From NCBI GenBank assembly GCA_021784575.1, contig JAJYHX010000002.1, forward strand, positions 124,001-188,000: DNA of 64,000 nt, written 5' to 3'. Shown here piece after piece: positions 1 through 64,000 of this stretch (the stretch's first letter is position 1; each line of letters opens with the position of its first letter). The DNA is from Nitrospirota bacterium. GTDB taxonomy: Bacteria; Nitrospirota; JACRHJ01. Under the pieces are notes generated by a model. The model did not search any database. It was given only the letters and a program-made list of their open reading frames with translations, and was not told the origin of the DNA. The position numbers and the translations under genes were made by a program.

Positions 1-1197
1 GTTTTTCCCCTTGCTGAGCAGCATCTCCGGCCGGACCGTCTTTTCCATTTCCGGGTCTATAAGGACGATGTCCGCGGGCGATCCGGGCGCAAGCGATGGC
101 GGGGCCATACCGAGGGCCAGCGCCGGGTTTACGGTCAGTTTCTTGAGCAGTTCAACCATTGGGATAAGACCGGAATGGGCAAGGGCCATCGCAAGAGCCA
201 GGGCCGTTTCCAGCCCGGAAATCCCGAAAGGGGCAAGGTCGAACTCCACGTCTTTTTCGGACGCGGCGTGCGGCGCGTGGTCTGTCGCTATGACATCGAG
301 CGTGTCGTCAGAAAGCCCCCTTATTATCGCCTTCCTGTCCGCCTCCGTCCGGAGCGGAGGGTTGACTTTGAGGTATGTATTATATGACATAACTCCTTCA
401 TCGGTCAAGGTAAAATAGTGCGGGCAGGTCTCCGCCGTGACGTTTATGCCTTCCGCCTTGGCGCGGCGAATCAGTTCGACCGAGCCGGCCGTCGAGACGT
501 GCGCGATATGGAGCCTTGCGCCTGTCAGCCTTGCCAGGGATATGTCCCTTGCGACCATGACCTCCTCGGCTGCGGACGGTATACCCCGCAGGCCAAGGCG
601 GGTGGAAACCGCCCCTTCGTTCATCACGCCCCCGGCGGAAAGAGATGGCTCCTCGCAGTGCGAGATTATCGTCCTGCCGAATGTTTTCGCGTATTCAAGC
701 GCATGCCGCATTATCTCCGCATTGGCGACCGGCTTGCCGTCGTCGGAGAAGCCTATGCAGCCGGCCTCGGCCATCTCGCCCATCTCGGCGAGCTCGGCCC
801 CCATCGAGCCTTTGGTTATTGCGCCTATCGGCAGCGCTTTGCAGAACCCTGCCTTTTTCGCCTGCGCGATTATGAATTCCGTGACGGAGCGGCTGTCGTT
901 TACAGGGCTGGTGTTCGGCATGCAGCAGATGGTCGTGAACCCGCCCGCCGCCGCCGCGCGCGTCCCGGATGTTATGTCTTCCTTATACTCGAAACCCGGC
1001 TCGCGGAGGTGGCAGTGCATGTCGACAAGACCCGGCGCGACAATAAGGCCCTTGGCGTCTATAACCTCGGCGCCGGCCGGTTTCTTGTTATTTTTCGGCG
1101 GCCGGACAATCCTGTCCCCGTCTATATAAATGTCCTGCGCCTTGTCGATGCCGCTCGCAGGGTCTATTACCCTGCCGCCCTTGATTATCAGAGTCAT
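1..1197 (-). CDS. pyrC: Dihydroorotase (3' end cut by window edge)
   Basis: Cytosolic zinc amidohydrolase that cyclises carbamoyl aspartate to dihydroorotate, the third step of de novo pyrimidine synthesis. The minus strand from the ATG at 1197 stays open for 399 codons to the window edge. The protein opens [13 protein letters not shown], carries the metal-binding motif [10 protein letters not shown] at residues 59-68, and reaches the late family motif LLSKGKN just at the edge. The family is about 425 residues, so only a short C-terminus is missing. Its ATG overlaps the pyrB stop (ATGA), so the two are translationally coupled. It is the last visible gene of the PyrR-controlled operon. Confidence 0.95.
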
Positions 1198-2123
1198 GCA
1201 GCCCCCCTGCCCTCCGTCAGTAGGTATATAATTGCCATCCGCACCGCAACCCCGTTCGTTACCTGGTCGAGGATGACGGAATACGGCCCGTCCGCCACCT
1301 CCGGCGAGATTTCCACGCCCCGGTTTATCGGCCCGGGATGCATAATCAGGACGCCCTTCTTCGCCAGCCTTACGCGCTCCGCGCTCAGGCCGAAGAAACG
1401 GGAATACTCCCTGACGCCGGGGAAAAGCCCGCTTTTCTGCCGCTCCATCTGTATCCGGAGCATCATGATGACATCCGCGCCGTCGATTGCATCTTCCGGC
1501 CTGGAATATACCTTCGCGCCCATCTTCCCGATTTCCGCCGGGATGAGTGTCGCCGGGCCGCATATGCGGACATTCGCTCCCATTTTGTTCAGGCAGAGGA
1601 TATTCGAGCGGGCTACCCTGCTGTGTGCTATGTCCCCGATTATGGCGATATTGAGTCCCTCTACCTTGCCGAGGCGCTCCTTCATGGTAAACAGATCGAG
1701 GAGCGCCTGGGATGGGTGTTCGTGAGCGCCGTCGCCCGCGTTTATTACGGAACTTTTAAGCGCCTTGGCGAGTATCATGGGCGCGCCGGACATCGAGTGC
1801 CGCACGATTATCATGTCCGAGTTCATCGCCTCGATGTTGCGCGCGGTGTCGAGAAGCGTCTCGCCCTTTACGACGCTGCTCGTGGAAGAGGATATGTTTA
1901 TGATGTCGGCGGAGAGCCTCTTTGCCGCAAGCTCGAAGGATGTCCTTGTCCGGGTGGATGGCTCGAAGAAAAGATTAACGATTGTCCTGCCCCTGAGCGC
2001 CGGGACTTTCTTGATGTCCCTGGTCGAAACCTCCTTGAAGGATTCAGCCGTGGAGATAATCTCTTCTATCTCGGCTCTTTCAAGGTAATCTATCCCCAGC
2101 AGGTCTTTTTTCTTCAGGGCCAT
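1194..2123 (-). CDS. pyrB: Aspartate carbamoyltransferase catalytic subunit
   Basis: Condenses carbamoyl phosphate with aspartate, the committed step of pyrimidine synthesis. The 309 residues match the family length. The carbamoyl-phosphate loop STRTRT is at residues 56-61 and HPSQALLD lies near residue 137; both are hallmark motifs. It follows pyrR by 4 bases and overlaps pyrC by 4 bases. No pyrI regulatory gene is seen, so control is probably by PyrR attenuation rather than by a regulatory subunit. The tight family match leaves little doubt. Confidence 0.97.
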
Positions 2124-2127
2124 TTGG

Positions 2128-2679
<552 letters not shown>

Positions 2680-2698
2680 TTAACCTCTGCACAAAAGC

Positions 2699-2732
2699 AA
2701 AAAAAAAGCCTCCCGTGTAGTTACGGGATGCT
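2699..2732 (-). terminator. Attenuator terminator of the pyr operon leader
   Basis: On the minus strand the stem AGCATCCCGT pairs with ACGGGAGGCT across a short loop, with one A-G mismatch, and is followed by nine T residues (A run 2699-2707 on the plus strand). This is a textbook intrinsic terminator lying about 25 bases before the pyrR ATG, so it must be regulated for the operon to be expressed. I could not find a convincing antiterminator partner by eye. A second hairpin with CCGTG/CACGG arms lies just upstream and may take part in the switch. Confidence 0.9.
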
Positions 2733-2796
2733 TCATTATAGAAATCTGCGCGAAATCCGTGATGCTTCGTTATCGAAACCCGCACGGTCATATCAA

Positions 2797-2833
2797 GCCC
2801 CCTTTTTAGCCTCGCCGGGCTACGTTAAAGGTC
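2797..2833 (-). promoter_or_regulatory. PyrR RNA-binding loop (anti-antiterminator)
   Basis: The minus strand reads TTTAACGTAGCCCGGCGAGG then CTAAAAAGGGGGC. This matches the known PyrR-binding hairpin: AGCC and GGCT form the upper stem around the purine-rich loop CGGCGA, and CCTTT with AAAAAGG forms the lower stem. It sits between the promoter at 2841-2869 and the terminator at 2699-2732, as expected for PyrR-dependent attenuation. Recognition rests on the published consensus from Bacillus-type pyr leaders. Confidence 0.85.
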
Positions 2834-2840
2834 GGCTGTT

Positions 2841-2869
2841 AAACTACCCTATTCCGGGCCTTATGTCAA
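2841..2869 (-). promoter_or_regulatory. Sigma70-type promoter of pyrRBC
   Basis: A perfect -35 TTGACA (2864-2869) and a -10 TAGTTT (2841-2846) are separated by 17 bases. The predicted start near 2834 would place the PyrR loop at the very 5' end of the leader transcript. Confidence 0.8.
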
Positions 2870-2875
2870 GGCAAA

Positions 2876-3241
2876 TCAACTCTGTATTTTGCTGTTCCTG
2901 GAATCGATGGAAAAATGGAACTTCCTTTTTATTCCGTAGCCGTAGTCCACATCTTCGCTCCAGGATAGTTTTATCTCGACGCTTCCGTCATTGTTTCTGA
3001 CGAACGAGATGCCGCTTCTCTTTATCGGGAGGCCCAGGTCGTCTATCTTTTTCATCAGGTCCTTGATTATGACATCGTCGCTGTCTATCGTGGAGAGGCT
3101 CAGCTGCTGGGCTACTTCGTCGTCCAGGGCGTAGTAATGCATGTAGGGCGGGACAGTCTTCACGGTGACATAGACCGCCAGAATCCCTATTAAAACATAA
3201 AGCAGTGTCGCGGCCTTGCCGCCGCCGCGGGTATTAAGCAT
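2876..3241 (-). CDS. DUF4845-like single-pass membrane protein
   Basis: A 121-residue protein of unknown function. Residues 10-30 (AATLLYVLIGILAVYVTVK) form one N-terminal membrane segment; the rest is a short soluble domain predicted to lie outside the inner membrane. Similar small proteins (DUF4845) follow lepB in many proteobacteria, and this one starts two bases after the lepB stop, so the assignment rests on size, topology and position. It is the end of the ROK kinase-lepA-lepB run and just precedes the pyr promoter. No catalytic motif is visible. Confidence 0.7.
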   Translation of the reverse strand: MLNTRGGGKAATLLYVLIGILAVYVTVKTVPPYMHYYALDDEVAQQLSLSTIDSDDVIIKDLMKKIDDLGLPIKRSGISFVRNNDGSVEIKLSWSEDVDYGYGIKRKFHFSIDSRNSKIQS

Positions 3242-3242
3242 T

Positions 3243-3857
3243 TTATTTCACCAGGCGTCCTATCCTGCCCCAGCGGACAGAGTCGTTGTTTTTGTCCCAT
3301 GACCAGTAAATAATCATGGCCTTGCCGAGTATCTCGTTTTCGTTCAGAAAGCCCCAGAACCTGCTGTCGCGGCTCCTGTCGCGGTTGTCGCCCATCATGA
3401 AATACTCGTGCGGCGGGACGGTTACAGGCCCGAAATTGTCCCGCGGCTCCAGCGCCCTCGGCAGTATCTCGCTGTCTTTGTGAATCGTATACGGCTCGGT
3501 GAGGGGCTTGCCGTTGATGTATACCACCTTGTCGATTACCTGCACGACATCGCCCGGCATACCGATAAGCCTCTTTATGAAATCGACCGATTCGTTCTCG
3601 GGATATTTGAAGACGATTATGTCTCCTCTTTTTGGTTGGCGCACCGGCAATATTTTGATGTTCGTAAAGGGTATGCGCGTGCCGTATATGAACTTGTTCA
3701 CGAGGATATGGTCTCCGACCAGTATCGTGTTCTTCATCGACCCTGACGGTATCTTGAACGCCTGCACGACGAATGTCCTTATGAAGAGCGCAAGCACCGC
3801 CGCGACGATGATTGCTTCAGCGTACTCCCGGAATACCGATTTCTTCTTGGCAGACAA
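3243..3857 (-). CDS. lepB: Signal peptidase I
   Basis: Membrane-anchored serine/lysine protease that removes signal peptides of exported proteins. The 204-residue protein has an N-terminal membrane segment at about residues 12-30, the catalytic serine in SGSMKNTI, the catalytic lysine in KRLIGMPGD, and the conserved box GDNRDRSRDSR. Length and motif order fit the minimal form of the family. It lies 16 bases after lepA and just before the DUF4845-like gene, the same order as in several deltaproteobacteria. Confidence 0.96.
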   Translation of the reverse strand: MSAKKKSVFREYAEAIIVAAVLALFIRTFVVQAFKIPSGSMKNTILVGDHILVNKFIYGTRIPFTNIKILPVRQPKRGDIIVFKYPENESVDFIKRLIGMPGDVVQVIDKVVYINGKPLTEPYTIHKDSEILPRALEPRDNFGPVTVPPHEYFMMGDNRDRSRDSRFWGFLNENEILGKAMIIYWSWDKNNDSVRWGRIGRLVK

Positions 3858-3873
3858 TTGAAACCTCCGCTAA

Positions 3874-5673
3874 TTAATCTTTTACCTTCAATACCGCCAG
3901 AAAGGCCTCCTGCGGCACCTCGACGGAACCGAGCTGCTTCATCTTCTTTTTCCCCTCTTTCTGCTTCTCAAGGAGCTTTCTCTTCCTCGTAATGTCGCCG
4001 CCGTAGCACTTTGCGATAACGTCCTTCCGAAGCGGCCTGACCGTCTCTCTGGCGATTATCTTTGCCCCGATTGCGGCTTGTATCGCCACCTCGAAGAGCT
4101 GCCGGGGGATAAGCTCGCGAAGCTTTACGGCGAGCTCCCGGCCCCGGGCCGCCGCCTTGTCCTCGTGGGTTATGAGGGAAAGGGCGTCAACCCCCTCGCC
4201 GTTAAGCAGTATGTCGAGCTTCACGAGGCTCGATTCCCTGTATCCGATGAAGTCGTAGTCCAGCGATGCGTAACCCCGGCTCACGGACTTCAGCCTGTCG
4301 TAGAAGTCCAGGACAATTTCGTTTAGCGGAAGCTCGTAGGCTATCATGGAACGGTCGCGGTCGAGATAGCTTAAATCCTTCTGGATTCCCCGCCTCTCCT
4401 GGCAGAGCGAAAGTATGGAGCCGATATGCTCGTTCGGCACCATTATCGTCGCCAGTATGAAAGGCTCTTCCATCTTCTCGATCTTTGGCAGTTCCGGGAG
4501 CTTGGCCGGGTTATCAACCATCACGACCGAGCCGTCCGTCTTCGTAACCCTGTAGACGACCGTAGGCGCCGTGGAAAGGAGCGACAGCCCGAACTCCCGT
4601 TCCAGCCGCTCCTGGATAATCTCCATGTGCAACAGCCCCAAAAACCCCGCCCTGAAGCCGAACCCCAGGGCAAGCGAGGTCTCCGGCTCGTATGAGAAAG
4701 ACGAGTCGTTGAGCCGAAGCTTCTCAAGGGCGTCCCGGAGGTCTTCGTATTGCCGGGTATCTGTGGGATAAAGCCCGCAGAAGACCATCGGCTTTACCTC
4801 CCGGTAACCCGGAAGCGGCTCCGGCGCGGGCTTGTCCGCAAAGGTTATGGTATCGCCGATTTTGGAGTCCTGAACCCTCTTTATCCCCGCGATGATATAT
4901 CCTACGTCGCCGGCAGTCAGCTGCTCCGTCTTTATTAGCTTCGGCGTGGAATATCCGACCTCCAGTACCTCGAACACCTTGTTATTCGAGAAAAGCTTTA
5001 TCTTCGTCCCCTTGCCGACGCGGCCGTCTACGACCCTCACAAGAACCACCACTCCCTGGTAGTTGTCGAACCAGGAGTCGAATATCAGGGCCTTGAGCGG
5101 CGCTTCCGGGTCGCCCACGGGCGGGCTGATCTTCTTAACAACCGCTTCGAGGGTCTCGCGTATCCCGATGCCCTCCTTCGCGCTCACGGGTATCGCCTCG
5201 GAGGCATCCAGGCCGATGACGTCCTCTATTTCTGTCCGCACGCGCTCGATGTCCGCGCTCGGCAGGTCGATTTTGTTTATGACGGGGATTATCTCAAGGT
5301 CGTTGTCTATGGCCAGGTATGCGTTCGCAAGCGTCTGGGCCTCCACGCCCTGAGATGCGTCCACGACGAGCAAAACCCCTTCGCAGGCGGCGAGGCTTCT
5401 TGAGACCTCGTAGGTGAAATCCACGTGCCCCGGCGTGTCGATAAGGTTCAGGATATAGTCCTTCCCGTCCGAGGCCCGGAAGTTTATTCTCACGGCGTGG
5501 GCCTTGATGGTTATGCCGCGCTCGCGCTCAAGCGGCATGTCGTCAAGGACCTGGTCTTCCATCTCGCGGGAACTGAGCGCGCCCGTAAGCTCCAGTATCC
5601 TGTCCGCCAGTGTGGACTTCCCGTGGTCTATATGCGCAATAATGCTGAAATTTCTTATATTCTGGATTTGCAT
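3874..5673 (-). CDS. lepA: Elongation factor 4 (translational GTPase LepA)
   Basis: Ribosome-associated GTPase that helps translation or ribosome assembly under stress. The 599 residues match the family. The G1 loop [10 protein letters not shown] is at residues 13-22 and DTPGHVDF follows as G3. The C-terminus has the LepA-specific domain with the basic run near [18 protein letters not shown]. It is followed by lepB after 16 bases, the classic lepA-lepB pairing. Confidence 0.98.
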
Positions 5674-5740
5674 CGCGAACTTAGGATTTTATAACGTATT
5701 CGCTTGGAAGTCAAAGGAAAACAGGATGATAAAAGGAATT

Positions 5741-6700
5741 TCAAGGATTCTTTTTCAGCGCAAGCCCCGCCGCGCCGAGGATCCCGGCGTCGTCTTTGAG
5801 TTTTCCCCGGGCTATCCTGCACCTCTGTGCCGGAATTCTGAACGCCCGCGCCTTGACTTCCTCTTTCAGCGGCCCGATAAATAACTCCCATGCCCCGGAC
5901 ATGCCGCCCCCGATTACAACGCACTCCATGTTCAGAAGGTCGATTAATCCGGCAATGGCGATGCCAAGGTATTTCCCGGCCTCGGAGTAAATCCTCGCCG
6001 CCGCCCTGTCGCCTTTTTTCGCAGCGTTTGCAATGGCTTCCGGAGTTAACATGCCGTTTCTAAGCAGGCTTTTAATCGCGGTTTTCCCGCTCCCCGAGGC
6101 CGCCGAAACGGCCATTTCCATGACCGCCGTGGCCGAGGAATATCTCTCCAGACACCCGCGGTTACCGCACGGGCAGAGCGGCCCGTCCGGGTTTACGGTG
6201 ATATGCCCGACCTCGCCGGCCATGCCGTCCGCGCCCCGCCAGATGTCCCCATCCAGTATTATCCCCCCGCCCACCCCGGTGCCGAGCGTAATGCAGACCA
6301 TGCTTTTCGCGCCCTTTCCGGCGCCGAACCAGTACTCGCCCAGGGCATAGGCGTTGGCGTCGTTTTCAACGTATACGGGATATGGGAAGCTCTCCTCAAG
6401 CCGCGCCCGGAGCGGGATGTCCTTCCAGCCCGGCAGGTTCGGGGAAAGCCTGACCATGCCGTCCCTGGCCGATATTATTCCGGGGACGCCGATGCCGATT
6501 CCGGCTATTTCCAGCCCCATCGACTCCGCCCTCATGGCAAGCGTCTGGATTCCGCTCGTCAGCCTCTCAAGGACAATCTCCACGCCTTCCGTGGCCATCG
6601 TCCCGGTGCGGCGGCGCGAGATTATCTTTTCGTCCTCGCGCACAAGCCCGAAACGCAGGTTCGTGCCCCCGAGATCGACGCCTATAGCGGCCTTTTGCAA
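5741..6700 (-). CDS. ROK-family sugar kinase (probable glucokinase)
   Basis: Predicted ATP-dependent hexose kinase of the ROK family, 319 residues. The N-terminal phosphate motif GVDLGGTNLRFG starts at residue 8. The ROK zinc motif CPCGNRGCLE and the upstream GEVGH box are present. The start is a TTG at 6700 preceded by AAGGGAG with 8-base spacing; no ATG fits better. A promoter lies upstream at 6790-6818. It precedes lepA by 67 bases. Glucose is the usual substrate for this subgroup, but mannose or N-acetyl sugars cannot be excluded from sequence alone. Confidence 0.85.
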   Translation of the reverse strand: MQKAAIGVDLGGTNLRFGLVREDEKIISRRRTGTMATEGVEIVLERLTSGIQTLAMRAESMGLEIAGIGIGVPGIISARDGMVRLSPNLPGWKDIPLRARLEESFPYPVYVENDANAYALGEYWFGAGKGAKSMVCITLGTGVGGGIILDGDIWRGADGMAGEVGHITVNPDGPLCPCGNRGCLERYSSATAVMEMAVSAASGSGKTAIKSLLRNGMLTPEAIANAAKKGDRAAARIYSEAGKYLGIAIAGLIDLLNMECVVIGGGMSGAWELFIGPLKEEVKARAFRIPAQRCRIARGKLKDDAGILGAAGLALKKNP

Positions 6701-6789
6701 TGTATTTTCTCCCTTACGTTTTGATTAACAAAAATAATAATTCCTCCGTAGCCTTTTGTCCATGATAAATTCGAGGAATCGTCCTTATA

Positions 6790-6818
6790 ATAATAGATTT
6801 TCGCAACCGCGTATGCAA
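6790..6818 (-). promoter_or_regulatory. Predicted promoter of the ROK kinase-lepA-lepB run
   Basis: On the minus strand TTGCAT (6813-6818) and TATTAT (6790-6795) are 17 bases apart. It is divergent from the Fur-family promoter at 6857-6885, with about 40 bases between the two elements. Confidence 0.6.
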
Positions 6819-6856
6819 GGCTTGAAATTATTGAAGAAAAATAAATGTAAATTACC

Positions 6857-6885
6857 TTGAAATTTTTTCTTATACGTGGTAGTAT
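6857..6885 (+). promoter_or_regulatory. Predicted promoter of the Fur-family gene
   Basis: TTGAAA (6857-6862) and TAGTAT (6880-6885) are 17 bases apart. The expected transcription start near 6892 lies downstream of the TTG at 6886, which rules that codon out as a start from this promoter and supports the ATG at 6931. Confidence 0.65.
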
Positions 6886-6930
6886 TTGTTGCGTATGCAA
6901 TTATCTAATAATCCAAGCGGGACATCTGCC

Positions 6931-7332
6931 ATGAAAAACGGAGATGGGGTCAAGTACAGAATGACCAAGCAGAAGAGAGTTATCCTCGAAGTCCTGAAAA
7001 ACACAAAGTCCCATCCGACGGCTGACTGGGTGTACGACAAGGTGCGTAAAAAAATACCCAATATCAGCCTCGGCACCGTTTACAGGAACCTCAACATACT
7101 GAAAAACCAGGGAGAGATACTCGAACTGTCCTACGGCAAGGGCTTCAGCCGGTTCGACGGCAACGCCTCGATGCATTACCACTTCACCTGCGAGCACTGC
7201 GGCAGGATACTCGACATCGAGACCCCTGAATTTATCGAAATGGAGCGGGAAGTCGCCAAACAGATGGGTGTAAAGGTCGCGCGGCACCGCCTTGAATTCT
7301 ACGGCTCCTGCCCGGACTGCATGACCGACTGA
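6931..7332 (+). CDS. Fur-family metalloregulator, PerR-like
   Basis: DNA-binding repressor of the Fur/PerR family that senses metal or peroxide. The winged helix is in the first 80 residues (core KNTKSHPTADWVYDKVRKKI). The metal region has FSRFDGN, MHYHFTCEHCG, and a second cysteine pair CPDC at the C-terminus, giving the two CxxC pairs of a structural zinc site. The FD-HxH arrangement resembles PerR more than Fur. I chose ATG 6931 (133 residues, GCGGGA upstream) because the promoter at 6857-6885 excludes the TTG at 6886; ATG 6895 and 6961 remain possible. It leads a chain of closely spaced genes through to the glycosylase at 11651. Confidence 0.88.
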   Translation: MKNGDGVKYRMTKQKRVILEVLKNTKSHPTADWVYDKVRKKIPNISLGTVYRNLNILKNQGEILELSYGKGFSRFDGNASMHYHFTCEHCGRILDIETPEFIEMEREVAKQMGVKVARHRLEFYGSCPDCMTD

Positions 7333-7356
7333 ATCTATACCTGATTACGGCACCGG

Positions 7357-7851
7357 ATGACTCAATCACTCAAGCTCGAAGAATCTTTTCTGAAGATTGC
7401 CGCCGATGAGGCGCTTCCCTTAAGACTTACCCTCGCAAACCGCGAAAGGCTGACGGGCGTGGTAAAATCGGTCGGGAAATACGACCTGGCGCTCGAATCC
7501 GAAGGCCGCGTGCTCGCGCTTATGAAAAAGGAGATTTTTCAGGCGGTTCCCCCCCGGAATATCCTCGACGAATCCTTCTTCAACACCCAGCCGCACGAAG
7601 AAGAGTTCCCGCAGAAGTCCCGCGTGCAGGACGAGTTCTTAAGCCGCTTCGCAAAGGAGCGTACCCTTGCCCTCCTGCGGCTCATAAACGGCGAGGAAAT
7701 CCGGGGAGTCATAGACGGCTACGACGGCTTCACCATCTCCATCAGGACCGGCAGGGGGCAGGTTATGATATACAAACACGGGATATGCAGCATCAGCCCC
7801 GGTTACAGGCGGCGGCAGACCGGCGGACCGGTTTCAGCCGAGGGAAAATGA
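7357..7851 (+). CDS. Tandem Hfq-like protein with two Sm modules
   Basis: I read this 164-residue protein as two Hfq/Sm folds in a row. Module A is about residues 7-66, with LEESFLKIAADE followed by strands LRLTLANRERLTGVV. Module B is about residues 90-150: VQDEFLSRFAKER resembles the Hfq N-terminal helix, RLINGEEIRGVIDGYDGF the Sm1 motif, and MIYKHGICSISP the Sm2 motif with its YKH (139-141). Hfq is a hexameric RNA chaperone, so an RNA-binding role is inferred. Module A lacks YKH (it has LMKKEIFQAV). The stop overlaps the next gene's start (ATGA), and that gene encodes a third module. I know of no characterised protein with this layout. Confidence 0.75.
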   Translation: MTQSLKLEESFLKIAADEALPLRLTLANRERLTGVVKSVGKYDLALESEGRVLALMKKEIFQAVPPRNILDESFFNTQPHEEEFPQKSRVQDEFLSRFAKERTLALLRLINGEEIRGVIDGYDGFTISIRTGRGQVMIYKHGICSISPGYRRRQTGGPVSAEGK

Positions 7852-8246
7852 ACGGCAATCCGTTTGACGATACGCTCGAAGATTTATATTCCAGGGGCAT
7901 GGAAGCGGCCCTTATGCTCAAGGACGGCTCCCGGCTTACGGGCAGGATAAAGCGGTTCGACGGCTATGTCGTTTTCCTTGAAAACGGCGTCGAGATGATG
8001 GTATACCGCCATTCGATACTGAAACTCTCCGAAGCCTCGGCGGAAATAGCGCAAACAGAGCCGCGCCCGGCGCCTGGGCCCGGAACGGCCCCGCCTTCGA
8101 AACCCCGCCCGAAAACCCCTCCGCGCCCGAAAAGGCCGCCAAGGAGGGAGCAGTCCCCTTCCGTCCGGCAGAAGGAGCCTGGAGCCGTCTCTCAGATGGG
8201 AGAAGAACTCCTGAAATGGCTTAAAAACCAGAAGGGCAATGAGTAA
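7848..8246 (+). CDS. Single Hfq-like module with proline/arginine-rich tail
   Basis: The 132-residue protein has one Hfq/Sm-like module at about residues 4-62: NPFDDTLEDL as the N-terminal helix, LKDGSRLTGRIKRFDGYVVF as Sm1 and MMVYRHSILKL as Sm2, with YRH (53-55) in place of YKH. Residues 70-112 form a Pro- and Arg-rich, probably disordered, basic tail, and the end (EELLKWLKNQK) is a short amphipathic helix. The ATG at 7848 overlaps the previous stop, and the gene runs 8 bases into lnt. A hetero-oligomer with the tandem protein is plausible but inferred. A longer frame opening at 7785 was rejected because it starts inside the upstream gene. Confidence 0.75.
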   Translation: MNGNPFDDTLEDLYSRGMEAALMLKDGSRLTGRIKRFDGYVVFLENGVEMMVYRHSILKLSEASAEIAQTEPRPAPGPGTAPPSKPRPKTPPRPKRPPRREQSPSVRQKEPGAVSQMGEELLKWLKNQKGNE

Positions 8247-9774
8247 CATTTCCCTGTTTTTCCTCCCTGTTGTCTCCGGCATTCTCCTCGCTATGTCTTT
8301 TCCGAAGCCGGATATGTCCATCCTGGCGTGGATCGCGCTGGCGCCCCTCCTCTATTCGATAAGAGAAAAGACGCCGCGGCAGTCCTTCGCCGCGGGTTTT
8401 ATATCCGGGATAGTCTTTTACGCTTACTCCCTGAACTGGGTCGTAATCGTCATGCGCCATTACGGGGGGCTCGGGTTTATTCCAAGCCTCTTCCTTCTGC
8501 TCGCGCTGTCGGCCTATCTCGCCCTTTATATCGGAGCGTTCGCGTGGCTGTATTCAAATGCGCGCAGGTATGCCGGGCAGGCGTCGATATTCCTGGCGCC
8601 GGCGTTCTGGGCGGCGCTGGAGCTGCTCAGGAATTACGCCCTCTCCGGTTTCCCGTGGAACCTGCTTGGCTATTCCCAGCACCGGGACCTGACGATGATA
8701 CAGATTGCCGACATCACGGGCGTCTATGGCGTGTCGGCCTTGATAGTCCTCGCAAACGCGGCGATTGCCGAGCTTATGGCCGTAATGGCCCGCAGGGAAT
8801 ATGCAGGCTACAGGAAATACATTATGCCGCTCCTCGCCACGGCGGTTTTTGCGGCTTGCGCCATATACGGGAATTACCGTCTGGCGAACCTCCCTCGTCC
8901 GTGCGGCTCCATGAAGATAGCGCTTGTCCAGGGAGACATAGACCAATTCCACAAATGGAACCCGGCCTTCCAGGACAAGGTGTTCGATACCTATAAAAAA
9001 CTGACAGCAGAAGCCGCCGCGCAGAAAATCAAGCCTGATCTCGTAATCTGGCCTGAGACCGCAACCCCGTTCTGCTTCCAGGACGGCAATATGGAGGCGC
9101 AGCTTAAGGACGCGGTAAGGAAGGCCGATACGTGGCTCTTAACCGGCAGCCCGTCGATCGAGGAGAAAAACGGAGACGACGTAGAATATAACAGCGCGTA
9201 TCTGCTCGACCCTTCGGGACGGGAGGCCGGGCGCTACGACAAAACGCACCTTGTCCCGTTCGGAGAATATGTGCCGCTCAAGACCTTCCTGCCGTTCGTG
9301 AACAAGATAGCGCATGGCATAGGCGATTTCGGCAGAGGGACAAAATATACCGTCATGCGGACGGACAAGGGCGCTTTCGGGACGGCTATATGCTTCGAGG
9401 TGATATTCCCGGAGCTTGTCCGCCAGTTCGCGCTTAACGGCGCTGCGTTCCTCGCCACCATAACAAACGACGCGTGGTTCGGGAACTCCGGCGCGCCATA
9501 CCAGCATTTCGACATGGCGGTCTTCCGGGCGGTGGAGAACAGAAGGGCGATGGTTCGCGCGGCGAATACCGGCATATCCGGGATTATACTCCCTTCTGGT
9601 AAGGTATACGCCAGGACGGAAATATTTACGCGCGGCGAGATAACCGGAACCATCCCGCTGATGGATAACATGACATTCTATACCCGGTACGGGGACGTAT
9701 TCGCGTATTTATGCTCTGGAATAACGGCGATATTTATTGCTATAATCTTACGCAGGAGGTTTATAAGGACATGA
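8239..9774 (+). CDS. lnt: Apolipoprotein N-acyltransferase
   Basis: Inner-membrane enzyme that adds the third acyl chain to the N-terminal cysteine of lipoproteins, the last step of lipoprotein maturation. The 511 residues begin with about six membrane segments (residues 5-215), followed by a periplasmic nitrilase domain. The catalytic triad is visible: E273 in WPETATPF, K335 in YDKTHLVPFGEY and C385 in TAICFEVIFPE. It overlaps the Hfq-like gene by 8 bases and prfB by 4. The TPR lipoprotein and the Lol exporter encoded elsewhere in the window depend on this pathway. Confidence 0.96.
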   Translation: MSNISLFFLPVVSGILLAMSFPKPDMSILAWIALAPLLYSIREKTPRQSFAAGFISGIVFYAYSLNWVVIVMRHYGGLGFIPSLFLLLALSAYLALYIGAFAWLYSNARRYAGQASIFLAPAFWAALELLRNYALSGFPWNLLGYSQHRDLTMIQIADITGVYGVSALIVLANAAIAELMAVMARREYAGYRKYIMPLLATAVFAACAIYGNYRLANLPRPCGSMKIALVQGDIDQFHKWNPAFQDKVFDTYKKLTAEAAAQKIKPDLVIWPETATPFCFQDGNMEAQLKDAVRKADTWLLTGSPSIEEKNGDDVEYNSAYLLDPSGREAGRYDKTHLVPFGEYVPLKTFLPFVNKIAHGIGDFGRGTKYTVMRTDKGAFGTAICFEVIFPELVRQFALNGAAFLATITNDAWFGNSGAPYQHFDMAVFRAVENRRAMVRAANTGISGIILPSGKVYARTEIFTRGEITGTIPLMDNMTFYTRYGDVFAYLCSGITAIFIAIILRRRFIRT

Positions 9775-10902
9775 TAACGATGGAAGAGGTTCAGCGGGAG
9801 CTTCCGCGCCTCCGGGACAGGGTCTCGGCCCTGGGGAGGCATCTTTGACATACCGACCAAAGACAGGCGCGTCCGGGAGATAAACGCCCTCATGGAGGCG
9901 CAGGGGTTCTGGGAGAACGCCGAGGCCGCGCAGTCGCTTATGAAGGAGAAGACCGCGCTTCAGAATTCCATAGCGTCCTGGGAATCCCTGAACAAGGCGT
10001 CCGAAGACCTGTCGGTCATGCTGGAGCTTTCGTCCGAGGAAGGCGGAGAGGCCCTGGCGGCGGACATAGACGCTGGGATGCAAAAACTCGCCCATGACGT
10101 GGACTCATCCGAGCTGGAGCTTATGCTCGCGGACGAGAACGACAGGCTGAACGCCATCCTCACAATCCACCCCGGCGCGGGCGGCACGGAGTCCCAGGAC
10201 TGGGCCGAGATGCTCCTCCGGATGTACCTGCGGTGGGCGGAGCGGCGCGGATTCAGGACGGACGTCATAGACTCGCTTCCCGGAGAAGAGGCCGGGCTCA
10301 AGAGCGTTACGGTCGAGGTAACCGGCAGGAACGCGTTCGGCTACCTGAAGGCGGAGGCCGGAGTCCACAGGCTGGTAAGGATTTCTCCGTTCGACGCGAA
10401 CAAGAGAAGGCACACGAGTTTCGCGTCCGTCTTCGTATACCCCGAGGTCGAGGACGACGTAAAGATAGAGATAGACGAAAAGGACTTGAGAATCGACACC
10501 TACCGCTCGTCCGGTGCGGGCGGCCAGCACGTAAACAAGACCTCATCCGCCATACGCATCACGCACATACCGACAGGCATAGTCGTGCAGTGCCAGGACG
10601 AGCGCTCTCAGTTCAAGAACAAGGACAAGGCGTTCAAAGTGCTGCGCTCCCGCCTTTATGACCTCGAAATAAAGAAAAAAGAGGCTGAAAGAGACAAGAT
10701 AAACAGCGAGAAGAAGGACATCGCCTGGGGAAGCCAGATACGCTCGTATGTATTCATGCCCTACCAGATGGTGAAAGACCACAGGACAGGCCGCGAGGTC
10801 GGGAACATAAACGCCGTCATGGATGGCGACATAGACGGTTTCATAGAGGCGTATCTCCTGGGCAGGCGCGCCCAGCCGGGAGAAAAAGACGTGGATGAAT
10901 AA
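9771..10902 (+). CDS. prfB: Peptide chain release factor 2, programmed +1 frameshift
   Basis: Terminates translation at UGA and UAA. Translation starts at ATG 9771 (AGGAGG at 9754-9759; the ATG overlaps the lnt stop) and runs 25 codons to an in-frame TGA at 9846-9848. The context is GGGAGG, CAT, CTT, TGA, C: an internal Shine-Dalgarno-like GGGAGG, the slippery CTT and a poor TGAC stop, the standard RF2 autoregulatory site. Resuming in the +1 frame at GAC (9847) gives DIPTKDRRVREIN and then the rest, about 376 residues in all. The SPF stop-recognition tripeptide and the GGQ motif (GAGGQHVNKTSS) are both present. An annotation starting at 9892 would lose the N-terminus. Confidence 0.95.
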
Positions 10903-10919
10903 GACGTGAGTGAACGGAC

Positions 10920-11651
10920 GTGAAAAAAGCTGTCCTTCCGGGCGAAGCGAAGAATCCGCTTCTGACTATCGATTCCCTTCTGCGGCACCACGTATCCCGC
11001 AGGGGTGAAATCCGCGCCCGCCTGGCGGAGTTCAAGGAGACATGGCGGCAGGGAGACCTTGCGATATTCAGGGAACTCTGCTTCTGCATCCTGACCGCGA
11101 ACACCTCCGCCAAGATGGGCATCACATGCATCGAGGCCGCGGGCGACGAGATACTCACCGCCGACGCCGAAGGCATACGGCATATCCTCTGCGGCAGATA
11201 CCGCTTCTGGAAGACCCGTCCGGAATACATCGTGCATACGAGGGAATACCTGCGGGAGAAAAATGCGCTACCTCCAACCATCTCCCGGCGCCTGGCGCCG
11301 CCCTCCCCCACAGGTGGGGAGGGTTTAAAGAATAAGATCGAATCCCTCTCCGACTTCCATGAACGCCGCGACTTCTTCGCGGACAACCCCGGCGTCAAGG
11401 GTCTCGGATACAAGGAGGCGAGCCATTTCCTGCGCAACATCGGCTTTGAAGGCTATGCGATCCTCGACATACACGTCGTCCGGCTCCTGCACGAGCTCGG
11501 CGTGCTCCCGGAGGCCAAACGCCCGGCGAACAAAAAGCAGTATATATTCATGGAAGAGAGGATGCGCGAGTTTTCAAAAGACGTTAAAATCGGCATGGAC
11601 GAACTCGACCTCGCGCTCTGGAGCTACCGGACGGGGGAGATACTTAAATAA
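10920..11651 (+). CDS. N-glycosylase/DNA lyase, archaeal-type Ogg (Ogg2)
   Basis: Base-excision repair enzyme that removes 8-oxoguanine and nicks the abasic site. The helix-hairpin-helix and catalytic core is clear: VKGLGYKEASHFLRNIG supplies the lysine, and AILDIHVVRLL the aspartate. It starts with GTG at 10920, 17 bases after prfB. The 243 residues are longer than most Ogg2 proteins, mainly through a low-complexity stretch from about residue 122 (RLAPPSPTGGEGLKNK). That stretch is encoded by a palindromic repeat at 11301-11323 (arms CCCTCCCC/GGGGAGGG). The inserted segment lies outside the catalytic motifs, so the enzyme is probably active. Confidence 0.85.
   Translation: MKKAVLPGEAKNPLLTIDSLLRHHVSRRGEIRARLAEFKETWRQGDLAIFRELCFCILTANTSAKMGITCIEAAGDEILTADAEGIRHILCGRYRFWKTRPEYIVHTREYLREKNALPPTISRRLAPPSPTGGEGLKNKIESLSDFHERRDFFADNPGVKGLGYKEASHFLRNIGFEGYAILDIHVVRLLHELGVLPEAKRPANKKQYIFMEERMREFSKDVKIGMDELDLALWSYRTGEILK
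11301..11323. repeat. Palindromic repeat inside the glycosylase gene
   Basis: CCCTCCCC (11301-11308) and GGGGAGGG (11316-11323) form inverted arms around a 7-base centre. In frame it encodes PPSPTGGEG, the same type of peptide as the CCCTCTCCC repeats at 35934-36018 and 54903-55011. Confidence 0.7.
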
Positions 11652-11668
11652 CCGTCCCCTTTATTCCC

Positions 11669-11697
11669 TTGACCTGCCTGCAATTTCTTTCTATAAT
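11669..11697 (+). promoter_or_regulatory. Strong sigma70-type promoter of lysS
   Basis: TTGACC (11669-11674) and a perfect TATAAT (11692-11697) are 17 bases apart. The start near 11704 gives a leader of about 27 bases carrying the ribosome site AAAGGAA before the lysS ATG. Confidence 0.85.
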
Positions 11698-11730
11698 TCC
11701 AACACGTTATAATCCACGAAAGGAATAATA

Positions 11731-13215
11731 ATGCTCGAAGAAAATGAACTGATACAGGTGCGCAAGGCCAAGCTCGAAGAGCTTCGGGCGATGGGGATAA
11801 ACCCCTACGGGCAGCGCTACGAAATAAAAGACCACGCAAAAGAGCTCCACGGCAAATACGGCGAGACGTCCAAGGAAGAGCTGGAAAACGGCAAAGTCCA
11901 GGTAAAGGCGGCGGGACGCATCGTCGCGCTCCGGAGCTTCGGTAAGGCCGCATTCGCGCACATACTCGACGCAAGCGGCAGGATTCAGATTTACATGAAG
12001 CGCGACATGCTTGGCGAGGAGCAGTTCAAGCTGATGAACCTTCTGGATGTCGGCGACCATATCGGTGTCGAAGGCTTCCTCTTCCGCACAAAAACAAATG
12101 AGCTTACGATAGAAGTTGAGAAACTGACTCTCCTGTCGAAGTCGCTTCGGCCCCTGCCCGAGAAATGGCACGGACTGACCGACATCGAGACCCGCTACCG
12201 CCAGAGATACGTGGACTTAATCGTAAACCCGGAAGTCCGGGATACGTTTGTTACCCGCAACAGGATAATAAAAGCGATACGCGCGTTTCTGGAAGGTCTG
12301 GGGTTCCTGGAAGTCGAGACGCCGATGATGCAGAGAATCCCCGGCGGCGCTACGGCGCGGCCATTTATTACGCACCACAACGCCCTGGACATGGACTTAT
12401 ACCTACGCATCGCGCCGGAGCTTTACTTAAAGCGCCTTATCGTCGGCGGTCTTGAGAAGGTATTCGAGCTTAACAGGAACTTCAGGAACGAGGGCATCTC
12501 CATAAAGCACAACCCGGAGTTCACGATGCTTGAGTTCTACATGGCATATGCGGACTACCGCGTCCTTATGGACTTGACGGAGGAGTTGTTTACCCGTATT
12601 GCGCAGGATGTAAAAGGTGGTTTGAAGCTTGCCTGTCAAGGCGAGGAGATAGATTTAACCCCTCCCTGGCCGCGCATGAGCATGGAGGAGGCCATAGTAA
12701 AATTCGCGGGAGCTTCCGCGGAAGATTTAACCGACCTTGAGCGCGCGCGTGAGTTTGCAAAGAAAAGCGGCGTGGCGCTCGAAGACGGTCTGTCGCTTGC
12801 GAAAGTCGTTAATGAGATATTCGAGAAGACGACCGAGTTCAGGATAATGAACCCCGTATTTATTACAGACTATCCCGTCGAGCTCTCACCGCTCTCGCGC
12901 AGAAACGACAATAACCCGGAAATGGTAGACCGATTCGAGCTTATAATCGCCGGGCGTGAGATGGCGAACGCATTCTCCGAGCTTAACGACCCGCAGGATC
13001 AGCTTTCACGCTTTCAGGAGCAGGTCGCACAACGCGAGAAGGGAGACCAGGAGGCGCAGTTCATGGACGAAGATTACGTCCGTGCGCTGGAATACGGTAT
13101 GCCTCCGACAGCCGGAGAAGGCATCGGCATCGACCGCCTCGTAATGCTGATGACGGACTCGCCGTCCATTCGTGACGTGATATTATTCCCGCAACTTCGG
13201 AAAGAGCAGTCTTAA
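11731..13215 (+). CDS. lysS: Lysyl-tRNA synthetase, class II
   Basis: Charges tRNA-Lys. The 494 residues comprise an N-terminal OB-fold anticodon-binding domain (about residues 55-150) and a class II catalytic core with motif 2 FRNEGISIKHNPEFTMLE and motif 3 GEGIGIDRLVM. Length and motifs are typical. It has its own promoter and sits three bases before lolC. The lysS-lolC-lolD order occurs in deltaproteobacterial genomes. Confidence 0.98.
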   Translation: MLEENELIQVRKAKLEELRAMGINPYGQRYEIKDHAKELHGKYGETSKEELENGKVQVKAAGRIVALRSFGKAAFAHILDASGRIQIYMKRDMLGEEQFKLMNLLDVGDHIGVEGFLFRTKTNELTIEVEKLTLLSKSLRPLPEKWHGLTDIETRYRQRYVDLIVNPEVRDTFVTRNRIIKAIRAFLEGLGFLEVETPMMQRIPGGATARPFITHHNALDMDLYLRIAPELYLKRLIVGGLEKVFELNRNFRNEGISIKHNPEFTMLEFYMAYADYRVLMDLTEELFTRIAQDVKGGLKLACQGEEIDLTPPWPRMSMEEAIVKFAGASAEDLTDLERAREFAKKSGVALEDGLSLAKVVNEIFEKTTEFRIMNPVFITDYPVELSPLSRRNDNNPEMVDRFELIIAGREMANAFSELNDPQDQLSRFQEQVAQREKGDQEAQFMDEDYVRALEYGMPPTAGEGIGIDRLVMLMTDSPSIRDVILFPQLRKEQS

Positions 13216-13218
13216 CGG

Positions 13219-14445
13219 ATGTCTTATTCCTCGTTTATTGCGCTTCGCTATTTAAAGGGCAAGCACAAGCGCGCGCCCATTTCGCTCAACACCATCATAT
13301 CCATCGGCGGCGTGGCGCTTGGCGTTATGACGCTCATCGTCGTCTTGTCCGTGATGAGCGGGTTCGAGAACGACCTGGAGAAGAAAATTCTCGGCACCAA
13401 TTCCCCCATTATCGTAACGTCCTTCTACGACAAGGGCATACCGGATTATAGACAGCAGATGAAGAAAATACTGGCCGTCCCGCACGTTGTCTCCGTCGCG
13501 CCGTTTACATACAGCGAGGTCATGCTCACGTCTCCCAACGGCGTTTCCGGGATAATCCTGAAGGGCGTTGACCCGTCGTCCATAGGGAAGGTTACAAAGC
13601 TCTCGAAGACAATGGTCTCCGGAAGCATATCGGGGCTCTCTGCGCCGGGTTCCGCGCCGGGGATACTCCTTGGGCGGGAGCTGGCCGTAAACCTCGACGT
13701 GCAGATGGGCGACAAGGTGCGGGTGGTGTCGCCCTTCGGGACTATAACCCCGCTCGGCCCGGCGCCGAAGTTCAAGGAATTCACAGTCCGGGGGATTTTC
13801 GACACCGGCATGTACGAATATGACTCTAAGCTCGCGTACATATCCATCCCGGAGGCGCAGAGTTTTTTCGGGTTTGGAGATTCCGTCACGGGGTTCGAGG
13901 TGCGGATAGACGACCTTGGCCGCGCCGCGCCATTGGCAAAAGCGATACAGAAACGCCTGGGCTTTCCATTCCGCGCGCAGGACTGGATACAGATGAACCA
14001 GAGCCTTTTCTCGGCGCTGAAGCTTGAAAAGATTACCATGTTCGTCATACTCGTGCTCATAATCATCGTCGCATCTTTTAATATCGTCAGCACGCTTATA
14101 ATGATTGTCATGGACAAGGCGCGGGAGATTGCTATACTCAAGTCAATGGGCGCGACAAACAGGGGCATAATGAAGATATTCGTTATAAACGGCACGATTA
14201 TCGGCCTCGTCGGGACGTCCATCGGGCTTGCGAGCGGGCTCGGGATATGCCTTCTCATAGAGAAGACGCATCTCATATCGCTCCCAAGCGACATATACTA
14301 CATCAACCATCTGCCCGCGAGGATGGACCCTGTCGAGATAATAGTCGTATGCGCATCCGCCATAATAATCAGTTTCGGGGCGACGCTCTACCCGTCCTGG
14401 CAGGCGGCAAAGCTCGACCCGCTTGAGGCCCTCAGGTACGAATAA
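13219..14445 (+). CDS. lolC: Lipoprotein-releasing ABC permease, LolC/LolE family
   Basis: Inner-membrane part of the Lol exporter that extracts mature lipoproteins from the inner membrane. The 408 residues have the MacB/FtsX-like layout: one membrane helix near residues 25-47 (ISIGGVALGVMTLIVVL), a large periplasmic domain, then three C-terminal helices (from about residue 272, ending before YPSWQAAKLDPLEALRYE). The C-terminal AAKLDPLEALRYE is characteristic. Only one LolC/E gene is present, so a homodimer is likely. It is followed by an unknown secreted protein and then lolD. Confidence 0.93.
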   Translation: MSYSSFIALRYLKGKHKRAPISLNTIISIGGVALGVMTLIVVLSVMSGFENDLEKKILGTNSPIIVTSFYDKGIPDYRQQMKKILAVPHVVSVAPFTYSEVMLTSPNGVSGIILKGVDPSSIGKVTKLSKTMVSGSISGLSAPGSAPGILLGRELAVNLDVQMGDKVRVVSPFGTITPLGPAPKFKEFTVRGIFDTGMYEYDSKLAYISIPEAQSFFGFGDSVTGFEVRIDDLGRAAPLAKAIQKRLGFPFRAQDWIQMNQSLFSALKLEKITMFVILVLIIIVASFNIVSTLIMIVMDKAREIAILKSMGATNRGIMKIFVINGTIIGLVGTSIGLASGLGICLLIEKTHLISLPSDIYYINHLPARMDPVEIIVVCASAIIISFGATLYPSWQAAKLDPLEALRYE

Positions 14446-14459
14446 AGGAGGTAATGGGT

Positions 14460-15113
14460 ATGAGATTCAGAACTGTCGCGGCTTTCGTGGTGTTCTCCGT
14501 CTTTATCGCGTCCCGGGCGTTCTGCGCAGGGACGGGCGGACAGATTTCTTCCAATTCCGGGTTTCTTCTCCAGGGTTCGGTATACAAGCAAAGCGGCGCG
14601 GTAAGGAGCGGCATCATCGTCATCCACACAAACTGGACGCTCCCGGCCGTCGCTCCCACGTACAGGTACGATTTCGACATCCTTTACGGCAGCACGGAAG
14701 GCAACCTCTACAGCTTCATGCTCTCCGATATCTCCCGGATAGAATTTCTGCCCGTCCAGGGCGACAGGCAACCGGTCAATATACTGCTAAGGAACGGCAC
14801 CATGCAGAAAGTGACGCTTTCATCCAGGAAGGAAGGCATTATTATAGGCGCCATGAACCTGCAACTCGAAAATGTGGAAGTTTTCACGCGCTACGGAGAG
14901 AATATCATCTCCGGCGGCGACATCAGCAAGATAGTCTTCGCCGCGCCGCCCGACGCCGAAAAAGAATCCCTTGGCGACATGATAAACCTGCTCGGCAAGA
15001 CGCTTCATGCGGGCGCGAAAGACGGGCTGGCCGATAAAAAATTCATGGCCGTGCTGGAAAAAATATATTCAAGGCTGAAGTCAAAGGCCGGAGAAAGCGC
15101 CAAACAACAGTGA
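14460..15113 (+). CDS. Secreted protein of unknown function between lolC and lolD
   Basis: I do not recognise this 217-residue protein. It begins with a signal peptide (MRFRTVAAFVVFSVFIASRA) probably cleaved after FCA, with no lipobox. The mature part looks beta-rich and seems to contain two related units, around SDISRIEFLPVQ and GDISKIVFAAPP, each ending a short strand pair; the C-terminus is basic and helical. The ribosome site GGAGG (14447-14451) sits 8 bases before ATG 14460 but only 2 before ATG 14454, so I chose 14460. Its stop overlaps the lolD start (GTGA). Coupling to the Lol genes suggests an envelope role, but no function can be assigned. Confidence 0.75.
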   Translation: MRFRTVAAFVVFSVFIASRAFCAGTGGQISSNSGFLLQGSVYKQSGAVRSGIIVIHTNWTLPAVAPTYRYDFDILYGSTEGNLYSFMLSDISRIEFLPVQGDRQPVNILLRNGTMQKVTLSSRKEGIIIGAMNLQLENVEVFTRYGENIISGGDISKIVFAAPPDAEKESLGDMINLLGKTLHAGAKDGLADKKFMAVLEKIYSRLKSKAGESAKQQ

Positions 15114-15793
15114 GCGCGCAGTTCATAATATCCGTTCGAGGCCTCCTGAAGTCGTTTAATATGGGAGATTCGGAGGTCTCGGTACTGAAGGGTATCGACC
15201 TCGACATCCCGCATGGGGAAATGCTCTCCGTCGTCGGCGCGTCGGGCGTCGGTAAAAGCACGCTGCTGCACGTGATCGGGGCGCTCGACAAACCCACGTC
15301 AGGCCAGGTTCTTTACGGCGGCAAGGACATCTTCGCCATGCCCGACAGGGAACTCGCCTCTTTCAGGAACAAAAATATCGGATTCGTGTTCCAGTTCCAT
15401 CACCTCCTGCCGGAGTTCTCCGCCCTTGAGAACGTCCTGATACCGTCCATGATAGGCGGTATCGACCCGAAAGCTGCAAGGCTCCACGCCGAGGCGCTGC
15501 TCGATGAAGTTGGTCTTTCCGGGCGGCTTATGCACCGGCCCGGAGAGCTTTCCGGCGGGGAACAGCAGAGGGTGGCAATCGCCAGGGCGCTTATGTCCGA
15601 GCCGAAGGTAATTCTTGCGGACGAACCTACCGGCAACCTCGATACGCATACCGCACAATCGGTGCACGAGCTTTTAAAGAAGCTGAACCAGGAGAAGGGC
15701 CTCACTTCCATTATCGTAACGCACAACGAGAAGCTCGCCGGGATGGCCGACAGGACGATACGCATGGTGGACGGCATCATATATCGCCCATAG
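15110..15793 (+). CDS. lolD: Lipoprotein-releasing ABC transporter ATPase
   Basis: ATPase that drives LolC-type lipoprotein release. The 227 residues have Walker A GASGVGKST, the signature LSGGEQQRVAIARAL and Walker B VILADEPTGNLD. The start is a GTG overlapping the stop of the upstream secreted protein. It is the last gene of the lysS run, and its 3' end overlaps the convergent GspE/PilB-type gene by 17 bases, with no terminator visible between them. Confidence 0.94.
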   Translation: MSAQFIISVRGLLKSFNMGDSEVSVLKGIDLDIPHGEMLSVVGASGVGKSTLLHVIGALDKPTSGQVLYGGKDIFAMPDRELASFRNKNIGFVFQFHHLLPEFSALENVLIPSMIGGIDPKAARLHAEALLDEVGLSGRLMHRPGELSGGEQQRVAIARALMSEPKVILADEPTGNLDTHTAQSVHELLKKLNQEKGLTSIIVTHNEKLAGMADRTIRMVDGIIYRP

Positions 15794-17465
15794 GCACTTT
15801 CGCGATTATTTCCCCCGCAGTCGTTATGCCGGCGTTCACCTTCTCCACGGCGTCTTCAAACAACGTCCTCATCCCCTTCGCAAGCGCCGCTTTCCATATC
15901 TCCTCCTCCGACGCTCTTTTGGCGATGAGGTTTCTTAAGTCCCTGTCCAGCGCCAGGTATTCGAATATCCCTACCTGGCCGTAGTATCCCGTCCCGAAAC
16001 ATTTGTTGCAGCCCGTTCCCCTGAAGGACTTCTTTATCTCGGGCAGGCCGTATGCGGCGTCGTTTTGCTCATCCTCTCTTGTGCAATACGGGCATATCCT
16101 TCTCACGAGCCTCTGCGCGAGCACGCCGGTAAGCGAAGAGCCTGCGAGATACGCCGGTATGCCTATGTCGATAAGCCTCGTGATGCTCGATACCGTGCCG
16201 TTGGTATGGATCGTCGAGAGCACGAGATGCCCCGTAAGCGAGGACTTTACCGCAATGTCCGCAGTGTCCCTGTCGCGTATCTCGCCCACCATGATAATGT
16301 CCGGGTCCTGCCTGAGGACAGAGCGGAGCACGTTCGGGAATGTCAGACCTATGGCCTCGTTAATTCCCACCTGCGTAACGCCGGAGAGGCGATACTCCAC
16401 CGGGTCCTCGATTGTCACCACGTTCTCCTTATCGGAGCGCACCTGCCTGAGAATCGCATAAAGCGTAGTGCTCTTTCCGCTCCCGGTGGGGCCGGTTATG
16501 AGCATGAACCCCTGGGGCCTCGAAAGGGCTTTTAAAAGCGGCTCCTTTATGCCCGCCGGGAAACCTATCTGGTCGAGCGAGATAAGGCCCTTGCTCTTGT
16601 CCAGGAGACGTATCACGACCTTCTCGCCGTATAGCGACGGCAGCGTCGATATGCGGAGGTCAACCTCCCTGTCGGAGAGCTTCAGCTTGCTCGTCCCGTC
16701 CTGCGGCAGGCGGCGGTTTGTTATGTCCATGTCCGCGATAATCTTTACGCGCGATATGACATAGTCTTTTATCCTGCGTGGGATTGTGAGGGTCTCGCGC
16801 AAGTCTCCATCCACGCGGTAGCGCACCGCGACGTCATCCTCGCGCGGCTCTATGTGTATGTCTGACGCGCGCATCTTTACCGCCTCGACGATTATCATCG
16901 TAACAAGCTGGATTATCGGCGGGGTTTCGCTCAGTTTATAGAGCGACTGCGCGTTCACGACCTTTTCCTCGGAGCGGTCGCGCAGAAACTCGGCGTCTTC
17001 GTAGGATTTTATGGAGTTCATCAGGTGAAATACTCTTTCCTTCACCTGGTAGTGCTTTTCGATGCAGTCGATGATGTTCTTCTCGGCGGCGATGGCGGGA
17101 ATGATTTCGCAGCCCGTCCTGAACTTCAGTTCCTCTATAGTCTGGTAGTCCATCGGGTCGGCCATCGCAATCGTCAGCCTGCGCGCCTTCAGGCGCACCG
17201 GGAATATCTTTTTCTTCTCCGCATACTCCTGCGGCACCATGTTCAGCGCCTCATGGTCGGCCTCCACGGCCTGCAAATCCACGGATGGAATGCTTAGCTG
17301 AAGGGCAAGCGCGCTCATGAGACTCTTCTCGCTTATGAAGCCGAAGTCTGTCAGGACCCTGCCGATTCTCGCCTTCCCCGTCTTCTGGAAAGAAAGGGCT
17401 TTCTGGAGGTTTTCCCGCGAGAGCGCCCTTTCCTCCACAAGCATTTCGCCTATGTGTTTTCGCAT
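15777..17465 (-). CDS. Type II secretion / type IV pilus assembly ATPase (GspE/PilB family)
   Basis: Hexameric ATPase that powers pilus or type II secretion pseudopilus assembly. The 562-residue protein has an N-terminal MshEN domain (about residues 1-140), Walker A GPTGSGKSTTLYAIL, Walker B DIIMVGEIRD and a zinc tetracysteine (CPYCTRE and CNKCFGTGYYG). I chose ATG 17465, which has AGAAGG 5 bases upstream; the ATG at 17486 lies inside the repeat at 17482-17577. No pilin, GspF/PilC or secretin genes are nearby, so PilB and GspE cannot be told apart here. Confidence 0.9.
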   Translation of the reverse strand: MRKHIGEMLVEERALSRENLQKALSFQKTGKARIGRVLTDFGFISEKSLMSALALQLSIPSVDLQAVEADHEALNMVPQEYAEKKKIFPVRLKARRLTIAMADPMDYQTIEELKFRTGCEIIPAIAAEKNIIDCIEKHYQVKERVFHLMNSIKSYEDAEFLRDRSEEKVVNAQSLYKLSETPPIIQLVTMIIVEAVKMRASDIHIEPREDDVAVRYRVDGDLRETLTIPRRIKDYVISRVKIIADMDITNRRLPQDGTSKLKLSDREVDLRISTLPSLYGEKVVIRLLDKSKGLISLDQIGFPAGIKEPLLKALSRPQGFMLITGPTGSGKSTTLYAILRQVRSDKENVVTIEDPVEYRLSGVTQVGINEAIGLTFPNVLRSVLRQDPDIIMVGEIRDRDTADIAVKSSLTGHLVLSTIHTNGTVSSITRLIDIGIPAYLAGSSLTGVLAQRLVRRICPYCTREDEQNDAAYGLPEIKKSFRGTGCNKCFGTGYYGQVGIFEYLALDRDLRNLIAKRASEEEIWKAALAKGMRTLFEDAVEKVNAGITTAGEIIAKVPMGDI

Positions 17466-17481
17466 ATTGGCCTTCTTGCAG

Positions 17482-17577
17482 GTCATTCCGGGCGTAGCCG
17501 GGGAACCTGCTTTTGACTTTTCGGAAATTCAAGACCTGCCGTGGATTCTTCGGCCCAAAATACGGGCCTCGGAATGA
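17482..17577. repeat. MITE-like intergenic element with GTCATTCCG ends
   Basis: About 96 bases bounded by GTCATTCCG (17482-17490) and its inverse CGGAATGAC (17569-17577). Inside are two further GC-rich inverted pairs (GGGCCGAAG and its surroundings; CCCCGGCTACGCC). Related ends occur at 25024-25091 and 36521-36642. No coding sequence is present. Confidence 0.75.
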
Positions 17578-17614
17578 CATCATTTGGATAACGGTTTTGG
17601 ATTGCTCAGGAGGG

Positions 17615-18451
17615 CTAATCTCTCTTGCAGATCTTCGCTATTCTCTCGGCGGCGTCGGTCACGTCGGCGGGTATGCCGACATCCAGCCCCTTTTCCTGAA
17701 GCTCCTTGAAAAGCTCCACAAGGATGGGGAAATCGAGCCTTGCGTGTTTATAGTAATCCGTCCTTGAGAAAAGCTCCGCCGGCGTATCCCGCACCATTAT
17801 CCGGCCTCCCTCCCCCAGGACGTAAACGGAGTCCGCCATCTGGCTTACGATGTTTATATCGTGCGTAGACATCAGTATGGACATGCCCCATTTCTCGTTC
17901 AGCCTGTTGAGCAGCGCGGCCAGTTCTTTCCGGGACATCGGGTCGAGCCCCTCGAACGGCTCGTCGAGCACCAGGAGCTCCGGCTTCAGCACCAGCGCGC
18001 CGGCAAGCGCGACCTTTCTCTTCTCTCCGCCGCTTAGGTAATGGCAGACTTTCTTCCGGATGCCGCTTATCCCAAGCTCGTCCAGCGCCTCGTCCACGAG
18101 GTGTTCAATACCGTGCTTCGGATAGCCGTAATTCCTCGGCGCAAACGAGACGTCTTCTTCGACCGTGGGCGCGATAATCTGGTCCTCCACGTTCTGGAGC
18201 ACCACGCCGATCTTCTCTCTTATTTTATCAAAATCCTTAGAAGGGTCGTGCCCGAATACCTTTATGTCCCCTTTATCGGCCTTCAAAAGCCCAAGGATAT
18301 GGAACATAAGGGTAGTCTTTCCGCTGCCGTTCGGGCCTATTATGACGACCCTTTCCCCCCTGCGGACGACAAAATCAAGCCCGCAGAGATAAACCTCCGT
18401 GGAGTCCGGGTATACATGTCTTATGCAGCTTATGCGGACGATTTCTTCCAA
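17615..18451 (-). CDS. cbiO: Cobalt/nickel ECF-type ABC transporter ATPase
   Basis: ATPase of an energy-coupling-factor importer for Co2+ or Ni2+. The 278 residues have Walker A GPNGSGKTT, the signature YLSGGEKRKVALAGAL and Walker B LLVLDEPFEGLD. It overlaps cbiQ by 22 bases and follows cbiM, giving the order cbiM-cbiQ-cbiO. The metal cannot be decided from the ATPase; no cobalamin or hydrogenase genes are in the window. Confidence 0.92.
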   Translation of the reverse strand: MEEIVRISCIRHVYPDSTEVYLCGLDFVVRRGERVVIIGPNGSGKTTLMFHILGLLKADKGDIKVFGHDPSKDFDKIREKIGVVLQNVEDQIIAPTVEEDVSFAPRNYGYPKHGIEHLVDEALDELGISGIRKKVCHYLSGGEKRKVALAGALVLKPELLVLDEPFEGLDPMSRKELAALLNRLNEKWGMSILMSTHDINIVSQMADSVYVLGEGGRIMVRDTPAELFSRTDYYKHARLDFPILVELFKELQEKGLDVGIPADVTDAAERIAKICKRD

Positions 18452-19233
18452 GACCTCAAGGCCTCCATCGACACAATATAGATTATAACAACAATTAAAA
18501 TTATAATGCCGCCCTCGGAAGAATGGCCTTCTTTCAGGATTGCCATAAGCAGGAAGGCCGCGGTAACCAGGAGATACGGCATGTCCCGGAGGCCCGGCCT
18601 TGGGATATCCCTCCTGGCGCTCAGCCTGCCGCTATAACCGCGTATGGACATGACGTCATAGAGCCTCTGGCTCTTCTCGTAGGCGACTATGAAAAGCATC
18701 CCTATCCCCGAAGCCATGTTCGTGGCATTGCTCACCAGGCGCCTGGGGCCAAGCCCGCCGCGCAGCCTCAGGGCTGCCAGGAAATTGTTCATAAGCTCAA
18801 ACAGTATGAAGAACGAGCGGTATGTCATGAAAATCCCGTCCCTTATGACCCGCGGCATCCACCGGCCCGCGAGGTCCATGACCTCCGTGAACGGCGTTGT
18901 GGAAATGAGCAGTATCATCGACGACGCGGCGGTAACGGCCTTCAGCATAATCGCCGCGGGCAGCATCCAGCCGCCGGAGGCGAGGCTCAGGGCGTAAAGT
19001 ATCGTGAACGCGGCGGGAAGAAGCGATATTGCGATTACATACCTTACGGGAATCATGGAGAGCCTCACGGTCATAAGGACGCTCAAGTACAGACCCGCCA
19101 GGAGGCGCAGGTCCTTCGTGATTACAACGGAGGCTATTACCATCGACGTGGCAAGGACTTTTGAGACGGGCGACGACCTGTGTATGACGCTTTTGCCGGA
19201 AGCGGCCCAGTAATCTATCCGCGTGATGTCCAA
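18430..19233 (-). CDS. cbiQ: Cobalt/nickel ECF transporter transmembrane protein
   Basis: The T-component that couples the ATPase to CbiM. The 267 residues show an N-terminal segment ending in a HRSSPVSKVLATS-type motif, several membrane helices, and the cytoplasmic coupling motif ALRLRGGLGPRR, equivalent to the ARG motifs of CbiQ/EcfT. It starts 9 bases after cbiM and overlaps cbiO. Confidence 0.9.
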   Translation of the reverse strand: MDITRIDYWAASGKSVIHRSSPVSKVLATSMVIASVVITKDLRLLAGLYLSVLMTVRLSMIPVRYVIAISLLPAAFTILYALSLASGGWMLPAAIMLKAVTAASSMILLISTTPFTEVMDLAGRWMPRVIRDGIFMTYRSFFILFELMNNFLAALRLRGGLGPRRLVSNATNMASGIGMLFIVAYEKSQRLYDVMSIRGYSGRLSARRDIPRPGLRDMPYLLVTAAFLLMAILKEGHSSEGGIIILIVVIIYIVSMEALRSWKKSSA

Positions 19234-19242
19234 GCGCTTGTC

Positions 19243-19941
19243 CTATGAGATGATTTCAGGCTTGACCCTGCTGATGAACCTTACGGCGACACCCGTAACA
19301 AGTGCCTCGATAGCCCAGCCTATCGGGCCCAGGCCGAGGGCCGCCACGGCAAAGAATTTAAAATTGAACCCCGTGTTTATCTTCAGAAGCCCGCCCAGCG
19401 CCTTCGCGGGATGCGTCTCTATAATATCCCGTATCTCGCCCGACGACGGCAGACTGAAGTTTATGTTTGCGAGATAGACGATAAGCAGCATGAGGCAGGT
19501 GGACATGAAAAGCGTTATCACCGTCGCGGCGGCGGCGGACACGCCGGGTTTCGCCATCTTCCTGAAGACGGAAAACAGCAAATAGCCCATCACGCCCTCG
19601 AACCCTATGATAATCGTATTCAGGCCGACGGTCGTTACGCCGCCGTGCCCCACCAGCGAGAGGATAAAGTTTACTATGAACGCGGCAACGACAGCCAGCC
19701 ACGGGCCGAGCAGAATGCCGGTTATGACGGACAGGTTGACGTGGTATGCTATCGGGGCCAGCTCAAGGCTCATCCCGACAAGCATCATGGCTGACATCAT
19801 GCCGAGGAGCGGCACCTTCTTCTTTAAGTCAAGCTTGCGCGCCATGAAAAGCGACAGGGCCACGGCCATCGCGGCTATGATATAGCCCGTAAGCCAGAAC
19901 CATACAGGCAAAACACCATCCGGGATATGCAGATGAGACAT
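19243..19941 (-). CDS. cbiM: Cobalt/nickel transport substrate-binding membrane protein
   Basis: The S-component that binds the metal through its N-terminus. The 232-residue protein opens MSHLHIPDGVLP, the CbiM/NikM signature, with His3 and His5 near the start for metal binding, followed by about seven membrane helices. The small CbiN or NikL/NikN partner is not found in this cluster. It follows the holin-like gene with a one-base overlap and heads cbiM-cbiQ-cbiO. Confidence 0.92.
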   Translation of the reverse strand: MSHLHIPDGVLPVWFWLTGYIIAAMAVALSLFMARKLDLKKKVPLLGMMSAMMLVGMSLELAPIAYHVNLSVITGILLGPWLAVVAAFIVNFILSLVGHGGVTTVGLNTIIIGFEGVMGYLLFSVFRKMAKPGVSAAAATVITLFMSTCLMLLIVYLANINFSLPSSGEIRDIIETHPAKALGGLLKINTGFNFKFFAVAALGLGPIGWAIEALVTGVAVRFISRVKPEIIS

Positions 19942-20312
19942 CAGGGCCTCCCCTTGAAGAAGTGGAACTCCGCGTCGAAAAGTATGGAGATGAACCAGCT
20001 GACGAGGCTGATTACGAGCGCGCCCCAGAGGGCCGGCCAGAAACCGTTAACCTCAAACCCCGGCACGGCCCACGAGACGAGCTTCAGCATCAGGGCGTTT
20101 ATCACAAGCGTAAAAAGCCCAAGCGTAAGGATATTGAGCGGCATGGTAAGTATTATAAGGACGGGCCTGATGAACGCGTTGACAATCCCCAGGAGCGCGG
20201 CGGCTATAACGCCCGACCAGAAATCGAGGATGTGGATGCCGTAGACCAGGTAGCCGGCTGCGAATACCGCAAGCGAATTTATCAGCCATTTTATGAGCAG
20301 CCTGTGTATCAT
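19941..20312 (-). CDS. Phage holin family 4 / YvlD-like membrane protein
   Basis: A 123-residue hydrophobic protein with four predicted membrane helices and the family patterns AALLGIVNAFIRPVL and ILTMPLNILTLGLF. Despite the family name these proteins are widespread chromosomal membrane proteins of unknown role, and nothing phage-like surrounds it. It lies between the PsiE-like gene (2 bases) and cbiM (one-base overlap), so all are probably co-transcribed. Confidence 0.85.
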   Translation of the reverse strand: MIHRLLIKWLINSLAVFAAGYLVYGIHILDFWSGVIAAALLGIVNAFIRPVLIILTMPLNILTLGLFTLVINALMLKLVSWAVPGFEVNGFWPALWGALVISLVSWFISILFDAEFHFFKGRP

Positions 20313-20314
20313 TT

Positions 20315-20776
20315 TTAGTCGGCTAATTTCTTTTCCACCTTCGCCAGCAGGAAATAGGAAACGACCAATATCAGAACTATGGCGGTGCAGATGCCGAGCT
20401 CCGAAAGATGGTAATAGTCCGATTGCCTGTCCATGGACATCTGCGCTTCAAGCATCAATATCCGCCGCAGGCTCGAAATAATGCCGATTCCAAGAAAAGG
20501 CTTAAGGGAAAACTCCTGGCGCTTGAGATACCTGATGACCGTCCAGAAAAGCTCCATTATAATCAGGACGAACAGGATGTCGTTTATAATCAGGAGTATA
20601 GAAGACACATTAACGGCGGAGAAGTCCATCGCCGTGAAAGCAAGCATGAAAATCGCGGAAAAAAGGAGCGCCAACGCCACGAAAACGTGCACGGCGTCAT
20701 CCGCGTAAATCAATATCTTCCGTATGCCGCATATCAGCTTCGGGCTCCCGTGCCCCTTTTCGTTCTCCATGGCCAT
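20315..20776 (-). CDS. PsiE-like membrane protein
   Basis: A 153-residue protein with four membrane helices matching the phosphate-starvation-inducible PsiE family (pattern IINDILFVLIIMELFWTVIRYL). The biochemical role of the family is unknown. AAGGAGG sits 5 bases before the ATG at 20776. It appears to be the first gene of psiE-holin-cbiM-cbiQ-cbiO and has a predicted promoter with an inverted repeat in its spacer. Confidence 0.82.
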   Translation of the reverse strand: MAMENEKGHGSPKLICGIRKILIYADDAVHVFVALALLFSAIFMLAFTAMDFSAVNVSSILLIINDILFVLIIMELFWTVIRYLKRQEFSLKPFLGIGIISSLRRILMLEAQMSMDRQSDYYHLSELGICTAIVLILVVSYFLLAKVEKKLAD

Positions 20777-20812
20777 CCGCTCCTCCTTGCGTAATGCTTC
20801 GGTAAATCATGA

Positions 20813-20842
20813 AATATACCACATGGATATATTCCATGACAA
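20813..20842 (-). promoter_or_regulatory. Predicted psiE-cbiMQO promoter with operator-like palindrome
   Basis: On the minus strand TTGTCA (20837-20842) and TATATT (20813-20818) are 18 bases apart. The inverted repeat CATGGA/TCCATG (20822-20827 and 20833-20838) fills the spacer, a position where a bound repressor would block polymerase. Confidence 0.5.
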
Positions 20843-20906
20843 TAAAAATAATACCAGAGCTGCGCGCTTCCGGCAAGGCTTTCCGATGAAATACCGGCAT
20901 GTTTTC

Positions 20907-20935
20907 TTGACTAACGCATTAAATTAAAATATCAT
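20907..20935 (+). promoter_or_regulatory. Predicted queD promoter
   Basis: TTGACT (20907-20912) and TATCAT (20930-20935) are 17 bases apart; the start near 20942 leaves a leader of about 34 bases. No preQ1-type riboswitch is seen in this short leader. Confidence 0.7.
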
Positions 20936-20975
20936 TAAAAAGTTACCTGCGCCTAAAAATATCGAGGGACATGAA

Positions 20976-21344
20976 ATGTACGAACTTATGATAGAGACGA
21001 AATTCGCCGCCGCGCACCAGCTAAGGAATTACGGCGGCAGGTGCGAGAGGCTCCACGGCCACAACTGGAAGGTGGTGGTCTACGCCGTCGCGGAGAACCT
21101 GAACGATACAGGCCTGGCGATGGATTTCAAGGATCTCAAGGACAGCGCGAACGAGCTGCTTTCCATAGCCGAGCACGCGTTTCTTAACGAGGTGTTCCCT
21201 TTCACGGAGATTAACCCGTCCTCCGAGAACATCGCAAAATGGATATACGACAGCCTCTCCAAGAAGATTAATACGGAAAACGTCCAGGTGTCGATGGTAA
21301 CCGTATGGGAATCCGACACCGCCTCCGCAAGCTACTATGAATGA
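20976..21344 (+). CDS. queD: 6-carboxy-5,6,7,8-tetrahydropterin synthase
   Basis: Makes the queuosine precursor carboxytetrahydropterin from dihydroneopterin triphosphate. The 122 residues have the zinc ligands and catalytic cysteine in AAHQLRNYGGRCERLHGHNW (about residues 13-32), the AEHAFLNE segment and the C-terminal WESDTASASYYE. Length and motifs are typical. No other que genes are nearby; it overlaps pmbA by 8 bases. Confidence 0.93.
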   Translation: MYELMIETKFAAAHQLRNYGGRCERLHGHNWKVVVYAVAENLNDTGLAMDFKDLKDSANELLSIAEHAFLNEVFPFTEINPSSENIAKWIYDSLSKKINTENVQVSMVTVWESDTASASYYE

Positions 21345-22698
21345 GACGGAAAAACACGAGGAAATCATCCTGGGCGCCGCGGATGGCGCGGTAAAGGCGT
21401 TGCGCGAAAAAGGAGCGAAGAACTTCGACGTATACGTCCGATGGAACTCCTCCATAAGCGCCGAGGCCAGGGAGAAGAAACTCGACGCCTTCGAGCAGGC
21501 CCGGGCCTGGGGTGCGGGCATCAGGGCGCTCATGCCGGACGGTCGGCTCGGCTTCTCTTTTGCCGCAGGGTCGGTTGATGCGGCACGCGAGGCGGCCATC
21601 ATGGCCCTGGAGAACGCGCTTGGCTCCGAGCCGGACAGCTCAAACAACATCCCCGCGCCATCCGGGCCGTTTCCGGATGCAACGGAATATGACGAAGACG
21701 CCGCTAAGGCCTCCGCGGATTATGCGGTTGCCCGCGCAATAGAGCTCGAAGAAGCGGCAATGTCTTACGACCGCAGGATAACGAAGGTGCGCAAGGCGTC
21801 GGTATCCATTACCTCGTCCTCCTGGGCGATTCTGAGCTCCGAGGGCCTGAGGGCCGTCTCGCGCGGGACGTGGCTGTCCTGCGGCGTAATGGCCGTCGCG
21901 GAAGAAGACGGCGACTCGCAGATGGGCTACGGGTTCGGCTATTCCCGCGGGCTCTCCGGGATGGACTATCAGGCAGCCGGGGCCGAGGCGGGAGAAAAGG
22001 CCGTAAGCCTGCTCAAGGCCCGGAAGACCCCGACAGGGAAATTCCCGGTAATACTCGAGAACATAGTCGCCTCGGAGTTCCTGGGGGCGCTCGCGTCGTC
22101 GTTCTCGGGCGAATCCCTCGTGAAGGGCCGCTCGCTCCTTGCCGGGAAGACGGGAGAGAAAATATTCTCCGACACAATAAGCATCATAGACGACGGCACT
22201 CTTAAAGGCGGTATCTCCACACGTCCCTTCGACGACGAGGGCATAGCATCGCGCAGGAATGCGCTCGTGCGCGGCGGCATCTTCGAGGGCTTCCTGCATA
22301 ACGCATACACGGCAAAAAGGACGGGCGGCTCCTCGACAGGCAGCGCAGTCAGGGGCGGGTTCCGCTCCGCGCCCGGAGTCGGCCCGGCAAACCTCTACAT
22401 CGAAAAAGGAACCTTGGATAGCGATGCGCTCACAGGCCGGGTGGACAATGGTCTTCTTGTCCGCGAAGTCCTCGGCATGCACACGGCAAACCCCATATCC
22501 GGAGATTTTTCCGTCGGCATCGCGGGGATCTGGATAGAAAACGGCAAGATAGCCTATCCCGTGCGCGAAGGCGCTATTGCGGGAAACCTGATTTCAATTT
22601 TTTCGGGAATCGACGCGGTGGGGAGCGACCTGCGGTTCGCGGGCAGGCTCGGCGCGCCGTCGCTACTGCTGAAACCGATTTCAGTCAGCGGGAGCTGA
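21337..22698 (+). CDS. TldD/PmbA-family metalloprotease subunit
   Basis: A 453-residue protein of the TldD/PmbA family; in E. coli TldD and TldE (PmbA) form a protease that processes peptides such as microcin B17. The sequence has the N-terminal family domain, a central domain and C-terminal blocks FDDEGIASRRNALVRGGIF and VGIAGIWIENGKIAYPV typical of PmbA. The HExxxH metal motif of TldD is absent, so this is the PmbA/TldE-type subunit. No TldD partner is in the window. The 3' end overlaps the convergent resB by 14 bases. Confidence 0.88.
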   Translation: MNETEKHEEIILGAADGAVKALREKGAKNFDVYVRWNSSISAEAREKKLDAFEQARAWGAGIRALMPDGRLGFSFAAGSVDAAREAAIMALENALGSEPDSSNNIPAPSGPFPDATEYDEDAAKASADYAVARAIELEEAAMSYDRRITKVRKASVSITSSSWAILSSEGLRAVSRGTWLSCGVMAVAEEDGDSQMGYGFGYSRGLSGMDYQAAGAEAGEKAVSLLKARKTPTGKFPVILENIVASEFLGALASSFSGESLVKGRSLLAGKTGEKIFSDTISIIDDGTLKGGISTRPFDDEGIASRRNALVRGGIFEGFLHNAYTAKRTGGSSTGSAVRGGFRSAPGVGPANLYIEKGTLDSDALTGRVDNGLLVREVLGMHTANPISGDFSVGIAGIWIENGKIAYPVREGAIAGNLISIFSGIDAVGSDLRFAGRLGAPSLLLKPISVSGS

Positions 22699-23956
22699 GG
22701 CTATTATACATTTCCTCGTCGCTCGCCACCACCTGCGCCTTGCCGTCCTTGAACGCCGCCCAGACGCGCTCCCGGCGGAAATAGAGCGTGATTATCGAGC
22801 CGAACATTACAATGCAGGAGGCGGCAAGGGCCAGGAGAGCGCCGGGGTCCCGGTTTATGTCGAAGACGCTGTACGGAAGCATATCCAGTCCGGCGAACTT
22901 CACATCCACGCCGGGGTTGTGAAAAGTGTCGTTGTCCGGCATCTTGAGGAATATCCAGCCGGAGGACTCCGGCTTTCCGTTCTTCAGCAGGGTTATCATC
23001 GCCGCCGGGTTCGTAAACCCGTCCGACTGCGAGTAGGGCGTCCCGTTTCCGTCAACGGCGAAGTCGCTTATGAAACCGTCCACCCGAATCTTGTAAGGCG
23101 TGCCGGGGATTTCCGCATAACCCGCCGTTTTCGGTATTTTAAGGTATCCGCCGGTATTGCCGGATTTTACGGACGCCTTTATGATTATGCCGTTTAAATC
23201 CTGCCCGAAATCGCGCTGATATACCGCCCCTCCGCGCACGAACATCGGCATGTTCGGACCCGCTACGGCGTGTTTTATGACGCTTCCGTCGGATTTAAGC
23301 GCGGTAAGACTGCTCCCGTAGTCCTTCAGGCTCCCGTCCCGCCTGAAGTCCACCCGCACCTTGTCCAGCCGGAGGTAATAATTGCCCTCCGGGGCCTTGA
23401 TTGTCTCTCCCTCGCTTATCCGGACTCCGCCGTGCCTATAGCCGGCCACGGCGCTTATGAGGTGCGCCGCGAGCACCAGCAGGACGCCCGCGTGCACGAC
23501 ATAAGGTATGAACGGCAGCCACCGGTTCTTTTCGGCAAAGAGCAGGTTGTCCTGCGTGAATACCCTGTATCCGCCCCTCGCAAGCCTCGCCGAAAGCTCC
23601 GCCTCCGGGATGTCGAGCAGGACGCCTTTTTCTCCTCCGGCCTCCACCTCGCGCAGGTTCGAGAGCGGCTCCCTGTATTTTTTTACGACCTTCGGCAGGC
23701 GCTCAATCGTGCAGACGGATGTGTTTATGCCGAAGAGCAGGACGAGGAAAATAAGCAGGAAGAGCCACCACGAAAGGACAATGTGTTTAAGCCCCACCGA
23801 GAAAAGGAACGGGAAAAAGATATGCATGTCCATGTCCCCGAAGATTTGGGGATGGAAATAAATCACGAACGAGCCGTACATGGCGACCGCGGTTATCGCC
23901 AGGACGAGGTATACGGTCAGTTTCAGAGAGTTGAAGAAATCCCGGAGAGCCTTCAT
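22685..23956 (-). CDS. resB: ResB-like cytochrome c biogenesis protein
   Basis: Membrane component of system II cytochrome c maturation, acting with CcsA to deliver and attach haem outside the inner membrane. The 423 residues begin MKALRDFFNSLKLTVYLV and have three N-terminal helices, a large periplasmic domain and a final helix (LLALAASCIVMFGSIITLYF). I chose ATG 23956 because it overlaps the ccsA stop (ATGA); the longer frame to 24154 runs inside ccsA. It is the last gene of the copA-unknown-ccsA-resB run. Confidence 0.92.
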   Translation of the reverse strand: MKALRDFFNSLKLTVYLVLAITAVAMYGSFVIYFHPQIFGDMDMHIFFPFLFSVGLKHIVLSWWLFLLIFLVLLFGINTSVCTIERLPKVVKKYREPLSNLREVEAGGEKGVLLDIPEAELSARLARGGYRVFTQDNLLFAEKNRWLPFIPYVVHAGVLLVLAAHLISAVAGYRHGGVRISEGETIKAPEGNYYLRLDKVRVDFRRDGSLKDYGSSLTALKSDGSVIKHAVAGPNMPMFVRGGAVYQRDFGQDLNGIIIKASVKSGNTGGYLKIPKTAGYAEIPGTPYKIRVDGFISDFAVDGNGTPYSQSDGFTNPAAMITLLKNGKPESSGWIFLKMPDNDTFHNPGVDVKFAGLDMLPYSVFDINRDPGALLALAASCIVMFGSIITLYFRRERVWAAFKDGKAQVVASDEEMYNSLSSR

Positions 23957-24732
23957 AGCTGGTGCGTATTCTTCATGAAGATGCCGACGCCGATATATGT
24001 GAACATGGTTATGGCAAAGCCGAGTATCGAGAGCCAGGCGACTCCCCTGCCCCGCAGCTTCTTCACGTAATAGGCGTGCAGGAACCCGGCATAGAAAATC
24101 CAGATAAGGAACGACCACAGTTCCTTCACCTTCCACAGCCACCACGTCCCCCATGCGAGATACGCCCAGATGCCGCCCACGACCATCGAGATGGTAAAGA
24201 GGACGTAGCCGTAATAGGCCGTGCGGAAGACGAGCTCCTCAAGCTGCCTTCCGGCCTCGGCCTTCGAGACGAGATACAGCGCCGCACCCGCGAAAGACGC
24301 CCCGAAGAACCCGTAGCCCACAAAGGCCGAGCCGACGTGCGTCGTGAACATCCATGTATCGAGCGCGGGATAAAGCGGGGTTATCCGGCTTGGCGATATG
24401 CTCACCATGAACATCACCAGCGCGGCCAGGGGCATGAGGAAATAGCCTGTTCGGGCCTCTTTGTAACGTATCCTGACGTACCAGTACACGAAGCCTATCG
24501 ACCAGGCGAACGATGCGAGGGACTCGTACCTGTTGGACATGGGGGCATGGCCGGACTTAATCGTCCGGGCGGCGAGCGAGACTGTTATGGCCGCAAAATA
24601 CAAAAACGCAAGCGTTTCCGCAAGGAGAAGAACAGGCTTTTTTGTAACGGCCAGCCTGAGCAGGAACACTGCTCCCGCGCCTGCGGAAAGCCAGAGAGCG
24701 GCATCACGCGCAACCGACTCGATGTTATGCAA
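23953..24732 (-). CDS. ccsA: CcsA/CcmC-type cytochrome c biogenesis protein
   Basis: Haem-handling membrane protein of system II. The 259 residues have about eight helices and the Trp-rich WWD region WGTWWLWKVKELWSFLIW, plus histidines in the loops. The usual form is WGxYWxWDPKExW; here the Asp-Pro is Lys-Val, which is unusual. It is coupled to resB by an ATGA overlap and lies 2 bases after a small secreted protein. Confidence in the family is high; the effect of the motif change is unknown. Confidence 0.9.
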   Translation of the reverse strand: MHNIESVARDAALWLSAGAGAVFLLRLAVTKKPVLLLAETLAFLYFAAITVSLAARTIKSGHAPMSNRYESLASFAWSIGFVYWYVRIRYKEARTGYFLMPLAALVMFMVSISPSRITPLYPALDTWMFTTHVGSAFVGYGFFGASFAGAALYLVSKAEAGRQLEELVFRTAYYGYVLFTISMVVGGIWAYLAWGTWWLWKVKELWSFLIWIFYAGFLHAYYVKKLRGRGVAWLSILGFAITMFTYIGVGIFMKNTHQL

Positions 24733-24734
24733 TT

Positions 24735-24998
24735 TTACGGGCGCCTTTCAATCACGGGCGCGGGGGGAATGAACGAATAATTTTCGAGTTCATCGTTGTA
24801 TTTCCTGCGCCAGACGGAGTGCTCCTTCAGCCAGATGGAATAGTCCTTCATATTGGCTATGCCGTGCGCCTTCATAAAACCCGCCTCGGTGATATTACCT
24901 ATGTCCGCCGGGCACTTCTTCGCAGGATCCCCCCAGGAGGAATGCATGAAAAGCCCAAGCGAGAGAACGATTACGCCAAGCTTCAGGAAATTCTTCAT
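24735..24998 (-). CDS. Small secreted protein of unknown function
   Basis: An 87-residue protein with a clear signal peptide (MKNFLKLGVIVLSLGLFMHS, cleavage near SWG). The mature part has a single cysteine (KKCPAD), so a haem CxxCH is not present, and a charged C-terminal half with KDYSIWLKEHSVWRRKYNDE. I do not recognise it. I chose the ATG at 24998 because it starts the signal peptide; the frame opens 30 bases earlier. It directly precedes ccsA, so a role near cytochrome c maturation is a guess from position only. Confidence 0.65.
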   Translation of the reverse strand: MKNFLKLGVIVLSLGLFMHSSWGDPAKKCPADIGNITEAGFMKAHGIANMKDYSIWLKEHSVWRRKYNDELENYSFIPPAPVIERRP

Positions 24999-25023
24999 AA
25001 TGATTTCGCCTGCCTTTATTTTT

Positions 25024-25091
25024 GTCACCCCCGTGAAAACGGGGGCCCGGCGATTTTAAAGTCACTGGATTCCCGCCTTCGCGGGGATGAC
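25024..25091. repeat. Intergenic palindromic repeat with GTCACCCCCG ends
   Basis: Sixty-eight bases bounded by GTCACCCCCG and CGGGGATGAC, each part of its own hairpin (CCCCCGT/ACGGGGG and CCCGCCTTCGCGGGG). It fills the gap between copA and the small secreted gene and belongs with the GTCATTCC-type elements. Confidence 0.75.
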
Positions 25092-25159
25092 GGGAACCAA
25101 AATTTGAACTCCCTGAAATATTAATACAGGCCGGTAAATTATTCAAGAGGAATTACGGA

Positions 25160-27373
25160 TTAAGCCTTGCGCAGGCGAAGGGAGTTGCCGACGACGGACA
25201 CGGAAGAAAGGGCCATTGCGGCGGCGGCCATTACGGGTTTCAGGAGAATCCCGAAAAACGGATACAGGACACCCGCGGCCATGGGAATGCCGACGGTATT
25301 ATAGAAAAACGCCCAGAAAAGGTTCTGCTTTATCGTCCTCAGTGTCCTTCGGCTTATCTCAAGGGCCTCGGCGGCGCGGGTAATCTCCGGCCTTATAAGC
25401 ATTATGTCGGACGCCTCGATTGCGGCGTCCGTCCCCGTCCCGACGGCGATGCCTATGTCGGCCCTTGCCAGCGCCGGCGCGTCGTTTATGCCGTCCCCCA
25501 CCATTGCGACAACTTTGCCCTTCGCCTGAAGCCCGGCCACAACCTTCTCCTTCATGTCCGGGAGCACGCCCCATATCACGTTTTCGATGCCCACCTTCCC
25601 GGCCACCGCCCGCGCCGGAAGCTCGGCGTCCCCGGTAAGCATTATGACATCAAGGCCGAGTCCTTTAAGCCTCCGTATGCCTTCGGCGGAGCCTTCCTTC
25701 ACGCCGTCGGCAATGGCTATGACACCCGCCGGTTTCCTGTTCCTGGCGACGAATATCGACGTATAGCCTTCCCGGGCGTATGTAGCCCCGGCCCCGGTGA
25801 ACTGCGCCGTATCCACGCCGTTTTCGGCCATGAGGCGCGCATTTCCTATGAGAACATCTTCATCCCCCACCCTTGCCCGCGCCCCGTAGCCAGGCAGGGC
25901 CTCGAAACCCTCCGCCGGGGATATTACAAGGTTTTCCTCCCTCGCCTTCTCCGTAACGGCCAGTGCGACGGGATGCTCGGAATGGTTCTCCACGGATGCC
26001 GCAAGGCCGAGGAAATCCTCGCCGCCCTCCACGAGTCCCTTGAGCGCCATAACCCTTGGCCTGCCCTCGGTTACCGTCCCGGTCTTGTCCAGGACAATCG
26101 TATCCGCCTTGGCGAAGCGCTCCAGGACGTCCCCGCCGCGGAATATTATGCCCTTTTCCGCGGCCCTGCCCGTCCCGACCATTATCGCCGTCGGCGTGGC
26201 AAGCCCCATGGCGCAGGGGCAGGCGATAATCAGCACGGCTATAAAGGCCAGCAGGGCAAACGTAAAGCCGGCCCCGGCGGCGAGCCATGCCCCGAAGGCT
26301 ATGAACGCGGCGACTATGACCGACGGGACGAAATACGCAGCCACCCTGTCCGCGAGCCTCTGTATCGGAGCCTTGGCGCCCTGGGCCTCTTCCACGAGCT
26401 TTATTATCCCGGCCAGCACCGTGTCTTTTCCAACCTTTTCAGCCTTAAACTTAAAGCTGCCCGTCAGGTTCAGCGTCCCGCCGAATACCGCCTCGCCCTC
26501 TCCTTTTTCCACGGGCAGGCTCTCGCCCGTAAGCATGGACTCGTCCAGCGAGGAAAAACCCGAGGTTACGGCCCCGTCTACCGGGACCTTCTCGCCTGGC
26601 CGAACGATTACCTCGTCTCCGGGCATCACGTCTTCAGCCGGTATTTCCGCCTCCTGCCCGTCCCGCACGACCCTCGCCGTCCTCGGGGAGAGTTTCAAAA
26701 GCCTCTTTACGGCCTCGGACGCCTTGCCGCGCGAGCGCGCTTCGAGGAACTTCCCAAGAAGTATCAGGGTGATTATCATCGCGGAGGTGTCGAAATAGAC
26801 TTCGCTTCCGAAACCGGCGAAGGCGCCGGGGAGGAAGGTTATGGCCGCGCTGTAGAAATAGGCCGCGGACGTGCCCGTGGCAATCAGGACGTCCATGTTG
26901 GCGCTCCCGTGGGAAAGCGTCCCCCACGCGCCCCTGTAAAACCGCCAGCCCGCCCAGAACTGCACAGGCGTGGCAAGCAGAAATAGGATGAAATCGAGCG
27001 TCCGGCTGGAAACCGGCATGGATACGCCGTGAAACGAAGACGCCATGATAACGGAGCTTGCGGCTATGCCGAAGATTAACTTGATCCTGAGCTCCCGAAG
27101 CTCCTCTTCACCCCTGGCCTCTTTTGCCTCCGGGGCGGCCTCTTCCTTTTCGAGCACCTGGTATCCGGTCTTTACGACCGTTTCCTTAAGCTCGGCCTCG
27201 GAAATCTCTTCCGGCGCATATTCCACGCGCGCCGTCTCGGAGGCGAGGTTTACGTTCGCGGAGACTACCCCCGGCCGCTTCTTCAGCGCGCGCTCGACCG
27301 CCGCCGAGCACGAGGCGCAGGTCATTCCTCCGATATTCAGGGTGCTTACAGCGGTTTTGTTATTATCCGGCAT
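25160..27373 (-). CDS. copA: Copper-exporting P1B-type ATPase
   Basis: Pumps Cu(I) out of the cytoplasm. The 737 residues contain one N-terminal heavy-metal domain with GGMTCASC, the TGES actuator loop (MLTGES), the intramembrane CPC ([10 protein letters not shown]), the phosphorylated DKTGT, SEHPVA and [11 protein letters not shown]. The YN pair in the seventh helix and MALSSVSVV in the eighth fit the Cu(I) subgroup. It begins only 13 bases after a terminator's T run and 44 bases after a perfect palindrome, so expression may be conditional. Downstream are the ccs/resB genes. Confidence 0.95.
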
Positions 27374-27386
27374 GGCCTGTCACAGT

Positions 27387-27412
27387 AAAAAAGGGGCCAA
27401 TATCCAGGCCCC
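27387..27412 (-). terminator. Intrinsic terminator between ytxH and copA
   Basis: On the minus strand GGGGCC and GGCCCC (27407-27412 and 27393-27398) form a perfect 6-bp stem with an 8-base loop, followed by six T residues. It would end the DUF948-ytxH transcript, or act as a leader attenuator for copA. Confidence 0.8.
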
Positions 27413-27417
27413 CGGCA

Positions 27418-27430
27418 AGGCATAATGCCT
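27418..27430. promoter_or_regulatory. Perfect palindrome upstream of copA
   Basis: AGGCATAATGCCT is a perfect 6-1-6 inverted repeat between the ytxH stop and the terminator before copA. It may be an operator, but it does not match CueR or CsoR sites I know and no clear -35/-10 pair lies beside it. Confidence 0.35.
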
Positions 27431-27458
27431 GTATTTGAATCCCCGTCCGAAAACCCTC

Positions 27459-27773
27459 TTACGCGCGGCTGTGGAGACGGGCCTTCTCCTCTTCCATGGC
27501 CTTCTTCCCTGCCTCGACCGCGCCATGAATGGCGGGCCCTTTCTCTTCCACGAATTCCCGTCCGCGGCTCAAGGTATCCGCAATCTTAAGCTTCGCGTTG
27601 TGGCCCACGTTCCAGATCTTGTCCTTGGCGTCTCCGGCGAACTCGCCTATCTTCTCCCTTGTCTCGCGCCCGGACTGCGGGGCCGTCAGAAGCGCTATGC
27701 CTGCGCCGACAATACCGCCGACAAGAAACGAAAGTATCATAGAGCCGGTGGAAAAGTTCTTTTCTTCGTACAT
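27459..27773 (-). CDS. YtxH-domain protein
   Basis: A 104-residue protein with a glycine-rich N-terminal membrane segment (ILSFLVGGIVGAGIALLTAP, about residues 13-32) followed by the SGRETREKI motif of the YtxH family and a long charged helix. YtxH proteins are small, stress-linked membrane-associated proteins of unknown mechanism. It abuts the DUF948 gene and is followed by an intrinsic terminator. Confidence 0.88.
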   Translation of the reverse strand: MYEEKNFSTGSMILSFLVGGIVGAGIALLTAPQSGRETREKIGEFAGDAKDKIWNVGHNAKLKIADTLSRGREFVEEKGPAIHGAVEAGKKAMEEEKARLHSRA

Positions 27774-28187
27774 TTAAGCCACCTCCTTCTTTTTCCATGA
27801 CCCGAGGTTTTCGACTAATGTCCGCACCCCGACCTTTATCCCGGTGAGGTACGCCGCCACATCGATTAAAGAACCGCGTATCTTATCGTCAACCAGTGCA
27901 TTTATGCCGTTGACCGTGCCGGTTACCGCATCGACCGTCCCCTCGACTTTTTCAACTCCGGTCTTAGCCGCCGCGACAATTCCGTTCACCTCCTCCATGG
28001 TATTCCTCACGGAGCCGACCAGAGGCATTACCTCCGCGCTTATCAGCGTCTTTACGGAACCGTTCAGGTCGTCCAAGGCGGATTCTATGGATTTTAGCGT
28101 GCTCCTGAGTTGGATTATAACCGGAATCAGCGCCAGTACCGCAGCAGCAAAGGAAATCGCTATTATCAAGACCGCCGCAGGAATCAT
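27774..28187 (-). CDS. DUF948-domain protein
   Basis: A 137-residue protein with an N-terminal membrane helix (residues 3-25) and a helical, coiled-coil-like remainder (LRSTLKSIESALDDLNGSV onward). DUF948 and YtxH genes are commonly paired, as here with zero spacing. GGGAGG precedes the ATG, and a good promoter lies at 28211-28239. Function is unknown; a general-stress or envelope role is usually assumed. Confidence 0.85.
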   Translation of the reverse strand: MIPAAVLIIAISFAAAVLALIPVIIQLRSTLKSIESALDDLNGSVKTLISAEVMPLVGSVRNTMEEVNGIVAAAKTGVEKVEGTVDAVTGTVNGINALVDDKIRGSLIDVAAYLTGIKVGVRTLVENLGSWKKKEVA

Positions 28188-28210
28188 TTTAACCTCCCTC
28201 TTTGATTTTA

Positions 28211-28239
28211 AATATACCTCAAGCCGGCCTTATTAACAA
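28211..28239 (-). promoter_or_regulatory. Predicted promoter of DUF948-ytxH
   Basis: On the minus strand TTGTTA (28234-28239) and TATATT (28211-28216) are 17 bases apart, about 24 bases before the DUF948 ATG. Confidence 0.7.
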
Positions 28240-28269
28240 GACGGCGCAGCGGGCGGGCGGGAAACATTC

Positions 28270-28300
28270 AAAAAAAGGCGTGTATTCAGGGCCGCGCGCC
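28270..28300 (-). terminator. Weak terminator-like hairpin after rodZ
   Basis: On the minus strand GGCG...CGCC forms a short stem with a long loop, followed by seven T residues (28270-28276). The stem overlaps the end of the rodZ-like gene. The T run is good but the stem is weak. Confidence 0.35.
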
Positions 28301-29110
28301 CTGTTCCATGCTGACAAACACGATACCCCTTACGACTTCGGCCTCTTTGCCGAACGGCCCCATTTTTTTGCCGTTGAGCTCCGCAGTTACACCGCCCGCG
28401 TTTCCAAGCGTCAGGTCTATCTGGCTGTTCGCCTTTATCACCCTGGTCTCTCCTTTTTTAAGAATCCCGCTCATCACGTGTATATTGTCAGCTCGGTAGG
28501 AATAGTAGCTGTCTTCGGCGGCGAATAGCCTGAGGGTTAGCGGGCCTGCCGCCTGGAAGGGTTTCTGCGCGGGACGGGTGGCTGAGGCGCTGTTCTTAAA
28601 GGACGTTGCGGCTTTCATTACCGGGGCCGGAGACTTCCGCGCCGCGGGCGGCGGCGGCATCGAAGCCCGCGTATTCACGGGCCGTTTCGGAAAGAAGAGC
28701 AGGGTTGCTCCCGTGAGGGCCGCGCCTATGACAAGCCCAGCCATTATTATAAGGTATAACGGGATTTTTCTCCTCGCCGGCCTTTCCGCCGGGCGTCTGC
28801 TGCGGGATATGCTTATAAGCGAGGGTTTCGGGTGGTGCTGGACTTCTTTGTCGTCAGGCTCAGGCGTCTCCTTCGGCGGGGGATTCAACTCCCTGTGGCG
28901 CGCCATTATTTCCTTGACGTTAAGGCCCAGCTCCTTTGCATAAGTCCTTAAGAAACCGGACACGAAGACGTTGCCCGGAATAACCGTGTAGTCGTCGTCT
29001 TCCAGGGCCTTGAGGAATGTATGGCTTATCCTTGTCTTCTCGGCTATTTCAGTAAGGGAAAGCCCCTTTGCCTCCCTCGCCGCTCTGAGTTCTTCACCGA
29101 TGCTTTGCAT
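28286..29110 (-). CDS. RodZ-like helix-turn-helix membrane protein
   Basis: Cytoskeleton-linked protein that helps anchor MreB for cell shape. The 274 residues have an N-terminal HTH (IGEELRAAREAKGLSLTEIA, about residues 4-62), a charged linker, one membrane helix near residues 113-133, a Pro/Ala-rich periplasmic linker and a C-terminal DUF4115 domain ending near the stop. It starts one base after the TPR lipoprotein's stop and is the last gene of mtnP-pfkB-TPR-rodZ. The order of domains is diagnostic. Confidence 0.88.
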   Translation of the reverse strand: MQSIGEELRAAREAKGLSLTEIAEKTRISHTFLKALEDDDYTVIPGNVFVSGFLRTYAKELGLNVKEIMARHRELNPPPKETPEPDDKEVQHHPKPSLISISRSRRPAERPARRKIPLYLIIMAGLVIGAALTGATLLFFPKRPVNTRASMPPPPAARKSPAPVMKAATSFKNSASATRPAQKPFQAAGPLTLRLFAAEDSYYSYRADNIHVMSGILKKGETRVIKANSQIDLTLGNAGGVTAELNGKKMGPFGKEAEVVRGIVFVSMEQGARP

Positions 29111-29111
29111 T

Positions 29112-29864
29112 TTACTTTAACAGATTCAGGTACTTGTCGGCCTGAGCCGAAAGCCCGGAGTTCGGAGCCAGGCTCTTTGCCTTCTTCAGGCTCTCCACGG
29201 CCCTGGCGTTCTTGCCCTGCTGGAAATACACCAGGCCGAGCTCGTAATAGGCCTGGGCGCTCTTCGGCGCGGCAGCGGTGGTCTTCCTGAAGAACTTCTC
29301 CGCGTTCTTCATGTCGCCGAGTTTTTTATACTCGTCCGCAAGACCGTACATCGCATCGACATTGTATGGATTGGACAAAAGCGCCCGGCGGAAGGATTTG
29401 GCCGACTTCTTGTGTTTTCCCATCGAGTCGTAGACGTTCCCGAGGTTGACAAGCGCCTGGTCTCTTGTCGGATAGACCGGGTTTTTTATAGCCTTTTCGA
29501 GCTCCGTTATCGCATCGGAATAATCCTTCTTCCGCGCGTATGCAAGCCCGAGGTTGTTATGTGCCTCGCCGTAGTTCGGGTCGAGCGATATGGTCGTCTT
29601 GAACTCCGTTATCGCCTTGTCGAAGTTCCCCTCGTTGTAATAGATTATTCCCGCCGCGAAATGAGCGTCTGCGTTATCCGGGTTCTCCTGAATCGCCACG
29701 TTGAATTCATATAGCGCGGACTCGCTGTTCCCGGCCTGCATCCGGTTCAGCCCGTTCTTGTAGTGCGATACGGATTCCTGCATCGGAGTCGGGCCGCTTG
29801 CGCAGGCGGAGAGAATGGAAGCGGCGGCCAGGACGGCCAGGATAATAAATATCGGTTTTTTCAT
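29112..29864 (-). CDS. TPR-repeat lipoprotein (PilF/NlpI-like)
   Basis: A 250-residue lipoprotein: signal peptide with lipobox LSAC (about residues 18-21), then about six TPR repeats covering residues 30-245 (for example NADAHFAAGIIYYNEGNFDK and YGEAHNNLGLAYARKKDYSD). Such proteins act as scaffolds, for instance PilF in type IV pilus assembly, but no partner is identified here. It overlaps the pfkB-family kinase by 4 bases. Confidence 0.88.
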   Translation of the reverse strand: MKKPIFIILAVLAAASILSACASGPTPMQESVSHYKNGLNRMQAGNSESALYEFNVAIQENPDNADAHFAAGIIYYNEGNFDKAITEFKTTISLDPNYGEAHNNLGLAYARKKDYSDAITELEKAIKNPVYPTRDQALVNLGNVYDSMGKHKKSAKSFRRALLSNPYNVDAMYGLADEYKKLGDMKNAEKFFRKTTAAAPKSAQAYYELGLVYFQQGKNARAVESLKKAKSLAPNSGLSAQADKYLNLLK

Positions 29865-30772
29865 GCTATGTCCTCGAAAAATGTTATTTTCCTAAACTCT
29901 CTGTAACGCCTTTCGATTTCCTTGTAGTCGAGGCCTTTCATCCCGTTCAGGCTGAAGTCCTCGACATTGAACGACGCCATGACGCTTCCGAATATTATCG
30001 CCTGCCGAAGCGACGCCTCGTCGAAATTCCGCACGTTGTCAAGGTATCCCATGAACCCTCCCGCGAAGCTGTCTCCGGCGCCGGTCGGGTCGAATACGGT
30101 TTCGAGCGGGTATGCCGGGGCGGAGAATATCCCGCCGGAATTGAACATGACGGAGCCGTATTCGCCCCGCTTTACGATAAGCGTCCGGGGCCCCATCGCC
30201 TGCACCGCGCGCGCGGCCTTCACGAGGTTCGGCTCCCCGGCGAGCTCCCTCGCCTCCGCCTCGTTTATGAGGAGTATGTCCACCTCCGCCAGCGTCTTCA
30301 CAAGCTCGTCTTTCTTGCCGCCTATCCAGAAGTTCATGGTATCGCAGGCGACGAGCTTCGGCCTGTTTATCTGGTGCAGGACTTCGCGCTGGAGCACAGG
30401 GTCGATATTCGCAAGGAACACGACGTCGGAGGCCTTGTATGCGTCCGGGATACGCGGCTTGAAGCTCTCGAAGACGTTAAGCTGCGTATCGAGCGTCCTG
30501 GCCTCGTTCAAGTCGTAGCCGTACTCACCCTTCCACCGGAACGTCCTGCCTTCGGACTTCTGGAGGCCCGATACGTCGATCCTGCGGCTTTTCAGGAACT
30601 GGACGTGTTTGTCCGGAAAATCCTCCCCGACGACCGCTACGAGCTTCACGTCCGTGAAGTAGCTTGCCGCCGTGGAGAAATATGTCGCCGAGCCTCCCAG
30701 GACTTCGTCCGCCGTCCCGAAGGGCGTCTTTACGCTGTCGAACGCAATGGAACCCACGACCAGCAAACTCAA
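29861..30772 (-). CDS. PfkB-family carbohydrate kinase
   Basis: A 303-residue ribokinase-fold kinase. The N-terminal glycine motif is VLGGSATYFSTAAS, and the C-terminal catalytic and anion-hole motif is DPTGAGDSFAGGFMGYL. The substrate is not evident. Its tight placement 3 bases after methylthioadenosine phosphorylase makes a purine nucleoside or methylthioribose-related substrate worth considering, but that is inference from position. Confidence 0.85.
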   Translation of the reverse strand: MSLLVVGSIAFDSVKTPFGTADEVLGGSATYFSTAASYFTDVKLVAVVGEDFPDKHVQFLKSRRIDVSGLQKSEGRTFRWKGEYGYDLNEARTLDTQLNVFESFKPRIPDAYKASDVVFLANIDPVLQREVLHQINRPKLVACDTMNFWIGGKKDELVKTLAEVDILLINEAEARELAGEPNLVKAARAVQAMGPRTLIVKRGEYGSVMFNSGGIFSAPAYPLETVFDPTGAGDSFAGGFMGYLDNVRNFDEASLRQAIIFGSVMASFNVEDFSLNGMKGLDYKEIERRYREFRKITFFEDIA

Positions 30773-30775
30773 TCC

Positions 30776-31648
30776 CTATGCCTCCTGCCCGACGTATTTC
30801 CCGATGATGGCGTCGAGCTTTCTTTTGGTTTCCTCAGGTATGACATCCGGCTGGGTCATAATGGCGTATTTCAGGGACTCGCCGCAAGCGCACGAGCGCG
30901 AGACCGGCAGCGCCTCCACGGCTGTCTGGATGATTTTCTTCGCCGTCTCGACATTTTTCCTGAGTATGGCGATTACGGCCTCGATTGTCACGTCTTCCTC
31001 GGTCTCGTGCCAGCAGTCGTAGTCCGTGGCGAGCGCAAGCGTCGCGTAGCATATCTCCGCCTCGCGCGCGAGCTTGGCCTCGGTCACGTTAGTCATGCCT
31101 ATTACATCCACTCCCCAGCCGCGGTATATCCTCGATTCGCTCCTTGTCGAGAACTGCGGCCCTTCCATGCAGATATACGTCCCGCCCATGTGCATCTTCG
31201 CGCCGGCTTTTACTCCCGCGTCGTAAAGCGCGCGGGAAAGCTCCTGGCAGACCGGGTCCGCAAAGCCGACATGCGCGACAACCCCGCCGCCGAAGAACGT
31301 GCTGACGCGGTTCTTAGTCTGGTCGTAGAACTGGTCCGGAACGACAATCTCTCCGGGCCGTATCTCCTCCTTCATGCTGCCGACCGCCGAGACGGATATT
31401 ATGCGCTCCACGCCCAGCTTCTTCATGGCGTAGATATTCGCGCGGTAGTTTATCTCCGAAGGCGTGAACCTGTGCCTCCGGCCATGACGCGGGAGAAACG
31501 CGAGCCTCCTGCCTTCGAGGGTTCCCAGGACAAACTCGTCCGACGGCTCCCCGAACGGCGTGTCAACCCGGACGGATGTGACGTATTTGAGGCCCTCCAT
31601 GTCATACAGCCCGCTTCCGCCAATTACTCCTATTTCCGCTTCGGACAA
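30776..31648 (-). CDS. mtnP: S-methyl-5'-thioadenosine phosphorylase
   Basis: Cleaves methylthioadenosine to adenine and methylthioribose-1-phosphate in methionine salvage. The 290 residues have the phosphate motif [10 protein letters not shown] near the start, [19 protein letters not shown] and [12 protein letters not shown], as expected. I placed the start at TTG 31648, with AAGGAG 6 bases upstream; the frame extends to 31732, but those 28 codons come from an intergenic repeat and have no family match. A good promoter lies at 31803-31831. It heads mtnP-pfkB-TPR-rodZ. Confidence 0.9.
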
Positions 31649-31667
31649 TTCAAGCTCCTTTTTCCCG

Positions 31668-31731
31668 TAATTGCGAGGTCCCGGCTTTATGCATGACCCA
31701 AGGCAGGCTCCAAAACCGGAACCCGGCGACA
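31668..31731. repeat. Palindromic repeat in the mtnP leader
   Basis: Contains GGCTTTATGCATGACCCAAG then GCAGGCTCC, the same core as the copies at 32136-32160 and, inverted, 56705-56735 (GGCTTTATGCA and GGCTCC). It lies between the mtnP promoter and start codon, so it will be part of the leader RNA. Confidence 0.6.
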
Positions 31732-31802
31732 TTCATAGCACCACTATAATCTTTTTTGGCGCAGACTTGCAAATCAAAAGAAAATGCCAATAGAACTGAA
31801 GA

Positions 31803-31831
31803 ATTATAAGACATTGTAACCGCTTTGTAAA
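31803..31831 (-). promoter_or_regulatory. Predicted mtnP promoter
   Basis: On the minus strand TTTACA (31826-31831) and a perfect TATAAT (31803-31808) are 17 bases apart. The leader would be about 145 bases and includes the repeat at 31668-31731. A second, weaker candidate lies nearer the gene (TTGCAA, then TTATAG). Confidence 0.75.
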
Positions 31832-31888
31832 GGGGATTTAACCCTGCGCGCAACATCAGGAAGCGCTGGTCTCACTTGCGCCCGGTCA

Positions 31889-32035
31889 TACCCCTCTCCC
31901 GGTGCCCGCCACTCAGCCCTCTCCCACCGTCGGGAGCCGGTTCCCTCCCCCCAGCAGCGGGGGAGGGCAAAAGTTTACCCCCTCTCCCTTTCATGGGAGA
32001 GGGTGGCCGAAGGCCGGGAGAGGGTTCGCCGCTCA
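31889..32035. repeat. Cluster of CCCTCTCCC-type palindromic repeats
   Basis: Several inverted pairs, for example CCCTCTCCC with GGGAGAGGG and CCCTCCCCCC with GGGGGAGGG, occur in tandem. The same words recur inside kdsA (35934-36018), around the DUF559 gene (54903-55011 and 55353-55394), and in part inside the glycosylase gene. Confidence 0.8.
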
Positions 32036-32066
32036 TTCTGAGCGATGCGAATAATCCACGGTTGTC

Positions 32067-32107
32067 ATAACGCCCCCTCGTTCCCCCTCTTATCTTAAGA
32101 GGGGGAT
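32067..32107. repeat. TAACGCCCCC hairpin repeat, copy 1
   Basis: ATAACGCCCCC, a short spacer, then the palindrome TCCCCCTCTTATCTTAAGAG continuing GGGGGA. Other copies are at 36561-36602, 40062-40102 and 51797-51837. This copy is followed directly by a GTCATTCCCG-type element with GGCTTTATGCA (to about 32172). Confidence 0.85.
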
Positions 32108-32207
32108 GAATGCAGCCTGTCATTCCCGCCCAGGCTTTATGCACACCGGGGCAGGCTCCGCGAAGAATCCACCTTTCGTATGACATCTCAGCGCCCCCTG
32201 CTCATCG

Positions 32208-32233
32208 TAGGGGCGCAATTCATTGCGCCCGGC
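32208..32233. repeat. GGGCGCAAT palindrome, copy 1
   Basis: Perfect inverted arms GGGCGCAAT and ATTGCGCCC around a 2-base centre. Variant copies end pyrG (36649-36675) and lie inside kdtA (55774-55801). Confidence 0.85.
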
Positions 32234-32381
32234 TTTACTCATAAAACGACTCGAACACCCGTGAGCAATCCTCATCGGTAGGCGAAGTTCATTGTCAGCG
32301 GCTATTCCGGATTAGTCATGCAACCGATTGATTATTAAAGTAAAAAACATTAAAAATCACATTTTTCCGGCGGTGTCGAAA

Positions 32382-32407
32382 GCGGCTCGAAAACGGGCCG
32401 TTTTTTG
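32382..32407 (+). terminator. Terminator-like hairpin in the gene-free stretch
   Basis: GGCTCG and CGGGCC form a 6-bp stem (one G-U pair) with an AAAA loop, followed by GTTTTTT on the plus strand. No plus-strand gene precedes it, so it is either fortuitous or ends an unannotated small RNA. Confidence 0.35.
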
Positions 32408-32523
32408 GCAATTTCAGGCCAAAAACGGGGTGCGGGGAAGGCGCGATTTCGGGGCAAAAACCGGGCATCGGGACGGGCGGTTACTCGGGGATTTCCCGAC
32501 CGGCAACTAATTGAAAAGTTATT

Positions 32524-32551
32524 AAAAAAAGACAGGGCCTGCGGTAGTCTT
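32524..32551 (-). terminator. Probable terminator after kdsC
   Basis: On the minus strand AAGAC, beginning inside the kdsC stop codon, pairs with GTCTT across a GC-rich loop and is followed by seven T residues. The stem is short but the position, at the end of the long LPS gene run, is right. Confidence 0.5.
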
Positions 32552-33083
32552 ACCCATTGAAATATTTGGAGTTTATCCTGTCCCAGTCCCCCCTCGCCCG
32601 AAGGATTAAATCTATCGCCTCGCGCACCGCGGCCTGGCCGCCTCCTCTTTCCGTAACAAAATCAGCCGCTTCCCTGACATATGGTTCCGCATCCGCGACC
32701 GCCATTGAAAGCCCCACCCGCCTCATCACCGGCAGGTCCACATTATCGTCCCCGATGTAGGCGATCTCCTCGTCACTTACGCCCAGCCTGTCCTTAAGTT
32801 CTTGATATGCCGGGAGTTTATCCAGCGCACCCTGGATTACATGCTCTATTCCAAGCTCCCTTGCCCGGACATCGACGGGCTTGCAATTCCTGCCCGTAAT
32901 GAGCGCCACATCAACCCCGGCCCGCATCAGGAGCTTCATCCCGTGCCCGTCCCGGACGTGAAAGATCTTATATTCCAAGCCGTTACCGTCGAGGATTATC
33001 TCCCCCCGGGTCAAAACGCCGTCCACGTCGGATATAAAAAGCTTTATTTTCGAGGCCTTGAGTATTATCTCTTCGCGTATCAT
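32550..33083 (-). CDS. kdsC: 3-deoxy-D-manno-octulosonate 8-phosphate phosphatase
   Basis: HAD-family phosphatase that makes free Kdo from Kdo-8-phosphate. The 177 residues carry the nucleophile motif FISDVDGVLTRG, ALITGRNCKPV and the metal motif AYIGDDNVDLPVM; the lack of a cap domain and the length are typical of KdsC. GGAG sits just before the ATG. It follows kdsD by 15 bases and ends the cluster. Confidence 0.95.
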   Translation of the reverse strand: MIREEIILKASKIKLFISDVDGVLTRGEIILDGNGLEYKIFHVRDGHGMKLLMRAGVDVALITGRNCKPVDVRARELGIEHVIQGALDKLPAYQELKDRLGVSDEEIAYIGDDNVDLPVMRRVGLSMAVADAEPYVREAADFVTERGGGQAAVREAIDLILRARGDWDRINSKYFNG

Positions 33084-33098
33084 TTAACTCCTTGTTTT

Positions 33099-34055
33099 TT
33101 ATACAATTCCGGCCTTAAGGAGGTCGTGCAGGTGGATTATCCCGTCCGGGCGGCCCTTTTCGTCAACGGTCAGAAGCGAGGTTATGGAATGTTTTTCCAT
33201 GATGGAAACCGCCTCCGCCGCAAGAGAATTCTTGTTTATTATCTTAGGGTTGCCATGCGCAAGCTCTCCGGCGCTCCGCGAGAAGAGGTCGTCGGATTTC
33301 TCAAGATAGCGCCTTAAGTCCCCATCGGTTATGACGCCGACCAGCTTCCCCTTGCCATCCACGACTGTTGTTACGCCCATCTTCTTCGAGGTTATCTCGA
33401 AAAGCGCCTCCCGCATGGAGGTTTCCGCTTTTACAACAGGCACTTCCGGGCCTTTGTGCATGATGTCCTCGACCCGCAGGAGGAGCCTTTTACCAAGGCT
33501 CCCGCCGGGGTGGAAGCAGGCAAAGTCTTCCTCTTTAAACCCGCGTTTTTCAAGGAGAGTTATGGCCATCGCGTCCCCCATCGCAAGCGCGGCGGTGGTG
33601 GAGGCCGTCGGCGCAAGCCCAAGCGGGCAGGCCTCCTCCGAGACACCGACGTCAATCGTAACCTCGGCGGCCTTTGAAAGCGTGGAGCTCGCACCGCCGG
33701 TCAGGGCGATTACGGGAACGGCCAACCTCTTGAAAACAGGGAGTAATTTGACAATCTCCTCCGTCTCCCCGGAGTTGGAAATGGCGATAATCACGTCGCC
33801 CTTCATAACCATTCCCAGGTCTCCGTGTATGCCCTCGGCGGGATGCAGGAACAGGGCGGGCGTGCCCGTGGAGGCAAGTGTTGCGGCGATTTTCTTGCCG
33901 ATAAGGCCCGACTTTCCCATCCCGGTAACGACTACGCGGCCCTTGCAGGCAAGGATTATCTCCATCGCCCGCGTGAACCCGCCGTCGATCCTGTCGATAA
34001 GGGCGAGTATCGCCCCGGCCTCGATTTTCAGGACTTTTTTCGCGTTTTCAAGCAT
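33099..34055 (-). CDS. kdsD: D-arabinose 5-phosphate isomerase
   Basis: Converts ribulose-5-phosphate to arabinose-5-phosphate, the first step of Kdo synthesis. The 318 residues have an N-terminal SIS domain (VVVTGMGKSGLIGKKIAATL; conserved HPAEGIHGDLGM) and a C-terminal pair of CBS domains (for example GVTTVVDGKGKLVGVITDGD). Length is standard. It lies between the AT-rich glycosyltransferase gene and kdsC. Confidence 0.95.
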   Translation of the reverse strand: MLENAKKVLKIEAGAILALIDRIDGGFTRAMEIILACKGRVVVTGMGKSGLIGKKIAATLASTGTPALFLHPAEGIHGDLGMVMKGDVIIAISNSGETEEIVKLLPVFKRLAVPVIALTGGASSTLSKAAEVTIDVGVSEEACPLGLAPTASTTAALAMGDAMAITLLEKRGFKEEDFACFHPGGSLGKRLLLRVEDIMHKGPEVPVVKAETSMREALFEITSKKMGVTTVVDGKGKLVGVITDGDLRRYLEKSDDLFSRSAGELAHGNPKIINKNSLAAEAVSIMEKHSITSLLTVDEKGRPDGIIHLHDLLKAGIV

Positions 34056-34071
34056 ATCTACCGCCTGTATA

Positions 34072-35550
34072 TTAATCTTTCAGTTGGCTGTTTGAAACAT
34101 AAACTAATAGAGGCGCATATCCGTGGTATTTTACAGTGTCCATGAGCCGGTAAGAAAATTTAAAGCGGGGGTCGTTATAAACGTTAGCTTCCATTGCATT
34201 AACAGAATTAGACTTGTCTGAGTGCATAATTACAATTTTGGGTCTAATTTTAAAAAAAATATCATTGTTCCTCCCTGTCATGAACTCTCCCTGCGGCGAG
34301 GTCAGGCCGGTAATATCGAGTATTTTTCTTTTTGTATAATATGCTATTGTGCCGGTTTCGAGCGCGGCGATACTGCCTTCCGGTATTTTGGAGTTTATTT
34401 CTCGCGCTAGTGTTCTGTATGCTTTATCCCGTACATCTGTTTCCGGATGTTTAATCAGTATAAAAAATTGATTGAGGGAAAAAGCCGTAATCAAAATAGC
34501 AAGAATCAATGCAACATCGGATTTATGCCATGAAAGGTTTGTAGTTTTCCAGTTCGGCCAAAACGGATATAAACCGGAACTTACTGAAAGAAAATATGTC
34601 TTAAAACCGTAAGCGCTGGAAAGAAGAAATACCAAGCTGAAGAAACTAACGTACCATGGATAGTCTGGCACATTCAGCAATATATATACTACCTGTTGAA
34701 TAATCACGAAAAAGACAAGATACAGGAACGGAGATTTTTTTTTCAACATAATGACCAGCCCAAAAATTGCAGGTACTATCGAGAAACCGTACATAAAAGT
34801 GCTTGTTGCTAATAAATGGTGAATGTAGCGCAAATAAACAAGTCCATGCCCCCAGAAACCGGACCTGCCCTGCCACATCTTTTGAGAGAGCGTGGCGGGG
34901 AAAATTTGATGAAACCTATATAAAGAAAAAAGAAACCATGGCAAAACCACAACGGAAAATTGCAAAATGCCTTTAATTGGAATTTTTTTCTTTTTGACTA
35001 TATCTACTGCCGTCTTAGACAGAAAAATGACTGCCCCATCCGGTCTTGCAAGAATTATGAATCCAAGGAGATACCAAGTATTAATTCCTTCAACTTCAAG
35101 CAGGACAAACAGAAGACAAAGCGCTGAAAACAAATAAATTTCAAGCCCCCAGGTATTATTGTACCCCAAGACCATGACTATAATAATAGAAACGATGGCA
35201 GCGTACGAATCATCAATTTTCTTTCTGAAAATCAAGAAACAGAACATTCCCGCAGCAAAAATAGATAGCCCACCTAAAATATGCGCTGATATTCTTGGGT
35301 CGTGAGTTATGAGCGAAAAAATCGCAATCAAAAGCGTATTCAGAACCGAAGTGCTTGCATTGTAGCACTCACCGGGATTAAAACACCATCCATTGCCATT
35401 TATAATATTTTCGGCATACCTGTACGCAATATACGAATCATCAAAGTCCCAGTGCCAAAATTTAATGATTATACCGATAACGATAAGAGTAATAGATACA
35501 AGGGATAAGATAAATGCAAGCCGCCTATTGAATGTAAAATTATTTTCCAC
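34072..35550 (-). CDS. GT-C type membrane glycosyltransferase-like protein, AT-rich
   Basis: A 492-residue polytopic protein with about ten membrane helices. The N-terminal DDSYIAYRYAENIINGNG then FNPGE matches polyprenyl-phosphate-sugar-dependent GT-C enzymes (ArnT/GT39-like), where the acidic pair in the first loop is catalytic. It starts with GTG at 35550 behind AGGAGGA. The gene is visibly AT-rich, with many A/T-ending codons, unlike its GC-rich neighbours. It splits the Kdo genes kdsA and kdsD, which suggests recent acquisition. The donor sugar and target are unknown; LPS or a glycan is likely from position. Confidence 0.75.
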   Translation of the reverse strand: MENNFTFNRRLAFILSLVSITLIVIGIIIKFWHWDFDDSYIAYRYAENIINGNGWCFNPGECYNASTSVLNTLLIAIFSLITHDPRISAHILGGLSIFAAGMFCFLIFRKKIDDSYAAIVSIIIVMVLGYNNTWGLEIYLFSALCLLFVLLEVEGINTWYLLGFIILARPDGAVIFLSKTAVDIVKKKKIPIKGILQFSVVVLPWFLFSLYRFHQIFPATLSQKMWQGRSGFWGHGLVYLRYIHHLLATSTFMYGFSIVPAIFGLVIMLKKKSPFLYLVFFVIIQQVVYILLNVPDYPWYVSFFSLVFLLSSAYGFKTYFLSVSSGLYPFWPNWKTTNLSWHKSDVALILAILITAFSLNQFFILIKHPETDVRDKAYRTLAREINSKIPEGSIAALETGTIAYYTKRKILDITGLTSPQGEFMTGRNNDIFFKIRPKIVIMHSDKSNSVNAMEANVYNDPRFKFSYRLMDTVKYHGYAPLLVYVSNSQLKD

Positions 35551-35565
35551 CGATTACTCCTCCTG

Positions 35566-36492
35566 TCAGGACACTTTTATCGCTTGCACTATTTTCATTA
35601 AAGAAGCCATCCCGGCGATGTCCACCATGTTCGGGCCGTCGCAAAGGGCCTCGTCGGGGCAGGGATGGACTTCCATGAATATGCCGTCGATTCCGACAGC
35701 CGCCGCCGCGCGCGCAAGGGGCGCGACAAACCGCCGCTCGCCCGCGCTCTTGTCACCTCCGCCGCCGGGAAGCTGGACGCTGTGCGTGGCGTCGAACACC
35801 ACCGGATAGCCCATATCGCGCATCACGACAAGCGAGCGGAAATCCACGACGAGGTTGTTGTATCCGAACGACGCGCCGCGCTCCGTCAGGATAATATCAT
35901 CGTAAACCCCTCGCCTATAATGCCTCTCTTCCTTGTTACCCTCTCCCCTCGCGGGAGAGGGGGGACCGGCTCCAGCCGGTGGGTGAGGGTTGGGAGAGGG
36001 GCAGTGGGTGAGGGCTTCGCCTGCCGCTCTTATCTTGTTTATTACATTCTTCATCTCCCAGGGGGACATGAACTGACCCTTCTTCACGTTCACGGGCCTG
36101 CCTGTCCTCGCCGCAGCCTGGAGAATGTCCGTCTGGCGGCAGAGGAACGCGGGTATCTGCAGCGCGTCGAGGACTTCCGCCGCAGGAGATGCCTGCTCCG
36201 GGAGATGTATGTCCGAGATTACAGGAACCTTGAACGTCTCCTTCACCTTTGCGAGGAGTTTAAGGCCCTCCTTCAAACCGGGGCCGCGATACGACGACGA
36301 AGAACTTCGGTTCGCCTTGTCGAACGAGGACTTGAACACAAGCGGCGCGCGCAAATCTTCAACCGCCCTGACTATCTGTTCCGCCGCGTCCATGAGTTTC
36401 TTTTCGGACTCGATGACGCACGGCCCGGCAATCAGGACGAGCGGGTTATTGCCGCCGATTTTGATGGAACCTATTTTAATTTCTCGAATCAT
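35566..36492 (-). CDS. kdsA: Kdo-8-phosphate synthase with in-frame repeat insertion
   Basis: Condenses phosphoenolpyruvate with arabinose-5-phosphate. Core motifs are present: LIAGPCVIES, FDKANR, RGPGLKEGL, GQFMSPWEM, ILTERGASFGYNNLVVD, and DATHSVQLPG. I placed the start at ATG 36492, because the 33 codons upstream come from an intergenic repeat. Residues 159-198 are not part of the family. They replace the usual AGN-(D/E)-x-I turn just before LTERG and are encoded by a CCCTCTCCC-type palindromic repeat. The 308 residues are therefore about 38 longer than usual. Kdo is normally essential, so the protein is probably functional despite the insertion. Confidence 0.92.
   Translation of the reverse strand: MIREIKIGSIKIGGNNPLVLIAGPCVIESEKKLMDAAEQIVRAVEDLRAPLVFKSSFDKANRSSSSSYRGPGLKEGLKLLAKVKETFKVPVISDIHLPEQASPAAEVLDALQIPAFLCRQTDILQAAARTGRPVNVKKGQFMSPWEMKNVINKIRAAGEALTHCPSPNPHPPAGAGPPSPARGEGNKEERHYRRGVYDDIILTERGASFGYNNLVVDFRSLVVMRDMGYPVVFDATHSVQLPGGGGDKSAGERRFVAPLARAAAAVGIDGIFMEVHPCPDEALCDGPNMVDIAGMASLMKIVQAIKVS
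35899..36018. repeat. In-frame palindromic repeat insertion in kdsA
   Basis: Contains CCCTCTCCCCTCGCGGGAGA then GGGG, ACCGGCTCCAGCCGGT and CCCTCACCC/GGGTGAGGG-type words, all inverted repeats. Read in the kdsA frame it gives PSPNPHPPAGAGPPSPARGE, typical of this repeat family, with no stop codon. Confidence 0.88.
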
Positions 36493-36520
36493 AAAATAAG
36501 CAGATTCTTCCGCAGAGCCT

Positions 36521-36642
36521 GCCCCGGTATGTATAAATCCGGGGCTCAGAATGACAACCTTAATCCCCCTCTTAAGATAAGAGGGGGACAAAGGGGGCGT
36601 TATGAAAATTCCCGGGTTCCCGCTTTCGCGGGAATGACAGGC
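36521..36642. repeat. Compound intergenic repeat between pyrG and kdsA
   Basis: Three parts can be seen: a GTCATTCTGAGCCCCGG element with GGGGCAGGCTCTGC (36521-36554, read on the minus strand); a copy of the TAACGCCCCC hairpin repeat (36561-36602); and a CCCGCTTTCGCGGGAATGAC hairpin (36619-36638). It forms the whole leader of kdsA and would otherwise extend the kdsA frame artificially. Confidence 0.85.
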
Positions 36643-36648
36643 TAATTG

Positions 36649-39064
<2,416 letters not shown>

Positions 39065-39068
<4 letters not shown>

Positions 39069-40021
39069 AGCGCCTCCCTGTTTTCGATATACCATTTCAC
39101 GAACTTCGGCACCCCTTCCTCGACCTTTGTCCGGGGATTATACCCGAGCATCTTTTTCGACTTCGTGATGTCGGCATATGTGACCTCGACATCTCCGGGC
39201 TGGTCGGGGAGCTGCTCTATGTTCGCCTTCTTCCCAAGGCTTTTCTCGATAAGCTCTATAAGCGTCCGGAGCTTTGTGGTCTGGGATTCGCCGATGTTGA
39301 ATATCTCGAAGGCGAAGTTGGCGTCGATTGCCTTGATGACCCCGTCAGCGATGTCGTCGATATAGGTGTAGTCCCTGCGGGAGGAGCCGTCGCCGAACAT
39401 CGGGACGGGCTCTCCCCGGTCTATAAGGCGGGTGAACTTGTGTATGGCCATCTCCGGCCTCTGGCGCGGGCCGTAGACGGTAAAAAACCGGAGGCACGAG
39501 ATGTTCAGGCCGTAGAGGTGATGATATGTGTGGCAGATAAGCTCGCAGGCTTTTTTCGTCGCGGCATAGGGAGAGACGGGATTGTCCACGAAATCCGTCT
39601 CGGAAAACGGGACTTTTTTGTTGTTGCCGTAAATCGACGAGGAAGACGCGAATATAAACCCCGGCAGGCTGTTTTCCTTCGCCGCTTCAAGGAGGTTCAT
39701 AGTCCCCCGGACGTTCACGTCCTCGTACAGGAGCGGGTCGGCTATGGAAGGCCGGACTCCCGCCCGCGCGGCGAGGTGGAATACCCGGTCGAACCTCTCC
39801 CGCCTGAAAAGCCCTTTAAGCAACTCCAGGTCGCGGATATCCCCCTCGACAAGCTTATAGGATGGACTTTTCAGCGCCGCTCCGATGTTCCTTCTCTTGA
39901 TCTTCGGGTCGTAGAAATTATCGAAGCAGTCGATTGCGACAACTTCGTCCCCGCGCGCCAGGAGCTTCTCCGAGACGCTCGACCCTATAAAACCCGCTCC
40001 GCCGGTAACAAGTATTTTCAC
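39065..40021 (-). CDS. NAD-dependent sugar-nucleotide epimerase (UDP-glucuronate 4-epimerase-like)
   Basis: Short-chain dehydrogenase-type epimerase, 318 residues. The NAD motif GGAGFIGS is at residues 7-14, SSSSIYGN holds the catalytic serine, and YAATKK the Tyr-Lys pair. SCLRFFTVYGPRQRPEMA resembles UDP-glucuronate and UDP-glucose 4-epimerases. It probably supplies a sugar nucleotide for LPS core or O-antigen. UDP-glucose 4-epimerase activity is the main alternative. Confidence 0.82.
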
Positions 40022-40061
40022 AGTTGTCGATCCCCAATCTCATCACTCCCCCTGCTTCGCG

Positions 40062-40102
40062 TCCCCCTCTTATCTTAAGAGTGGGACGGGAGGGGGCGTT
40101 AC
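40062..40102. repeat. TAACGCCCCC hairpin repeat, copy 3
   Basis: The palindrome TCCCCCTCTTATCTTAAGAG, with one mismatch, is followed by a GGGGGCGTTAC end. Read on the minus strand the GTAACGCCCCC edge contains the TAA stop codon of the heptose kinase gene (40099-40101). Confidence 0.85.
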
Positions 40103-41088
40103 CTTATAGTTGCCTGCTTGATTGCCTGCTTAAGTTGTTCCAGCTTCACCGCGGCCGTCCCCACCTCGCCGACGACTATGCCCGCCGCGTGATTGGCGAT
40201 TACCGCCGCCTCGCGCATGTCCGCGCCGGTGGAAAGGGCCAGCATGAGCACGGCTATTACCGTATCTCCCGCGCCGGTTACATCGTAAACTTCCTTGGCG
40301 ACGGTCGGTATGTGCTCCGGTTTCCCGCCGTTTATGAAGAGGCTCATGCCCTGCTCGCCGCGGGTAATCAGAACCGCATCACTCTTCAGCTTTTCGAGGA
40401 GCTTTTTGCCGGCGGCGGCGAGAGAGGCTTCGTCCGTTATCTCGAACCCGGCAGCCTGCGAGGCCTCGAGGTTATTCGGCGTAACGACCGTAACTTTTTT
40501 ATAATAATCTAAATGCCCCACCTTCGGGTCTACGGCGACCGGTATATTCCTTTCCGCGGCCACCCTCACAATCCCGGAGACGAGCTTCCTGGTAACGACG
40601 CCCTTTGCGTAGTCCGATATTATAATCCCGGTAAAGGTGCTGTTATGGGTCTTGAGGTAGTCGAGGATAATGTCTTCGGAGGCGCAGGCGATGTCGCCCT
40701 TGCTCTCGCGGTCGAAGCGCACAACCTGCTGGCTGTGGGCTATCACCCGCGTCTTGACGGTGGTAGGGCGGCAGTTGTCCATGATTATCCCGGCCGTGTC
40801 GATTTTCTTAAGCTTAAGCTCGCGGATTATCCTGCGGCCCATCTCGTCATCGCCGACAGCCCCGCAGATGCCGGCCCTGCCTCCAAGCGAGACGATGTTG
40901 TTCAGGACGTTTGCCGCGCCGCCAAGCATTATGGATTCGTGGTTTATGTCAACCACCGGGACAGGGGCCTCCGGCGATATGCGCGATACCTTGCCCCAGA
41001 TGAAGTGGTCGAGTATGATGTCGCCGACGACGAGGATGCGGGCGGACTTGAAACGCTCGAGGTGTCCGAGAATACTCTTTTTATCCAA
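40099..41088 (-). CDS. rfaE1: D-glycero-beta-D-manno-heptose-7-phosphate kinase (RfaE domain I)
   Basis: Phosphorylates heptose-7-phosphate for ADP-heptose synthesis. The 329 residues match only the kinase half of bifunctional HldE: RILVVGDIILDHFIWG, LGGAANVLNN and the catalytic DVTGAGDTVIA. The nucleotidyltransferase half is absent and must be encoded elsewhere. Together with GmhB (51196-51765) it gives two of the ADP-heptose steps. The stop codon lies in a repeat. Confidence 0.9.
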   Translation of the reverse strand: MDKKSILGHLERFKSARILVVGDIILDHFIWGKVSRISPEAPVPVVDINHESIMLGGAANVLNNIVSLGGRAGICGAVGDDEMGRRIIRELKLKKIDTAGIIMDNCRPTTVKTRVIAHSQQVVRFDRESKGDIACASEDIILDYLKTHNSTFTGIIISDYAKGVVTRKLVSGIVRVAAERNIPVAVDPKVGHLDYYKKVTVVTPNNLEASQAAGFEITDEASLAAAGKKLLEKLKSDAVLITRGEQGMSLFINGGKPEHIPTVAKEVYDVTGAGDTVIAVLMLALSTGADMREAAVIANHAAGIVVGEVGTAAVKLEQLKQAIKQATIR

Positions 41089-41126
41089 AACACTCTCTCC
41101 CGAAAGACATATAAAAACGAGCTATT

Positions 41127-42245
41127 TTATATTACTTTCTTGTAAACCTCAAGAGTCTTCTGGAGAGTTTTTGCCCAAGTGAAGTTTTCCGATTTTAATC
41201 TTGCCCTTTTCCCGGCCTCGTTTCGAGCCTTTTCGCAGCCGAGATATTGAAGAATGGCCGCGAGTCCCGCCGCGTCCGCCGGGTTTTTAAGCACAAAACC
41301 GTCCGAGCCGTCTTCCAGAATCTCCGATACGCCGTTCTGCGGCGTGGTTATAACAGGCAGGCCGGACGCCATGGCTTCGAGGCAGGAATTGGAGAACGGG
41401 TCGTATTTCGTCGGCAGGACAAAAATATCCGCCGCGCCGTATAGCAGCTCCGGCTCCCTTACATGGCCGGCAAAAATAAGCCGGTCCGGGATTCCCAGAC
41501 GCCCGGCCTGTCTGAGGAACGGTCCAGCGTCGTCCTTTCCGGCTATTAACAGCTTGATTTTGCTGACGTTTCCCTCCATATCCTTCGCGTGTCCGATTGC
41601 GTTTAAAGCGGTTTGAAGCCCCTTTCTCTTAAAACCCGCCCCGACGAAAAGCGCAATCAAGCCGTCTCCAAGGCCGTATTTCTGCCTGATTTCGGCCCGC
41701 TTCATGCGCGCGGAAACCGGGTTGAATTTCTCCAGATCCACACCGTTATACGCAACGAAGGCGTTCTCCGGCGGAATCGGGTAATACTTGAGCAGGCCCT
41801 GTCTTGCAAATTCGGAGTTCGTGATAACCGCCCTGCACCCGCCCGGCCTGTATCGCTCTTTTTCCATCTTCAATACCACGCCGTGCAGGGGGTTTAAGAA
41901 GTTAAAGGGATTTCCCATCCTTTCGAGATATTCCGCATGACAGCCGCCGCCCACCGTAACGACCCCGTCCGTGAACGGCCTTATCTGGTTGTGCACGAGG
42001 TCTATGTCCTTCCTTCCGGACAGCGCCCGAAGGAGGTTTTTCCGGAAGCTCGCCACCTTTATAAAGGACGGACCGGAGGCCGTCGGGACGATATTCACCT
42101 CCGCCCCGAAATCCGGCTCCTCGACGGCTGCCGCGAATATGGAGACCTCCACGCCCGCATCCGCAAGCCCCCTGGCGAGGTTCCACGCGCGCCGTTCGCT
42201 ACCGCCTCTTCTGTCGAAGCGGATGGAGGAAATACCTACTCGCAT
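41127..42245 (-). CDS. GT4 glycosyltransferase, WaaG-like
   Basis: GT-B fold glycosyltransferase of family 4, 372 residues. It has an N-terminal MRVGISSIRFDRRGGSERRA, the nucleotide-sugar region FVGAGFKRKGLQTAL and the C-terminal acidic motif PFSNSCLEAMASGLPVI. The best likeness is to WaaG-type LPS core glucosyltransferases. It overlaps the next GT4 gene by 10 bases. The sugar and acceptor cannot be read from sequence. Confidence 0.82.
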   Translation of the reverse strand: MRVGISSIRFDRRGGSERRAWNLARGLADAGVEVSIFAAAVEEPDFGAEVNIVPTASGPSFIKVASFRKNLLRALSGRKDIDLVHNQIRPFTDGVVTVGGGCHAEYLERMGNPFNFLNPLHGVVLKMEKERYRPGGCRAVITNSEFARQGLLKYYPIPPENAFVAYNGVDLEKFNPVSARMKRAEIRQKYGLGDGLIALFVGAGFKRKGLQTALNAIGHAKDMEGNVSKIKLLIAGKDDAGPFLRQAGRLGIPDRLIFAGHVREPELLYGAADIFVLPTKYDPFSNSCLEAMASGLPVITTPQNGVSEILEDGSDGFVLKNPADAAGLAAILQYLGCEKARNEAGKRARLKSENFTWAKTLQKTLEVYKKVI

Positions 42246-43333
42246 CCGAGCACCTTCCGGTAAAGCGCTTCCGTGTCGTCGAGCATTCTTTCCCTTGTAT
42301 GGCCGAGGAGCGCCATCCGCCTTCCCTGAAGGCCCATTTCGCGCGCTTTCTCGGGGTCGGACAGGAGTTTCAGTATGGCGCCTGCAAGGGCTTCGGGATT
42401 CTTCGGCGGCACGATACAGCCGTTTACCCCGTCCCTTATCACTTCCGGTATGCCGCCCGTCTGCGTGCCTGCGACGGGTTTTCCGGCGGCCATTGATTGA
42501 AGCGCGAACTGCGGGATGCCTTCGGAGGCGTAAGAAGCCATTACGGAGACATCGAATGCCGCGATAATTTCCGGCATGTCCTCTCGATGCCCGGCAAGTA
42601 TTACGGAATCCCGCAGCTCAAGCTCCGCCGCAAGCTCCGTTATACCCTTCCGGAGGTCGCCTTCACCGGCGATTAAAAGCCTCGCTTTCGGGAAGCGCCT
42701 GAGCACTTCGGGCATGGCGCGGAGTATGTGCAGATGTCCCTTCCAGCTCCTGAGCGCCGCCGCTATGCCTATGACCGGCTCGTCCGCGGCTATGCCGAAT
42801 TCGCGCCGCACCCTCCCGCCGTCCGCATCCGCAAACATCCCGACGTCTATCCCCGTGGGTATGGAATAAATCCTGTCCGGGGAGATGCCGAGCTCCCGGA
42901 CAAGCTGCTCCTTTATGAAATTGCCGGTGGTGACGATGCCGTCGTTCAGGTGGCCGTAAACGAGCCTGGTGAAGGGGTTCGGCCTCAACCTCGAAGATAT
43001 GTGCCTGGTGCGGACGACTTTTATCCGCGCGATTCTTCCGGCCAGCCCTCCGGCCCAGCTGTCCCGCGAGCTATGCGTATTAAGTATCTGAATGCGCTCG
43101 GATTGGATTAGTTTCCGGAGCTTGTGTCCGGTTATAAGGAGATTTTCCCTGTCGAAGTCTACACCGAAAACCTTTATCCCGGCTTCCGACGCCCTCTTGT
43201 AAATCCTTGCATGTCCCGGCGCGGCAAGGGCCACCATGTGGCCTCTCTGCTTCATTCCAAGCATCTCGCCCAGGATGCGTATCTCCTGCCCGCCCCAGCC
43301 CACGGAGGCCTCGGTATGAAGTACCCGGAACAT
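42236..43333 (-). CDS. GT4 glycosyltransferase
   Basis: A 365-residue GT-B enzyme with the N-terminal WGGQEIRILGEMLGM glycine loop, IGIAAALRSWKGHLHIL and the acidic motif SEGIPQFALQSMAAGKPV. The family is clear but the substrate is not. It lies in the LPS core run, 5 bases after the sulfotransferase-like gene and coupled to the WaaG-like gene. Confidence 0.85.
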   Translation of the reverse strand: MFRVLHTEASVGWGGQEIRILGEMLGMKQRGHMVALAAPGHARIYKRASEAGIKVFGVDFDRENLLITGHKLRKLIQSERIQILNTHSSRDSWAGGLAGRIARIKVVRTRHISSRLRPNPFTRLVYGHLNDGIVTTGNFIKEQLVRELGISPDRIYSIPTGIDVGMFADADGGRVRREFGIAADEPVIGIAAALRSWKGHLHILRAMPEVLRRFPKARLLIAGEGDLRKGITELAAELELRDSVILAGHREDMPEIIAAFDVSVMASYASEGIPQFALQSMAAGKPVAGTQTGGIPEVIRDGVNGCIVPPKNPEALAGAILKLLSDPEKAREMGLQGRRMALLGHTRERMLDDTEALYRKVLGCE

Positions 43334-43338
43334 CAGAG

Positions 43339-44133
43339 CTATCCGGCTTTATCCATTTTTTTGGTTCTCTTTTTAAGAGGATAAAGCACCTTCCTTCTCA
43401 CGTCCCTTTCCAATCTCCTCAAAGGCCCCATATTTTCACAATCGGATAACTGTCTTTCAAGCCGTCCCACCTTGCGCAGAAGCTCCGTTAATTTCTCTCC
43501 GACGTTCACATCGGCGATATTATTCGCATTAGCGCTTACCTTGCTCTGATTGCGTGTTTTTTCCCAGGCATTCTTCAGGTTTTCCCGTCCCGCGATGAAG
43601 GACAGTTTTTCCATTTCGGAAAAGTCTTTTACGCTTTTAGGAAAGTAAATTGTGGTTACCGGAATATTTGAAAAGGCTGCCTGCCTGAAGAAAATCCTTT
43701 CGAGATGCGTGCAATAAACCTGCGCGCCATGAAAGGTGTAAATACCGGTTACGCCGCCGATGTTGCCGCACCCCGACCTTATTGCGCTGTCGTATATTTC
43801 CCTGTAATCCCTGGAACAATAAATTATATGCTCGATATTTATCCCGGATTCAATCCAAAAATCCAGTGTCTGCATGAACTTCGGGTCTTTTATTATCACG
43901 CCGTCCTGGAATTCCGATTTTATGTCGCCGACACCGGCCTGGCAGACAGCTTCGTCGAACGAAGAAGCCGCGCCAAGCCGGAGGAGTTCGTTAATCCTGA
44001 CCGTCTTGGGGCATTCCATGCCAGCCTTGACGGTTTCGTCATACCAGTCGCCCTTTAAAGCGGCGCCCGCTTCGCACAGCACCTTGGCGGTGAAACTGGT
44101 GCCGGACCTGCCAATTCCTGTTATAATTATCAT
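43339..44133 (-). CDS. Sulfotransferase-like protein in the LPS cluster
   Basis: The 264-residue protein opens MIIITGIGRSGTSFTAKVL, which matches the 5'-phosphosulfate loop of PAPS-dependent sulfotransferases. A 3'-phosphate-binding segment is suggested by HIIYCSRDYREIYDSAIRSG, with Arg and Ser at the right distance. The C-terminal third is a coiled-coil-like and basic tail. I chose ATG 44133, which begins the first strand; ATG 44190 and 44229 are possible. It suggests sulfation of a glycan, which is inference. No PAPS synthesis genes are in the window. Confidence 0.65.
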   Translation of the reverse strand: MIIITGIGRSGTSFTAKVLCEAGAALKGDWYDETVKAGMECPKTVRINELLRLGAASSFDEAVCQAGVGDIKSEFQDGVIIKDPKFMQTLDFWIESGINIEHIIYCSRDYREIYDSAIRSGCGNIGGVTGIYTFHGAQVYCTHLERIFFRQAAFSNIPVTTIYFPKSVKDFSEMEKLSFIAGRENLKNAWEKTRNQSKVSANANNIADVNVGEKLTELLRKVGRLERQLSDCENMGPLRRLERDVRRKVLYPLKKRTKKMDKAG

Positions 44134-44219
44134 AATAATCTCGCACTTGGGGTTTCTAATTATTTGCCTTATCTGGTTGTGAACACTCATACAGCTTCTT
44201 TTACCGGCGCGCTGAATGT

Positions 44220-44238
44220 AGTATAGCATATTTTATGC
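44220..44238 (-). promoter_or_regulatory. Possible extended -10 promoter before the sulfotransferase-like gene
   Basis: The minus strand reads TGCTATACT (44220-44228), an extended -10, overlapping the palindrome GCATA-AAA-TATGC (44226-44238). No good -35 is present. Confidence 0.3.
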
Positions 44239-44273
44239 AAACCTAATTGATTGTTGGTATTTAGTAATGAATG

Positions 44274-45182
44274 TTATATTCTGTTTTGCCAGCCGCCCTT
44301 AACCTTCCTCAGTTTAAACCGCAGATACCGCACCAGCAGGGACGGAAGTTTAAAGAGCCTGGACTTTCCAAACCTGACGGAATACGCCCATGACTCAAGC
44401 CCCGCATCCAGCCTCTGCATGGACATGTTCTTCCTTGCCCAATTGAACAGCTCGTTTGAGATGCTTCTTTTGATTATCTTCTTCTGGCGAGCGTCAAGGA
44501 ATGGTTTTTGTTTCTCGTAAACCAGCTTGAAATAACTCCCGCGCCGCCCGATGAATCCGGTAAGGTTGCCGCCGTGCTCCCGGCGATTGTATAAATATTC
44601 GTTTATAAAACCTACCGTGTAGTTTCGCGCCAGGCTGATTGAGAAATCCCAATCGTCGATCCCCGGAATATTCTCCTCCAGAAGGCGGGTTTTTTCAATC
44701 GCCTCCTTGTTTATCAGAAGAGACGACGGCGTAAGGTTGCTTTTTCCGCTCAGAGTCGATTCATACAGGTCGTGGACACCCGTTTCAAGGATGCCGTCCG
44801 CCAGCATTGGCCTTTCGGAAGGAATTTCAATCCCGTTGCAGAAGACAGCCTTTGCGCCGGTCTCTTCCAGGAACCCGACCTGCCTTTCAATCTTGTCCGG
44901 CATCCAAATATCGTCATGGTCCAGAAAAGCGATATACACGCCCGTCGAGTTTTTTATGCCGGTGTTCCTCGCCGCGGCGGTGCCGCCGTTTTCGCGCCTG
45001 ATATATTTTATTCTCGGGTCCGAAAAACCGCGCGCCACATCCCCAGTAGCGTCCGTCGAGCCGTCGTCTATAATCAAAATCTCAAGGTCGGCATACGTCT
45101 GGCGCAGAACGCTTCGGATTGCTTCTGCGATAAATTTCTCGCTGTTATAGGCCGGGATTATTACGCTTACCCTGCCGGGCAT
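44274..45182 (-). CDS. GT2 glycosyltransferase, paralogue 1
   Basis: GT-A fold family 2 enzyme, 302 residues: VSVIIPAYNSEKFIAEAIRS at the start, DDGSTD for nucleotide binding and the DxD-like LDHDDIW. It resembles the next gene along its whole length and shares the C-terminal FKLPSLLVRYLRFKLRK, so the two look like a tandem duplication. The 16-base overlap supports co-translation. Likely adds a core or O-unit sugar. Confidence 0.85.
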   Translation of the reverse strand: MPGRVSVIIPAYNSEKFIAEAIRSVLRQTYADLEILIIDDGSTDATGDVARGFSDPRIKYIRRENGGTAAARNTGIKNSTGVYIAFLDHDDIWMPDKIERQVGFLEETGAKAVFCNGIEIPSERPMLADGILETGVHDLYESTLSGKSNLTPSSLLINKEAIEKTRLLEENIPGIDDWDFSISLARNYTVGFINEYLYNRREHGGNLTGFIGRRGSYFKLVYEKQKPFLDARQKKIIKRSISNELFNWARKNMSMQRLDAGLESWAYSVRFGKSRLFKLPSLLVRYLRFKLRKVKGGWQNRI

Positions 45183-46069
45183 CGCTCTCCTTTTTTCATT
45201 CTTTTTATGCGAAATCTGAAATAGCGCACCACAAGCGAAGGGAGTTTAAAAGTCTTGAAGCCGTCCATCCGTATGGCGTCGGATAAATCCCGCATCCCGT
45301 CCGCAAACATACCGGCAGCCACATCGCGCCTGGCTTCGGAAAAGATATGCGCCGAGAGCGTCTTCCTCAGCCTTGCGGCCTGTTCCTCCGAGAGAGACGG
45401 CGCGTGCTTGCTGTAAAGCTTCAGAAAATACTTGCCCCTTCCCGGCTGGCCGGACAGGTTCCCTCCATGCATCCTTCTCTCGTAGAGCCGGTCGGGCATG
45501 TATATGAGCTTTCTTCCCCTGACTATACGCAAGGCAAAATCGAGGTCCTCGCAGCTCTGCCGGAAGCTCTCGTCGATGAGTCCGGCTTCATCTATCACAT
45601 TCCTTCTGACCATCAAAGACGGGGTAAAAATATTCAGTCCGGACAGCACGTCGTCGAAATAACAGTCTTTCCCGCGCCCCGTGAACTCCCTCAACATTGG
45701 CCGCCCGTCGAAGGTCATGCCGTTGCAGAAGCAGCCTGCGGCCTCTTCGTCCTCAAGGAGCGCCGCCTGTCTTTCGAGCTTCTCCGGAAGATACCTGTCG
45801 TCGGCGTCGAGAAAGCATACATATTCCCCTCCGGAGGCCCTTATCCCTGTGTTCCTCGCGGCGCCCGGGCCTGAATTTTTCTGGTAGATATACGTTATCC
45901 TTACGCTTTCTATGTAATCTTTCAATATGTTTCTCGTGCCGTCGGTGGAACCGTCGTCCACGACTATGACTTCCCTGTCTGGATATGTCTGATTAAGAAC
46001 GCTGTCCACGGCCTCTGTTATGAACCTGCCGTAGTTATACGTGGCGATTATCACGCTGACCTTCTTCAC
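45167..46069 (-). CDS. GT2 glycosyltransferase, paralogue 2
   Basis: A 300-residue GT2 enzyme with VSVIIATYNYGRFITEAVDS, VVDDGSTDGTR and FLDADDRYLPEKLERQ. The C-terminus FKLPSLVVRYFRFRIKRMKK parallels its neighbour. It overlaps both flanking genes by a few bases. Substrate is unknown. Confidence 0.85.
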   Translation of the reverse strand: MKKVSVIIATYNYGRFITEAVDSVLNQTYPDREVIVVDDGSTDGTRNILKDYIESVRITYIYQKNSGPGAARNTGIRASGGEYVCFLDADDRYLPEKLERQAALLEDEEAAGCFCNGMTFDGRPMLREFTGRGKDCYFDDVLSGLNIFTPSLMVRRNVIDEAGLIDESFRQSCEDLDFALRIVRGRKLIYMPDRLYERRMHGGNLSGQPGRGKYFLKLYSKHAPSLSEEQAARLRKTLSAHIFSEARRDVAAGMFADGMRDLSDAIRMDGFKTFKLPSLVVRYFRFRIKRMKKGERCPAG

Positions 46070-47070
46070 GCGCGCGCCCCCGAAAGCTCTTCAATAAGCG
46101 ATGCGTATCTTCGCAGGTAGTCTTCCAGCGAATATTTCTCCGCAACGGTCCTGCGGCTCTCAATGCCCATTCTTTCCCTTAGAGATTTGTCGGCTATAAG
46201 CTCCGAGAGGCGCGCCTCCCATTCCTCGTTGCCGTTTGCGAGGAAGCCGTTTACGCCGTGTTTTATGATGTCGCAGTTTATGCCCACCGGAGAAGCCACG
46301 ACGGGCACGCCCACGGAAAAATACTGGAGTATCTTGAACCCGCACTTCCCCCGACTCCAGATGTCGTCCGTAAGGGGCATAAGCCCAATGTCCAGTTCGC
46401 GCAGGTATGCGAGCTCGTCCTCTACGCTCCACTTCCTCCTGTTTATCTTTATCCCTTCGAATTCAGGGAAATCGCTGCATATAACCGACAGGGAAATGTT
46501 CGGAAATTTTTCGGCAAGGTTTTTAAAGACCGGCTTAAGGGCTTCGAGATAAAACAGGTTTCCCTTCATGCCTATCCAGCCGATTACCACTTCCTTTTTA
46601 TCATTCAGTTTGCTGGGAAAATATTTTTCAGTATCCACCGGTGTAGTCAATATTTCCACCCGCCGGCAATATTTTCCGGCCTCCCTCGCCAGGTATTCGT
46701 TCCCGGCTACGGCTATGTCCGTTATCTCCATTATTCCCCTGAACCGGGCCGTGAACTTGCCGCTGTCCGGGAGGTGGCGCCGCGCGTCCGTATACATTAT
46801 GGCGTCGTCGAAATCGAAGATTATCTTTTTCCCGAGCGCCTTCAGCACGCGAAGCTCCAGACGGTTGAAGAGCTTCTTGTGCAATAAAATAATGTCCGCG
46901 CCGAAAAGCCCGAGGATGAGACGTATCCTGCCGAAAAGACCTTTAGGCACGCCGCGGACTTCGCATCGCCAGTCTTTTTTGGCCATCTCATCGGCCACGG
47001 GATATATCCTCAGGCGGCTGTTCGGGTCTTCCTTTTTATGGACCACGAAAACGATGCCTGTTCTACTCAT
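46066..47070 (-). CDS. GT4-like glycosyltransferase
   Basis: A 334-residue GT-B type enzyme. N-terminal VFVVHKKEDPNSRLRIYPVA, a middle segment IIFDFDDAIMYTDARR common to one GT4 subgroup, and the C-terminal GKCGFKILQYFSVGVPVVAS. I chose ATG 47070, which overlaps the stop of the preceding GT4 gene; the frame opens 12 codons earlier. The family assignment is reasonable and the substrate unknown. Confidence 0.8.
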   Translation of the reverse strand: MSRTGIVFVVHKKEDPNSRLRIYPVADEMAKKDWRCEVRGVPKGLFGRIRLILGLFGADIILLHKKLFNRLELRVLKALGKKIIFDFDDAIMYTDARRHLPDSGKFTARFRGIMEITDIAVAGNEYLAREAGKYCRRVEILTTPVDTEKYFPSKLNDKKEVVIGWIGMKGNLFYLEALKPVFKNLAEKFPNISLSVICSDFPEFEGIKINRRKWSVEDELAYLRELDIGLMPLTDDIWSRGKCGFKILQYFSVGVPVVASPVGINCDIIKHGVNGFLANGNEEWEARLSELIADKSLRERMGIESRRTVAEKYSLEDYLRRYASLIEELSGARA

Positions 47071-48181
47071 AAAGACCCGTGTATATTTCCTCGACCTTTC
47101 CGGCAACGCCTTCGCTTCCGTAAAACTCCCTCGCGCGCCTGGCGCATTTCGCGGAATATTCCTTCATCCGCCGCTCATCCGAGACGAGCCCGGATATAGC
47201 GCGTGCAAGCGCGGCGGAGTCTCCCGGCGGGACTATCACCCCGCAGGAGCCGTTGTCGAGCTGTTCCGGCATCCCGCCGACGGACGTCACGACGGACGGC
47301 AAGCCAGCCGCCATCGCATCCAGCAGGGAAAGAGGCGCGCCTTCCCACAAAGACGGCATCACGAAAATATCCATTGCCTTGTAAAGGAACGGTATGTCGT
47401 GCCGCTCGCCCATGAAAATTATTTTGTCTTCCACCCCAAAAGAACGCGCATGCTCCTTCAGCGCGCCTTCCAGTCTTCCTCCGCCTATCAATGCCGCCTT
47501 TGCATCAATGCCTTCTTTGTTGAGGATAGACACGGCCTTGATCAGGTAGGACTGCCCCTTGGCCTCGACAAGGCGTGCGACGTTGCCGAGCAACAGCCCG
47601 GCCTTCGGCAGTCCGAGCCGCTCCCGCGCCTCTTCAGAGGTAAGGCCGACCTGCATTCTCTCGAAGTCTATGCAGTTCGGGATTACGGAGATCTTCTCCG
47701 GTTGAACCCTGTCGTATTTCAGGACGTCTTTCTTTACCGCCTCGGAGACTGCGATTACAGCGCCGGTATGCCGGGCAAGCAACCTGTTTATCATAACCCT
47801 GTGCGGCTTAACCTTTGAATAAACATTCTGCGCATGGAGCACGCATTTCGGCCTGACGGCAGTGGGCAGCAGCATCACCGCAATCCTTCCATACATCCCG
47901 GCATGGTACAGATGCATATGAACGATATGAATCTGCCTCTGGACGATTATCTTTTTTATATCCCGAACCGCCCGGATATCGAAACCCTTTCCCTTCATCC
48001 TGTGAAGCGCAATAACCTCGAAGCCCATGTCTTCTATCCGCTCGCCGATTACGCCCTTGTCGGAGATGCAGCAGGTAATGGGGTTAAACCGCGTCCTGTC
48101 CAGCTTCTGAAGGACGTTCAGCCAGAAAATCTCCGCTCCGCCCACAGGCATGGTTACAAAAACGCTCAGGATGTTTTTCAT
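47063..48181 (-). CDS. GT4 glycosyltransferase
   Basis: A 372-residue GT-B enzyme: VTMPVGGAEIFWLNVL glycine loop, LLGNVARLVEAKGQSYLI and the acidic motif LWEGAPLSLLDAMAAGLPSV. It overlaps the GT9 gene upstream by 4 bases (ATGA) and the next GT4 downstream. Probably a core or O-antigen glycosyltransferase. Confidence 0.87.
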   Translation of the reverse strand: MKNILSVFVTMPVGGAEIFWLNVLQKLDRTRFNPITCCISDKGVIGERIEDMGFEVIALHRMKGKGFDIRAVRDIKKIIVQRQIHIVHMHLYHAGMYGRIAVMLLPTAVRPKCVLHAQNVYSKVKPHRVMINRLLARHTGAVIAVSEAVKKDVLKYDRVQPEKISVIPNCIDFERMQVGLTSEEARERLGLPKAGLLLGNVARLVEAKGQSYLIKAVSILNKEGIDAKAALIGGGRLEGALKEHARSFGVEDKIIFMGERHDIPFLYKAMDIFVMPSLWEGAPLSLLDAMAAGLPSVVTSVGGMPEQLDNGSCGVIVPPGDSAALARAISGLVSDERRMKEYSAKCARRAREFYGSEGVAGKVEEIYTGLYE

Positions 48182-49209
48182 AAATAAATATTTATAAGTT
48201 CTTCAACAGCCTGAATTACCTCGGGCACGGTTATGGCTTCGAGGCAGTCGCTTTTCTTGCTCCCGCCGCAGCCGTCCCTGCGGCAGGGGATGCAGGGGAA
48301 TTCGTCGTTTTTCATCACAACGCGGGCCTTGCCGGTATACGGCCCCCATACGTTATAATCGGAAGGGCCGAAAAGGGCCGCAACCGGAGTCCCGACAGCC
48401 GCCGCCATGTGCATCGGCGCCGAATCCACGCCGAAGAACAGCCTGCTCATCTTAAGGAGCGAGGCAAGCTGTCCGAGCGTCAGAAGGCCGGAGAGGTCTA
48501 CCGGTTTCTCTTTTGCGAAACCCGCGACCGCCCTTGCCTTGTCTATCTCCCTTTTGTCCGGCCCGGATGTCAGAACCACGTCGAATCCCCTGTCGCGCAG
48601 GTAGTCCATTACGCCGGCGGCGGACTTGTCGTTCCAGCATTTGAAGAGCCAGCGCGATGTCGGATGCACGACCGCTATCCGGGCGCCGTCTTTAATCCCG
48701 CTCCCGGCAAGCATGTCGAGGACGCGCTCGTCGTTCTCCCTGGACGTATGAAGCTCAAGCCTCTGGCCGCCCGGCTCTATCCCGAGCGGCCTTATCATCT
48801 CCATGTCCATGAGCGCGCGGTGCCTGTCCCACTTCTGGGGCACGAGGTCGGTAAAAAGCCTGCTTTTGCCGTGAAAACCCCTGCCCGCGGGGTCCGCGCC
48901 GATCCTCCTGCCCGCCCCGGAGGCGATGCACATTATCGCGCCTCTGTCTCCCTCGGTCATGTTTATAGCAACATCGAACCTTGCGCGGCGGAGGGTTTTA
49001 AGCAGCCTCAAGTCTTCGATAACGCCGCTCCCTTTTTTAAACGGGAGCACCTCCGCCACGCACGGATTAAAGGACAGCATCTCTTCCATCCCTTGCGGGA
49101 TCACCGCCGTTATACCGGCATCGGGATAGAAATCCTTCAGTGCGCGCAGCATCGGGGTCATCATCAGGACGTCGCCGATATGCCGCAGTTTTATGACCAG
49201 AATCCTCAT
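48178..49209 (-). CDS. GT9 heptosyltransferase, WaaQ-like
   Basis: ADP-heptose:LPS heptosyltransferase family, 343 residues. N-terminal ILVIKLRHIGDVLMMTPML and the C-terminal FFGVDSAPMHMAAAVGTPVA with LFGPSDYNVWGPY are family signatures. The RHIGDVLMMTP form resembles WaaQ, which adds the third heptose. WaaC and WaaF are encoded separately nearby, which fits a three-heptose inner core. Confidence 0.85.
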   Translation of the reverse strand: MRILVIKLRHIGDVLMMTPMLRALKDFYPDAGITAVIPQGMEEMLSFNPCVAEVLPFKKGSGVIEDLRLLKTLRRARFDVAINMTEGDRGAIMCIASGAGRRIGADPAGRGFHGKSRLFTDLVPQKWDRHRALMDMEMIRPLGIEPGGQRLELHTSRENDERVLDMLAGSGIKDGARIAVVHPTSRWLFKCWNDKSAAGVMDYLRDRGFDVVLTSGPDKREIDKARAVAGFAKEKPVDLSGLLTLGQLASLLKMSRLFFGVDSAPMHMAAAVGTPVAALFGPSDYNVWGPYTGKARVVMKNDEFPCIPCRRDGCGGSKKSDCLEAITVPEVIQAVEELINIYL

Positions 49210-49227
49210 GAAATTAACCGCTGATCT

Positions 49228-50025
49228 TCACGGATTTTTATCCCGAATATTAGTCCGCGTCAATCCGTGGTCCAATCTCTCTTTTATCGTCATCTCCAGA
49301 AGCTTCGCGTATTTCGAGAACGTATAGCACGAATAAAGACCGGCGAGCAAAAGGCCGCGGATGCCGTCGCGGAAGCCGCCTTTGAATAGATACATTTTCA
49401 TGAACGTCATATGCGGCCTTAAGAGCAGATCGGAGATTTTCGCACTGCGGCCCTGTTGCCGCATCTCCTGCGCCGCAAGGGTGGAATATCTGTCCGCTCT
49501 AAGGAGATAATCCGAGACGCCGTCGTAGGTGAAGTGGAGCATCGGGTTCTTAAGGTATCCCGCCTCCCCGTCCAGTTTCACCGCCTCATGCACGGCCCGC
49601 TCCTGGAACCTCCCGCGTCTCCTGTCGAATAGCCTTACAGAATAATCCGGATACCAGCCGCCGTGTCTTATCTCCCTGCCCATGAAGTGGTTCCTTCGCG
49701 GGCATCGATAACCCGGCCTGTCAGGACCGGCATCCACGAGCTTGCTTATTTCCTCGGCAAGGGCGGGCGTTATCCGCTCGTCGGCGTCGAGGACGAACAC
49801 CCAGTCGTTCCCGGCCAGTTCCACGGCTCTTTGCTTTTGCGCCGAGAACCCGCGCCACTCCTCCTGGAATATCCTGTCCGTAAATTCCCTGCAAATATCC
49901 ACAGTGCCGTCCGCGCTGAAGGAGTCCAGCACGACAATCTCGTCCGCAAAAGACGCGCCGGCAAGCGCATCACGGATATTTTTCTCTTCGTCTTTCGTGA
50001 TGACGACAACGGAGACGGCGGCCAT
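49228..50025 (-). CDS. GT2 LPS core glycosyltransferase, WaaE/KdtX-like
   Basis: A 265-residue GT2 enzyme with VSVVVITKDEEKNIRDAL, DEIVVLDSFSADGT, FVLDADERI and HFMGREIRHGGWYPDYSVRL. These are typical of WaaE/KdtX, which adds a beta-1,4-glucose to heptose I. It begins at the stop codon of the Trm112-like gene (TAATG). Confidence 0.83.
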   Translation of the reverse strand: MAAVSVVVITKDEEKNIRDALAGASFADEIVVLDSFSADGTVDICREFTDRIFQEEWRGFSAQKQRAVELAGNDWVFVLDADERITPALAEEISKLVDAGPDRPGYRCPRRNHFMGREIRHGGWYPDYSVRLFDRRRGRFQERAVHEAVKLDGEAGYLKNPMLHFTYDGVSDYLLRADRYSTLAAQEMRQQGRSAKISDLLLRPHMTFMKMYLFKGGFRDGIRGLLLAGLYSCYTFSKYAKLLEMTIKERLDHGLTRTNIRDKNP

Positions 50026-50192
50026 TACGGGAGCTTCTCCGCCTCGTCGATCAGCATTACCGGGATGTCGTCCTTTATGTGATACTTGAGCTTGCAGGCG
50101 TCACATATCAGCGCGTCGCCGCTTTCAGTCAGCCGCAGATCGCCCTTGCATTTCGGACATGCGAGTATTTCCAGGAGTTCCCTGCTTATCAT
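50025..50192 (-). CDS. Trm112-family small zinc-finger protein
   Basis: A 55-residue protein with two cysteine pairs, CPKC and CDAC, in MISRELLEILACPKCKGDLR and the following strand, ending IKDDIPVMLIDEAEKL. This matches the YcaR/Trm112 family, which sits beside lpxK and kdsB in many bacteria and may stabilise partner enzymes. I chose ATG 50192, which has GGAGGGAAA just before it; the longer frame lies in waaC and lacks support. Confidence 0.88.
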   Translation of the reverse strand: MISRELLEILACPKCKGDLRLTESGDALICDACKLKYHIKDDIPVMLIDEAEKLP

Positions 50193-51226
50193 TTTCCCTC
50201 CTCCAGCATCTCTTCCGCCGCGCGCAAGACGTCTTCCACCGTAATATCCTTCATGCACATCAGATGCTTCTTTTCCGGACATTCCCTTTTAAGACACGGA
50301 GAACAGGCCGCGCCGGAAGTAATTACCCTGTGGCCGCGTCCATACGGGCCGGTGCGCGCGGGAGCAGTCGGGCCGAATATCGCCAGCGCCTTTGTCCCCA
50401 TTGCCGCCGCAACGTGCATCGGTCCGGAGTCGTTCGTTATCATAAGCCGCGCCATGCCGAGGAGCGCCGCAAGCCCCTTCAGAGACGTCTTCCCGAAGGC
50501 AAGGCTTTCTATTCCTATAAGCCCTTCCAGCCCGGACATCACGTCCGCTTCGTCCGCGCTCCCGATAAAAATATATTTCACCCCCCTGCGCTCTTTCAGC
50601 GCCAGCGCGAGGCGGGCGAATTTTTCCGCCTCCCAGCGTTTGGTTATCCATCTCGCCGACGGCGCAATAGCCGCAAACTCCTCGCCCTCGCCTATGCCAG
50701 CGCTTTTCAGGATTCGTCCGGCCCCGGTTAAATCCTCCGGGCCTGTTGCGATATTAAACCGCGGTATCCGCGGCGGCGCAATCCCGATGGCATCAAGCGC
50801 AAGAAGGTATCTGTCCACGGCGTGCATGTCCGGCTGCGCGGCACGGATTTTCCGGTTATAAAAGAACCTCGCGCCCTCGCGCGCATTTTCAAAACCAATC
50901 TTCCTCCCGGCCCTGCACGCAAGCGTCATAAGCCCGCTCCGCAACAGCCCCTGGAGGTCTATCACGGCATCGTATTCCTTCGCCCTCAACGCCCTTGCAA
51001 ACCGGGAAAGCTCACTGAATACACCCGCGCTTCTGTCGAATGTGATGATGTTCGTTATCGCCGGGTGGCCGGCGAGCACGGGCGCGTGCGCCCTGAAGAC
51101 CGCCCAGTCTATTTCAAGGTTCGGCGCGGCTTCCTTAAGGGCGTTTGCGACCGGCAGGGCGTGGATAATATCCCCAAGAGAGCTCGGTTTTATTATCAGG
51201 ACTTTTTTAAGTCTTCGATTATCCAA
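50189..51226 (-). CDS. waaC: Lipopolysaccharide heptosyltransferase I
   Basis: Adds the first heptose to Kdo2-lipid A. The 345 residues begin KVLIIKPSSLGDIIHALPVA, the WaaC-type N-terminus, and have MITNDSGPMHVAAAMGTKA with IFGPTAPARTGPYG near the end. GT9 family. It overlaps gmhB by 31 bases and the Trm112-like gene by 4. Confidence 0.9.
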   Translation of the reverse strand: MDNRRLKKVLIIKPSSLGDIIHALPVANALKEAAPNLEIDWAVFRAHAPVLAGHPAITNIITFDRSAGVFSELSRFARALRAKEYDAVIDLQGLLRSGLMTLACRAGRKIGFENAREGARFFYNRKIRAAQPDMHAVDRYLLALDAIGIAPPRIPRFNIATGPEDLTGAGRILKSAGIGEGEEFAAIAPSARWITKRWEAEKFARLALALKERRGVKYIFIGSADEADVMSGLEGLIGIESLAFGKTSLKGLAALLGMARLMITNDSGPMHVAAAMGTKALAIFGPTAPARTGPYGRGHRVITSGAACSPCLKRECPEKKHLMCMKDITVEDVLRAAEEMLEEGK

Positions 51227-51765
51227 TCCGCCGCCTCCGGCAGGCTTTCGGACACCATGTCGGGCGCCATCCCTTTTTCTTCTAACAGGGCCTTTTCCTC
51301 GCTGCCGAAACCGGTCAGGACAAGCACCGTCTTCCCGCCAGCGTTTTTGCCGAGCTCTATGTCCGTCGCCTTGTCACCCACAAAATATGACGAAGACAGG
51401 TCGATGCCGAATTTCTCCGACGCGCTTACGGCCATGCCGGTCTTCGGCTTCCGGCACTCGCAATCGACCATCTCGCCGTGGCGCGGGTGGTGCGGGCAGA
51501 AGTAATATGCGTCAACCTTCGCGCCCTTCGCTTCCAACAGGTCGGCGAGTTTCAGGTTGACCTTGTGCAGGTCGTCCTCCGTGAAAAGCCCCCTCGCCAC
51601 GCCGGACTGGTTGCTGACGACAACCAGCCTGAACCCGGCCATCTTAAGCCTTACGAGCGCCTCCGCCGCGCCGGGGATGAGGCAGACCTTCTCCGGGTCG
51701 GAAAGGTATCCAATCTCCTCGTTTATCGTCCCGTCTCTATCAAGGAAAACCGCTCGTTCAGGCAT
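51196..51765 (-). CDS. gmhB: D-glycero-D-manno-heptose 1,7-bisphosphate 7-phosphatase
   Basis: HAD-family phosphatase of ADP-heptose synthesis. The 189 residues have the nucleophile motif VFLDRDGTINEE (Asp8 and Asp10), VVSNQSG and the zinc-loop CPHHPRHGEMVDCECRKPKT, which is diagnostic for GmhB. It lies between waaF and waaC and acts after the RfaE-type kinase encoded at 40099-41088. Confidence 0.95.
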   Translation of the reverse strand: MPERAVFLDRDGTINEEIGYLSDPEKVCLIPGAAEALVRLKMAGFRLVVVSNQSGVARGLFTEDDLHKVNLKLADLLEAKGAKVDAYYFCPHHPRHGEMVDCECRKPKTGMAVSASEKFGIDLSSSYFVGDKATDIELGKNAGGKTVLVLTGFGSEEKALLEEKGMAPDMVSESLPEAADWIIEDLKKS

Positions 51766-51796
51766 TTTGTCTCTTCATAACTCCCCCGGCCTTGCC

Positions 51797-51837
51797 TCCC
51801 CATCTTATCTTGAGAGGGGGATAATAGGGGGCGTTAC
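51797..51837. repeat. TAACGCCCCC hairpin repeat, copy 4
   Basis: TCCCCATCTTATCTTGAGAG then GGGGGAT, followed by the GGGGGCGTTAC edge. On the minus strand the edge GTAACGCCCCC holds the waaF stop codon (51834-51836). It fills the waaF-gmhB gap. Confidence 0.85.
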
Positions 51838-52856
51838 TTCAGTAGCTCCTCCGCCGCCTTAAGGACCTTTCCAGCGTTTACGCGCTCAAGGCAGGCGTAG
51901 TGTTTGTACGGGCAGGTCCTTTTGAAGCACGGGCTGCACGTAACCGGTTCACGGACGACGACGGATTTTTTGTTGAAAGGCCCCGTCGCCGTCGGGTCTG
52001 TCGAGCCGAAAACGGCAACCGTCGGGACGTCAAGCGCGGCGGCGATATGCATCGGGCCGGAGTCGTTCGTGATGAAAACGGAGCAGGTTTTAATCAGCGC
52101 CATAAGCTCCCGCAGGCTCGTCTTTCCGGCAAGGTTTACGGCTTCTTCCCTCATGGAGGCCCGGACTGCTCCGGCGGTATCAGTCTCGCCGTGACCGCCG
52201 AAGATGATTACCTTTGCGCCCGTATTCCTTGCCAGCCCGTCCGCCGCCTGCCCAAAGCGCTCCGGGTGCCATCTCTTTGACACGCCGTATTGCGCTCCGG
52301 GGTTGATTCCCGCGATGACATCTCCCTTTTTTATCCCGAATTTATTCAAAAGCCCCCAGGCCGAGCTTATCTCCTCCTTCAAAAGATAGAGTTTCGGCGC
52401 GTGCCCGTCCGTCTTAAACCCCAGCTTCTCGATGAGGTCGAGGTAGTAGTAAACCTGGTGCTTCTTCCTTGTCTCGCTCGATACCTTCACGCCATTTGTG
52501 AGGAGTATCCCGCGCCCGTCAGTCGCATATCCCATGCGTTCGGGTATGTTTGCCAGGAACGCGAGCAAAGCCGCCTCGAACGCATTCTGAAGGAGGATGG
52601 CGGTGTCGAATTTTTTTCCCCTTATCTCGCCCACGGCGCGGACCAGGCCGCCCGGCCCGGAATGCTTTCCCCTCCTGTCGAGCGGCATTACATGGTCGAT
52701 TGCCGGGTTCCCCAGAAGCAGCATGTCGAGCGGGGGGCGCACAAGGGCCGTAATCTCGGCATCCGGGCGGCTCTTCCGTATACCCGCCAGGGCCGGGGAC
52801 GCCATGACAAGATCGCCCACCCAGTTTGTAACGCGGACAATTACCTTCTCACGCAT
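51834..52856 (-). CDS. waaF: Lipopolysaccharide heptosyltransferase II
   Basis: Adds the second heptose of the inner core. The 340 residues begin VIVRVTNWVGDLVMASPALA, the WaaF signature, and carry FITNDSGPMHIAAALDVPTV and FGSTDPTATGPF. Stop codon TAA is supplied by a repeat (51797-51837). The start overlaps the lpxL stop by one base. Confidence 0.94.
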   Translation of the reverse strand: MREKVIVRVTNWVGDLVMASPALAGIRKSRPDAEITALVRPPLDMLLLGNPAIDHVMPLDRRGKHSGPGGLVRAVGEIRGKKFDTAILLQNAFEAALLAFLANIPERMGYATDGRGILLTNGVKVSSETRKKHQVYYYLDLIEKLGFKTDGHAPKLYLLKEEISSAWGLLNKFGIKKGDVIAGINPGAQYGVSKRWHPERFGQAADGLARNTGAKVIIFGGHGETDTAGAVRASMREEAVNLAGKTSLRELMALIKTCSVFITNDSGPMHIAAALDVPTVAVFGSTDPTATGPFNKKSVVVREPVTCSPCFKRTCPYKHYACLERVNAGKVLKAAEELLK

Positions 52857-53788
52857 TATTCCAAAGACTCCGGGGCCTCAAGCGGCCTTGTCTTCCAGCG
52901 TCTGTGCATCCAGAACCACTGGTCGGGATATTTCCTTATAAAATCCTCGATTACCATCGTATATGCCTGCGTATTGGTTATCAGATCGGCCTCTTTATCG
53001 CCGCTGTCCACAAAAGGGATCTCGTCGCCAATGTATATCTCGTGCAGTTCGCGGTCAACCCGCCTTATGAACGCGGGAATTACCGGGGCCTTTGTCCTTG
53101 CGGCTATCAGCGCAAGGCCCTTGTTCGTGCATGCAGGCCTGCCGAAGAAATCGACAAAGACCCCCTCCTTGCGCGCGACATTCTGGTCGAGGAGTATCCC
53201 GACCGTCCCGCCCTCCGAAACCGTCCGGAGTATTTCCTTCAGGCCCCATTTCTTGCCTATGAGAAAATTACCGTACCTCGTGCGGGCTTTCGATACGAGC
53301 CTCTCAAGGTGCGGGTTATCCAGGGGCCTAACAACCACCCCGAAGGGCGGCTTCCTGACCGACTGAGCCATGGCAAGGAGCTCCCAGCTTCCGCAGTGCC
53401 CGGTAAGTAGAAGCAGCCCCCCGCCCTTTGAAAGCGCCCTGTCGTATGCCTCCAGGTTAATGATTTTAAAGTGTTTTCCTATGCCGTCCCTGAAAAACCG
53501 CTCCGACCTTATGAACTCGATTGCAGACCTGCCGAAGTTTACGAAAACGTCTTTCGCCGTTTCGCGCAGCTCTGTTTCGTTTTTATCCTTAAAGCTGTTC
53601 CTCAGGTTATCAAGCGTAATATCCCGATGCCGCCTGTCAATCTTGAATGCCGTCAGCCCAAGTATTCCGCCCAGCCAGTATGCCATCGGATACGGGAGCA
53701 GTCTTGCAAGCCCGCACATCGCCAGTACCAGCCAATATTCGATAAGCCATTGTAACCTTCTGACTTGCCTGTTTTTTTTATTACTCAT
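52856..53788 (-). CDS. lpxL: Lipid A biosynthesis late acyltransferase (LpxL/HtrB family)
   Basis: Membrane acyltransferase that adds a secondary acyl chain to Kdo2-lipid IVA. The 310 residues have an N-terminal membrane segment, the HX4E catalytic motif LLTGHCGSWELLA, GILLDQNVARKEGVFVDFFG and NKGLALIAARTKAPV. I chose ATG 53788 with AAGG upstream; it overlaps lpxK by 8 bases. The frame opens with a TTG four codons earlier. Confidence 0.92.
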   Translation of the reverse strand: MSNKKNRQVRRLQWLIEYWLVLAMCGLARLLPYPMAYWLGGILGLTAFKIDRRHRDITLDNLRNSFKDKNETELRETAKDVFVNFGRSAIEFIRSERFFRDGIGKHFKIINLEAYDRALSKGGGLLLLTGHCGSWELLAMAQSVRKPPFGVVVRPLDNPHLERLVSKARTRYGNFLIGKKWGLKEILRTVSEGGTVGILLDQNVARKEGVFVDFFGRPACTNKGLALIAARTKAPVIPAFIRRVDRELHEIYIGDEIPFVDSGDKEADLITNTQAYTMVIEDFIRKYPDQWFWMHRRWKTRPLEAPESLE

Positions 53789-54899
53789 CACCGCCTTCAA
53801 ACAAGCTGTTTAATGCCGCTTCCAGAGGCCCGGCATCGTCGATTTTCAGGCCCGCTTTCAGCGCGTAAGTTTCCGGATTTTCCGGCAAAAGTCCTTCTAA
53901 TTTCACGGCGTCTTTTTCCGTGGTCAAGAGTATTTCCGCGCCGGATTTTCTTGCTTCTTCAAGGAGATATGCCACGTCTCCTGATGTGTATGAGTGATGG
54001 TCCACATACTGTTTCGACTTCGTGATTTTAACATTAACTCCATGTAAAATCAACGAAAAAGACCCCGGATTGGCGATTCCGCAGAACGCGAAAACCCCTC
54101 TTCCGGTAAGCGTTTCCAGAGGTCTTTCTTCGTGTGTTTTAATGTTGTAAATACTTATTGGGAAATATTTTGCATTAAGCACTGAACCTATTGTTAATGC
54201 ATATGATTTTATTTCTTCAAGCGCCTCTGAAGGCACGTTCCCTGCCCCGGTAAAAACTATCAAATCCGCGCCGGCGGCCCCTTTTTTCGGCCCGCGCAGA
54301 TAGCCCATCGGAATGGTGTGTCCGTTCCCGAACGGGTGCGCCGCATCCATCAGGAGGATGTTCAGGTCGCGGTGCAGCCGCAGGTGCTGGAAGCCGTCGT
54401 CGAGGATTACGGCCTCCGGATGGAAGCGCTCCCAGGCGAGCATACCGGCCCGATACCTGTCGCTCCCCATCACGACCGGCACACCCGGCGCCAGCAGGCT
54501 GCGGGCGATTAATACCGGTTCATCTCCCGCCTCGGACGCCGGAAGGACGTTCCCGCGCCCGTCCGAAGACGGTCGACCGTCCGAGACCACGCACACGCGG
54601 CCCTCGGACGCCCCCTTGTAGCCGCGCGTGAGCACCGCCGTTTTGACGCCCCGCTCCGTCAGCATCGTTGCAATCTCTATCACCATCGGCGTCTTGCCCG
54701 TGCCGCCCGCGGTGATGTTGCCGACGCTGATGACCTTGCACGGCAGACGCTTCGGCTTGACAAGCCCGCTCGTATACGCCCACGCATTCAGCCCCGCGCC
54801 CATGCCGTAAAGCGCGCTCGCGGGATATAGAAGATACATCCACGCAGGCAGAGGCCGTTCGCCCTTGAGGGCGGAGAGGAGATTGGGAGAGAGGTTCAT
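53781..54899 (-). CDS. lpxK: Tetraacyldisaccharide 4'-kinase
   Basis: Phosphorylates the 4' position of the lipid A disaccharide. The 372 residues have an N-terminal membrane helix, the P-loop GNITAGGTGKTPM near residues 59-71, LTRGYKG, DEPVLIA and LDDGFQHLRLHRDL. The ATG directly follows the stop of the DUF559 gene (TAAATG). Confidence 0.95.
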   Translation of the reverse strand: MNLSPNLLSALKGERPLPAWMYLLYPASALYGMGAGLNAWAYTSGLVKPKRLPCKVISVGNITAGGTGKTPMVIEIATMLTERGVKTAVLTRGYKGASEGRVCVVSDGRPSSDGRGNVLPASEAGDEPVLIARSLLAPGVPVVMGSDRYRAGMLAWERFHPEAVILDDGFQHLRLHRDLNILLMDAAHPFGNGHTIPMGYLRGPKKGAAGADLIVFTGAGNVPSEALEEIKSYALTIGSVLNAKYFPISIYNIKTHEERPLETLTGRGVFAFCGIANPGSFSLILHGVNVKITKSKQYVDHHSYTSGDVAYLLEEARKSGAEILLTTEKDAVKLEGLLPENPETYALKAGLKIDDAGPLEAALNSLFEGGDE

Positions 54900-55343
54900 T
54901 TAGCCCTCTCCCCTGGCTTGCCGCTCTTCCACTGCGGGGAGAGGGGTGGAAGGCAATGTTTTTGATGTTACCCCTCTCCCTTCGATGGGAGAGGGGATGG
55001 GGAGAGGGTGATCCAAATTTCTTTTTATATCCTCTAAAACCGCCTCTAATTCATTAAATAAATCATTATTCCAATACCTGATGACTCGGAACCCGTTCTC
55101 TTTCAGCCATTCGTCTCTCTCGTGGTCTCTTTCTTTTTGAAGCGCATGTTGCCCACCGTCAAGCTCAACGATAAGTTTTTTACCAAAACACACAAAATCA
55201 GCAATGAATTTTCCTATCGGAGCCTGCCGTTTAAATTTATAGCCTGCAAATCTTTTTGCTCGCAAATGTCCCCAAAGCAGATTTTCAGCATCCGTTTGTT
55301 CCTTTCGCAGTTGTTTGGCTATTGTGGCGATTATCTTTTCCAA
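54900..55343 (-). CDS. DUF559 endonuclease-like protein with repeat-derived C-terminus
   Basis: A 147-residue protein. Residues 5-112 match the DUF559 family, a restriction-endonuclease-like fold related to Vsr: RAKRFAGYKFKRQAPIGKF, IADFVCFGKKLIVELDGGQH (candidate Asp and Glu catalytic residues) and WLKENGFRVIRYWNNDLF. The last 34 residues (LPIPSPIEGRG and on to ARGEG) are encoded by the CCCTCTCCC repeat at 54903-55011. The start is TTG 55343. The upstream gap holds another copy of the repeat. It interrupts the kdtA-lpxK pair and looks like an inserted module. Function is unknown. Confidence 0.82.
   Translation of the reverse strand: MEKIIATIAKQLRKEQTDAENLLWGHLRAKRFAGYKFKRQAPIGKFIADFVCFGKKLIVELDGGQHALQKERDHERDEWLKENGFRVIRYWNNDLFNELEAVLEDIKRNLDHPLPIPSPIEGRGVTSKTLPSTPLPAVEERQARGEG
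54903..55011. repeat. CCCTCTCCC palindromic repeats at the DUF559 3' end
   Basis: Two hairpins, each with CCCTCTCCC and GGGAGAGGG-type arms (around 54904-54947 and 54970-55009). They are translated as the C-terminus of the DUF559 protein, and its stop codon lies at the repeat edge. Confidence 0.85.
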
Positions 55344-55352
55344 AACAGATGA

Positions 55353-55394
55353 ACCCTCTCCCCTGGCCCCTCTCCCACGACGGGGCGAGGGGTA
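55353..55394. repeat. CCCTCTCCC palindromic repeat upstream of DUF559
   Basis: CCCTCTCCCC, CCCCTCTCCC and GGGGCGAGGGG arms fill most of the gap between the DUF559 start and the kdtA stop. Together with 54903-55011 it brackets the DUF559 gene. Confidence 0.85.
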
Positions 55395-55401
55395 AAAGTC
55401 T

Positions 55402-56682
55402 TCAATCCAGCGATTCCAACATCTCTTCCACCGCCTCCAAATCCTTTGCCAGCGCGCCTTTGTTTTTATCTATGGCTTCGAGGGCAGCTTTGCCGAGGGC
55501 GGAATATTTTGCCGGGTCGAGAAGGAGCTTTTTCGCTTCGGCTGCGAGTTCGGCGCCGTCCTTTACTTCTATGCCCGCGCCGCAGTCCTTCATTATGCGG
55601 CTGATGTCTCTGAAGTTGTGCATCACGGGGCCGAAGAAGACGGGCTTTCCGAAAGCGGCAGGTTCAAGAATATTATGTCCGCCCACGTCCGCCCAGCTCC
55701 CGCCGACAAAGTTTATGTCCCCGACGGCATATGTCCCGGCGAGTTCACCCATCGTGTCGAGGAGGAGGACGGAGCCGGATGCAATAAATTGCGCCCCTAT
55801 ACTCTTCCTCACGCACTGAAAGCCAGCCTGCCGCACCGCATCCTCCGCCGCGGCGAAGCGCTCCGGGTGCCTTGGAGCAAGCGCCATTACCATGCCGGGG
55901 AAATCAACCAAAAGTTCTTTATATGCCTTCAGCGCCTCGTCCTCCTCGCCCTGGTGCGTGCTCCCGGCGATGAAGACCTTCGCGCCCTCCGGGATGCCGA
56001 GCGCCGCGCGCGACGCGGGAGTTCCCGATGCGATAGACTGATCGAATTTTATGTTCCCGGAAACCGATACGTTCTCAGGCGGCGCGCCAAGCCGGATTAT
56101 GCGCTGCGCGTCCGCCTCACTCTGCATCAGATACCCGCTTACAAGCGGGAGGACGCGGCGGAAGAAAAACCCGAACCGCGAATAACCTTTGAACGAACGC
56201 GGCGAGATGCGCCCGTTGATGATGAGGGACGGGATGGATTTGTCGTGGAGCGCCTTCAGGAGATTCGGCCATATCTCCGTCTCCACGACGACAAAGAGGT
56301 CCGGGGACATCTGTCCGATTACACGCCGGACGACCGCGCCGAAATCAAACGGGAAGAAAATAATACGGGCAGCGCCGCCGAGCTTCTCGCGCGCCACACT
56401 GTTCCCCGTCTCGGTTACGGTGGAGAAATAAATCTCTGCATCCGGCATTTTTTTCTTCAACGCGAGGACGAGCGGGACGGCGGCCAGCGTCTCGCCTACG
56501 GACACGGCGTGGAACCATACGCGCCTGCCTTTTTTATCCGCAAAAAAACCCGGACTGAAGAAGCCGAACCGCTCACGGAGGCCCAATCTCTTCTTCCCGC
56601 GCGCCATGCGCGAGAGCGCAATGAACGGGAAATATAGAGGTGCAATGGCATAGAGCAGCATGTCGTACAAGAAGAACGTCAT
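55402..56682 (-). CDS. waaA: Kdo transferase
   Basis: GT30 enzyme (also kdtA) that transfers Kdo to lipid IVA. The 426 residues have an N-terminal membrane anchor, VWFHAVSVGETLAAVPLV, NGRISPRSFKGYSRFGFFFR, MQSEADAQR, GNIKFDQ and the donor-site motif GGSWADVGGHNILEPAAFGK. The variable loop before VLLLDTMGELAGTYAVGD contains SIGAQFIASGS, encoded by a GGGCGCAAT palindrome (55774-55801). The enzyme otherwise appears intact. Confidence 0.95.
   Translation of the reverse strand: MTFFLYDMLLYAIAPLYFPFIALSRMARGKKRLGLRERFGFFSPGFFADKKGRRVWFHAVSVGETLAAVPLVLALKKKMPDAEIYFSTVTETGNSVAREKLGGAARIIFFPFDFGAVVRRVIGQMSPDLFVVVETEIWPNLLKALHDKSIPSLIINGRISPRSFKGYSRFGFFFRRVLPLVSGYLMQSEADAQRIIRLGAPPENVSVSGNIKFDQSIASGTPASRAALGIPEGAKVFIAGSTHQGEEDEALKAYKELLVDFPGMVMALAPRHPERFAAAEDAVRQAGFQCVRKSIGAQFIASGSVLLLDTMGELAGTYAVGDINFVGGSWADVGGHNILEPAAFGKPVFFGPVMHNFRDISRIMKDCGAGIEVKDGAELAAEAKKLLLDPAKYSALGKAALEAIDKNKGALAKDLEAVEEMLESLD
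55774..55801. repeat. GGGCGCAAT palindrome, copy 3, inside waaA
   Basis: On the minus strand TAGGGGCGCAATTTATTGCA then TCCGGC, matching the copy at 32208-32233 apart from three bases. Translated in frame as part of IGAQFIASG. Confidence 0.75.
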
Positions 56683-56690
56683 CGGTTAAG

Positions 56691-56743
56691 ATTCCCGGAT
56701 TACCGCCGGAGCCAGCTCCCCATGCATAAAGCCGGGGCGTGGA
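56691..56743. repeat. Palindromic repeat between the DUF374 gene and waaA
   Basis: On the minus strand CCCCGGCTTTATGCATGGGG with GGCTCCGGCGGTAATCCGGG, related to the copies at 31668-31731 and 32136-32160. It fills nearly the whole gap after the DUF374 stop codon. Confidence 0.65.
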
Positions 56744-57390
56744 TCATGCCTGTTCACCCCACCAGTTGTCGGCTCTTTCCGTAAGCTCGCGCATCCGCGC
56801 TTCAAGCTCCTTGCGCAGGGATTCCGTCTGTTCCTTATCGGCGTCTCGCGGGACGTAAAACGGCTCGCCGTATATCGAGACAGCCTTGCTGAACGGGTAA
56901 GGGATGATGAAGCTATCCCAGGATTTCAGAGTTTTTTTTTGCGCGCGGAATATGTGACGGGATATATGGGGAGTCCGGTAGCCTTCGCGGCGTGGATGAC
57001 TCCGGGCTGGACAACATACCGTGGGCCCCTCGGGCCGTCGGGAGTAAACGCGGGACAGAAACCTTCGCGGGCGAGTTTTATAAGCTCCTTGAGGGCGGAC
57101 ACGCCGCCTCTTGTCGTGGAGCCGCGCGACGACGATATGCCGAGGTATTTCACAATCCTGGCGATCAGCTCGCCGTCGCCGTGCCTGCTTATCATCACGG
57201 AGACCGGACGCGAGAGCGCCGTAAACGGCATCATAAGAATCCTGCCGTGCCAGAACGAGAATATGAACTGCGTGTCTTCCGGCGGACGGTTCACCACCTC
57301 CATCCTAAGGGTAAGCCGCAGCGCCTTCAGTATAAATGCGCCCAGCGGCGGGAAGGCGAATATAAATATCTTTTTAACGTATCTCGACAT
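56744..57390 (-). CDS. DUF374 lysophospholipid acyltransferase-like protein, -1 frameshift at an A9 run
   Basis: Probable membrane acyltransferase of the DUF374 family, common in lipid A gene clusters. The first frame (57390-56926) has an N-terminal membrane segment, FSFWHGRILMMPF, SRHGDGELIARIVKYLGI and FTPDGPRGPRYVVQPG and IHAAKATGLPIYPVTYSA, then ends at RKKKL. In the -1 frame, right after nine A residues (56932-56940 on this strand), the family C-terminus continues: SWDSFIIPYPFSKAVSIYGE and FYVPRDADKEQ, to a stop at 56744-56746. Together they give about 215 residues, the family's normal length. Causes could be sequence error, mutation, or slippage on the A run. The start overlaps msbA by 17 bases. 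Confidence 0.8.
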
Positions 57391-59122
57391 GTTCCGTGAG
57401 CTTCCCGAACTGCATGTCATACAGCCGCTTATAGATGCGGCTTTTTGACAGAAGTTCGGTATGCTTTCCTGTTTCGGTTATCCTTCCGCCGCCGATTACG
57501 ACTATCTTGTCCGCGTTTATTATCGTCGAAAGCCTGTGGGCTATGACGAGCGTGGTCCTGTTCTTCATAAGGTTCTCAAGCGCCTGCTGGACAATCCTCT
57601 CCGATTCGGTATCGAGGCTCGACGTGGCCTCGTCCAGTATAAGTATCGGGCTGTTCTTCAGGATTGCCCGCGCTATGGAAATCCTCTGCTTCTCTCCTCC
57701 GGAAAGCCGGAAACCCTTCTCGCCGATTATCGTGTCGTATTTTTGAGGGAGCTTTTCTATGAATATATCCGCATGGGCGGCGCGGGCGGCGGTGAAGACC
57801 ATTTCGTCCGTGAACTCTCCCTTGCCGTAGGCGATGTTGTTGCGGATGGTGTCGTTGAAGAGTATCGTGTCCTGCGTTACGACTGCGATATTCTGTCTGA
57901 GCGTTCTAAGCTGGAAATTCTTTATGTTCTCGCCGTCGATTAATATCTCGCCGTCCTTGAACTCGTAGAAGCGCGGGAGCAGGTTTACAAGCGTCGTCTT
58001 TCCGCCGCCGGACGCGCCGACGACGGCGACGACTTCGCCCTTGTTTATGGTAAGGTCAACATCCTTAAGGACGTAATCCTCATTTTCGTTATACCTGAAG
58101 CTTACTCCGCGGTATTGAATCCTGTCTTTTATGCCGTCCGGGCCGGGAATTCCACTGGACATCGCCTCGCCTTCGTTCGGCGTGTCCATTACGTTCAGGA
58201 CCCTTTCGATTGCGGCGCTGGCGCCCTGGATGTTGTTGTGCAGGCCGCCGAGCGCCTTTACAGGCGGGTACAACATGAACAGCGCCGCGGCAAACGATAC
58301 GAACTGGCCGGTGGTCATGGAACCGTTTATCACCCTGTGGCCGCCATACAAAATAATCACGGCCATCGCCAGGCCGCCGACCGCATCCATCGACGGAGAG
58401 AGAAGGCTGGCTACCTTCGCCTTCTTTATCTGGAGCTTGGTATACTTCTCCTGCTCATCGATGAACTTCCTGTTCTCGCGGTCTTCCATTGTAAAGGCCT
58501 TCACAATCCTGCTGCCGGTAAAGCTCTCGTAGAGTATGGACATCAGCCCGGCGATGGCCTCCTGGGATTTTCCGGTGAGTTTGCGCGTCTTTTTGCCGTA
58601 CCTGGAAACGATTATTCCGGCAAGCGGCAGTATCGTAATACAGATTATCGCAAGCCTCCAGTCCCTGATGAAGAGCACGATAACCAAAAAGACTATCGTG
58701 AACGACTGCTGAAGCACGTCCTTTACGAGTGTCCCGGCCAGGCGTGCGAGCACCCCGACATCGTTCATAATATGGGATACCATCTTGCCGGTATTGGTCG
58801 CCTGGTATTCTTTCAGCGGCAGATAAACCATGTGGCAGTACAGGTCGCTTCTTATATCCCGGATTACCTTCAGAGAGACTGACTGCGTGATATACGACTG
58901 AATATACGCAAAAGTGTCCTTGATCAGGTATACGGCGAAGACGGCAATTGAGAGAGGAACAAGCATGGCGGGATTTCTCTTGCCGAATACATCGTCAACG
59001 ACAGGCTTTGCAAGATAGGCGACAGCGCTGTTAGTGCCTGATACGACCACAGTGCAGAGTATCGCCAGGAATGTTATATTTAAATACTTTTTTATGTAAG
59101 GCCAAAGCCTTTTGAACACCAT
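57374..59122 (-). CDS. msbA: Lipid A export ABC transporter
   Basis: Flips core-lipid A across the inner membrane. The 582-residue half-transporter has six N-terminal membrane helices (about residues 15-310), then an ATPase with Walker A VGASGGGKTTLVNLLPRFYE, the signature LSGGEKQRISIARAIL and Walker B LILDEATSSLD. Length and placement immediately after lpxB fit MsbA. Confidence 0.95.
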   Translation of the reverse strand: MVFKRLWPYIKKYLNITFLAILCTVVVSGTNSAVAYLAKPVVDDVFGKRNPAMLVPLSIAVFAVYLIKDTFAYIQSYITQSVSLKVIRDIRSDLYCHMVYLPLKEYQATNTGKMVSHIMNDVGVLARLAGTLVKDVLQQSFTIVFLVIVLFIRDWRLAIICITILPLAGIIVSRYGKKTRKLTGKSQEAIAGLMSILYESFTGSRIVKAFTMEDRENRKFIDEQEKYTKLQIKKAKVASLLSPSMDAVGGLAMAVIILYGGHRVINGSMTTGQFVSFAAALFMLYPPVKALGGLHNNIQGASAAIERVLNVMDTPNEGEAMSSGIPGPDGIKDRIQYRGVSFRYNENEDYVLKDVDLTINKGEVVAVVGASGGGKTTLVNLLPRFYEFKDGEILIDGENIKNFQLRTLRQNIAVVTQDTILFNDTIRNNIAYGKGEFTDEMVFTAARAAHADIFIEKLPQKYDTIIGEKGFRLSGGEKQRISIARAILKNSPILILDEATSSLDTESERIVQQALENLMKNRTTLVIAHRLSTIINADKIVVIGGGRITETGKHTELLSKSRIYKRLYDMQFGKLTEHVEIR

Positions 59123-60259
59123 TTATATTCCAGCCTCCATCAGGACTTCAAGCGCAGCCCTTTCCGACGCGCCGCCGGAACCGAGTTTATTGCGCACGCA
59201 GCCCAGGCTGCGGACGATGCCGCAGTAATATGCTTTATCATAAAACATCTTTAAAATCAAGGAACTTATACGTTCGGGCGAGGCGTCGTGCTGTATAAGC
59301 TCCGGGACTGCCTCGCTCCCGGCGACAAGGTTCGGCATGCCGATGAACGGGACCGATATAAGCATCCTCCCAAGCCGGTAGGTAAGCCGGGAGAGCCTGT
59401 AGATTATCACCATGGGTTTTTGTCTGAGCGCGGTCTGGAGTGTCGCCGTGCCTGACGCGACAACGCCCGCGTCCATGAGCGACATCACCCCGGAGAAATC
59501 ATTTTGAATCAGACGGACGTCCTCATAGCCTTTCAGGTAATCTTTAAAATCCTCAGCCGACAGCGTAGGCGCAACGGAGATTATCGCCTGTATATCCGGC
59601 ATCTTCTCTTTTATAAGCGACAGGGCCTTCAGCATCACCGGGAGATGGAAATGCAGCTCTTTCTTTCTGCTGCCCGGCAGAAGCCCGACTACCGGCCTTT
59701 GCGGGTCAAGACCAAGCCTTCGGGCCAGTTCGTCCTTTGGCCGCGTTTCCGGCTCTTCGTCAAGGAGCGGATGACCTACGAAAGAGCAGTTCACTCCGGC
59801 TTCCTTATAGAGCGCCTCCTCGAAGGGAAAGACCACAAGCATCCTGTCCACGACCCTGGCTATGTGTTTTATCCTCCCTCGGCGCCAGGCCCATACCTGC
59901 GGGCTTACGTAATAGACCACCTTCACGCCCGCCTTCCTGGCCCTTGCGGCGATACGCAGGTTGAAGTCCGGGTAGTCAATCAGCACCAGGGCGTCGGGCC
60001 GTTCGTTTATTATAGTCTCCTCCATGAGGTTAAACGCAGCCTTTATGTCCTTGAGGTGTGACAGCACTTCCCATATCCCGACGACGGCAAGAGCGGAGAT
60101 GTCCTGTAGTGTCCGCACGCCGGCCCCGCGCATCGCTTCTCCGCCCATGCCGAAAATATCGATGCCGGGCCGGAGGCGTTTCAGGGCCAGGGCGAGCTTT
60201 CCGCCATGAAGGTCTCCGGACGCCTCTCCGGCTATTATCATTATCTTTTTGCGGGACAC
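59123..60259 (-). CDS. lpxB: Lipid A disaccharide synthase
   Basis: GT19 enzyme that joins lipid X to a UDP-diacyl sugar. The 378 residues begin IMIIAGEASGDLHGGKLALA and contain YYVSPQVWAWRRGRIKHIA, LLPGSRKKEL and ASGTATLQTAL, all typical. It overlaps gnnB by 19 bases and abuts msbA. Confidence 0.97.
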   Translation of the reverse strand: MSRKKIMIIAGEASGDLHGGKLALALKRLRPGIDIFGMGGEAMRGAGVRTLQDISALAVVGIWEVLSHLKDIKAAFNLMEETIINERPDALVLIDYPDFNLRIAARARKAGVKVVYYVSPQVWAWRRGRIKHIARVVDRMLVVFPFEEALYKEAGVNCSFVGHPLLDEEPETRPKDELARRLGLDPQRPVVGLLPGSRKKELHFHLPVMLKALSLIKEKMPDIQAIISVAPTLSAEDFKDYLKGYEDVRLIQNDFSGVMSLMDAGVVASGTATLQTALRQKPMVIIYRLSRLTYRLGRMLISVPFIGMPNLVAGSEAVPELIQHDASPERISSLILKMFYDKAYYCGIVRSLGCVRNKLGSGGASERAALEVLMEAGI

Positions 60260-61359
60260 GACAGAGAGGCCCTTATAGTCTCCGAGATAAAATCGACGTT
60301 CGCCGGGCTTAATTCCGGATAAATCGGAAGGGAGAGAACCCGCCTGGAGAGGTCTTCCGATACCGGAAAATCGCCTTTACCGTAGCCGAGTCCTTTGTAT
60401 GATTCCTGGAGATGGAGCGGGACGGGATAGTAAATTGCCGACGCTATCTCTTTGGCCGAAAGGGCGTCCATTATATCGTCCCGACGGTCGGCAAGTATCG
60501 TGTACTGGTGATACACGTGATAATATCCATCCCTTTCTACCGGGATGGAAACCCCGTCCTGCATGGCCAGCCGCTCGTTATACCGCATGGCGCGCTCGCG
60601 CCTGAGGCTGTTGTAGCGGTCTATCCTTTTGAGTTTGACGCGGAGTATGCCCGCCTGTATCTCGTCGAGGCGGCTGTTATATCCTATCGTGTCGTGAAAA
60701 TAGCGCTTCCTGCTCCCGTGGTTTCTTAAAGCCCGGAGAGCCTCGGCGGTTTTGTCGCTGTCCGTGGTGACCATCCCGCCGTCGCCGTAGCAGCCGAGGT
60801 TCTTGCTCGGAAAGAACGAGAAACAACCGGCGTCACCGAACGAGCCTGTCTTTACAAACTTGTAACCGGCCCCGAAACTCTGCGCGCAGTCCTCTATGAC
60901 CTTAAGGCCGTGCGAGTTCGCAATGTCGAGTGTCTTCGGCATGTCAGCCGGATGGCCGAAGAGATGCACGGGTATGACTGCTTTCGTGCGCGAGGTGATT
61001 TTCCTTTTTACGTCGTCCGGGTCGATATTCCACGTATCGGGCAGGACGTCCGCGAATATGGGCCTCGCTCCGACGTATGATATGGCCTCGGCCGTCGCAA
61101 TGAACGTAAACGGCGTTGTGATTACCTCGTCGCCCGCTTTTATGCCGCAGGCGAGAAGCGCCAGATGCAGGGCGTCCGTGCCGGATGCGCAGGCGACGGC
61201 ATGTTTCGCGCCTATATATTCGGCGACCTCGTTCTCGAGCTCCCGCACGTTCGGCCCAAGTATGAATTGCGTGGCGAGCAGTATCTCTTCGAGCTTCGCG
61301 TCGAGCTCGTCTTTAAGCTCGATATACTGCGCCTTCAGGTCAACCATCGGTATTTTCAT
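60241..61359 (-). CDS. gnnB: DegT/DnrJ-family sugar aminotransferase, GnnB-like
   Basis: Pyridoxal-phosphate aminotransferase, 372 residues. MVDLKAQYIELKDELDAKLE starts it, SGTDALHLALLACG and the PLP lysine in SFFPSKNLGCYGDGG are typical. Beside a Gfo/Idh oxidoreductase and between lpxA/lpxI and lpxB it fits GnnB, which puts a 3-amino group on UDP-3-keto-GlcNAc for lipid A. I chose ATG 61359, which overlaps the gnnA stop (ATGA). Closely related WbpE/WlbC-type enzymes are the alternative, so the symbol rests on context. Confidence 0.78.
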   Translation of the reverse strand: MKIPMVDLKAQYIELKDELDAKLEEILLATQFILGPNVRELENEVAEYIGAKHAVACASGTDALHLALLACGIKAGDEVITTPFTFIATAEAISYVGARPIFADVLPDTWNIDPDDVKRKITSRTKAVIPVHLFGHPADMPKTLDIANSHGLKVIEDCAQSFGAGYKFVKTGSFGDAGCFSFFPSKNLGCYGDGGMVTTDSDKTAEALRALRNHGSRKRYFHDTIGYNSRLDEIQAGILRVKLKRIDRYNSLRRERAMRYNERLAMQDGVSIPVERDGYYHVYHQYTILADRRDDIMDALSAKEIASAIYYPVPLHLQESYKGLGYGKGDFPVSEDLSRRVLSLPIYPELSPANVDFISETIRASLSCPAKR

Positions 61360-62309
61360 AATTGCAGCGTATGGCTCCTTATCTCTTCCTGGACAAGCAT
61401 TGCCACCTTCAGCGCCTCCCTGCCTTCGACCCCGGATACGAGCGGTTTCATGCGCAGCGCCGTGCACTCAAGGAACGCCGCCAGTTCCGCCTTGAGCGGC
61501 TCGTCTTTCTTCACCTTCACCTTGCCGCCGACAATATCGGGCCTGCCTTCCGGGTCCTTTTTGTTCGGTATGCGGCGGTAGGCGTATATCTCCTGTTCCT
61601 GGTAGTTCAGAGATATGTAGGTATCCGGCTGGAACAGTCTTATTTTTCTTTCCTTCTTCATCGATATTCTGCTGGACGTGACATTCGCGATACAGCCGGA
61701 ATCGAATTCTATCCGGGCGTTCGCTATATCGACGTTCTTCGATATGACGGGGATGCCTACGGCATGGATATTTTTGACCTGCGAACCCACAACAGAGAGG
61801 ATTATGTCGATGTCGTGTATCATGAGGTCGAGCACGACGTCAACATCTGTAGACCTGTCCGGGAACGGCGAGAGCCTGTTGCACTCGATGAACTTCGGCG
61901 AAGTGACGAGCTCGGCCATCTTCAGCACCGCGGCGTTGAACCGTTCCAGATGACCGATTTGCAGGATACAGTTCTTTTCGGCGGCTAATCCTACAAGCTC
62001 GTCCGCTTCCTCGACCGTTACCGTCATGGGCTTCTCAAGGAGGACGTCGATTCCGGCTGAGAGAAAGTCTTTGGCGATGCTGTAGTGATGCACCGTCGGC
62101 GCGGCTATGGAAACCGCCTGGACTTTTCCGATTAATTCTTCATGCGAACCGAACGGGACGGTCTTTGCGGATTTGGCAATCTCTCTCGCCTGCTCCGCGT
62201 TCACGTCGCATACGCCGACAAGCTCGGCATCGGGAAGCTCCGAGTATATCCTTGCGTGGTGCCTGCCCAGGTATCCAACGCCCACTACGCCGACTTTGAT
62301 TTTATTCAT
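61356..62309 (-). CDS. gnnA: Gfo/Idh/MocA-family oxidoreductase, GnnA-like
   Basis: NAD-dependent dehydrogenase, 317 residues. Rossmann motif VGVVGVGYLGRHHARIY is near the N-terminus and EKPMTVTVEEADELV holds the conserved EKP. With the neighbouring aminotransferase it would oxidise the 3-OH of UDP-GlcNAc and so allow amide-linked acyl chains in lipid A, as in Acidithiobacillus and Leptospira. Coupled to both lpxI and gnnB by ATGA overlaps. Confidence 0.8.
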   Translation of the reverse strand: MNKIKVGVVGVGYLGRHHARIYSELPDAELVGVCDVNAEQAREIAKSAKTVPFGSHEELIGKVQAVSIAAPTVHHYSIAKDFLSAGIDVLLEKPMTVTVEEADELVGLAAEKNCILQIGHLERFNAAVLKMAELVTSPKFIECNRLSPFPDRSTDVDVVLDLMIHDIDIILSVVGSQVKNIHAVGIPVISKNVDIANARIEFDSGCIANVTSSRISMKKERKIRLFQPDTYISLNYQEQEIYAYRRIPNKKDPEGRPDIVGGKVKVKKDEPLKAELAAFLECTALRMKPLVSGVEGREALKVAMLVQEEIRSHTLQL

Positions 62310-63112
62310 ATCCCCATTATGCAGATTCCGGCCTTGTCCGCGCCCGAAATCAGCTCCTCTTTTTCCAGCATCAGAGTCTTCCCGGCCTCGATTGCCAGCA
62401 CGCGCGCCCCGGCGTCTTTCATGGCCTCCAGAGTCCGCATACCCACAACCGGGACATCGAAACGCATGTCGTGGCCCTTCCTGCTGACCTTGACTATCGT
62501 TATGCCGCCCTTGCCAAGCTCGCCCGCGCGCCTGATGCAGTTGTCCGTCCCCTCGACGGCCTCGACCGCCACGACGGATAAATCCTTAACCGCGACACTC
62601 TGGCCTATGTCGTGCTCCGCAATCACTTTGGCCATCTTAAGGCCGAACTCCACGTCCGCCGCTTCAGGCTTTGTCGGCTTAGACTTCGTCATCACACCCG
62701 GCCCGGCAAGAAACGGCTTCATGTGTATTGTCGAGTCGATAAGCTCTATGCCGTTCCTCGACAGCTCGTCCGCCACGGCTTTAAGTATGGTCTCGCCCTT
62801 CCTGTCCGGGAGAGACGCCCATAGCCTCGCGGCGGTAAGGTCGAGCTTCAGCAGGTCGGAAGTATACATCCTGCGTTTGACCACCTGGCCGGCCATGACG
62901 GCATTTTTAACGCCTTCTTTCTGAAAGACCTTTATAAGCCCGCCAAGCTGCGTTATCGAAAGCCAGTGAACGCTGTCGGCTATATTTTCTATACCCTTGT
63001 CCGCCTCTTCCGACAGTGCGGCGACAACTACACGAAGACCTTCGGCCTTTGCGTTCCCGGCCAAAATTAAGGGGAACTTCCCGTTCCCCGCGATTATTCC
63101 AAGCTTATCCAT
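62306..63112 (-). CDS. lpxI: UDP-2,3-diacylglucosamine diphosphatase, LpxI type
   Basis: Hydrolyses UDP-2,3-diacylglucosamine to lipid X, replacing LpxH. The 268 residues (DUF1009) begin KLGIIAGNGKFPLILAGNAK and contain QLGGLIKVFQKEGVKNAVMA, DSTIHMKPFLAGPG and GTDNCIRRAGEL. I chose ATG 63112 over the GTG eight codons upstream because AGGTGACGG precedes it. Confidence 0.94.
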   Translation of the reverse strand: MDKLGIIAGNGKFPLILAGNAKAEGLRVVVAALSEEADKGIENIADSVHWLSITQLGGLIKVFQKEGVKNAVMAGQVVKRRMYTSDLLKLDLTAARLWASLPDRKGETILKAVADELSRNGIELIDSTIHMKPFLAGPGVMTKSKPTKPEAADVEFGLKMAKVIAEHDIGQSVAVKDLSVVAVEAVEGTDNCIRRAGELGKGGITIVKVSRKGHDMRFDVPVVGMRTLEAMKDAGARVLAIEAGKTLMLEKEELISGADKAGICIMGI

Positions 63113-63119
63113 TAATCCG

Positions 63120-63896
63120 TCACCTGCAAACGCCACGCTCGGAAGAGGCGACGAAATCGAGGAGTCTCTTTACCTCCGGGAAATCGCCGCACTCGGCTGC
63201 GGCCTTCTCCACGGCGTCTTTCACCGTGAGGCCGCTTCTGAAAAGAATCCTGTAGGCCTCCTTGAGCGCGGAAACGGTTTCTCTTGAAAACCCCCGCCTC
63301 GAAAGTCCGACTATATTAAGGCCGTGAAGCGTCGCCCTGTTGCCGGTGGCGTTGGTGAAAGGCGGCACGTCCTGGGATACGGCGGAACATGCGCCGACCA
63401 TGCTGTGCGCGCCTATCCGCACGAATTGATGAAGCCCGGTAAGGGCGCCGATTATGGCGTGCTCCTCTATGTGAACGTGTCCGCCTATCTGAACGGAGTT
63501 GGCAAGGATTACGCAATTGCCGATGTGGCAGTCGTGCGGGACATGGGCGTATGCCATTATGAAGCAGTCGTCGCCGATTACCGTGGCGCCGCCGCCGCCC
63601 TCGGTGCCGCGGTTGAGCGTCGTGAACTCCCGGATACGGTTCCTGTTCCCTATGACAAGCTTCGATTCCTCGCCGCCGAATTTCAAATCCTGCGGGATTT
63701 CGCCTATCGACGCGAACTGGTAAATCTCGTTATCCTCGCCTATTTCGACGAATGGTTTTATTACGGCATGGGCTCCGATTTTCGACCCCCTGCCTATTTT
63801 TACGTTGTTTTCTATAACCGCGTATGGGCCGACGATTACATCGTCCGACAGGGCGGCCCCGTCATTGACTATCGCGGTAGGATGTATACTTGGCAT
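63120..63896 (-). CDS. lpxA: UDP-N-acetylglucosamine (or GlcNAc3N) acyltransferase
   Basis: First enzyme of lipid A synthesis. The 258 residues form a left-handed beta helix of hexapeptide repeats with the catalytic His121 in YAHVPHDCHIGN and GLHQFVRIG, then the C-terminal helical domain from GLSRRGFSRETVSALKEAYR. With gnnA/gnnB two genes away it may use UDP-GlcNAc3N; sequence alone cannot decide. It lies 8 bases after fabZ. Confidence 0.96.
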   Translation of the reverse strand: MPSIHPTAIVNDGAALSDDVIVGPYAVIENNVKIGRGSKIGAHAVIKPFVEIGEDNEIYQFASIGEIPQDLKFGGEESKLVIGNRNRIREFTTLNRGTEGGGGATVIGDDCFIMAYAHVPHDCHIGNCVILANSVQIGGHVHIEEHAIIGALTGLHQFVRIGAHSMVGACSAVSQDVPPFTNATGNRATLHGLNIVGLSRRGFSRETVSALKEAYRILFRSGLTVKDAVEKAAAECGDFPEVKRLLDFVASSERGVCR

Positions 63897-63904
63897 GTAG
63901 CAAC

Positions 63905-64000
63905 CTACTCCCTGGTCGTCATGGCCATGAACTCGGCCTCGCAGACAAGCTTCCCTTCGACCTTCGCCTCGCCCTTGAACTTATGGACGCTTCCCCTGCT
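63905..64000 (-). CDS. fabZ: 3-hydroxyacyl-ACP dehydratase (C-terminal part; 5' end cut by window edge)
   Basis: Only the last 31 codons are in the window. They read KFKGEAKVEGKLVCEAEFMA then MTTRE and stop at 63905-63907, which matches the FabZ C-terminus. FabZ dehydrates hydroxyacyl-ACP in fatty acid synthesis and competes with LpxA for its substrate, and the fabZ-lpxA order is common. Confidence 0.88.
   Translation of the reverse strand, partial: SRGSVHKFKGEAKVEGKLVCEAEFMAMTTRE

Follow-up and report, generated by a model that had tools for sequence, protein, structure and literature searches.

Two nested, dispersed palindromes inserted in frame in the kdsA gene of a Nitrospirota bacterium

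Small palindromic repeats located in frame within protein-coding genes are known from several bacterial genera. The palindromic elements of Rickettsia (RPEs; Ogata et al. 2000, as described in PMC2229807 and PMC10969869) and the protein-coding palindromes of Wolbachia occur in frame in housekeeping genes, and an RPE-bearing guanylate kinase of Rickettsia is active (PMC2229807), providing a precedent for a functional enzyme with such an insert. Intragenic REPs with GTAG/CGTC tags have also been reported in the ORFs of conserved genes in several genera (BMC Genomics 2013; PMC3733652). REPs furthermore serve as landing sites of IS elements, which in one instance insert on the symmetry axis (Tobes and Pareja 2006; PMC1525189). 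An intrastrand triplex motif, TMECO, has been described in 262 proteobacterial genomes and is confined to intergenic DNA in E. coli K-12 (Holder et al. 2015; PMC4666352).

The window, here meaning the complete 64,000-nt stretch of Nitrospirota DNA that was analysed (genome G000), harbors a kdsA gene (35566..36492, minus strand) with an open frame of 308 codons, encoding a 308 amino acid 3-deoxy-8-phosphooctulonate synthase. The product scores above the cut-offs of two KdsA equivalog models, NF003543 (391 bits; cut-off: 242) and TIGR01362 (363 bits; cut-off: 314), and retains the invariant residues of an alignment of 34 KdsA proteins, placing it in the KDO8P synthase family. A second, intact kdsA, which the preliminary description had considered as a possible reason for this copy to be dispensable, was not found in a search of the G000 genome, the sole other match being a DAHP-synthase-type paralogue. 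Across the 225 codons flanking the insert, dN/dS values are 0.06-0.09 between G000 and its congeners and 0.04 between G001 and G004, both of which carry an insert; these values are averages since the species split and not solely since the insertion. The gene outside the insert is thus under purifying selection. Two more dispersed repeat families flank the kdsA region in inverted orientation (32062-32162 and 36511-36608), with arms that are 90% and 86% complementary, and the repeat at 36511-36608 abuts the kdsA start.

Relative to the empty allele, the gene contains an in-frame insert of 114 nt, or 38 codons (EALTHCPSPNPHPPAGAGPPSPARGEGNKEERHYRRGV; 35905..36018, minus strand), between the NVINKIRAAG helix residues and YDDIILTERG, and the residues it encodes include CPSPNPHPPAGAGPPSPAR. 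The preliminary description of a Pro/Gly/Arg-rich addition of some 40 residues is borne out by comparison with relatives of fixed length, while the range it had given, 35899-36018, includes two canonical codons (Tyr-Asp of YDD) in addition to the insert itself. The in-frame palindromic repeat recognised there is likewise present, but it consists of two nested dispersed palindromes rather than one. The short, first element is split into a left part (GAAGCCCTCACCCACTGCCCCTCTCCC; 35992..36018, minus strand), an intact 42-nt copy of the element occupying the same site in G001 and G004, and a right part delimited by comparison with the same two genomes (GGCGAGGGGTT; 35905..35915, minus strand). Between them, in the hairpin loop of the first, lies the long, second element of 76 nt (AACCCTCACCCACCGGC...GGCATTATA; 35916..35991, minus strand). 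Compared with dinucleotide shuffles, folding is more favourable for the insert strand (z: -2.2) and for the long element (z: -2.9), and the centroid fold of the long element comprises two adjacent hairpins.

Three states of the locus are found in congeneric genomes, namely empty (+0), short (+14 aa) and nested (+38 aa), the last of these in one assembly. The GQF...FGY segment spans 35 residues in 77 of the 79 named KdsA loci in which it could be measured; both exceptions, with 49 residues, belong to the Nitrospirae MAG DBS1-3.bin157. The site is empty in G003 of the same genus, where it reads AAGAGGCCGGT TCAGGC GACATAATC, in G005 of the same family, and in the other members of the phylum examined. 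Fourteen additional codons (42 bases; GAAGCCCTCACCCCCTGCCCCTCTCCC-xxx-GGGCGAGGGGTT) are present in G001 and in both kdsA contigs of G004, one of which differs by a single base in the insert. In G000 the ends are as in G001 and G004, and between them AACCCTCACCCACCGGC...CATTATA, 76 nt in length, replaces 4 nt, a net gain of 72 bases, such that both length steps are multiples of three. Close relatives are therefore either empty or carry just the shorter first element, and an unrelated sequence of the same length, which the preliminary description had named as counter-evidence, was found in none of the relatives compared. The phylogeny groups G000, G001 and G004 apart from G003 with 63% support, and this species tree fits an acquisition of the short element once the G003 lineage had branched off. 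The two kdsA contigs of G004 differ from one another (C28:109-603 and C111:691-1536), both with the short insert, and probably represent two strains in one bin.

The assignment of the inserted DNA to a dispersed inverted-repeat family, proposed in the preliminary description, was corroborated. BLAST comparison of the 116-nt segment against its own genome returned matches with e-values of 6.8e-14 (85% identity over 66 nt) and 4.4e-13, besides approximately 40 weaker partial matches. A covariance model of the short element identified 60 copies in G000, 20-52 in each congener and, at a stricter threshold, 0-21 farther out in the phylum. G005, of the same family, yielded at least 142 copies, several times the count in any congener, which suggests an expansion there. 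To avoid circularity, a second covariance model was built without any kdsA copies; it recovers the kdsA insert of G001 and G004 (e-values: 1.3e-13 to 1.1e-15) and has no match inside the empty kdsA alleles. Elsewhere in the window, short-element copies are located at 55348..55399 on the plus strand (55.6 bits; e-value: 2.3e-13) and at 54964..55014 on the minus strand (37.3 bits; e-value: 2e-8), and a diverged copy of the family at 31972..32030 on the minus strand (24.9 bits). In the region 54898-55399, oppositely oriented short-element copies bracket a stretch with a small ORF. The long element is also dispersed, with near-full-length copies sharing 82-87% identity in G001 and G004 (G001:C43, 87% over 74 nt; G004:C154, 85% over 72 nt) and shorter copies in G002, G003 and elsewhere in G000.

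On the opposite strand, the short element reads CCCCTCGCCC-TGC-GGGAGAGGGG-CAG-GGGGTGAGGG, and as such shares with TMECO/PIT the order of a C-rich arm, a loop of 3-6 nt, a G-rich arm, a 3-nt loop and a second G-rich arm. Its stems are one base longer than in the published TMECO pattern (CCCTCNCCC N3-6 GGGNGAGGG N3 GGGNGAGGG, with a mismatch allowed). The 10-nt-stem form of this pattern is matched with 0 mismatches in kdsA of G001 and of G004 contig C28 and in 8 copies of the window's own genome, while the strict 9-nt pattern requires 2 mismatches in the short kdsA copies; the kdsA copy of G000 is interrupted. With up to 2 mismatches, 31 matches were found in 40 stretches of G000 that had been selected because they carry copies, compared with 0.0 in Markov-shuffled sequence. 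The short element is, on this pattern evidence, a close variant of TMECO and a putative triplex former, which unlike the motif of E. coli K-12 is located inside genes.

At least 13 further conserved proteins of G000 carry such elements, and these vary between sister species. Approximately 47 copies in G000 were examined for sense-frame ORFs and 13 host proteins were compared with relatives; the comparison comprised sense-strand ORFs of conserved families, and N-terminal cases, such as a TetR-like ORF, were left uncounted because the true start may lie downstream. The element in GlyS (GlyRS beta) is present in G000 and G004 and absent in G001, G003 and G005. Clear presence and absence was also observed for RsmD, QueE, a cupin, a UbiE-type methyltransferase, a TMEM260-like protein with two elements (+44 aa) and one conserved unnamed protein, while element-derived or lengthened linkers occur in MetG (MetRS), PDH E2, MutL, an AddB-like protein, an acyl-CoA ligase and an endonuclease V-DNA glycosylase fusion. 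Across the host genes, the elements lie in either orientation and are read in several frames, and no particular encoded peptide is therefore being spread. A special stop-free design of the element was considered and set aside, the effect being no more than modest: for five of the six frames, 78-94% of copies are free of stops, compared with 73% for random 36-mers.

Several of these loci show features of their own. In RsmD (L181:1947-2672; G000:C2), two different repeat families (RGACPGMYKTGAPP and TFPPSPSMGEGGERVN) are located in frame right after the DPPY motif, a site with another insert in G004 and none in G001, G002 and G003. QueE (L164:4279-5109; G000:C1) apparently carries a long-inside-short composite near the C terminus, where G002 has a different repeat insert and G001 and G004 have none. 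A repeat-element linker joins endonuclease V in frame to a HhH-GPD DNA glycosylase (L178:1799-3238 in G000:C10; also L203, L211, L204 and L200), and the fusion is found in G000, G001, G002, G004 and the family member G005, with an element content that differs in each.

The hallmark of RPEs, a dispersed palindrome that also lies in frame in conserved protein genes, is observed here, and as with RPEs the elements are both intergenic and within conserved housekeeping genes, whose products seem to tolerate them. They differ from RPEs in occurring in a different phylum (the nearest named genomes being the Nitrospirae MAGs DBS1-3.bin157 and WY2.bin87), in length (42 and 76 nt, against 105-150 nt), in being read on both strands and in several frames, where a conserved peptide is ascribed to each RPE, and in the nesting of one element in another within the same gene. 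The resemblance to RPEs in an essential Kdo enzyme of another lineage, as previously drawn, holds as an analogy: the element behaves like an RPE but, set apart by the published descriptions rather than by RPE sequences, appears to be a triplex-motif relative, and in-frame palindromes outside Rickettsia have already been published (PMC3733652, PMC2229807).

With intragenic REPs (PMC3733652), the elements share their small palindromic form, their location in ORFs of conserved genes, a sometimes doubled or grouped arrangement and the addition of extra residues (20-82 in that report). Unlike these, the short-element consensus (AGCCCTCACCCCCTGCCCCTCTCCC...GGGCGAGGGGTTAAAG) has no GTAG/CGTC-type tetranucleotide tag at the stem base, and no associated tyrosine transposase accompanies it in G000; kdsA is furthermore not among the hosts named in the text consulted. 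A search for Y1 (RAYT/IS200-type) transposases returned no PF01797 match in the G000 genome, which is 96.7% complete. RAYT/IS200 was rejected as the mobiliser, given that none is found in G000 and that the transposase stretches of G001, G003 and G005 are without an element copy. A MITE-type TSD is not recognisable either (empty AGGCCGGT/TCAGGCGAC versus filled GGT/GAAGCC...GGTT/TACGATGAT), as the flanking codons have diverged. The apparent insertion into a hairpin loop resembles the landing of IS elements in REPs (PMC1525189), in which an existing palindrome is also entered near its symmetry axis; the incomer here would, however, be a 76-nt non-coding palindrome and the target a coding frame.

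The AlphaFold model of KdsA with the insert has a mean pLDDT of 85 and an intact barrel, and among PDB entries it is closest to solved structures of KdsA (TM up to 0.93, by target length). Insert residues 163-194 have pLDDT values below 50, and the segment joins helix 144-159 to strand 200-204; it is thus probably a floppy or disordered loop of about 38 residues. In TIM barrels, alpha-to-beta loops lie on the face away from the active site. The placement of the insert right before the LTERG active-site region in the preliminary description is accordingly correct in sequence, but as a loop from helix 144-159 to strand 200-204 it would be oriented away from the active site, the fold placing it opposite the catalytic face. 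The single gene copy, the low dN/dS and the confidently predicted barrel are in favour of KdsA activity with the insert in place.

We consider it probable (approximately 0.83) that kdsA received a TMECO-like insertion in frame and then a nested second palindrome, and that these are tolerated as part of a genome-wide process. A short, non-autonomous palindrome would have entered the helix-strand loop in the ancestor of three species of one uncultured Nitrospirae genus, after which, in the G000 lineage, a second palindrome would have entered the hairpin loop of the first, with the frame preserved again. The 38-codon stretch may then be translated as a disordered Pro/Gly/Arg-rich loop, nearly neutral and tolerated while the rest of the enzyme stays constrained, and kdsA would be one case of a repeat insertion process that has reached at least 13 other conserved proteins, with either orientation and several frames represented. 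Movement in trans, by an enzyme encoded elsewhere, is our default assumption. The opposite order of events, in which the ancestor acquired a composite of both elements in a single insertion and the G001/G004 lineage then lost exactly the inner 72 nt, is unlikely. As read from the sequence, the long-inside-short arrangement also seems to be present in QueE of G000 and at G002:C8, and a composite could therefore be a mobile unit. The two elements are, however, found separately far more often than together, and a nested gain is more parsimonious than an exact deletion that leaves the short palindrome whole again. Recruitment of the insert for a function, as a binding loop, an oligomer contact or a means of mRNA or DNA regulation via triplex or hairpin, is less probable still. 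The short insert is an intact palindrome in G001 and both G004 contigs, which may reflect conservation or merely a recent insertion; against this, the sister lineage G003 lives without the insert, its length and sequence changed again in G000, the AlphaFold model gives it no structure, and the encoded peptide varies between target genes, since frames and orientations differ.

Removal of the stretch before it matters, through excision from the mRNA or ribosome skipping that yields a mature enzyme of normal length, would agree with the strong structure of the insert, a property of skipped translational elements. An Rfam search for ribozymes, introns and known RNAs gave only sub-threshold chance matches, with no self-splicing or other RNA family among them, and the preservation of the frame in both steps and in all other cases would be needless if the stretch were skipped or spliced, making such removal very improbable. 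We regard an assembly or binning artefact, with element sequence placed in kdsA by a repeat-mediated chimera, as the least probable explanation. The data are of MAG quality, repeats are classic points of misassembly and the nested allele was seen once; the boundaries of the short element are nevertheless identical on four contigs of three genomes, G000 included, the frame is intact on both sides, the locus lies within a 331-kb contig, and similar in-frame insertions occur in many genes. Insertion of the TMECO-like element followed by nesting of the second palindrome remains our preferred account.

Descriptions of the triplex-motif class inside genes, of nested coding palindromes with three allele states in sister species, and of palindrome insertions in KdsA were not found in the published, non-subscription literature searched. 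As a speculative and rather doubtful extension, triplex-class repeats and the second palindrome family might move without a dedicated Y1 transposase, preferring each other's hairpin loops and ratcheting disordered loops and linkers into core enzymes; if true, this would constitute a transposase-independent, structure-driven route to protein insertions. More immediately, another phylum shows the process of palindrome insertion in steps, with sister species that have an empty, a single or a nested allele for the same essential enzyme. Together with some dozen parallel cases, this allele series makes it possible to test directly how working enzymes acquire residues from selfish repeats, and the triplex motif class, reported as strictly intergenic in E. 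coli, can occupy genes.
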